This document shows positions 1 to 33,610 of a DNA stretch of 33,610 nt, piece after piece. The stretch is from positions 1-33,610 of the forward strand of contig CALVOO010000004.1 of the NCBI GenBank assembly GCA_944350305.1, given 5' to 3'. Positions within the stretch are counted from its first letter, which is position 1; each line of letters opens with the position of its first letter. The stretch is from an uncultured Bacilli bacterium (GTDB lineage: Bacteria; Bacillota_I; Bacilli_A; RF39; UBA660). The notes below the pieces were generated by a model. The model ran no database searches. It saw nothing but the letters and a program-made list of their open reading frames with translations, and was not told where the DNA came from. Both the position numbers and the translations under genes were made by a program.

Positions 1-22
1 CTCCTTTCAGAAGTGTATTCTA
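1..22 (-). promoter_or_regulatory. Promoter and SD of a gene off the left edge
   Basis: Read on the minus strand, an extended -10 (TGG followed by TAGAAT at 17-22) is followed by a Shine-Dalgarno AAGGAG at 1-6. This implies a minus-strand gene whose start codon lies just outside the window. No convincing -35 is seen. Confidence 0.4.
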
Positions 23-60
23 CCATATTTTTATAAACAGGTTTTTAATTGATATCTACT

Positions 61-130
61 CTAAGGGGTGCATTTCAACAAAGGAAACGAGGTTTTTATA
101 TGAGAAAATTAAGTTGTGAAGATAAAATTA
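61..130 (+). mobile_element. Possible 5' end of an IS30-like element
   Basis: A segment with ggggtgcatttcaac at 66-80 is followed by an SD-like aaggaaacgagg and an ATG at 100 that opens MRKLSCEDKIK. This resembles the terminal region and first codons of IS30-family transposases. The frame breaks within 30 codons into unrelated sequence. The assignment rests on family memory only, and no complete terminal repeat is visible. Confidence 0.2.
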
Positions 131-131
131 A

Positions 132-366
132 AACATTAATATTAAAGAAATATACTTTGTTCTTTATACTTCTTCAAAAACTCAATATCTAGATTCAGAT
201 AATAACATATTAATTGATGATGACTTAAAAAATTTAGAAGAATGGGAAGAACAATGTGGTTTTCAGTTTTCTTTAATAAAAATTCAAATAATTATGATAG
301 TTATGGAAATAAAAACAATAAATTTATAATTATAAATAATTTATTAAAAATATATGATATAATATA
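132..366 (+). pseudogene. Frameshifted ORF remnant, unknown function
   Basis: An open frame from 132 reads ...SSKTQYLDSDNNILIDDD, then LKNLEEWEEQCGFQFSLIK. It loses frame at the A-run at 278-282. Reading one base later gives NSNNYDSYGNKNNKFIII and continues to a TAA near 366. No start codon is visible and the upstream part is replaced by the IS-like segment. It looks like the 3' part of a dead gene with one single-base deletion. I do not recognise the family. Confidence 0.3.
355..363 (+). promoter_or_regulatory. Extended -10 promoter of the NUDIX gene
   Basis: TG-A-TATAAT at 355-363 is a full extended -10 element lying 26 bases before the ATG at 389. No good -35 is present. SD-like aggaga lies at 375-380. 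Confidence 0.45.
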
Positions 367-388
367 ACCAAGATAGGAGAATTAAAAT

Positions 389-784
389 ATGAAAACAAGA
401 ATTGTACTTACTGGTATTTTAAAAGATAATGATTTACTTTTAGCAGTAAAAAGAAATGAAAATGATGATTTATTTCCGTGTGCATGGGAATTTCCAGGAG
501 GTCATTTAGAAGATGGCGAAACTCTAAAAGAGGGCTTAAAAAGAGAATTAAAAGAAGAAATTGGGTTTACAGATGATTTTGAACCAATAATTACTCATTA
601 TTACGATGAAGTAAAAGAAAAAAATGGTGAGTTATTTCACGATTTAGAATTTGATTTTATTGTAAATGTTGATAGTTCTAAAGTTAATGTTAATTTAAGT
701 GATGAGCATTGTGATTATAAATGGGTTACAAAAGATTCTGAATATCTAGATGAATTTATAAAAGATAAATTATCAAATATATAG
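389..784 (+). CDS. NUDIX hydrolase (MutT-like)
   Basis: A 131-residue protein with a complete NUDIX box at residues 38-60: G-x5-E (GHLEDGE), seven residues, then RELKEEIGF. The family hydrolyses nucleoside diphosphates linked to another moiety using Mg2+ held by the box glutamates. The substrate cannot be read from sequence; MutT-type sanitising of oxidised nucleotides is only one option. The length is normal for a single-domain NUDIX protein. It is the only intact gene in a strip of broken ORFs and IS remnants, so it may be a recent cargo gene. It has its own extended -10 promoter and no operon partner. Confidence 0.85.
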   Translation: MKTRIVLTGILKDNDLLLAVKRNENDDLFPCAWEFPGGHLEDGETLKEGLKRELKEEIGFTDDFEPIITHYYDEVKEKNGELFHDLEFDFIVNVDSSKVNVNLSDEHCDYKWVTKDSEYLDEFIKDKLSNI

Positions 785-946
785 AATTCAAATAATGTTA
801 CTAAAGGTATTATAATAGTTGAATTAAATAATGAGCACATTATTGATATATATATTGATGATGGTATTGACAATATAGTTAGTGGATTATTAAATCAAAT
901 ATTTAATACTTTTGAAAATGCAAAAACTGAATATAACAACTCATAA
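785..946 (+). pseudogene. In-frame coding-like continuation after NUDIX stop
   Basis: Immediately after the NUDIX TAG the same frame stays open for 53 codons (NSNNVTKGIIIVELNNEHII, then DIYIDDGIDNIVSGLLNQIF) and stops at 944-946. It has no start codon or SD. It reads like the tail of a real protein. Either the NUDIX protein was once longer and acquired a TAG, or two unrelated fragments are joined by chance. The family is not recognised. Confidence 0.25.
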
Positions 947-1215
947 AATATTTAGATATTAGTAATTTAACTACCACTTCATTGAATGGAAAAGATCAAT
1001 TATTAAGTTTTATCTAAAATATGCTTAAAATATGTTCGAAATATTATCGATTTATATTTGCCAAGTGTTAAAATATAATAAAATATAATTTTATATAAAT
1101 TATTGGAATTATAAGAGAAAATATTGCATACCAAAAAGATTTTTGAAGTTTTTTTCAAAAATTAAATGCAATTTATATCAAAGATATTTTCATTAATTGT
1201 TTTTCCTTTTTCAAA
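947..1215. other. AT-rich stretch with decayed sequence
   Basis: No gene is supported here. A short coding-like run in another frame (LDISNLTTTSLNGKDQLLSF, about 952-1016) ends at a TAA and may be a remnant. Near 1160-1180 the sequence aaattaaatgcaattt is loosely reminiscent of an IS30-type end lying downstream of the transposase remnant. Confidence 0.3.
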
Positions 1216-1731
1216 CTATTTATTAAGTAGCTTGTAACTCAAATTTATTTCATCTTTTTTAATTTTTTTAAGATGAAACTTTTTAGAAATATCTTCACCA
1301 AATTGTTTTGAAAAGAGTTCATATGGTGTTTGATAATCTAAACTTTTACGTTGAACATTATTGATATTATTCATCATATCGGTAATATTCTTTTTTGTTA
1401 GATTATCAAATGTTATACCTTTTGGAATTATATATCTTACAAATTCATGTTTTCGTTCTATTCCACCTTTTTGCCAAGAAGAATATGTTTCTGCATGAAA
1501 TACATTTATTAGTTTTTCTCCTGTTTCATGATCAAACACAATATCTTATGGTTTTGAAAACTCACGACTATTATCTGTTAATACTACTTCGAACATTTCT
1601 TTAAATAATTTTTCTCCTAAAACATTTTTTATTGAATTAAATACTTTAGTTACTTCAGAAGGTTTATATTTTTTTACTGCATTTAAGTCTTTAAGTAATA
1701 TTCTATATATAATTCCTTGATTTTTTTTCAT
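1216..1731 (-). pseudogene. IS30-family transposase remnant (nonsense, truncated)
   Basis: The C-terminal half of an IS30-type DDE transposase. The DNA reads ...EVVLTDNSREFSKP, then an in-frame TAA at 1546-1548, then DIVFDHETGEK and YSSWQKGGIERKHEFVRY. LTDN carries the second catalytic Asp, and the GIERKHE segment carries the catalytic Glu. The two halves share one frame, so a single nonsense change (for example from TTA) separates them. The N-terminal DNA-binding half and the first catalytic Asp are missing: the right end is cut off at the rpsO promoter. It cannot encode an active enzyme. Confidence 0.75.
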
Positions 1732-1745
1732 AAATAGAGTATGAT
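1717..1745 (+). promoter_or_regulatory. Sigma-A promoter for rpsO-pnp
   Basis: TTGATT at 1717-1722 and TATGAT at 1740-1745 are separated by exactly 17 bases, predicting a start near 1752. The -35 overlaps the edge of the transposase remnant. Confidence 0.6.
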
Positions 1746-1754
1746 TAAGTAGTA

Positions 1755-1800
1755 AGTTTTTTCTTGGTTTAATGAGTCCTCGACTTTTTACTAGGAAATA
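1755..1800 (+). promoter_or_regulatory. Candidate S15-binding leader structure
   Basis: The rpsO 5' UTR can form a nested hairpin. An outer stem pairs ttcttgg (1761-1767) with ctaggaa (1791-1797). An inner stem pairs gagtc (1774-1778) with gactt (1782-1786) around a 3-base loop. Both include G-U pairs. Many bacteria autoregulate rpsO through S15 binding to a leader structure, so this is a reasonable candidate, but the pairing was done by eye. Confidence 0.4.
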
Positions 1801-1828
1801 ACGGATTATAAAAAAAGGAGGAATTATA

Positions 1829-2098
1829 ATGGCTTTAACTAAGGAGCAAAAAGAAACTATTGTTAAGAAATATGCTAAAAGTAAGAATGATACCGGAAGT
1901 GTTGAAGTTCAAGTTGCTTTGTTAACTGAAGAAATTAATGCTTTAACTGAACATTTAAAGGTTCACATTCATGATTTTCATTCTAAATTAGGGCTTATGA
2001 AAATGATAGGTAAAAGAAGAAGTTTACTTAACTACTTAAAGAAAGAAGACGTAGTTAGATATCGTGAACTTATTAAAAGTTTGAATTTAAGAAAGTAG
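1829..2098 (+). CDS. rpsO: 30S ribosomal protein S15
   Basis: An 89-residue protein, the normal length for S15, with the characteristic run [20 protein letters not shown] and a basic C-terminus. It binds 16S rRNA at the central-domain three-way junction early in 30S assembly. A strong AAGGAGG lies 6-7 bases before the ATG. It is followed by a terminator and then pnp; rpsO-pnp is a widely conserved pair. A promoter at 1717-1745 and a structured leader precede it. Confidence 0.98.
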
Positions 2099-2123
2099 GC
2101 ACTTGTTTTAAGTGTCTTTTTTT
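2098..2123 (+). terminator. rpsO-pnp intergenic terminator
   Basis: The stem ggcactt (2098-2104) pairs with aagtgtc (2110-2116) and is followed by seven T. It overlaps the last base of the rpsO stop. Partial readthrough would set the S15:PNPase ratio. Confidence 0.8.
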
Positions 2124-2140
2124 ATTTAGGAAGGTAATAT

Positions 2141-4276
2141 ATGAAAAGAGTATTTGAATATGAGTTTAATGGTAGGAAATTGATAGTTGAAAATGGAGAA
2201 CTCGCTAAACAAGCGCATGGAGCAGTGTTAGTTAGATACGATGATACCGTTATATTGTCAACTGCTGTTATGAGTAATAATGTGAGCACTGCTGATTTTT
2301 TCCCGCTTACTATTTTATATCAAGAAAAATTGTATTCAGTTGGTAAAATACCTGGCGGTTTTATTAAAAGGGAAGGTAGACCGACTGATGCTGGTACGTT
2401 AGCTGCAAGAACCATAGATAGGCCAATTAGACCTATGTTTGATGAGAACTTTAGAAATGAAGTCCAAGTTGTTAATACAGTCTTAAGTGTAGATAATGAT
2501 TGTACACCCGAAATGACGGCATTATTTGGAACCTCTTTAAGTTTAGGTATTTCACATATTCCATTTGATGAACCTGTAAGTGGAGTAATTGTTGGTAGGG
2601 TAAATGGTGAATTTAAAATTAACCCTACTGCTGTTGAACTTGAAGAAAGTGACATTAATTTGACTGTAGCTGGGACTAAAAATGCGATTACTATGGTTGA
2701 AGCTGGATGTAAAGAAGTTAGTGAAGAGGATATGCTTGAAGCTCTTATGTTCGGACATGAAGCCATAAAGGAATTATGTGCGATTCAAGAAGATATTATT
2801 AGTGAAATTGGTGTAGATAAAATAGAAGTTGAATTAGCAACGTTAGATGACAACATTGTTAAAGAAGTGAGCGACGATATTACTTCTGATATGTTAGAAG
2901 CTATACAAATTGAGGATAAGATTGAAAAATATGCTAGGATTGATGAAGTTAAAGAACTTGCAATTACTCATTATACAGAAAATCATTCTGACAGTGAGAC
3001 TTTAGAAGAAGAACTTAAACAAGTTAAGAAAATTGCTGATAGTATTGAAGCTAATGAAGTTAGAAGACTTATAACTGAAGAAAAAGTTAGACCTGACGGT
3101 CGTGGTATGACTGAAATTAGACCTTTAAGTGGCAGTGTGGACTTGCTTCCTAGAACTCATGGTAGTGCATTATTTACGAGAGGTCAAACTCAAGCTCTTG
3201 CTATAACTACTTTAGGCGCTATGGGTGAGCATCAAATATTGGACGGATTAGGTTTAGAGAACGAAAAAAGGTTTATGTTACATTATAATTTTCCGGCTTT
3301 CTCAGTAGGTGAAACTGGCAGGTATGGTTCACCAGGTAGAAGAGAAATTGGTCATGGTGCATTAGCTGAACGTGCGCTATTACAAGTTATGCCTAGTGAA
3401 GAAGAGTTCCCATATACTGTTAGAGTAGTCAGTGAAGTTTTAGAAAGTAATGGGTCTAGTAGTCAAGCAAGTATATGTGCTGGATGCATGAGTTTAATGT
3501 CTGCAGGAGTTCCAATTAAAAAAATGGTTGCTGGTATTGCAATGGGGCTTATAACTAAAGACGATAAATATACAATTTTAACTGATATTCAAGGTTTAGA
3601 AGATCATATGGGCGATATGGATTTTAAAGTTGCTGGAACTAGAGATGGCATAACGGCTTTACAAATGGATATTAAGATTAAGGGTATAACTCGTGAAATA
3701 TTAAAAGAAAGTCTTACTCAGGCACATGACGCTCGAGAGGAAATATTAGATGTTATGGAATCCATTATAAGTGAACCTAGAAAAGAACTTAGTAAGTATG
3801 CTCCTAAGATTAAGATGATTGATATTAAACCTGAACAAATAAAAGATGTTATCGGACGTGGTGGAGATGTTATTACTAAGATTATACTTGATAGTTCTAA
3901 TGTTAAATCAGTTAATGATAAGGATGCTGTAAAAATTGATATAAGTGATGAAGGACATGTTGTATTGTATCATCAAGACATTGCAATCATTGATAAAGCA
4001 CTTGCTATGATAGAAGATATTATTAAAGAAGTTGAAATAGGTAAGATTTATACAGGTAAAGTTGTTAAAGTTGAAGATTTTGGATGTTTTGTTGAATTGT
4101 GGCCTGGCTGCGAAGGATTAGTGCATGTCAGTCAATTAGATACTAAGCGCGTTGAAAAACCAAGTGATGTAGTCAAAGAGGGAGACGAAATAGTTGTTAA
4201 AGCCACAGGCTATGATAAACGTGGTAAATTGAATTTATCTAGAAAAGAAGTTTTAACTGGTAAAAGCGAAAAATAA
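2141..4276 (+). CDS. pnp: Polyribonucleotide nucleotidyltransferase (PNPase)
   Basis: A 711-residue protein, full length for bacterial PNPase. It degrades RNA 3'-5' using phosphate and can add tails in reverse; in Firmicutes it is the main mRNA-decay exonuclease. Domains in order: a first RNase PH core (from about residue 10, with [11 protein letters not shown]), a helical linker, a second RNase PH core ([12 protein letters not shown], then [20 protein letters not shown]), a KH domain near 555-610 (IGRGGDVI) and an S1 domain near 620-690 ([15 protein letters not shown]). SD aggaagg precedes the ATG. It is cotranscribed with rpsO and ends at a strong terminator. Confidence 0.98.
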
Positions 4277-4299
4277 AAACAGGATTTTCCTGTTTTTTT
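4276..4299. terminator. Terminator between convergent pnp and XRE gene
   Basis: The inverted repeat aaaacagga/tcctgtttt with a T-run (about 4277-4298) sits immediately after the pnp stop and abuts the stop of the opposing XRE gene. The A-run on the other side makes it plausible in both directions. Confidence 0.75.
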
Positions 4300-4549
4300 A
4301 ATCTTCTTTAAAAAGTTTGTCCATGTTTATTTCTAATACTGTTGCAATTCTCCATAAAGTTTCTACTGAAAAGCCACGTCTTCCTTCTTCACTTTCTATT
4401 CTTCTTATAAATTCAAAACTTCTATCTGTATATAATGCTAATTGTTCTTGAGTGTATCCTTTTTCTTTACGATATTTTCTGATATTCTTAGCAATTATCT
4501 TTTTTATGTCTTTGTTAAAGTTAAATTCTTTGTATTCGTAATTACTCAT
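4298..4549 (-). CDS. XRE-family helix-turn-helix regulator
   Basis: An 83-residue single-domain protein. Residues 17-80 form a HTH_3/Cro-CI fold: IRKYRKEKGYTQEQLALYTD, then the recognition-helix region RSFEFIRRIESEEG and the closing LWRIATVLEINMDKLF. There is no ligand or protease domain. A good SD (AAGGAG) lies upstream of the ATG. It sits alone between pnp (convergent) and spoIVA (same strand, separated by the spoIVA terminator), so its targets are unknown. Proteins this small often autoregulate or control a nearby gene. Confidence 0.8.
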   Translation of the reverse strand: MSNYEYKEFNFNKDIKKIIAKNIRKYRKEKGYTQEQLALYTDRSFEFIRRIESEEGRRGFSVETLWRIATVLEINMDKLFKED

Positions 4550-4652
4550 AGAAACACTCCTTGTAAGTTTATTTTCTCATAAAACTTTTAAAAATAATGT
4601 AGTCCCAAAGTACCAGTATTTTTATTTTTTATTATTAATTATTTTTTATACT

Positions 4653-4683
4653 AAAAAAAGTAATTTTATAGATTACTTTTTTT
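4653..4683 (-). terminator. spoIVA terminator
   Basis: AAAAAAAGTAAT pairs with ATTACTTTTTTT around a short loop, directly at the spoIVA stop codon. The symmetrical A and T tracts would let it work on both strands. Confidence 0.8.
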
Positions 4684-6160
4684 AAATTACTATTGCAATT
4701 AAGTTATTACTTCCTTTGTTTACTATCTTTGTTATAGTCTGACATAACTTATATCTTAAACTTTCTGGCATCATTGCAAGTTTTGCTTGTATTCCTTCTT
4801 GTACAATTACATCTAGACTTCTACCAAATATTTCACTTTTCCATATATTGTTTGGATTTTCTTCTTGGTCTTTAAGTAAATAATCAATTAACTCTTTACT
4901 TTGTATTTCACTTCCAATGATTGGTTCAAATGTACTCTCAACGTCAACCTTAATCATATGTATACTTGTTGCGATTGCCTTGAGTTTTACTCCGTATCTT
5001 CCTCCTTGTTTTATTATTTCAGGTTTGTCTAACTTCATATCATCTAGTTTTGGAAATGCAATACCATATCCTGTTTGATATACTTGTTTAAGTGCATCTT
5101 TAAAATTGTCGTACTCGCTTTTTCCATTTTTGAAATCTCTAAATATTTTTAAAAGTTCTGCTTTTGAATCTATGCTTGTTCCAACGGTTTCTTTTAATAC
5201 TTCATCGTATAATTCATTGCTTGCTTCTAAATTTATTGCAACTTCCCCAGTATTTGTGTTTAAGTTTGATATATAGGAGTTACTTATGAAATCATTTTCT
5301 TCAAAGTTTAAATTTATATTATTTATATCTCTTAATTTATTTACGCTTACAACACTTTCTTTCATTGCTTTTACAAAAGCCTCTTTTATAGGGTGTTCGT
5401 TTTCTAATACACCAATCCAATCTGGTATATTTACTTCAATATTTTCCACTGGAAACTCGTATAGAGCTTCTTTTAAAATCATGTAAACTTCGTTTTCTGT
5501 CATATCCAAAACATTCATTGGTATAACTGGAACATCGTATTTATCTTTTATTTCATCACATAAATTTCTAACATCTGGTGTATTTGGATGCGTCGTATTC
5601 ATTATTACTATGAATGGCTTATTTAAGTTCTTTAATTCAGTTATTACTTTTTCTTCGGCATCTATATAACTTCCTCTTGATATCTCGCCAATTGATCCAT
5701 CAGTAGTGACTACAATTCCTATAGTAGAGTGATCTTTTATTACTTTTTCTGTTCCAATTTCAGCAGCTTCGGTAAATGGCAAATCTTCAGTAAACCATGG
5801 TGTTTTTACCATTCTAGGATTTCCTTCTTCATCTAAATATCCTTTACTTTCTGGTGTTACATATCCAACACAGTCAATTAGCTTAATGTTTGTTTCAAAG
5901 TCATCAATTTTTATTTTAGCACCATTAGAAGGTACAAATTTTGGCTCTATTGTCATTATTTGTTTTCCCTGAGCACTTTGAGGGATTTCGTCTAGACATC
6001 TTCTTTTTTCAAAATCATCTTCTATATTAGGTATAACTAGATTTTCTATGAATTTTTTTATAAATGTGCTTTTACCAGTTCTAACTGCACCCACAACACC
6101 TAGATATATTTCGCCATTTGATTTTGAACCGATGCTTTCAATTATTTCTTTTTTATCCAT
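4682..6160 (-). CDS. spoIVA: Stage IV sporulation protein A, coat ATPase
   Basis: SpoIVA is the cytoskeletal ATPase that polymerises on the forespore outer membrane and forms the basement layer of the coat. The sequence is a full-length orthologue: Walker A GVVGAVRTGKSTFIKKF near the N-terminus, the conserved MTIEPKFVPS and DCVGY segments, HSTIGIVVTTDGSIGEI, the C-terminal SIHMIKVDVESTFEPIIG block and the family-typical end NNLIAIVI. There are two ATGs, at 6166 and 6160. The AAAGGTGG SD leaves only 1 base to the first but 7 to the second, so I choose 6160, giving 492 residues (MDKKEIIESIG...), the same as the B. subtilis protein. The partner protein (SpoVID/SipL type) is encoded at 21986. No clear sigma-E promoter could be picked out upstream. 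Confidence 0.97.
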   Translation of the reverse strand: MDKKEIIESIGSKSNGEIYLGVVGAVRTGKSTFIKKFIENLVIPNIEDDFEKRRCLDEIPQSAQGKQIMTIEPKFVPSNGAKIKIDDFETNIKLIDCVGYVTPESKGYLDEEGNPRMVKTPWFTEDLPFTEAAEIGTEKVIKDHSTIGIVVTTDGSIGEISRGSYIDAEEKVITELKNLNKPFIVIMNTTHPNTPDVRNLCDEIKDKYDVPVIPMNVLDMTENEVYMILKEALYEFPVENIEVNIPDWIGVLENEHPIKEAFVKAMKESVVSVNKLRDINNINLNFEENDFISNSYISNLNTNTGEVAINLEASNELYDEVLKETVGTSIDSKAELLKIFRDFKNGKSEYDNFKDALKQVYQTGYGIAFPKLDDMKLDKPEIIKQGGRYGVKLKAIATSIHMIKVDVESTFEPIIGSEIQSKELIDYLLKDQEENPNNIWKSEIFGRSLDVIVQEGIQAKLAMMPESLRYKLCQTITKIVNKGSNNLIAIVI

Positions 6161-6259
6161 ATTCATTCCACCTTTTTTTAATCTTTCATTTAAACTTATG
6201 TTTTTTTTTATTAAAAAAGAACTATTTTTTAAACTAATATTTAAATAATTTCATATGTT

Positions 6260-6268
6260 TGGTATAAT
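6260..6268 (+). promoter_or_regulatory. Extended -10 promoter for CPBP gene
   Basis: TG-G-TATAAT at 6260-6268 matches a full extended -10. The ATG follows 23 bases later with SD taggag in between. The -35 region is only AT-rich. Confidence 0.5.
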
Positions 6269-6290
6269 TAAATTGTGATAGGAGAATATT

Positions 6291-7010
6291 ATGAAAAAAA
6301 ACTTAGAAAGAATTAATACTACTTTAAATAATATTGAGGATAAAGGAAAATACATTTTAATTTTTATACTTTATTTTTTAGGTTTTGTTTTAGGACCATC
6401 TTTATTTTATTCAATTGTAAATAAGTTTTATCCAATTGATGATATAATGATTGCTAATTTGATTGGTAATGGTTTGTATTCCGTATTTATATTTATAATT
6501 TTACATAAAGTTTTAATTAATGATTTTAAAAAACTTAAAAAAAATAAAATTAACAATATGCGAATTATGTTCAAATGGTGGGGTATTGGTCTTGCTATTA
6601 TGATGTTTAGTAATCTTATTATTAATGAAATTGTTTTTAATGGATCTATTGCTGCAAACGAAGAGGCTAATAGAGAAATTATACTTGCATCTCCATACTT
6701 AAGCATATTTCTAGCAGTTTTTTTAGCACCATTTGTTGAAGAATTGACATTTAGATACGGTTTAAGGAAGATTTTTAAAAATGTTTGGTTTTATGCAATA
6801 ACAAGCGGGGTTATTTTTGGACTATTACACGCTATTGCAGGTATTGAATCTGCAAAAGATTTAATTGAACTTTTATATATTATTCCTTATGGAGCACTCG
6901 GTTTTGCTTTTTCAGTTATTTATTATAAAACGGATAATATATGGGTGAATATTTTTACACACATGTTACATAATGGAATTGTTTATTCTATGTTATTATT
7001 ATTTGTATAG
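6291..7010 (+). CDS. CPBP-family intramembrane metalloprotease
   Basis: A 239-residue, multi-membrane-segment protein of the CPBP (CAAX protease/bacteriocin-processing, Abi) family. All three catalytic motifs are present: EExxxR at 150-155 (EELTFR), FxxxH at 176-180 (FGLLH) and HxxxN at 224-228 (HMLHN). Members are glutamate-type membrane proteases related to Rce1; bacterial roles include bacteriocin immunity and processing, but no substrate is evident here. It is followed 7 bases later by the metallophosphoesterase-fold gene, so the two form an operon from the 6260 promoter. It is divergent from spoIVA. Confidence 0.85.
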   Translation: MKKNLERINTTLNNIEDKGKYILIFILYFLGFVLGPSLFYSIVNKFYPIDDIMIANLIGNGLYSVFIFIILHKVLINDFKKLKKNKINNMRIMFKWWGIGLAIMMFSNLIINEIVFNGSIAANEEANREIILASPYLSIFLAVFLAPFVEELTFRYGLRKIFKNVWFYAITSGVIFGLLHAIAGIESAKDLIELLYIIPYGALGFAFSVIYYKTDNIWVNIFTHMLHNGIVYSMLLLFV

Positions 7011-7017
7011 GTGAATT

Positions 7018-7914
7018 ATGGAAGATGAGAAAAAAGAATTAAGTGAAGAAGAAAAAAAGAAAAGTGGTTTTAAGCGAAAGTTTATTAATGTTTTAATTTT
7101 TATTTTAATTATTTCTGTAGGTTTAATAATGTATTCTAGATATATTGGAACTAAAGGATTAGTAGTAAAGGAATACAGAATTACTAATGAAAAAATACCT
7201 TATAACTTTAGTGGTGTTAAAATTGTTCATTTTTCTGATTTACTTTATAAAAGTACTGTGAACTTAGATGATGTTAAAAATATGGTCGAGCGTATTAATG
7301 TGCTTAAACCTGATATAGTTTTTTTTACTGGTGGACTTTTAAGTGAGGGTAAGACTATGAGTGAAGAAGAGTTGGATGAACTTTCTTCTGTTTTAAAAGA
7401 AATTGATTATACTATTGGTAAGTATGCAGTTAAAGGTGACGAAGACGGGGATGAGTTTTCTATTGTCATGGCTGATGCTGATTTTGTTGTTCTAAATAAT
7501 TTTGGAACGTTTGTTTATAATAAAGCATTGACACCTATTTACATTGCTGGACTTTCCAGTTCCATTAGTGATGCGATTAATTTGGATTCTGCTTTTAAAC
7601 TTTTAGATGATGACGCTAATAATGATGTTTATTTTAAAATTCTTTTGATGCATGAAGGCGATAGTGCAATTCCTGTTTTAAAATCACGAAATGATGTTGA
7701 CTTAATTCTTGCCGGTAATTCTTTAAATGGCAGTGTAATTGTACCTTTTTATGGCGGTATTTTTGAAAGTAGGGGAAGTGAAACTTACAAAAAACCTTTT
7801 TATAAAGTAAATGATACACTAATTTTCGTAAGTAGTGGACTCGGCACTAAAAACATAAATTACAGATTCTATAATAAACCATCGTTTAACTTTTATAGGT
7901 TAAAAAGTTTATAG
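7018..7914 (+). CDS. Metallophosphoesterase-fold protein lacking metal ligands
   Basis: A 298-residue protein with a cytoplasmic charged N-terminus, one membrane segment (about 22-40) and an extracellular YkuE-type calcineurin-like phosphoesterase domain. The fold is recognisable from KIVHFSDLLYKS, KPDIVFFTGG, ILLMH, DLILAG and the C-terminal FVSSGLGTKNINYRFYNKP. The metal motifs are degraded: DxH reads D74-L-L, GD reads G105-G106, GNH reads G140-D-E, and GHxH reads G233-N-S-L. Only D74 and H212 remain. It is therefore probably catalytically inactive, a binding or scaffold protein, although the ORF is intact. It is cotranscribed with the CPBP protease. Confidence 0.8.
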   Translation: MEDEKKELSEEEKKKSGFKRKFINVLIFILIISVGLIMYSRYIGTKGLVVKEYRITNEKIPYNFSGVKIVHFSDLLYKSTVNLDDVKNMVERINVLKPDIVFFTGGLLSEGKTMSEEELDELSSVLKEIDYTIGKYAVKGDEDGDEFSIVMADADFVVLNNFGTFVYNKALTPIYIAGLSSSISDAINLDSAFKLLDDDANNDVYFKILLMHEGDSAIPVLKSRNDVDLILAGNSLNGSVIVPFYGGIFESRGSETYKKPFYKVNDTLIFVSSGLGTKNINYRFYNKPSFNFYRLKSL

Positions 7915-7923
7915 CAAAATAAA

Positions 7924-7960
7924 ATACTTCGCATATTTTATAGTAAGCGAGGTGTTTTTT
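7924..7960 (+). terminator. Terminator whose 3' arm holds the next SD
   Basis: The 9-bp stem atacttcgc (7924-7932) pairs with gcgaggtgt (7947-7955, with two G-U pairs) and is followed by T6. It sits just after the phosphoesterase-fold gene. The 3' arm contains GAGGTG, the SD of the ATG at 7961. Confidence 0.6.
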
Positions 7961-8164
7961 ATGTATTATGATGGTTTTAGAAATACTAGTTATAAAAAGT
8001 ATCCAGGTGATGATAGATTTGTACCTTTTGCAGGACCTTTTTTGTTAGGAGCATTGACTGGTGGCGTTGCAACAGCAGTGTTTAACCCTTATAGACCAAG
8101 GCCAATTCCTCCACGACCATATCCTCCAAGGCCATATCCACCATTCGGACCATACATGTATTAA
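7961..8164 (+). CDS. Small proline-rich protein, possible spore coat
   Basis: A 67-residue protein. The start is ATG 7961: the upstream in-frame GTG at 7952 lies inside the SD (GAGG 7949-7952), which is spaced 8 bases from the ATG. It has a polar N-terminus (MYYDGFRNTSYKKYPGDD), a short hydrophobic Gly/Ala segment (FLLGALTGGVATAV) and a Pro/Tyr/Arg tail with repeated PRPYPP units. Similar small proteins are common in spore-formers, and the surrounding genes are sporulation-related, so a coat or spore-surface role is inferred. The stop codon overlaps the stop of the opposing kinase gene in a shared TTAA. Confidence 0.6.
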   Translation: MYYDGFRNTSYKKYPGDDRFVPFAGPFLLGALTGGVATAVFNPYRPRPIPPRPYPPRPYPPFGPYMY

Positions 8165-9375
8165 ATTGGAAGCACAATTTTGGCAATTGTACCTTTATTT
8201 GGAACAGAGGTATAGTTTAAAGAGCCATTATGTGCTTCTATTATTTCTTTAGAAAGACATACGCCTAATCCAGTTCCATAATGCTTAGTTGTATAAAAAG
8301 GTGTAAATATTTTCTCCAGAGTATCTTTATCCATGCCTTCTCCGTTATCTTTAACAATAATATATAAATTATCATTTGAAAAGAAAGTTGTTAAAGTTAT
8401 AATGCTTTTTTCTTTATTTGATGCTTCAATTGAATTTTTTAATAAATTAACCAATACTTGTTTCATTCTATTATAATCAGCATTTATCATAATGTTGCTT
8501 TCACATTTCAACTCATATTTAATTTTTTTTGCATTAAACAGAGGAATCATAGTTTTTTTAATATCATCAGATAAAGCCATTACATCCATTTCTTGTTTTA
8601 CTACATTTATTTTAGACAAATCTTTAAAATCATTTAAAAGTTCTAAAGATCGATCAATTTCATTATTAATTATATCTATATATTTTTTTCTTTTTATAGG
8701 ATTATTTACATCAAAAATACTTATATATCCCTTAACTACAGCAAGAGGATTCTTTATTTCATGAGTTATTTTAAACAAAGATGTTTGAATATGATCTTCT
8801 TTTTCTACATCTTGCATAGTAAAATAAATATTTAATATTTTGCTTTCATAATTAATATATTTAAGAATGATTTGAGAAGTTAAAAAATACATAATAATTG
8901 TTAACGACAATATACTATAATTAATATTATAGTAAGCAACGTTTAAGAAAATATGAAAAATAATTGTTAAAGAAGAAAAAATAGTTAGAAACTTAGAGTT
9001 AGAAAAAGTTTTAAATTTATAAATAAAATAAAGAAAAAAATAAGATAAAATAAACATAATACAAATTATCAAATTATAAGAATAAACAATAAATAAAAAA
9101 TCAATTAAAATAACACTAATAAAGATTGATGTATAAGTTCTTTTATACAAAAAAGAAAAAAGTAGAGGAATAGTTAATGAAATTATTTGATCACTATTTC
9201 CTACGTATTTATTAAAATAAATGCTCAAGAAAAAACTACTTACAATACTAATGTCAAGTAAAATCTCACTTTTATCTTCATTCAAATTTTTCTTTCTAAT
9301 TGAATATAACAAATACAAAAAAAGCGGAAATATCAATATAATAAGATTAAATAAAAATGCATTAAAAAAATACAT
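8161..9375 (-). CDS. Orphan membrane histidine kinase, sporulation type
   Basis: A 404-residue sensor kinase. Residues 1-175 are almost entirely hydrophobic, with about six membrane segments and little extracellular loop, as in KinB-like kinases. The HisKA motif HEIKNPLAVVKGY carries phospho-acceptor His205. It is followed by N box NLLKNSIEAS, G1 DNGEGMD, F box FTPFYTT and G2 GTGLGVCLSKEI. The HEIKNPL variant is typical of kinases feeding the Spo0F/Spo0B/Spo0A relay. No response regulator is adjacent, so it is an orphan. The -10 TATAAT (9394-9399) and a Spo0A box over the -35 suggest control by Spo0A. SD gaggtgaaggt precedes the ATG. Confidence 0.88.
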   Translation of the reverse strand: MYFFNAFLFNLIILIFPLFLYLLYSIRKKNLNEDKSEILLDISIVSSFFLSIYFNKYVGNSDQIISLTIPLLFSFLYKRTYTSIFISVILIDFLFIVYSYNLIICIMFILSYFFLYFIYKFKTFSNSKFLTIFSSLTIIFHIFLNVAYYNINYSILSLTIIMYFLTSQIILKYINYESKILNIYFTMQDVEKEDHIQTSLFKITHEIKNPLAVVKGYISIFDVNNPIKRKKYIDIINNEIDRSLELLNDFKDLSKINVVKQEMDVMALSDDIKKTMIPLFNAKKIKYELKCESNIMINADYNRMKQVLVNLLKNSIEASNKEKSIITLTTFFSNDNLYIIVKDNGEGMDKDTLEKIFTPFYTTKHYGTGLGVCLSKEIIEAHNGSLNYTSVPNKGTIAKIVLPI

Positions 9376-9393
9376 ACCTTCACCTCAAATAAC

Positions 9394-9428
9394 ATTATAT
9401 TAAAATTAAATGTCACAATTTGTCGAAA
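9394..9428 (-). promoter_or_regulatory. Kinase promoter with Spo0A box
   Basis: The minus strand carries TATAAT at 9394-9399. The plus strand reads TTTGTCGAAA at 9419-9428, a perfect Spo0A box (core TGTCGAA). The box overlaps where the -35 should be (about 9417-9422), and the native -35 is poor. This is the arrangement of Spo0A-activated sigma-A promoters. A weaker TGTCACAA lies next to it at 9411-9418. Confidence 0.6.
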
Positions 9429-9454
9429 TTTGTATTTTTTATAAAAAAAATGTA

Positions 9455-9766
9455 TTATTTTAAGTCTTTAATAAATTTCTTTAATTGTTTAGAATTTGGA
9501 CCATAAATAATTTTTAATTGGTTATCTACTTCAACAATACCTTTAGCACCTAGTTTTTGTATCCCATCTTTATTAACTATTGAAACATCGCGAACAACAA
9601 CTTTTAATCTTGAAATATTAGTTTCAACATCTAAAATATTATCCTTGCCACCTAAAAACTCAATTAACTTGTTTATTTTTATATTAAAATCCTTTTTATT
9701 CATTTTAATAACAATAAAAGAAATTAAAACTAAAATTATAAGAATAACAACATAATGCCAATACAT
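9455..9766 (-). CDS. Membrane-tethered PTS EIIB-like domain without Cys
   Basis: A 103-residue protein: one N-terminal membrane helix (about 4-21), then a glucose-family PTS EIIB fold (FLGGKDNILDVETNISRL, LGAKGIVEVDNQ, IYGPNSKQL). In active EIIB the motif DxCxTRL carries the phosphorylated cysteine; here it reads E-T-N-I-S-R-L, with Asn50 in place of Cys. It cannot take phosphate in the usual way. There is no EIIC or EIIA nearby. A regulatory or structural membrane role is possible, but nothing in the sequence proves one. SD ctaggtg precedes the ATG. It lies on the same strand between the kinase and the thioredoxin-like gene. Confidence 0.75.
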   Translation of the reverse strand: MYWHYVVILIILVLISFIVIKMNKKDFNIKINKLIEFLGGKDNILDVETNISRLKVVVRDVSIVNKDGIQKLGAKGIVEVDNQLKIIYGPNSKQLKKFIKDLK

Positions 9767-9815
9767 TTATATCACCTAGAATAATTATATAACAATATAT
9801 AAAAAAAAGAAACAA

Positions 9816-10418
9816 TTAGTTGCAATCAGTGCAAACTGTTTCCTTTATTAAACTCATATAATTAGATAATTTCGATTTTAAACTATAAATTTTTTCATCA
9901 GTCCAATATGTTTCTGGTGTCCCATCTTCATCGGTTACAATAGAAGTTTCGTTATCATGACCAACAATAAGCCCATCTTTTACAAAGGTAACGTCAGGAA
10001 CATAAACTCTTTCTTTTCCTTCATCATCGGTAGGTAAATATTCACTTAAAATTTCTGTTATTTTTCTATAACTCTCTGTATTATTATTTCTAGCATCTCT
10101 TATATTATAATAATATATCGTTTTTATTCCGTTTTCTTTTGCAACCTCATTCAAATAAACCACATATTGCTGACACCAAGCGCATTCTGGAAAACCTAAA
10201 TATACAACGCCTGTTCCATTTTTTAATACATCTATTATTGTAGTGGCACTAACGTAATCAAATACGTTGTCTTCAGGAACTTTGGTATATTCTTCGCTAA
10301 ATCTAATTGCATCTTTGTCTTGATTATTTGTTGGTTTTATATATTTCCAAATGAAGAAACACAAGATAGCGAGCAATATTAGTATTATACCTATAAAAAT
10401 ATAATTCGTTTTTTTCAT
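9816..10418 (-). CDS. Membrane-anchored thioredoxin-like protein
   Basis: A 200-residue protein with an N-terminal membrane helix (about 6-26; no good lipobox) and an extracytoplasmic thioredoxin-fold domain. The active-site motif FPECAWCQQY (CxxC, Cys79 and Cys82) follows the strand VVYLGF, and a later PDVTFVKDG matches the cis-Pro strand of the fold. A second CxxC (CTDC) ends the protein, which is unusual and might relay electrons or bind metal. The likely role is disulfide exchange outside the membrane, perhaps for the Cys-rich coat protein encoded just upstream; that link is inference. It has its own promoter at 10444-10472. Confidence 0.75.
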   Translation of the reverse strand: MKKTNYIFIGIILILLAILCFFIWKYIKPTNNQDKDAIRFSEEYTKVPEDNVFDYVSATTIIDVLKNGTGVVYLGFPECAWCQQYVVYLNEVAKENGIKTIYYYNIRDARNNNTESYRKITEILSEYLPTDDEGKERVYVPDVTFVKDGLIVGHDNETSIVTDEDGTPETYWTDEKIYSLKSKLSNYMSLIKETVCTDCN

Positions 10419-10443
10419 TATTTTACACTTCCTTGTAATCTGA

Positions 10444-10472
10444 ATTATAGCACATTAGTTTTTTTTGTTCAA
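10444..10472 (-). promoter_or_regulatory. Promoter of thioredoxin-like gene
   Basis: On the minus strand, TTGAAC (10467-10472) and TATAAT (10444-10449) are 17 bases apart. The -10 is preceded by TGC, making an extended -10. This is a strong sigma-A type promoter. Confidence 0.7.
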
Positions 10473-10503
10473 ATGTTTGTGTAAATTAAATTTTTAAAAG
10501 TGT

Positions 10504-10540
10504 ATAAATAAAACTCCTAATTTTTAGGAGTTTTATTTTT
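10504..10540 (-). terminator. Terminator of the CotY-like gene
   Basis: The inverted repeat aaactcctaa/ttaggagttt, flanked by A/T runs, lies directly downstream of the minus-strand cysteine-rich gene. Confidence 0.8.
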
Positions 10541-10996
10541 TTATAGACATTCTACATAAGTATCATTTAAACATCTCACACCACATATACAATTTATATT
10601 TATTGTAAATATTGAATCTGTACTTACATATGGATATAAGCTTGTACTATCAGTGTTTGGTGCTAATACACGGAATGTACAGCAGCAATCATCAACTTTT
10701 TCAACTCTAAATACATTAGAGCATCCTGTTGTTGTGCCATCAGTACATGTTGTATTTGTTCTTGTAGTAGGCATACTCCATGGAGTACCATTGCATCCGT
10801 ATATCATAATTGGTCTAGTGTTACATACTATGCAGTTGGCTCCTCCTCCAAGTGCTGGTCTGTCACAAGAATTTAAACAATTTTCAGGACATGCGTTTGA
10901 TTGTAAAACGTTTATTACTTGTAATATTTCTGCTATGCAACTATTGCAAGTGTTACAATTATTTGTATTACAAGAACATTCATTATTATTACACAT
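10541..10996 (-). CDS. CotY/CotZ-like cysteine-rich spore coat protein
   Basis: A 151-residue protein from ATG 10996. An in-frame GTG at 11005 lies inside the AAGGGGTGG SD, so the ATG is preferred. It is very Cys-rich: MCNNNECSCNTNNCNTCNSC at the start, CPENCLNSC, and a C-terminal block FRVEKVDDCCCTFRVL and CICGVRCLNDTYV. That block matches the CotY/CotZ family, which forms disulfide-linked arrays in the Bacillus outer coat/crust and exosporium. The Asn/Cys-rich N-terminus differs from B. subtilis. A sigma-K-like promoter upstream fits late mother-cell expression. Confidence 0.85.
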   Translation of the reverse strand: MCNNNECSCNTNNCNTCNSCIAEILQVINVLQSNACPENCLNSCDRPALGGGANCIVCNTRPIMIYGCNGTPWSMPTTRTNTTCTDGTTTGCSNVFRVEKVDDCCCTFRVLAPNTDSTSLYPYVSTDSIFTININCICGVRCLNDTYVECL

Positions 10997-11025
10997 ATAA
11001 TCCACCCCTTCTTTTCTTACAATAA

Positions 11026-11052
11026 TAATTTATGTAATTAACTTAATTGTGT
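11026..11052 (-). promoter_or_regulatory. Sigma-K-like promoter for CotY-like gene
   Basis: On the minus strand AC (11051-11052) is followed by 16 bases and CATAAATTA (11026-11034). This matches the sigma-K consensus AC-N16-17-CATAnnnTA. The start would fall near 11018, just before the SD. Confidence 0.5.
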
Positions 11053-11138
11053 TCGTATTCTCACCCATATTTTATCTCTCAATCTGTATATAAATAAACT
11101 ATTAATGTATATTTTACTATGTTAATCAAAAAAGTTTC

Positions 11139-11167
11139 TTGAAAAATAATAAAAACTATGCTAATCT
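11139..11167 (+). promoter_or_regulatory. Promoter of beta-helix surface protein
   Basis: TTGAAA (11139-11144) and TAATCT (11162-11167) are 17 bases apart, with TGC before the -10. The SD taggaggg follows within about 8-15 bases, giving a very short leader. Confidence 0.45.
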
Positions 11168-11184
11168 TAAGATAGGAGGGAAAT

Positions 11185-12492
11185 ATGAAAAAGATAAGTT
11201 TATTTTTTACAACTTTATTAATGGTTTTTGTATCTGTAAATACTTTGGATGCTAAAACTATTGAAGTTGCTAGCACTGATGACTTAAGTGCTAAAATAGG
11301 GGAAGCGGAGGAAGGAGATACTTTAGTATTAGAAGATGGCACATATACTGGTAATATTACTATTGATAAGGCATTAACTATTGAAGGGTCGAGTAAAGAA
11401 GATACTATTATAGTTGGTCAAATTACTGTTACTGATAACTTTGATATGAAAAATGTTACTGTTATAGGTGAATATGTAAATGATACTTATAAAAATGTAG
11501 TAGCTATTACTACGCCAGAACTTATTGTTAATTTTGACAATGTAAACCTTAATGTTAAAGATTATGTTGCTGATAAAGACTATAAAACTCGTGTTTCTGG
11601 TATAATAGTAGATGCTGATGCAAACGGTACTAAATTAACTGTTACAAATAGTAAAGTTAATGCTACTTATGGTATTTATGTAAAAAGTGAAAAAAATACT
11701 GTTAAAATTGAGTCATCTATAGTTTCTGGATGGGCAGCATTAGATATTACTACTAGTGAAGGCGTATTACAAAATAATAATAAAGTAACTGTTAAGAATA
11801 GTACTTTATATGGTACTAGTTATGTTCCTAAAGCTAGCTACAATAATTATGGTGTTGTAGTTATTGGAAGTCAGAAAGATTTAAGTTTAACTATAACTGA
11901 TAGTACTATTAAAAATAATATTGTTACTGAAAATAGAATTGATTTAATTGATTTTGGTGATTATTATGAAGATAGCGAAACTTCTATTATTACATTAAAT
12001 AATGTTAAATTAGAAAATAATGATACTAATGGCGAAAGTACTAAAGTTAATTTTGGAAAAGAAGGAAATGCACTTGGTGGACAAATATTTATAATTGATG
12101 AAAAGACAAATTTAGATATGACTACAGATGCTGATATGGTAGGGTCTACTGGTCATGTATTTAATCTATCATCAATTGATGGTGTTGCTTCAATGATCGT
12201 GCCAGATAAGTTTGTTGTTACAGCTGATGCTTTAGAAGTTGGTACAGTAGAAGGTTATGAATTTAAGGGTTGGTATACTGATGCTGAATACAAAAATGAA
12301 TTTTTAGCCGGTACTGAAATAACTGAAGATACTACAATATATGCATATTTTGTAGAAATAGTTGAAGATACAACACCTGATATTAATAATCCTCAGACAG
12401 GAGATAACGTTTTAGTATTCTTCTTAGTAGGTCTTATATCATTAGTAGGTTTTGTAGGTGGTAGCATATATTTCTTAAAACATCAAAATTAA
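11185..12492 (+). CDS. Sortase-anchored beta-helix surface protein
   Basis: A 435-residue secreted protein. The signal peptide spans residues 1-23 (cleavage near NTLDA/KTIEV). Residues 24-330 are a right-handed beta-helix of pectate-lyase type, opening with DTLVLEDGTYTGNITIDKAL and continuing as repeated T/N-rich turns. Next comes one InlB-type B repeat (EGYEFKGWYTDAEY...TIYAYF). The C-terminus has the sorting signal NPQTGD, a hydrophobic segment and the basic tail KHQN. The motif is PxTG-like rather than LPxTG. The role is probably adhesion or glycan binding; no catalytic residues are recognisable. It stands alone between the divergent CotY-like gene and the rimP operon. Confidence 0.82.
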   Translation: MKKISLFFTTLLMVFVSVNTLDAKTIEVASTDDLSAKIGEAEEGDTLVLEDGTYTGNITIDKALTIEGSSKEDTIIVGQITVTDNFDMKNVTVIGEYVNDTYKNVVAITTPELIVNFDNVNLNVKDYVADKDYKTRVSGIIVDADANGTKLTVTNSKVNATYGIYVKSEKNTVKIESSIVSGWAALDITTSEGVLQNNNKVTVKNSTLYGTSYVPKASYNNYGVVVIGSQKDLSLTITDSTIKNNIVTENRIDLIDFGDYYEDSETSIITLNNVKLENNDTNGESTKVNFGKEGNALGGQIFIIDEKTNLDMTTDADMVGSTGHVFNLSSIDGVASMIVPDKFVVTADALEVGTVEGYEFKGWYTDAEYKNEFLAGTEITEDTTIYAYFVEIVEDTTPDINNPQTGDNVLVFFLVGLISLVGFVGGSIYFLKHQN

Positions 12493-12493
12493 T

Positions 12494-12522
12494 TTGACAT
12501 ATTTATATATAAATTATATAAT
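12494..12522 (+). promoter_or_regulatory. Consensus promoter of rimP-nusA-infB operon
   Basis: TTGACA (12494-12499), a 17-base spacer and TATAAT (12517-12522) give a perfect sigma-A promoter beginning right at the end of the upstream gene. Confidence 0.85.
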
Positions 12523-12535
12523 TAGTTTACTTGAT

Positions 12536-12556
12536 GAGTGGGCATAAATCCCACTC
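12536..12556 (+). promoter_or_regulatory. Leader hairpin upstream of rimP
   Basis: GAGTGGG and CCCACTC pair around cataaat, a few bases downstream of the predicted start near 12529. There is no good T-run, so it is more likely a leader or stability element than a terminator. Its proximity to nusA makes an autoregulatory role conceivable. Confidence 0.5.
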
Positions 12557-12581
12557 TTTAAATTTGTAAAGGAGTGATATT

Positions 12582-12824
12582 TTGGAAAAAGAATTATTTG
12601 ATAATCTTCTTATGCCTTTAAAAGAAATAGGCGTGGATTTGTGTTCGGTTACTTTTGGTGAAGAAGATGGTGAAAAAACTTTATTTGTAAAAATTGATAG
12701 TAAAAATGGTGTTGATACAGATTTGTGTGTTAAAGCCACTGAGGTTATCAATCCTATAGTAGATAAGTTAGATTTAATTAAGGAAGAATACGTACTTGAT
12801 ATATGTAGTAAGGGTGAAGAATAA
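12582..12824 (+). CDS. rimP: Ribosome maturation factor RimP, N-domain only
   Basis: An 80-residue protein starting at TTG with SD aaaggagtg 6-7 bases upstream. RimP helps 30S maturation and is normally about 150 residues with two domains. Here the N-terminal alpha/beta domain is present: the LFVKIDSKNGVDTDLCVKAT segment matches FIDK..GV..DDC, and EYVLDICSKG matches the YxLEVSSPG end. The protein stops right there, so the C-terminal SH3-like domain is missing. The TAA overlaps the nusA ATG by one base, so the truncation looks fixed rather than a sequencing artefact. Confidence 0.8.
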   Translation: MEKELFDNLLMPLKEIGVDLCSVTFGEEDGEKTLFVKIDSKNGVDTDLCVKATEVINPIVDKLDLIKEEYVLDICSKGEE

Positions 12825-13882
12825 TGGAAAACGTTGAATTTAAAAATGCATTAGATAATATTTGTTTAGAAAAGGGAATTGATCCTAGTGTAGTTATAGA
12901 AGCTATGAGTAGCGCTCTTGCAAGTGCTTATAAGAAGAATACTGGGGAAGATGCAAATATTAGAGTTCTTATTAATGAAAATAATGGAAGCATTCAAGTA
13001 TTTAAAGTGATGACAGTTGTAGAAAACGTTGAAAATGAAGAAACTGAATATAGTTTAGAAGAAGCTTTGGAACTTGACAAAAATGCAACTATTGGTTATG
13101 AATTTGTTACTGAAGTTACTCCTGAGGACTTTGGACGTGTGGCAGTAGGTGTTGCAAAACAAGTAGTTATGCAAAAAATAAGAGAAGCTGAAAAAAATAA
13201 TATTATTGAAGAATTCAGTGATAAAGAAGATGAGTTAATGGTCGGATTCTTAGCAATGGAAGACGCTAGAAATTATTATGTTGATTTAGGTAAAGCAAGA
13301 GGAATTCTTCCTAAGAATGAAATTATTCCAGGTGAAACATTAAAAATGGGTGACAGCATCAAAGTTTATATCACTAAAATCGAGTCTAACAATAAAGGGC
13401 CAGTTATAATGCTTTCTAGAAAACATTATGGTTTTGTTAAACGATTATTTGAACTTGAAATACCTGAATTTAAAGAAGGCGTTCTTGTGATGCATGGTGT
13501 TGCAAGAGAAGCAGGTGTTAGATGTAAAGTGGCAGTAAGTAGTACTGTAAGTAACGTAGATGCAATAGGAAGCTGTATTGGTGAAAAAGGTAGAAGAATC
13601 GCAAGTATTATTAATGAGTTAAATGGTGAAAAGGTTGATTTAGTTCTTTTCTCTAATAATCCTGAAGAATTTATTGCTAATGCTTTAAGTCCAGCTAAAA
13701 ATGTTAATGTTAGTATAGTTGATGAAAAAGCAAAAGAAGCTCTTGCAATTACTGATGAAGAAAACTTAAGTCTTGCAATAGGTAAAAAAGGAATTAATAT
13801 AAAACTTGCAAGTAAACTTACGAAATATAAAATTAATATTAAAACATTAGATGATATAAATAAAGAAATAAATGGTGAATAA
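12824..13882 (+). CDS. nusA: Transcription termination/antitermination factor NusA
   Basis: A 352-residue protein of normal Firmicutes length without the extra C-terminal acidic repeats of E. coli. An N-terminal RNA-polymerase-binding domain (1-125) is followed by an S1 domain (about 130-200, VGFLAMEDARNYYVDLGKAR), KH1 (CIGEKGRRIASIINEL) and KH2 (LAIGKKGINIKLASKL). It modulates pausing, intrinsic termination and antitermination. The ATG overlaps the rimP stop, so translation is coupled; its end overlaps or abuts ylxR. Confidence 0.97.
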   Translation: MENVEFKNALDNICLEKGIDPSVVIEAMSSALASAYKKNTGEDANIRVLINENNGSIQVFKVMTVVENVENEETEYSLEEALELDKNATIGYEFVTEVTPEDFGRVAVGVAKQVVMQKIREAEKNNIIEEFSDKEDELMVGFLAMEDARNYYVDLGKARGILPKNEIIPGETLKMGDSIKVYITKIESNNKGPVIMLSRKHYGFVKRLFELEIPEFKEGVLVMHGVAREAGVRCKVAVSSTVSNVDAIGSCIGEKGRRIASIINELNGEKVDLVLFSNNPEEFIANALSPAKNVNVSIVDEKAKEALAITDEENLSLAIGKKGINIKLASKLTKYKINIKTLDDINKEINGE

Positions 13883-13883
13883 T

Positions 13884-14135
13884 ATGAAGAAAATACCGCT
13901 TAGAACTTGTGTTATAAGTAAAGAAAAATTAGATAAAAGAGAGTTATTTAGAATTGTTAGAAATAAAGAAGGGGAAGTATTTGTAGATGATACTTTGAAA
14001 GCTAATGGTAGAGGTGTATATTTAAAGAAAGATGCGAATATTATAAATAAAGCTAGAGAAAAAAAAGTGCTAGACTACCATTTGGGTGTAAAAGTAAGTG
14101 ATGAAATATATAATGAATTAATTAAAAAACTATAG
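13884..14135 (+). CDS. ylxR: YlxR/RnpM RNA-binding protein
   Basis: An 83-residue protein from ATG 13884. An in-frame ATG at 13872 overlaps nusA, but the GGTG SD at 13875-13878 serves the later start. Family signatures are PLRTCVISKEKLDKRELFRIVR and GRGVYLKKD. The family member in B. subtilis (RnpM) binds RNase P RNA and modulates it. In Bacillus, ylxR is followed by ylxQ (L7Ae-like) and infB; here ylxQ is absent and infB follows after 14 bases. Confidence 0.9.
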   Translation: MKKIPLRTCVISKEKLDKRELFRIVRNKEGEVFVDDTLKANGRGVYLKKDANIINKAREKKVLDYHLGVKVSDEIYNELIKKL

Positions 14136-14149
14136 AAAGAAGGTGTAAT

Positions 14150-16249
14150 ATGTCTGTTAGAGATTACGCAGAAGAACTTAATATAGGAGTAGATGAATTA
14201 CTTAGTGTTTGTGCGAGTTTAGGAATAGATGTTAAAAATGAAAATGATGAGTTAACTGACGATGATATTGTTATGTTAGATATAGAACTAAGTAGTGAAA
14301 ATAATTTGAGTGAAGAACTTGAAAGTAAATATGAATTTGAAGACCGTGCAGAAGAAATATTAGAAGGAACTAAGTTAAAAGATGAAGTTGTTGTTAAAAA
14401 ACAAAAGATAAAGAAAAAAGATAGTTCTAAAGAAGAATTTTTGCATAAGAAAAAAGATATTTATAAGCATAAACAAAAGCTTCAAAGTAATAAAAATGAA
14501 TCACATGATGACGTTATTATTTATAAAGAAGGTATGACTGTTAACGATTTAGCAAATGCTTTAAATGTGCCTAGTGCAGAACTTGTAAAAAAATTGTTTT
14601 TAATGGGACTTGTTATTAATGTAAACCAAACTATTTCTTTTGAAGATGCAGAAGTAGTGTTAGTTGATTATAATAAAAAACTTGTTAAAGAGGAAACTAC
14701 TGATATAACTAATTTTGAAGAATACGTTATAGATGAGGACGAAAGTTTACTTGAATTACGTGCACCTGTAGTAACTATTATGGGTCATGTTGATCATGGC
14801 AAGACGACTCTTTTGGATTATATAAGAGATACTCATGTTGCAAGTGGTGAAGCAGGTGGAATTACTCAGCATATAGGTGCTTATCAAGTAGACATTGATG
14901 GTAAAAAGATTACTTTTATTGATACTCCTGGACATGCTGCTTTTACTGAAATGCGCGCGAGAGGAGCGAAGATTACTGACATTGTTATAATTATAGTTGC
15001 TGCTGATGATGGTGTTATGCCTCAGACTAAGGAAGCTATTGATCACGCTAAAAGTGCGAATGTTCCAATTATTGTTGCAATTAATAAAATAGACAAAGGT
15101 GCTGGTAATGTAGACAGGATAATGAGTGAGATGAGTGAATATGGTCTTACTCCTGAAGCTTGGGGTGGAGATACTATGTTTGTTAAAATAAGTGCTCATA
15201 CAGGCGAGGGCGTTAAGGATTTACTTGATAGTATAATTGCTCTTAGTGAAGTAATGGAATTAAAAGCAAACCCTAATAGATATGCAAGTGGTACTGTTAT
15301 TGAAAGTAAACTTGATAAGAGTGTTGGTAGTGAAGTTACATTACTTATTCAAAATGGTACTTTAAGATTAGGTGACCCAATAGTTGTTGGAACTGCTTTT
15401 GGTAAAGTTAGAACTCTTAAAAATAGTCAAGGTGAAGATATTGTAAGTGCATTACCTAGTATGCCTGTTACAATAACTGGTATAAATAACGTCCCTGTTT
15501 CAGGGGATAAATTTATGGCTTTTGAAACAGAAAAAGAAGCCAGAAATGTTGCGATAAAAAGAGAAAATATTTTAAAAAATAAAAGATTTGTTAAGAAAAC
15601 TCTTAGTTTAGAAGACTTGTTTGATAGTATTAAAGAAGGTAAAAAGGAAATAAATATTGTTCTTAAAGCCGATGTTAAAGGTAGTGAAGAAGCTGTTAAG
15701 AATAGTTTGGAAAAGATAAACGTTGAAGGTGTTAAAGTTAATGTTATTAGAAGTGGCGTAGGTACTATTACTGAAAGTGATGTTGTACTTGCTAATGCTA
15801 GTAATGCTATTGTTATTGGTTTTAATGTAATACCTAGTTCTAAAACTAAAGAAGTTGCAAAAGAGTATAATGTTGATATTAGACTTTATAATATTATTTA
15901 TAAAGTTGTTGAAGAGATAGAAGCAGCTATGAAAGGTATGTTAGATCCTGAATATGAAGAAGTGGTTGTTGGTAATGCAGAAGTAAGACAATTGTTTAAG
16001 TTTAGTAAAGTTGGCATTATTGCAGGTAGTCATGTAGTAAGTGGTGTTATTAAAAATGGTAGTAAATGTAGACTTATTCGTGATGGTGTAGTAGTATATG
16101 ACGGGAAAATAAATTCGCTTCAAAGAGAAAAAGATCAAGCTAAAGAAGTTAAAAGTGGTTTTGACTGTGGAATTACTTTAGAAAATTATATTGATATAAA
16201 AGAAAAAGATATAATTGAAACTTATGAGATGAAAGAAGTGAAAAGATAA
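14150..16249 (+). CDS. infB: Translation initiation factor IF-2
   Basis: A 699-residue GTPase that brings initiator tRNA to the 30S subunit and drives subunit joining. It has a short lysine-rich N-terminal region with an IF2_N-like helix bundle ([18 protein letters not shown]) and a second one near 125-170 ([20 protein letters not shown]). The G domain carries G1 [12 protein letters not shown]3 DTPGHAAF and G4 NKID. Domains II-IV follow, with [20 protein letters not shown] and the C-terminal tRNA-binding barrel. SD gaaggtg precedes the ATG. The stop overlaps the rbfA start. Confidence 0.98.
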
Positions 16250-16587
16250 TGAATTTGAAAGGTGAAAGAGTTGCAAGTGCTTTAGTGCAAGAACTTGGAA
16301 ATATTCTTTTGACTGAAGTTAATGATGAAGATTTAAAAAAAGTTACTATTACTTATGCAACTGTTACAAATGATTTGAGTTTTGCTAAAGTTTATTTTAC
16401 AACACTTGATGATGATAAAAGAGATAAGATTGTAAAAGATATGAATAATGCAAGTGCTTATTTTAGAACTGAACTCGCTAAGAGGATAGATGTAAGACAC
16501 ATGCCTGAAATAAGATTTGTTTATGATGAAAGTATTGAATACGGAAGTAAAATTGAAAAAATAATTGAAGAAATTAAAAAAGATTAA
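16249..16587 (+). CDS. rbfA: Ribosome-binding factor A
   Basis: A 112-residue KH-like protein that binds the immature 30S subunit near the 5' helix of 16S rRNA. Conserved elements are ERVASALVQELGNIL, FAKVYFT, LAKRIDVRHMPEIRFVYDES and the terminal IEKIIEEI helix. It starts at the TAATG overlap with infB, the last gene of the operon. truB and ribF, which follow in B. subtilis, are absent. Confidence 0.96.
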   Translation: MNLKGERVASALVQELGNILLTEVNDEDLKKVTITYATVTNDLSFAKVYFTTLDDDKRDKIVKDMNNASAYFRTELAKRIDVRHMPEIRFVYDESIEYGSKIEKIIEEIKKD

Positions 16588-16604
16588 TTTCTTTTTTTAT
16601 TAAA

Positions 16605-16633
16605 TTGACATTACGGTATGCAAAAAGTATAAT
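16605..16633 (+). promoter_or_regulatory. Consensus promoter of the DGR-target-like gene
   Basis: TTGACA (16605-16610), a 17-base spacer and TATAAT (16628-16633) give a perfect sigma-A promoter 21 bases before the ATG. SD gtaggtg lies in between. The gene is therefore expected to be vegetatively and strongly transcribed. Confidence 0.85.
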
Positions 16634-16654
16634 TTAATTTAGAGTAGGTGTTAT

Positions 16655-19396
16655 ATGAATAAAAAATGTAAATTTATAATAATAACTTTTTTTTCTATTT
16701 TATTTTATATAAGCACATTTTATAGTTTTAACCAATTTAAAACACAAAATCAAGAGTCAACTATAGTTAAAAATATTTACAATAAATCACGTAAAAATAC
16801 TTTGAATTTAATCAGTATAGTTACAAATATAGGAAGTTATAATGATATAGTTACAAATTTAAATAGTTTTTATAATACATTAGAAAACAGTAGTGATTAC
16901 ATATATAGTACAAATAAATTCATATGTGAAGGAAATAACTTAAATTGTACAGGAAGTAGTAAATTTAGTGATATCGGATTAATAAATGTGGATGAATATA
17001 ACAGAATAGGCGGTTTAAATTCATATTTAGGAAGTAATAGTTCATACTTTAGTATGACAGAAAGAAATAACTTAGTAAGTAATATAACAAGTAGTGGGAT
17101 AGAAGAAGTAGAGTATGATACAAGTAGTGGACTAAGAGGAGTAGTATATGTTCAAAGCGATGTAAAAGTAACAGGAAGTGGAACAGTAGATAACCCATAC
17201 ATATTTGAAGAGAAAAACAAAGAATATTTATATACACAAATATTAGCAGATAACCCAAATATAGAGACAAGAAGTGATTTTAGTACAATATTTGAAGAAA
17301 GTAATAATGGAAACACAATATATAAAGCAAGTGGACAAGATGGATTAAATACATATTATTTTGCAGGACAAGTAACAAATAACTATGTGTATTTTGCAGG
17401 ATATTACTGGAGAATAGTAAGAATAAACGAGGATAATAGTGTACGTCTAATATATGCAGGACTAAGCGCAGATGATACAGCGGCGTTTATAAGTACAAGT
17501 CAAGCGTATAACACAAGTAACAATAATAGTGCGTATGTAGGATACATGTATACATTAAATTCACAGCATGGAACAGGAACAAGCAGTGACATAAAAACAA
17601 CAATTGATAATTGGTATATAAATAACTTAAGTGGTTACTCAGGGTATATCAGTAAGACCGCGATATATTGTAATGATAGAACGACAGCAAGCGGATATAA
17701 ATGGAGTCCAACAGGAAATACAGTCTATTATGCCGGATATGAAAGAGTAAATACAAATAAAACACCAACATTTATATGTAGTAACAGTAGTGATAAGTTC
17801 ACGGCAAGTACAAGTACAGGAAATGGTGCATTAACATACCCAATAGGGCTAATCACAGCAGATGAGATAAGTTATGCAGGAGGATTATGGAACTACTGGG
17901 CAACAGATAGCTCAAGTTATTATATAGCCCAAAACGCAAGTAGTGGAGCGAGTTATTGGTGGACAATGAGTCCGTGCGACTGGATTAGCTACGTCAGCAA
18001 CGCTCTCGTGCTCATTGTGGGTGGCTCTTCTAGCGCTGGCTACTTGAACGGCGACGGTGTCTACAACGCGCGTGGCGTACGTCCTGTAATTTCACTTAAG
18101 GCATGCGTTCTTGCATCCAGTGGTGATGGAACAGCAAGCAACCCATATAAAGTGGAGTTAAGTGAAGGTTGTGCTAATGTAGAAAATGAAATATTAGAAG
18201 AAAATACGGTAAGAGTAAGTGCAACAACAAATGATGCAAGTATGGCAACAGTAAATGCACCAAGTTCAGTAATAATAAATAGTGGAAGCAGTCATACATT
18301 TACATTAACAGTGCAAGATGGTTACGAATATGAAAGTGTAACAGGATGTAATGGAACATATGATACAAGTACAAATCAATTAACAGTAAGTAATGTAACG
18401 AGTAGTACAACATGTCAAGTAAACTTTACAGCACCAAGGGAACCAGGACCATTGTATGCATGGATATTAGAAAACAACCCAAATGTAAGTACAAGAAGTA
18501 GCTTTAGTAGTGTATTCACAACAAGTAATAATGGAAACACAATATATAAAGCAAGTGGACAAGATGGAAAAGATACATATTACTTTGCAGGGACTGTTAC
18601 AAATAACTATGTAAGTTTTGCAGGATATTATTGGAGAATAGTAAGAATAAACGAGGATAATAGTGTGCGTTTGATATATGCAGGAACAAGTGCAGATGAT
18701 ACAGCAGCATTTATAAGTACACGCCAAGCATATAATTCAAGCTATGATAATAGTTCATATGTAGGATATATGTACACTAGAAGTCAGCAATATGGAACGG
18801 GAACAAATAGTAGTATAAAAACAGTGGTGGATAACTGGTACAGTAGCAACTTAAGTAGTTATTCAGGGTATATAAGTAAGACAGCAATATACTGTAATGA
18901 TAGAACGGTTGCAAGTGGAGATACATGGAGTGCAAGAGGAAGTACATTCTACTATGCTGCAAGTGATAGACTATACGTAAATGAAACACCAACGTTCACA
19001 TGTAGTAATGCAAATGATAGGTTTACAGCAAGTACAAGTACAGGAAACGGAAAACTAACATATCCAATAGGATTAATTACAATGGATGAGGTATACTACG
19101 CAGGAGGTTTACACGAAAGAAGCAACTCAAACTATTATATAGCCCAGAACGCATCAAGTGGAGTATCTTGGTGGATAATGAGTCCGCGCTACTGGGACAG
19201 CGGCCGCGCTTTCATGTTCTACGTGGACGGGTCTGATCTCATTGGCCGCTTGGCTAGCAGCCGCCTCAACGGCTCGTTCGGCGTGCGTCCCGTAATTTCT
19301 CTGAAATCTTGTGTTCTAGCCTCTGGAGGAAGTGGAACGGCAAGTGATCCATATACAGTAGATCTCCCAAGTTCCTGCGCAAATCTCGAAAATTAA
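16655..19396 (+). CDS. Repeated C-type-lectin-like surface protein with two variable regions
   Basis: A 913-residue protein with an N-terminal signal-anchor (about 5-25). Residues 100-185 form a degenerate lectin-like unit (IGLINVDEYNRIGGL ... GLRGVVYV ... GSGTVDNPY). Residues 191-507 form full unit 1. Residues 510-595 are an InlB/Ig-like linker. Residues 600-913 form full unit 2. The full units share NPN-x-x-TRS, GNTIYKASGQDG, YYWRIVRINEDNSVRLIYAG, IGLIT-DE--YAGGL, and end with WWxMSP...GVRPVISLK-CVLAS. The last block corresponds to the variable region of C-type-lectin-fold DGR target proteins. There is no C-terminal sorting signal. Ligand-binding display at the cell surface is inferred. Wobble use outside the variable blocks is A-rich and AT-rich. 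Confidence 0.85.
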   Translation: MNKKCKFIIITFFSILFYISTFYSFNQFKTQNQESTIVKNIYNKSRKNTLNLISIVTNIGSYNDIVTNLNSFYNTLENSSDYIYSTNKFICEGNNLNCTGSSKFSDIGLINVDEYNRIGGLNSYLGSNSSYFSMTERNNLVSNITSSGIEEVEYDTSSGLRGVVYVQSDVKVTGSGTVDNPYIFEEKNKEYLYTQILADNPNIETRSDFSTIFEESNNGNTIYKASGQDGLNTYYFAGQVTNNYVYFAGYYWRIVRINEDNSVRLIYAGLSADDTAAFISTSQAYNTSNNNSAYVGYMYTLNSQHGTGTSSDIKTTIDNWYINNLSGYSGYISKTAIYCNDRTTASGYKWSPTGNTVYYAGYERVNTNKTPTFICSNSSDKFTASTSTGNGALTYPIGLITADEISYAGGLWNYWATDSSSYYIAQNASSGASYWWTMSPCDWISYVSNALVLIVGGSSSAGYLNGDGVYNARGVRPVISLKACVLASSGDGTASNPYKVELSEGCANVENEILEENTVRVSATTNDASMATVNAPSSVIINSGSSHTFTLTVQDGYEYESVTGCNGTYDTSTNQLTVSNVTSSTTCQVNFTAPREPGPLYAWILENNPNVSTRSSFSSVFTTSNNGNTIYKASGQDGKDTYYFAGTVTNNYVSFAGYYWRIVRINEDNSVRLIYAGTSADDTAAFISTRQAYNSSYDNSSYVGYMYTRSQQYGTGTNSSIKTVVDNWYSSNLSSYSGYISKTAIYCNDRTVASGDTWSARGSTFYYAASDRLYVNETPTFTCSNANDRFTASTSTGNGKLTYPIGLITMDEVYYAGGLHERSNSNYYIAQNASSGVSWWIMSPRYWDSGRAFMFYVDGSDLIGRLASSRLNGSFGVRPVISLKSCVLASGGSGTASDPYTVDLPSSCANLEN
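17971..18085 (+). other. Variable region 1 (DGR-like)
   Basis: A GC-rich island covering residues from S439-P440 to G474-V-R-P477. Codons for the scaffold (Trp, Ser, Ala, Val, Gly, Leu, Gly-Val-Arg-Pro) are retained while intervening codons nearly all end in C or T. This is what adenine mutagenesis of AAC/AAT codons in a template would give. Flanking DNA on the 5' side returns abruptly to AT-rich codons. Confidence 0.7.
19181..19291 (+). other. Variable region 2 (DGR-like)
   Basis: The second GC-rich island, ending unit 2 of the same gene, from S843-P844 to the GVRP that precedes VISLK. It is two codons shorter than variable region 1 but aligns codon for codon after that gap. It is dominated by codons of the form NNC (CGC, TAC, GAC, TTC, CTC), otherwise uncommon in this AT-rich window. 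Confidence 0.7.
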
Positions 19397-19427
19397 TCAT
19401 CTAATTTATAAATAGCCTAATGAAAGT

Positions 19428-19461
19428 ATAAAATACACCTTGTTTTCTAGGTGTATTTTAT
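19428..19461 (+). terminator. Terminator after the DGR-target-like gene
   Basis: The 12-bp inverted repeat taaaatacacct (19429-19440) pairs with aggtgtatttta (19449-19460). It is flanked by A and T runs. Confidence 0.8.
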
Positions 19462-19559
19462 AAATTTAATATTATGTTGAAGTTATATATAATAAAATAC
19501 AATTTTAAATTTAATATTTAAACAAAAATTGTAAATTGCGATAAATAAAATTTTTATTA

Positions 19560-19588
19560 TAGACATAATTTGAAATATAATTTATAAT
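19560..19588 (+). promoter_or_regulatory. lon promoter
   Basis: TAGACA (19560-19565), a 17-base spacer and TATAAT (19583-19588) lie just before the SD gaggagg. No CtsR or HrcA operator was seen nearby. Confidence 0.6.
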
Positions 19589-19613
19589 AAAAAATCAAGT
19601 GAGGAGGAGAGTT

Positions 19614-21932
19614 ATGATTAAAAGTAATTTACCTGTTATTCTTTTAAAAGGTCTAGTTTTACTTCCTCATCAAGAAGCAAGAATCGAGTTAAATAATGAA
19701 ATAAGCAAAAAAGTAATAGATATTGCAAAAGAATATCACAACAATGAAATATTAATCGTAACCCCACTTAACATACTTGAAGAAAACCCTAGTACAGATG
19801 ACTTACCAAAAATAGGTGTAGTAGGAATAATTAAAAGCAGAATTGATTTACCAAATGGAACCACTCGTATAGTTATAACTGGTAAAAAACGTGTTAAAGT
19901 ATACAGTTATGTAAACTATTCTAATCAAAAAGACATACTAGAAAGCATAGTTGCAAGCATACCAGTAAATGAAGTTGATGAAATAGAAGAAACTGCTTTA
20001 CTAAGAACATTAATAACTGAACTTGACAAATACATCAGCTTAAATCCATACATATCAAACTCCATTTTGAGTCAAATAAAAGGAATAACTGATTTAGACA
20101 AACTAACAGACATGATAACATCTTTTCTACCACTTAGTTTTGAAAAAAAACTCACATTTATGTTAAATACAGACCATATATCAAGAGCAAAAAAGCTAAT
20201 AACCGAAATTAACATTGAAAAAGCAGTAGTAGAACTTGAAAACAAAATTGAACTTGAATTAAAACAAAAACTAGAAGAAAGCCAAAAAGAATTTATATTA
20301 AAAGAAAAAATAAAATTAATAAAAAACGAGCTTGGTGAAAAAGACAGCAAAACTGAAGCAATAGACAAAATAAAAGAAAAAATGTCTTCACTTAAATTAC
20401 CCGTTCAAATTAAAAATAAACTTGAAAACGAGATAGAAAAATACGAAAGAACACCAGAAGTAAGTCCTGAACTTGCAGTTATTAAAAACTATATTGATGT
20501 TTTACTTAGTTTGCCTTGGAATAATAGAAGCAAAGACGAAAAAGATTTAAATAAAATATTAGATAATCTTAATTTTAGTCATTACGGTCTTATTGATATA
20601 AAAAACAGAATTATAGAATACATTGCAGTAAAAGAAAATAACAAAAACGCCGTTAGTCCGATAATTTGTTTAGTAGGTCCTCCAGGAGTTGGAAAAACAA
20701 CATTTGCAGAAAGCATTGCCAAAAGTTTAAATAGAAGTTTTAGTAAAATTAGTTTAGGAGGAATAAGCGATCCAGCAGAACTAATTGGCCATAGAAAAAC
20801 ATACATTGGAAGCAGTCCAGGTAAAATAATCAACGCATTTATCAAATGTGGTACTAAGAACCCAGTTATACTATTTGATGAAATAGATAAACTAACAAAA
20901 GACTATCGTGGAGACCCAGCAAGTACATTATTAGACATACTTGATAGCAAACAAAATAAATCATTTGTAGATAACTATATAGAAGAAGGAATCGATTTAA
21001 GTGAAGTATTTTTTATATGTACAGCAAACGATTTAAGTAGTATACCACCAGTACTTAGAGATAGACTCGAAATAATAGAAATAGCCGGGTATACTGATAA
21101 CGAAAAACTAAATATTGCCACAAATTACTTAATACCTAATGCCCTTACTAATTCGGGACTTAAAAAAGATAAAATAACATTTGATGAAAAAAGCATAAAC
21201 GAAATAATAAATTCTTATACTAAAGAAAGTGGTGTAAGAGAATTAGATAAATTAATTAATAAAATAATTAGAAAAATAATTACTGATTATAAAATGAACA
21301 ACAAAGAAATATTAAAAGTTATAATGAAAAAAGACATATATACATACTTAAAAAGTCCTAAATATAGCAATAATAAAAAACGAAAAATATTTCCAAAAGG
21401 ATTCATAACAGGAATTGCATATACACCTTATGGAGGGGCAACAATAGAAGTCGAAGTATCTAGTTACCAGGGTAAAGAGGAGTTTTGTTATACTGGTTCA
21501 TTAGGAAAAGTTATGGAAGAAAGTATTAAAGTAGCAATAGGATATATTAAAAGTAATCTAGTTTATTTTAACTTAAAAAGCGATATATTTAAAAACAAAA
21601 CATACCACATTAATTTTAGAGAAACAGCCATACCTAAAGAAGGACCTTCTGCAGGAAGTTTAATAGTAACTGCATTACTTAGTTACATAAAAAACAAAAA
21701 CATAAATAGTAATATTAGTATGACTGGAGAAATAACATTAAATGGGGATATTTTACCAATTGGTGGATTAAAAGAAAAAAGCCTCGCGGCAATAAGAAAT
21801 GGTATTGATACTATATTTATACCAAAAGAAAACGAAAAAGATTCACTTGAACTAGATGAAGATATAAAAAGTAAAATCAAATTTATTCCTGTTAAAAATT
21901 ATAAAGAAATATATAAATACATTTTTAAATAA
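19614..21932 (+). CDS. lon: ATP-dependent protease La (LonA)
   Basis: A 772-residue protein. The start is ATG 19614; an upstream in-frame GTG lies inside the GAGGAGG SD. An N-terminal substrate-binding domain (from SNLPVILLKGLVLLPHQ) and a long coiled coil (about 185-270) lead to the AAA+ module with Walker A GPPGVGKTTFAESIA, Walker B ILFDEIDK and sensor-1 FICTANDL. The C-terminal serine-lysine protease domain has GPSAGS (catalytic Ser) and GGLKEKSLAA (catalytic Lys). Lon removes misfolded and regulatory proteins in the cytoplasm. It lies directly upstream of the spoVID-ysxE pair, an order reminiscent of B. subtilis. Confidence 0.97.
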   Translation: MIKSNLPVILLKGLVLLPHQEARIELNNEISKKVIDIAKEYHNNEILIVTPLNILEENPSTDDLPKIGVVGIIKSRIDLPNGTTRIVITGKKRVKVYSYVNYSNQKDILESIVASIPVNEVDEIEETALLRTLITELDKYISLNPYISNSILSQIKGITDLDKLTDMITSFLPLSFEKKLTFMLNTDHISRAKKLITEINIEKAVVELENKIELELKQKLEESQKEFILKEKIKLIKNELGEKDSKTEAIDKIKEKMSSLKLPVQIKNKLENEIEKYERTPEVSPELAVIKNYIDVLLSLPWNNRSKDEKDLNKILDNLNFSHYGLIDIKNRIIEYIAVKENNKNAVSPIICLVGPPGVGKTTFAESIAKSLNRSFSKISLGGISDPAELIGHRKTYIGSSPGKIINAFIKCGTKNPVILFDEIDKLTKDYRGDPASTLLDILDSKQNKSFVDNYIEEGIDLSEVFFICTANDLSSIPPVLRDRLEIIEIAGYTDNEKLNIATNYLIPNALTNSGLKKDKITFDEKSINEIINSYTKESGVRELDKLINKIIRKIITDYKMNNKEILKVIMKKDIYTYLKSPKYSNNKKRKIFPKGFITGIAYTPYGGATIEVEVSSYQGKEEFCYTGSLGKVMEESIKVAIGYIKSNLVYFNLKSDIFKNKTYHINFRETAIPKEGPSAGSLIVTALLSYIKNKNINSNISMTGEITLNGDILPIGGLKEKSLAAIRNGIDTIFIPKENEKDSLELDEDIKSKIKFIPVKNYKEIYKYIFK

Positions 21933-21947
21933 TAGTTATAAATAATA

Positions 21948-21985
21948 AAGCACTTCATACAATTAATTGAAAGGAGTGTTTTATT
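21948..21985 (+). terminator. Hairpin after lon with SD of next gene in its arm
   Basis: aagcacttc (21948-21956) pairs with ggagtgttt (21973-21981) with two G-U pairs, followed by a T-rich tail. The 3' arm includes GGAGTG, the SD for the TTG at 21986, so the same hairpin could terminate lon and mask the next RBS. Confidence 0.5.
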
Positions 21986-22618
21986 TTGAAAGAAACAATT
22001 GAATTTAAAAAAGATATTATATTTAAAACAACGATTCAAGAAATAATTGAACTAAATGTAACGCACGAGTATAAAGTTTTAGATGATGTAATCGAAGGAG
22101 AATTTCATGTAAGTGGCGAATATAAAATGACTGAAGCAAGTGTAAAACATGAAGAATTCTTGTACAATATACCTTTTGCAATTGCCTTAAGTGAGAGAAT
22201 AAAAAAAGAAAGTGTCAACTTATTAATGGATGACTACACTTATGAAATTGATAAAGACGTGTTACATTTAAAAATGAAATTAGGTATGCATTATGAAGAA
22301 GCAAAAATAGAAACTGAAGTTAAAGAAGAAGAAATAAATTCTATTGAAGAAATACTTGATGAAGTAGAAAAACCAGAAGAAGAAATAGTCGCAGAAAAAG
22401 AAGAAGTAAAACAAGAAATAGAAGAATTTAGTAAAAAATTCAATATGCCAGATAACTACATAACTTACAAAATACATATAATGAAAAGTGACGAAACTAT
22501 AGATAGTATAGCTATGAAATACAATGTTAGAATAGACGATATAAAAGAATACAACAAAGAAGAAATATATAGTATTGGAGATAAAATTGTAATACCATAT
22601 TTTAAACATGAAGAATGA
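21986..22618 (+). CDS. SpoVID/SipL-like spore morphogenetic protein
   Basis: A 210-residue protein starting at TTG. Residues 1-110 resemble the N-terminal SpoVID/SPOCS-type beta domain (IIELNVTHEYKVLDDVIEGEF, then HVSGEYKM, then FLYNIPFAIALSERI). Residues 115-150 are an acidic Glu/Lys spacer. Residues 158-206 are a LysM domain (YKIHIMKSDETIDSIAMKYN, then VRIDDIKEYN ... IGDKIVIPY). SpoVID in Bacillus (575 aa) and SipL in Clostridioides use this architecture to bind SpoIVA and drive coat encasement. This version is much shorter. Its stop overlaps the ysxE start by ATGA, and its partner SpoIVA is encoded at 4682-6160. Confidence 0.8.
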   Translation: MKETIEFKKDIIFKTTIQEIIELNVTHEYKVLDDVIEGEFHVSGEYKMTEASVKHEEFLYNIPFAIALSERIKKESVNLLMDDYTYEIDKDVLHLKMKLGMHYEEAKIETEVKEEEINSIEEILDEVEKPEEEIVAEKEEVKQEIEEFSKKFNMPDNYITYKIHIMKSDETIDSIAMKYNVRIDDIKEYNKEEIYSIGDKIVIPYFKHEE

Positions 22619-23466
22619 TAAAATACAAAGGCAAAGCTAAGATTATAATAGAAGAAGATAATAAATACGTCATAAAAAGCAAGAAAAAAGATTTAAATGA
22701 ATTATACGAATACTTGTCTTTAAAAGGTTTTGAGTGTTTCCCAAAAATAATAGAAGAAAATGATGACAATGTAAGATATGAATACATTGATAACGTTTAT
22801 ACTACTGAAGACGAAAAAGGAAAAGAACTAATGAAAACAGTAGCAGACTTACATTTTAGAACAACCTATTTTAAAGATGTAAGTAGAAAAAAATACAAAG
22901 AAATACATTATAAAATAATAAATAATATAGATTATTTAAAAGATTATTATGAAAAACTAATATTAAAAATTGATAAAAAAGAATATATGTCACCTTATGA
23001 ATACTTAATTGCTAGAAATTATTCAATTATTATGAGTGCACTTATGTATGCCGAACGCGAAATAAATAGTTGGTATAAATTAGTGCAAAACAAAGATACT
23101 GAAAGAGTAAGTGTTGTGCATAATAATTTAAAAACTAGTCATTTTATAAGAGGGGATAAGGGGTATTTATTAAATTGGGACTATTCAGTGGTTGATACAC
23201 CCATACTTGATTTATATAAATTTTATAAAAGAGAATATAACAAATATAATTTTAAATCATTATTAAAAGAATATAACAACAATTTTAATCTTAATGAAGA
23301 AGAAAAAAAGCTATTTTTTGTACTAATTAGTATACCTGATAAAATAGATATAAAAGATAATATGATTAATAGTGTTAGAAATGCTAAAAAAATACTTGAT
23401 TACATATATATAACTAACGATTTAATAACTGCTGGTATTTTTAAAGTAGAAAATAACCAAACTTGA
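22615..23466 (+). CDS. YsxE/CotS-family spore coat kinase-like protein
   Basis: A 283-residue aminoglycoside-phosphotransferase-fold protein of the CotS/YsxE family, which sits in the spore coat. N-lobe: the ATP-pocket strand region KYVIKSKKK and a hinge near YEYIDNV. C-lobe: the catalytic-loop equivalent VVHNNLKTSHF (about 165-175) and LLNWDYSVVDTPILDLYKFY. Active kinases have HGD in the loop and IDWD in the metal site; here these read HNN and LNWD, so the catalytic Asp is replaced by Asn and activity is doubtful. It is coupled to the spoVID-like gene by a 4-base overlap, the same pair order as in B. subtilis. Confidence 0.75.
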   Translation: MIKYKGKAKIIIEEDNKYVIKSKKKDLNELYEYLSLKGFECFPKIIEENDDNVRYEYIDNVYTTEDEKGKELMKTVADLHFRTTYFKDVSRKKYKEIHYKIINNIDYLKDYYEKLILKIDKKEYMSPYEYLIARNYSIIMSALMYAEREINSWYKLVQNKDTERVSVVHNNLKTSHFIRGDKGYLLNWDYSVVDTPILDLYKFYKREYNKYNFKSLLKEYNNNFNLNEEEKKLFFVLISIPDKIDIKDNMINSVRNAKKILDYIYITNDLITAGIFKVENNQT

Positions 23467-23625
23467 TATAAGTACGAGTAAAATTATAATATTAATTCTA
23501 GTAGGAATAATTAAAGTAAAAATAATTTGCCAAACTATAAGAAAAATCATAATAAAAACTATCATTGTATTAAAAAGAGGTTTATTAGATTTATATATAT
23601 TTTTAAAATCATTTAATTTATTCAT
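23422..23625 (-). CDS. Possible small two-helix membrane protein
   Basis: A 67-codon ORF with a charged N-terminus (MNKLNDFKNIYKSNK) and two hydrophobic helices (about 17-41 and 44-61). It overlaps the 3' end of ysxE by 45 bases on the opposite strand. There is no SD upstream of the ATG, only TAATATAATATTATATG, so it would need to be leaderless or is not real. The hydrophobicity could also arise by chance in AT-rich DNA. Confidence 0.3.
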   Translation of the reverse strand: MNKLNDFKNIYKSNKPLFNTMIVFIMIFLIVWQIIFTLIIPTRINIIILLVLISSLVIFYFKNTSSY

Positions 23626-23638
23626 ATAATATTATATT

Positions 23639-23670
23639 AAAAGACTTTATTTTTTGTTAAAGTCTTTTAA
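23639..23670. terminator. Terminator upstream of the collagen-like gene
   Basis: The 11-bp perfect inverted repeat aaaagacttta/taaagtctttt (23639-23649 and 23658-23668) with T-rich flanks lies downstream of ysxE. Confidence 0.7.
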
Positions 23671-23726
23671 TTTTAGATAGTATTTTATTAAATAATTATT
23701 AATATTATATTATAGAGAGGAAAAAT

Positions 23727-24598
23727 ATGAATTGTAATAAAAATAACTGTAATATAAATTCTCAGATACAAAATATACCAATATGCTTAGTGCCAGGTCC
23801 TATAGGCGCAACGGGACCTACAGGAGCTACTGGACCAACAGGGCCAGCAGGAACTGGCGTAGGAGTTACTGGCCCAACAGGAGCAACCGGAACAATCGAC
23901 CAAATCAATATAATTTATTTGTAGAATCAAATGCACTTCCGGGAGGAGATGGAAGCCAAAAAGACCTTTTCAAACAATTGACGAAGCACTAAATACAGTC
24001 GAGACAAACGGAGTAATTAATGTTTTAGCAGGTACATATTCAATTGCCACTCAAAATGTTTTAAGTAATAATGTAACCTTAAAAGGCCGTGCTGGTTCAA
24101 TAATTGAATTAGCCTCACCAATTGTTCCATTCTTATTAACTGGAAATAACACAATCAAAGGATTAACCATTACAAGTAACTCACCATATCCAGTAGAATT
24201 CATACAAGTTTTCGGACCAAATAACAGAATAATTGATAATATAATTTATGGACCAAACCAATCAGGGGGACTCATCGACATGGGTAGTAAATCGTGGATT
24301 TGTAACACAAAGTAATGCAACAAATTTACTAGTTAGAGATACCGTCTTTTACTCATTAAGGCAGCCGGCATATCTAAACCCAGGGGCAACTGGAGTTATA
24401 ATGAACAACGTTACTTTCAACACGCGTGGGTTTGTGGTAGACCAAGCATTATTTGAATTTTCAAGTAATTCATGGGGAATACCAGAAAATGCAGTAGACA
24501 TAGCATTACTAGCAGGAACAACTACAGGAGTGCCTTATGATCCACTTAGAGCATTACAAACAAATAATAGTGATGCAACTATAAGTGACCAACGATAA
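23727..24598 (+). pseudogene. Collagen-like/beta-helix protein, three frameshifts
   Basis: This reads as one gene broken into pieces. SD gagagg and ATG 23727 start MNCNKNNCNINSQ, followed by Gly-x-Thr collagen triplets (GPIGATGPTGATGPTGPAG), like exosporium BclA-type filaments. The frame then shifts near 23903-23915 (one base lost), at 23963-23966 (one base lost in a C-run) and at 24265-24269 (one G gained). Repairing these gives 873 bases (290 residues) with no internal stop. The C-terminal part is a pectin-lyase-like beta-helix (FVESNALPGGDGSQ, then PFQTIDEALNTVETNG, VTLKGRAGSIIEL, NTIKGLTIT). It is a probable spore-surface protein, recently dead, phase-variable or mis-sequenced. Confidence 0.7.
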
Positions 24599-24604
24599 AA
24601 AAGA

Positions 24605-24633
24605 TTGTAAAATAAAATTAAATATTGTATAAT
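24605..24633 (+). promoter_or_regulatory. pheST promoter
   Basis: TTGTAA (24605-24610), a 17-base spacer and TATAAT (24628-24633) lie immediately upstream of the T-box leader, which would start near 24640. Confidence 0.7.
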
Positions 24634-24639
24634 TAATTT

Positions 24640-24845
24640 ACTTTTAAAGGTTTTAGTAGTAAATATACTTTTTAAAAAAGAGAATTAGTGGTTGGTGAAA
24701 ACTAATAAAAATATATTTATGAATTTCGGCCTAGTAAATTAAAAGACGTATTAAAGGCGTTAACTTAATGAGAAGCATAAATCTTTATGAAATAAGGTGG
24801 TACCGCGGTTAAATCCGTCCTTATGAATAAAGGTTATTTTTTTGG
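24640..24845 (+). promoter_or_regulatory. T-box riboswitch, Phe specific
   Basis: The leader carries the T-box sequence aaggtggtaccgcgg at 24794-24808, whose bulge pairs with the uncharged tRNA acceptor end. Upstream are the Stem I features gagaattagtggttggtg and gaaaactaat. In the specifier region the codon TTC (24725-24727, in gaatttcggc) matches Phe, as expected for pheS. A T-run after aataaaggtta marks the terminator. Low Phe-tRNA charging would favour readthrough into pheST. Confidence 0.92.
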
Positions 24846-24855
24846 GAGGAAAAAG

Positions 24856-25884
24856 ATGAAAGAAAAAATAGAAGCAGCAAAAAAAGAATTTGAAAGTCTA
24901 AAAATTAATACACTAGAAGAATTAGAAAACATTAGAATAAGTTACTTAGGAAAAAAAGGAATAATAACCGAATTTTTAAGCTCATTAAAAAACGTTAGCA
25001 AAGAAGAAGTAAAAGAACTTGGAAAAATAATTAATGAATTTAAAAATGAAGTATCAAACAAACTAGAAAACTTAAAGAAAGAATTAAAAGAACAAAAATT
25101 AAATGCAAAATTAGAAAGCGAAAAAATAGATATAAGTTTAAACGGAACTTTTAGAAATATTGGAAGTGCTAACCCAATTGAAAAAGTGATAGAAGAATTA
25201 GAAGAAGTATTTATTTCACTTGGCTTTACAGTTGTAGAAGGGCCTGAAGTAGAATGTGATTTATACAACTTTGAAATGCTAAACTTACCAATTGGACATC
25301 CAGCGAGAGATGAACAAGACACCTTTTATATAACAGACACAATGTTACTAAGAAGTCAAACAAGTCCAGTACAAGTAAGAACAATGCTAGCAAATACCGA
25401 AAAGAGTCCAATAAGAGTAGTATGTCCGGGAAAAACATATAGACGTGATAATGATGACGCTTCACACTCACATCAATTCACACAAATGGAAGGACTATTA
25501 GTAGATGAAAATATAAGTTTAGCTGATTTAAAAGGAACAATGGATCTAGTCGTGAGAAGACTATTTGGAAATGTAGAAAGCAGGTTTAGACCAAGTTTTT
25601 ATCCATTTACCGAACCAAGCGTTGAATTAGATATAAGTTGTTTTAAATGTGGAGGAAAAGGATGCGAATTATGTAAAAACACAGGATGGATTACTGTTGC
25701 AGGTGCCGGAATGGTACATCCAAACGTTTTAACAGGATGCGGTTATGATGTGAAAAAATATAATGGATTTGCATTTGGCTTTGGAATAGACAGATTAACG
25801 ATGCTAAAATATGGAATTGGAGACATAAGAGTTTTATATACTAACGACCTAAGAGTGAACGACTTTAATAGGAGGGATAACTAA
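24856..25884 (+). CDS. pheS: Phenylalanyl-tRNA synthetase alpha subunit
   Basis: A 342-residue protein from ATG 24856. The SD gggagg at 24843-24848 rules out an in-frame ATG at 24823 that lies within the T-box terminator. The N-terminal coiled coil (about 1-85) binds tRNAPhe. The class II core has motif 2 VVCPGKTYRRDNDDASHSHQ and motif 3 GFAFGFGIDRLTMLKYGI, with RFRPSFYPFTEPS in between. A Cys cluster (CFKCGGKGCELC) is a zinc-finger-like insertion seen in some PheS. It charges tRNAPhe as an alpha2beta2 enzyme and overlaps pheT by one base. Confidence 0.97.
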   Translation: MKEKIEAAKKEFESLKINTLEELENIRISYLGKKGIITEFLSSLKNVSKEEVKELGKIINEFKNEVSNKLENLKKELKEQKLNAKLESEKIDISLNGTFRNIGSANPIEKVIEELEEVFISLGFTVVEGPEVECDLYNFEMLNLPIGHPARDEQDTFYITDTMLLRSQTSPVQVRTMLANTEKSPIRVVCPGKTYRRDNDDASHSHQFTQMEGLLVDENISLADLKGTMDLVVRRLFGNVESRFRPSFYPFTEPSVELDISCFKCGGKGCELCKNTGWITVAGAGMVHPNVLTGCGYDVKKYNGFAFGFGIDRLTMLKYGIGDIRVLYTNDLRVNDFNRRDN

Positions 25885-28235
25885 TGAAAATAAGCACAAA
25901 CTGGATTAATGACTATGTAAAAATTGATGACGTTGATAAAAAAGAATTAGCTGATAAAATTACAAATGCAGGTGTAAACGTACAAGAAGTAATTGGTGAA
26001 ATCAATTTTAATAAAATAGTTGTTGGTGAAATTATAAATGCAAAACCACACGAAAACAGTGATCATTTAAAAGTATGTGAAGTAAATATAGGAGCGAACA
26101 CTGAACAAATAGTTTGTGGAGCGCCCAACGCTAGAAGTGGCATAAAAGTTGTAGTTAGTTTACCAGGGGCAAAATTACCAAACGGTATGGAAATAAAACA
26201 AAGCGTTATCAGAGGAGTAAACAGTAACGGAATGCTATGTTCCCTAGAAGAGCTAGGGTTAGAAGAAAAAAGTGAGGGAATACACGAATTACCTAATGAT
26301 GCAATAGTAGGCAAAAGTCCAAAAGAATACTTAAACTTAGATTCAGTATATTTACTTGATTTAAACCCAAATAGAAAAAACGACTGTTTAAACCATATAG
26401 GATTCGCATATGAAGTAAGTGCAGTTTTAGATAGAAACATAACATTACCTCAAACAGATTACACAGAAAGCGATTTTGAAACTAATATTAATTTAAAAAT
26501 TGAAACAGAAAATGTTTTGTTATATTATGCAAAATTAGTAAAAAATGTAGAAATAAAAGAAAGCCCAGAATTCATAAAACTTAGACTCACTAATGCAGGA
26601 ATGAGACCAATAAATAACGTAGTAGACATATCAAACTATATAATGCTTGAATTTGGTCAACCACTACACTTCTTCGATGCAGACAAAGTAGGGCGTGCAT
26701 TACTAGTAAGAATGGCAAAAGAAAACGAAAAAATAATTACACTAGATAAACAAGAAAGAACATTAAACAGCGAAGACATAGTAATAACTGACGGAGAAAT
26801 ACCAATTTGTATAGCTGGAGTAATGGGAGGACTAAACTCAGACGTAGATGAAAACACAAAAAACATCTTAATTGAAAGTGCAATTTTTGACAAATTAAAA
26901 GTAAGAAGAACAAGTTTAAAACTAGATTTAAGAAGCGAAGCAAGTTTAAGATACGAAGTTGGAATAAATCCAGAATACACATTAATGGCTTTAAAACGAG
27001 CATGTCACTTATTAGAAAAATATGCAGCTGCTAAAATAAGCAAAAATGAAAAAGTAGTAAATAATATAAAGACAAGCACAAATGTAATTGAAGTAACATT
27101 AGAAGAAATCAATAAAGTCATTGGAGTAAAAATAGAAAATACAGACGTGATTGACATATTAAAAAGATTAAAGTTTGATTATAAAGTTGAAGGGAACACC
27201 TATTACGTAACTGCACCATCAAGAAGATTAGATATAAGCATAAAAGAAGACATAATAGAAGAAGTAGGAAGACTATTTGGATATGATAAAATAGTTGCAA
27301 AATTACCCACATTAGAAATGACAACCGGTGGGTATGTTCCAAGAATAAAATACAGAAAAGACATAAGCTCATTAATGAGAAGCTTAGGATTTAATGAAAC
27401 AAGGACATATACATTAATAAGTCAAAAAAACAGTGAAACATTTAATTACGAAAACAAAGAAAACATCGTTCTTTTAAAACCAATAAGTAATGATAGAACA
27501 CACATAAGAACAAATATAATTAGCAGTTTAATAGACGTACTTAATTATAACGAAGCAAGAACTATTGATGACGTGCTTATTTATGAAATAAGCAATGTCT
27601 ATTATAAAGAACTTGATGACTTTAAAGAAGACATGAAACTATGTGCGCTTGCAAAAGGAAATATATTAAAAAGTGATTTTCAAAAGACACCAAAAATAGA
27701 TTTTTACTATTTAAAAGGAATAGTAATTACTTTACTAGAATACTTAGGATACAAAAACAGAATAAAATTTATTAGAAACGAAGAAATACCATTCATGCAT
27801 AAAGGTATAACAGCAGATATACTAGTGGATAACAAAAAAATAGGTTTTATTGGTAAAATACATCCAAGTCTAAAACATGACGAAACATACATATTTGAAA
27901 TATCATTAGACGAATTAAGTAAAAACAAAGGAGCGAGAATAAAATATACTGCTCCTAGCAAATATCCAAGTATAAAAAAAGATATGAGTTTTAACTTTAG
28001 AAAAGACATAATTGCGGGCGAAGTAATAAATGATATATATAAAATGAGTAGTAAAATACTTAAAAATGTAATAGTATTTGATGTATTTGACAGTACTGAG
28101 CATAGAAGTTTAGCATTTAGTTTAACATATCAAGCAGATGATAGAACACTAAACGATGAAGAAGTCATGAAAGATTTTGAAAATGTAATAAGTAAAATAT
28201 CTGAAAAATATAATGCAAAACTAAGAAATGAATAG
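25884..28235 (+). CDS. pheT: Phenylalanyl-tRNA synthetase beta subunit
   Basis: A 783-residue protein, near the usual length. The N-terminal B1 region is followed by an EMAP-like tRNA-binding domain (HLKVCEVNIGANTEQIVCGA, then PNARSGIKVVVSLPGAKLP). The B3/B4 editing domain spans about 205-375 (VVDISNYIMLEFGQPLHFFD), B5 about 395-475, the catalytic-like core and the C-terminal ferredoxin-like anticodon-binding domain (YPSIKKDMSFNFRKDI). It starts at the TAATG overlap with pheS (SD ggaggg). It works with PheS and edits Tyr mischarging. Confidence 0.97.
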   Translation: MKISTNWINDYVKIDDVDKKELADKITNAGVNVQEVIGEINFNKIVVGEIINAKPHENSDHLKVCEVNIGANTEQIVCGAPNARSGIKVVVSLPGAKLPNGMEIKQSVIRGVNSNGMLCSLEELGLEEKSEGIHELPNDAIVGKSPKEYLNLDSVYLLDLNPNRKNDCLNHIGFAYEVSAVLDRNITLPQTDYTESDFETNINLKIETENVLLYYAKLVKNVEIKESPEFIKLRLTNAGMRPINNVVDISNYIMLEFGQPLHFFDADKVGRALLVRMAKENEKIITLDKQERTLNSEDIVITDGEIPICIAGVMGGLNSDVDENTKNILIESAIFDKLKVRRTSLKLDLRSEASLRYEVGINPEYTLMALKRACHLLEKYAAAKISKNEKVVNNIKTSTNVIEVTLEEINKVIGVKIENTDVIDILKRLKFDYKVEGNTYYVTAPSRRLDISIKEDIIEEVGRLFGYDKIVAKLPTLEMTTGGYVPRIKYRKDISSLMRSLGFNETRTYTLISQKNSETFNYENKENIVLLKPISNDRTHIRTNIISSLIDVLNYNEARTIDDVLIYEISNVYYKELDDFKEDMKLCALAKGNILKSDFQKTPKIDFYYLKGIVITLLEYLGYKNRIKFIRNEEIPFMHKGITADILVDNKKIGFIGKIHPSLKHDETYIFEISLDELSKNKGARIKYTAPSKYPSIKKDMSFNFRKDIIAGEVINDIYKMSSKILKNVIVFDVFDSTEHRSLAFSLTYQADDRTLNDEEVMKDFENVISKISEKYNAKLRNE

Positions 28236-28260
28236 TATAATAATGTTAGGAGGAATAAAA

Positions 28261-28812
28261 ATGTATTGGATTATTGGTATAATCGTTGTAGTAGTATTAC
28301 TAATATTATATATAGTATCAACTTACAACGGATTAGTTGGAATGAGAAACAGAGTAAAAGATCAATGGGCACAAATAGATGTACAACTAAAAAGAAGATT
28401 TGATTTAATACCTAATTTAGTAGAGACTGTAAAAGGCTATGCTGATCATGAACAAGAAACATTAAAAGGAGTTATTGAAGCTAGAAATAAATTTAATGTA
28501 GCAAAAACGCCAGAAGAAGAGATGAAAGCTAACGATCAATTATCTAATTTTGTTTCTAAACTTTTTGCTTTAAGTGAAGCATACCCAGATTTAAAAGCAA
28601 ACCAAAATTTTATGAGTTTACAAGCTGATTTAAAAGACACTGAAGATAAAATTGCAAGTGCTAGACAATTTTACAATGACACAGTTCTAACACTAAATAA
28701 CAAAATTGAAATGTTTCCAAGCAACATCATAGCTTCAATGTTTAAATTTACAAAAGAGCCATTCTTTGAAGCAAATGAAGAGTCAAGAGAAGCAGTTAAA
28801 GTTAAGTTTTAA
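28261..28812 (+). CDS. lemA: LemA family membrane protein
   Basis: A 183-residue protein from ATG 28261, chosen because AGGAGG lies 6-7 bases upstream; an in-frame ATG at 28228 overlaps pheT. One membrane helix (residues 2-22) precedes a cytoplasmic helical bundle with the family motifs YNGLVGMRNRVKDQWAQIDVQ, RRFDLIPNLVETVKGYA and ARQFYNDTVLTLNNKIEMFP. The function is unsettled. LemA proteins recur with DUF2207/YgcG-type proteins, and one is encoded 0.7 kb downstream. The coding end forms part of a terminator stem. Confidence 0.92.
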   Translation: MYWIIGIIVVVVLLILYIVSTYNGLVGMRNRVKDQWAQIDVQLKRRFDLIPNLVETVKGYADHEQETLKGVIEARNKFNVAKTPEEEMKANDQLSNFVSKLFALSEAYPDLKANQNFMSLQADLKDTEDKIASARQFYNDTVLTLNNKIEMFPSNIIASMFKFTKEPFFEANEESREAVKVKF

Positions 28813-28823
28813 CTGCTTTTTTT
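28792..28823 (+). terminator. Terminator overlapping the lemA stop
   Basis: gcagttaaa (28792-28800) pairs with tttaactgc (28808-28816), followed by seven T. The TAA stop (28810-28812) lies in the 3' arm. Confidence 0.85.
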
Positions 28824-28839
28824 ATTGTAAAAGAAAACT

Positions 28840-28848
28840 TGTTATAAT
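28840..28848 (+). promoter_or_regulatory. Extended -10 promoter of the GlmU-C-like gene
   Basis: TG-T-TATAAT at 28840-28848 lies 21 bases before the GTG start. The -35 is weak. Confidence 0.5.
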
Positions 28849-28869
28849 ATAATTATTTTAGGTGATAAT

Positions 28870-29481
28870 GTGGCTAAGTTTATAAATAAAAAAAGTTCTT
28901 TTATAGGTAAATTAGTAAAATTTGGAAAAAACGTCACAATATATCCAAACGTAGTAATAGAAGGAACAACATATATAGGGGACAATACAACAATATATAA
29001 TGGAAGTTATATAATAGATAGCATAATAGGAAGCAATAACACTATATATTCATCACACATTTTTAAAAGCAAAATAGGGAACGACAACATAATTGGCCCA
29101 TATGCGCATATCAGGGAAAACAACATAATAAATAATAATATAAAAATTGGTTCATTCGTAGAAATAAAAAAATCCATAGTTCTTGATAATAGCAAAATAC
29201 CACATCTATCATACATAGGTGATGCAGAAATAGGTAGCAATGTCAATATTGGCTGTGGTGTAATAACTGCAAACTATGATGGAGTTAATAAAAATAAAAC
29301 AATAATAAAAGATAATGCTTTTATAGGTTGCAATACCAATTTAGTTGCGCCTATAGAAATAGGAAAAAACACATTTATAGCAGCAGGATCAACCATAACC
29401 AAAAAAGTAAAAGATAACGAATTTGCAATATCAAGAACTGAACAAATAAACAAAAAGAATAAGAAAGGAAAATCAAAATGA
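28870..29481 (+). CDS. Stand-alone GlmU-type acetyltransferase domain
   Basis: A 203-residue left-handed beta-helix protein built from hexapeptide repeats throughout. It matches the C-terminal half of GlmU: IGPYAHIRENNII, NIKIGSFVEIKKS, then PHLSYIGDAEIG with the catalytic His (His112, equivalent to E. coli His363) and ITANYDG (acetyl-CoA/substrate loop). GlmU normally has about 450 residues with an N-terminal uridylyltransferase; that domain is absent. The likely reaction is acetyl transfer from acetyl-CoA to glucosamine-1-phosphate for peptidoglycan synthesis, with UTP coupling by a separate enzyme. It starts at GTG (SD taggtg). ATGA overlap couples it to the DUF2207 gene. Confidence 0.8.
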   Translation: MAKFINKKSSFIGKLVKFGKNVTIYPNVVIEGTTYIGDNTTIYNGSYIIDSIIGSNNTIYSSHIFKSKIGNDNIIGPYAHIRENNIINNNIKIGSFVEIKKSIVLDNSKIPHLSYIGDAEIGSNVNIGCGVITANYDGVNKNKTIIKDNAFIGCNTNLVAPIEIGKNTFIAAGSTITKKVKDNEFAISRTEQINKKNKKGKSK

Positions 29482-31379
29482 AAAAAATACTAATAATTTT
29501 ATTAAGTTTATTCATTAGTTTACCAATAGTAAATGCAGTAAGCAATGTAAACTATGATGTTGAAGAAATACTAATGGATGCGACTTTAGATAAAGAAGGA
29601 AATTTAAACATTAAAGAAATTATCGTATTAGACGGAAGTTTTAATGGATACATTAGAGATTTAACATACAAAAATTACAACTTAAATAGTTTTAACGGAA
29701 CAATAGATTCATTTTATCAAAGCGACATTTATAATGGAAGCAACATTGAACTAATACAAGTAGGATTAGTAAACTATAATAAAAACGATGAATTTGACAA
29801 TTTTAACAAAAACATTACAACATTTTACAAAGGATATGGAACAACAGGAGATAAAGGAATATATGAACTAAGTTATTTAACAAATGGACTATCTATAAAA
29901 ATGTTTAATGAAACATATAAAAGTACGACAGCATTTTATATAGAATATATAATAGAGGATGTTGCAGTTTTACACAATGACGTAGCCGAATTATATTATA
30001 ACTTTATTGGAGAACAATTTGATGACTATATTAGTAGTGTAAAAATAAGAGTTAAAATCCCAGAAAAAACAAACGGAGACGTAAGAGTATGGGCACATGG
30101 GCCACTAAATGGAGAAATAGACATATATAAAGATGGAGAATATAACTACGGAGCGATTGCCAGCATAAAAGAATTAAATAGTAACACACCTGTAGATATT
30201 AGAATGGTATATCCTAAAGAATACTTAACCACTAACAAAACAAGTAATGTAAACGCATTAGATTACATATTAGAAGTTGAAACGGAAAGAGCAAACGAAG
30301 CGAATAATAAGCGAGCATATTATAAAGCTATTACTGGATTTGTTACAGTATTATCAATACTTTATATTTTAGGGCTAATAATACTAACCATAAAAGCATA
30401 CAAAAAACATGATAAAGAACATAAATCAGAATTTAAAAACGAATACAATAGAGAAATAATTGAAGACTATGACGTACCAATAGTAGAATACATAATGGAC
30501 AAAAACATAACAAGCAACGCATTCAGTGCTCAAGTGATGAATTTAATATATAAGAAAAAAATATCAGTAGAAAAAGACGGGAAGAAAAAGAATAATTATA
30601 CATTCAAAAGAATTAATGAAGAAAATATAAATCCAAACGAAAGCAAAATTATGAAATTACTATTTGATGAAATTGGTAAAAATAATACAGTCACTACTAA
30701 AGAAATAACAGCGTATTCAAAAATAACAAGCAAAAGTGGAAACAACGAATTTTTAAATAACTTTAATTCATGGAAAAATAGTGTAATTTCAGATGCAAAA
30801 AAAGAAGGTTTTTATGAAACTAATAATAAAAAAGGATTATATTTCTTATATGGATTTTTAGGATTTTTTGTAGCATATTTAGTAGCATCAGTACTAGAAA
30901 ATGGATTTTTTGCTTTCATAACAGTAATTTTAACAGTAATATTTATAATATATATTGTAACTATTAAAAAAAGAACAGTAAAAGGAAACGAACATTATGT
31001 TAGATGGAAAGCATTTAAAAAGTTCTTATTAGATTTTGGTAGATTTGATGAAAAAGATTTACCGGAAATAATACTATGGGAAAAATATTTAGTATATGCT
31101 ACTGTACTTGGAGTTGCAGACAAAGTTAGCAAAGCAATGCAAGTGAAATTAGACCAAATGCCGAGTACTACTTATAGTACTGGAGACTTCATTATTGATT
31201 ATTATTTATATAGTTCGCTATGTAGAGATTTAAATAGAACAATCAGCCATAGCTACAGCGGAGCAGTAAGCGCAGTGAACGCAGCTAGAAGCAGAAATTC
31301 TAGCGGTGGAGGCTTTGGTGGCGGATTCTCTGGAGGCGGTGGCTTCGGAGGAGGTGGCGGCGGTGGACGAGGTTTCTAG
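29478..31379 (+). CDS. DUF2207 membrane protein with Gly-rich tail
   Basis: A 633-residue protein. The signal peptide spans 1-20 (LLSLFISLPIVNA). An extracytoplasmic DUF2207 beta domain covers about 25-250 (DVEEILMDATLDKEGNLNIK, then EIIVLDGSFNGYIRDLTY). A membrane helix lies near 288-312, followed by a cytoplasmic region, two more helices near 450-490, a second cytoplasmic region, and the tail SSGGGFGGGFSGGGGFGGGG ending RGF. This architecture is standard for DUF2207 proteins, which often pair with LemA, here encoded just upstream. No enzyme activity is established. The Gly-tail DNA also carries the start of the next gene in another frame. Confidence 0.9.
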   Translation: MKKILIILLSLFISLPIVNAVSNVNYDVEEILMDATLDKEGNLNIKEIIVLDGSFNGYIRDLTYKNYNLNSFNGTIDSFYQSDIYNGSNIELIQVGLVNYNKNDEFDNFNKNITTFYKGYGTTGDKGIYELSYLTNGLSIKMFNETYKSTTAFYIEYIIEDVAVLHNDVAELYYNFIGEQFDDYISSVKIRVKIPEKTNGDVRVWAHGPLNGEIDIYKDGEYNYGAIASIKELNSNTPVDIRMVYPKEYLTTNKTSNVNALDYILEVETERANEANNKRAYYKAITGFVTVLSILYILGLIILTIKAYKKHDKEHKSEFKNEYNREIIEDYDVPIVEYIMDKNITSNAFSAQVMNLIYKKKISVEKDGKKKNNYTFKRINEENINPNESKIMKLLFDEIGKNNTVTTKEITAYSKITSKSGNNEFLNNFNSWKNSVISDAKKEGFYETNNKKGLYFLYGFLGFFVAYLVASVLENGFFAFITVILTVIFIIYIVTIKKRTVKGNEHYVRWKAFKKFLLDFGRFDEKDLPEIILWEKYLVYATVLGVADKVSKAMQVKLDQMPSTTYSTGDFIIDYYLYSSLCRDLNRTISHSYSGAVSAVNAARSRNSSGGGFGGGFSGGGGFGGGGGGGRGF

Positions 31380-31953
31380 TAGTTTAGATAAAGTAAAAAT
31401 ATTTAATAAAGAAATTAAGTATATAAAAAGCGAAAAATACAAAGAATACTTAAATAACATAATCCCACTTATACCAGACTACTTTTTCCATGTAGGTGCA
31501 AGTTCTACAGGAAAATACCACCCAAAATTTTCAAATGGAGAAGGTGGACTTCTAAGACATACAAAAGTAGCAGTAAGAATTGCATATGAAATATTAAATA
31601 ATCCAGCATTAAATAAATTTACAGATGAAGAAAAAGATGCTATATTAGTAGCAATTCTTTTGCATGATTCATTAAAACATGGATATGTAGATGAAGGACA
31701 TACAAGATTTGATCATCCAATACTTGCTAGCGAATTTGTTTTAAAAAATAAATTTAATTTAGATGACGAATCATTAAAATTAATAAGTGATCTAATAAAA
31801 ACACATATGGGACCTTGGAATAAAGATAAATTAGGTAGTCAAGTACTGGAGTGCCCTAAGACAGAAATACAAAAATTTGTACATATGTGTGATTACTTAT
31901 CAAGCAAGAAATTTTTAAATGTAGAATTTATAAATGACGATATATTATACTAG
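31363..31953 (+). CDS. HD-domain phosphohydrolase, YhaM-like
   Basis: A protein of about 196 residues. The frame is open back to 31306, but the first 50 bases are antiregister Gly-repeat DNA; no ATG occurs near the start. The best start is GTG 31363 ([14 protein letters not shown]) with GGAGGAGG-type sequence before it; GTG 31354 is an alternative. HD metal ligands are visible: [24 protein letters not shown] and VHMCDYL. The [20 protein letters not shown] segment resembles the HD part of YhaM-type 3'-5' exonucleases, without the OB domain. The substrate is unknown. It overlaps the upstream stop by about 17 bases and is followed 8 bases later by lepA. Confidence 0.75.
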
Positions 31954-31961
31954 GAGGCAAA

Positions 31962-33610
31962 ATGCAAGACAAAATAAGAAATTTTTCCATAATAGCCCAT
32001 ATAGATCATGGAAAAAGTACACTAGCTGATAGAATTCTTGAAAAATGTAATGCAATCAGTGATAGAGAAATGAAAGACCAATTACTTGACAACATGGAAC
32101 TTGAACGCGAAAGAGGAATAACAATAAAATTAAATGCTGTTGAATTAAAATACAAAGGTTATACATTACATCTAATAGATACACCAGGACACGTAGATTT
32201 TTCATATGAAGTAAGTAGAAGTTTAGCAGCATGTGAAGGAGCAATACTTGTAGTAGATGCCACGCAAGGAGTAGAAGCCCAAACACTAGCAAACCTACAT
32301 TTAGCTTTGGACAATAATTTAACAATAATACCAGTAATAAACAAAATAGATTTACCAAATGCAGACGTTCCAAAAGTAAAAAAAGAACTATCAGACCTAG
32401 GATTATTTGAAGAAAACGAAATAATTTGTACAAGTGGAAAAACAGGCGTTGGTGTAGAAGAACTATTAGATGCTGTTATAGAAAGAATTAATCCACCAAA
32501 AAGTAATAGCGACAAATTCCGTGCATTAATTTTTGATAGTTATTACGATGCATATAAAGGAGTAGTTACATTAATAAAAGTAGTAGACGGAAAAGTCAAA
32601 ATAAAAGACAAAATAAAAATGATGTCTACTGGCGCTATATATGAAGTAGTTGAACTCGGAAAAAACACACCAAAAGAAGTTAAAAAAGAAGAATTAAATG
32701 CAGGAGAAGTCGGATTTTTAATAGGAAGCATAAAAAGCATAGAAGATGTAAAAGTTGGAGATACAATTTGTAAAGAAAACGAAGAAGTAGAAGCTTTACC
32801 TGGATACAAACCAATGAAACCAATGGTATATTCAGGGCTATATCCAATAGATAGTAAAGAATATAATACATTAAAAGAAGCACTTGCCAAACTAAAATTA
32901 AGCGATGCAGCTTTAGTTTACGAGCCAGAAACAAGTAACGCTTTAGGGTTTGGATTTAGATGTGGTTTTTTAGGATTACTGCATATGGAAATAGTAGAAG
33001 AAAGGCTTGAAAGAGAGTTTAACTTAGAACTAATTTTAACAAGTCCAAGTGTAGTGTATGAAGTATATTTAACTGATGGATCTTTAGTATTAGTTGATAA
33101 TCCATCAAAAATGCCAAATAAAGAAAAAATAAGTAGCATAACAGAGCCATACGTCGCTGCAAGCGTATATGTACCTAACGAATACGTAGGAGCAGTGATG
33201 GAATTATGTCAAGAAAAACGTGGAACATATAAAGGAATGGAATACATAAACGAAAAAAGAGTCTGTATATATTACGAACTACCACTTTTAGAAATAGTAT
33301 ATGACTTTTTTGACAAACTAAAAAGCAGTACAAAAGGTTACGCATCATTTGATTATGACTTAATAGGATTTAAAGAAAGCAACTTAGTAAAAATGGACAT
33401 ACTATTAAACGGAGAAATAGTCGATGCACTAAGCATAATTGTACATAAAGACTTTGCATACAAAAGAGGAAAAGTAATATGTGAAAACCTAAAAACAATA
33501 ATACCAAGACAAATGTTCCAAGTGCCAATACAAGCAGTAATAGGATCAAAAGTAATTGCCAGAGAAGACATACCTGCAATGAAAAAGAACGTACTTGCCA
33601 AATGCTATGG
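31962..33610 (+). CDS. lepA: Elongation factor 4 (LepA), partial
   Basis: Open from ATG 31962 (SD taggagg at 31951-31957) through the right edge: about 549 of some 600 codons, so only the C-terminal end is missing. It is a translational GTPase related to EF-G that acts on stalled or mispositioned ribosomes. Visible motifs are G1 [14 protein letters not shown], switch [10 protein letters not shown]3 [17 protein letters not shown]4 NKIDLP and the LepA-specific region [13 protein letters not shown], ending at VLAKCYG just where the C-terminal domain continues off the window. Confidence 0.97.

Follow-up and report, generated by a model that had tools for sequence, protein, structure and literature searches.

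The locus described here raises the question of how one gene in an AT-rich bacterial chromosome came to carry two short GC-rich blocks. The window, that is, the whole stretch of 33,610 nucleotides analyzed, comes from an uncultured Bacilli bacterium and has a GC content of 0.286. The gene in question (positions 16655 to 19396, forward strand, from the list of open reading frames) is flanked by rbfA and lon and encodes a 913-aa protein with two tandem DUF6273/C-lectin-like domains. On the same strand, its translation begins with a hydrophobic segment, MNKKCKFIIITFFSILFYISTFYSF (16655 to 16729), likely a membrane anchor or signal, followed by domain 1 (aa 192 to 511; 17228 to 18187), an inter-domain linker delimited by the domain borders (18188 to 18451), and domain 2 (aa 600 to 913; 18452 to 19393). 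The two domains are 68% identical over their whole length, with 74% amino acid identity outside the blocks and 30% inside. The initial annotation had placed GC-rich islands at 17971 to 18085 and 19181 to 19291; both were confirmed, with slightly different limits, 17969 to 18093 and 19181 to 19299. Their GC content is 0.54 and 0.63, respectively (120-bp windows), compared with about 0.2 to 0.4 in the rest of the gene. The position of this gene beside lon is not simply conserved in the sister genomes. In one of these, an ORF upstream of lon (L242:3-1376, contig G002:C2) is repeat rich and has linker repeats in common with the target genes discussed below. Elsewhere in the window, a T-box leader (24634 to 24825) that scores barely above the Rfam gathering threshold lies upstream of an ORF at 24823.

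Codon alignment of the two blocks reproduced the pattern reported initially, namely, 23 columns that change the amino acid, in 21 of which both codons are NNY, with a third-base G in both copies in the other two. Given that NNY codons make up 46% of the gene, such an excess is highly significant (binomial p ~1e-12). The 13 codons that are identical between the blocks include all nine scaffold codons listed previously. The gap, formerly given as a single one of two codons, indeed totals two codons, but is split into two single gaps in the best alignment. Lectin-like binding sites often evolve fast, and the difference in GC content between the blocks and the gene is also compatible with ordinary diversifying selection, or with horizontal gain of GC-rich lectin ends, in either case without a diversity-generating retroelement (DGR). 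The restriction of the changes to NNY codons argues against both, and so does the single DNA scaffold, third bases included, that is common to many blocks at ten places in the genome.

The fold of the domain was addressed by structural modeling. With only 14 close copies as input, the prediction was unusable (pLDDT 38.7); an alignment of 55 homologous sequences gave a confident AlphaFold model of domain 2 (pLDDT 92.3, pTM 0.92), in which the block forms the last beta-sheet (residues 240 to 284). The C-terminal location of the block agrees with the initial annotation; the model resembles DUF6273 proteins, and C-type lectins just weakly. The only significant Foldseek match in the PDB is a Thomasclavelia IgA peptidase, with C-lectins at E values of 1 or worse, and a PDB sequence search with the domain found nothing of note; significant matches in a viral structure library include DUF6273 phage proteins. 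Domain 2 matches DUF6273 (PF19789) with 17.2 bits and an E value of 0.005, below the curated Pfam score of 23.5 bits. Weak matches to this family were obtained for 13 of 14 copies from the genus, and it is the Pfam family that most copies touch. The window domain is therefore DUF6273-like but not a Pfam member. DUF6273 is a known DGR target family: according to a study of Faecalibacterium prophages (PMC11792537), variable regions (VRs) there are located at the C-termini of DUF6273 domains, as in our case, but those DGRs belong to prophages, each element having one or two VRs. We infer that the window protein binds surface ligands.

The machinery that such VRs imply was detected in a congeneric sister species (genome G004, also an uncultured Bacilli bacterium), the one genome of the genus with a complete cassette. 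A 6-kb contig (CALVVN010000063.1) carries, first, the VR-containing end of a target gene and then, in sequence, three tandem template repeats (TRs), Avd (114 aa), a reverse transcriptase (RT; 373 aa), a MutS domain I (MutS_I) protein (135 aa; the assignment is backed by a family profile match), and ECF transporter ATPases. The RT contains IGNMTSQ and YMDD, corresponding to the DGR motifs (I/V/L)GxxxSQ and YxDD; motifs of this DGR type are missing from two unrelated RTs of the genus. A second, unrelated RT of the sister species (L038, contig G004:C28; 418 aa) matches retron-type defence profiles and lacks the DGR motif. The cassette RT matches phrog_1423 (E = 3e-76), and its best relative of solved structure is 8ub7 (E = 4e-26), which we take to be the DGR RT of BPP-1. 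The Avd protein is similar to phrog_3206, annotated "Avd protein of DGR" (E = 2e-10), and to bAvd (E = 1.5e-8; its 35.5 bits fall short of the curated cut-off, 40). The three TRs (L072:346-467, 829-956, and 1195-1313) lie outside the called genes and, when translated, read SPYNW(N)n...FNVGGSS.TGNL...VNNTNGVRPVIF; they are rich in AAC codons, and their unequal lengths stem chiefly from how many codons follow the tryptophan. The predicted fold of the TR RNA is no better than that of shuffled sequence (z = -0.03).

Comparison of VRs with these templates showed where the differences lie. Among three VRs of the sister species, 49 of 109 template adenines were changed compared to 2 of 242 other bases (Fisher 9e-27); in one of these VRs, 18 adenines were changed and none of the 81 other bases. 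For the two window VRs against the sister TRs, the counts were 45 of 72 adenines and 23 of 159 other bases (p = 5e-13), or 45 of 72 and 26 of 162 with an adenine-neutral alignment (p = 4e-12). At non-adenine positions, each window VR departs from the sister TRs 11 to 14 times, which exceeds the number in the VRs of the sister species; TR variants particular to the window species, or incipient drift of its VRs, would produce such an excess. Across the genus, GC-rich VRs of the length of the template denoted TRa have 3.09 distinct bases per column at template adenines and 1.47 elsewhere, and those of the TRb length have 2.59 and 1.32, respectively (p ~1e-12 for the enrichment of variability at template adenines). 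Non-coding TRs and coding VRs that differ from them at TR adenines are thus present within the sister genome and, for the window VRs, in comparison with the sister TRs. The coincidence of the changes with template adenines effectively refutes plain selection or horizontal gain, to which we assign a negligible probability. About ten paralogous ORFs of the window genome have 3' ends that look exchangeable, as would suit gene conversion or cassette shuffling among paralogous targets without mutagenic reverse transcription. Shuffling, however, only relocates sequence that already exists and could not restrict the differences to template adenines, where 49 of the 51 mismatches in the sister species lie, and non-coding TRs adjoin a DGR RT there. 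We accordingly reject gene conversion alone as the main cause, considering it very unlikely, although it may act alongside a DGR.

We conclude, with a probability of roughly 0.93, that the two blocks are VRs of a cell-encoded, multi-target DGR of an uncultured Bacilli lineage, produced by mutagenic retrohoming from tandem TRs, in support of the DGR interpretation in the initial annotation. The cassette, its TRs, and adenine-specific change are present in the sister species, and the window displays the same pattern. Under the proposed mechanism, the RT and Avd would copy the RNA of one of the several TRs, misreading adenines, and the cDNA would then be substituted for the homologous VR, located where a DUF6273/C-lectin-like domain ends; the cassette would act in trans, its targets being dispersed around the chromosome. 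Because the TRs are GC rich and the genes AT rich, each VR stands out as a GC-rich footprint, so that retrohoming tracts become directly visible. By the BPP-1 precedent, the conserved 3' ends of VR1 (GGCGTACGTCCTGTAATTTC; 18074 to 18093, forward strand) and VR2 (GGCGTGCGTCCCGTAATTTC; 19280 to 19299, forward strand) are candidates for the side where homing is initiated.

This 3' end pattern has 15 matches in the window genome, distributed over about ten ORFs, several of which are cut by contig ends; one open ORF contains three VRs and five contain two each. A search with the target domain identified 20 matching places, all genuine paralogues except for the two weakest. The third-position GC content (GC3) of the VRs is largely bimodal, with ten VRs at 0.62 to 0.80 and six at 0.12 to 0.29; the genome itself is near 0.2. 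The low-GC3 group fits the TRs poorly, and these AT-rich copies look frozen; one of them (G000:C31) is almost identical to a VR of another species (G003:C22). The VR scaffold bases are 85 to 99% identical to a TR of the sister species, reaching 80 of 81 non-adenine positions. Between the same two genomes, EcfA, one of the transporter ATPases, shares 71% of its bases and 61% of third bases at identical residues. Given a scaffold match of up to 80 of 81 against 71% for EcfA, the high-GC3 VRs are recent.

An RT and a matching TR, both sought as a check on the initial annotation, exist in the same-genus sister species but not in the window species' own assembly (803 kb in 45 contigs, 89.7% complete). 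There, no RT was detected with PF00078, the sister RT protein, or phrog_1423; no TR with the TR/VR 3' pattern (three mismatches allowed) or the TR 3' flank; and no Avd. Four other genomes of the genus (90 to 95% complete) likewise lack a complete cassette and show only remnants or scars. One (G001) has a MutS_I gene of reduced length close to the start of a contig, and two (G002 and G003) retain what appear to be the last MutS_I codons upstream of EcfA. In the fourth (L071:1200-1900, contig G005:C15), a target gene continues into a 29-residue remnant of the RT C-terminus, after which comes an open MutS_I gene, an arrangement that looks like a deletion that took Avd and most of the RT. The window species, too, may have recently lost its RT, Avd, and TRs, leaving orphan VRs that share the DGR origin but are no longer rewritten and drift toward AT-rich codons. 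Six C-to-T changes at third positions in VR1 and the existence of AT-rich VRs, including the one nearly identical in two species, fit such a loss, and Treponema denticola isolates that have leftover targets without the core DGR have been described (PMC4891356). Any loss must have been recent, however, because ten VRs retain a GC3 far above that of the genome. Furthermore, the assembly is broken by the target repeats, as indicated by six target-bearing contigs that end inside target genes, and a tenth of the genome is missing. EcfA is the neighbor of the cassette both in the sister species and in a genome further removed (L110). In the assembly of the window species, the contig covering this expected site breaks off 202 bp upstream of EcfA, and no scar is visible. 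We rate loss at slightly less than an even chance; the RT may instead reside in the unassembled tenth of the genome. The window species probably used, and may still use, machinery of the sister type. With an intact cassette, remnants, scars, and frozen VRs, the genus forms a natural series for studying the loss of a mutator.

The VRs also differ in length. VR1 (17969 to 18093, forward strand) aligns without gaps to the sister TRb, and VR2 (19181 to 19299, forward strand), which is two codons shorter, has the length of TRa. Because they differ by two codons and fit different TRs, VR1 and VR2 were probably written from different templates. VR cores in the genus measure 114, 117, 120, 126, or 129 bases, and the window genome has two scaffold haplotypes in its VRs, GTT GGC GGG TCG TCT and mostly GTG GGY GGG TCT TCT. 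The length class is independent of the similarity of the flanking domains (identity of same-length minus different-length pairs 0.001, permutation p = 0.41, 18 VRs). The simplest reading of these sequences is that several TRs of different length wrote into one VR family, which suggests that the choice of TR could alter the length of the loop. Recombination among paralogues, the process invoked above as gene conversion, could likewise unlink length from flank, and hence length switching is inferential. In the usual account, a DGR introduces point changes while the loop keeps a constant length. As a tentative proposal, which we consider somewhat improbable, the tandem TR array could be an interchangeable menu, such that retrohoming would change the ligand loop in length, by whole codons, as well as in sequence, in many VRs and in two or three per polypeptide. 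Antibody CDR3 loops, which vary in length, offer a parallel. If the proposal is correct, a DGR varies loop length too, and the accessible repertoire is larger.

Compared with known systems, the cassette resembles the BPP-1 DGR (bRT, Avd, TR, and the VR of mtd) in the RT, Avd, adenine-specific change from TR to VR, and a VR that ends a receptor-like domain, but differs in being chromosomal and in having three TRs that are unequal in length, numerous remote targets, and a MutS_I accessory gene. The BPP-1 system has been reconstituted in laboratory E. coli (PMC12875486). The TvpA-type DGR of T. denticola (PMC4891356) is also cell encoded, with remote or leftover targets and several TR types among strains; those types are spread over isolates, whereas here three tandem TRs adjoin one RT, with two or three VRs per target. 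Published cases include inactivated RTs next to TR/VR pairs that remain intact, as well as isolates that retain nothing but leftover targets (PMC3521204, PMC4891356). Two VRs in one polypeptide, deemed unusual in the initial annotation, are indeed uncommon but have precedents, several VRs per ORF being reported in PMC3521204, PMC6642488, and PMC10907252, and several TRs per DGR in PMC6642488. An ORF of Marichromatium purpuratum 984 has three VRs in tandem domain copies (PMC3521204), which differ from ours in being FGE-sulfatase domains, and its authors were unsure that the ORF is real. Thiohalocapsa PB-PSB1 has targets with several VRs and evidence for action in trans (PMC10907252), but it has nine DGR loci and defence-linked targets, whereas here a single cassette contains the TR array and the targets are surface proteins built of repeated domains. 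A tandem array of TRs of unequal length together with VRs of unequal length in one polypeptide was not found in the passages of the open literature that were consulted. What looks new, against these passages, is that TRs arranged in tandem and unequal in length supply VRs of five lengths, and that the length of a VR does not follow the ancestry of the domain around it.

Searches for carriers gave no sign of a phage or plasmid. The viral contigs searched contained no instance of the VR/TR pattern and two RT relatives at 29% identity; the phages searched lacked the target domain; and the RT relatives from phages and plasmids were all below 60% identity (about 28 to 34% among the matches listed). 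Relatives of the cassette RT are present in 140 of 291 genomes of the wider family. An on-site TR/VR pair was detected at 24 of 40 RT loci examined, in most cases with few if any mismatches outside adenines over the best 60 bases, and no second TR array was seen among these 40 loci. The RTs nearest to that of the sister species (54 to 69% identity; L110-L113 and L146-L148) have no TR in the scanned stretch; the corresponding templates may therefore be located at other genomic sites. Seven family genomes of 1.1 to 1.5 Mb (G081, G087, G101, G107, G063, G065, and G095; loci L198-L237) encode the same domain in at least 10 to 20 confirmed places, with up to 39 to 56 candidate places at first look, and one of them (G081) has a template-like scaffold common to several VRs. 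These large domain counts and the shared scaffold suggest that very large multi-target DGRs may exist in the family.
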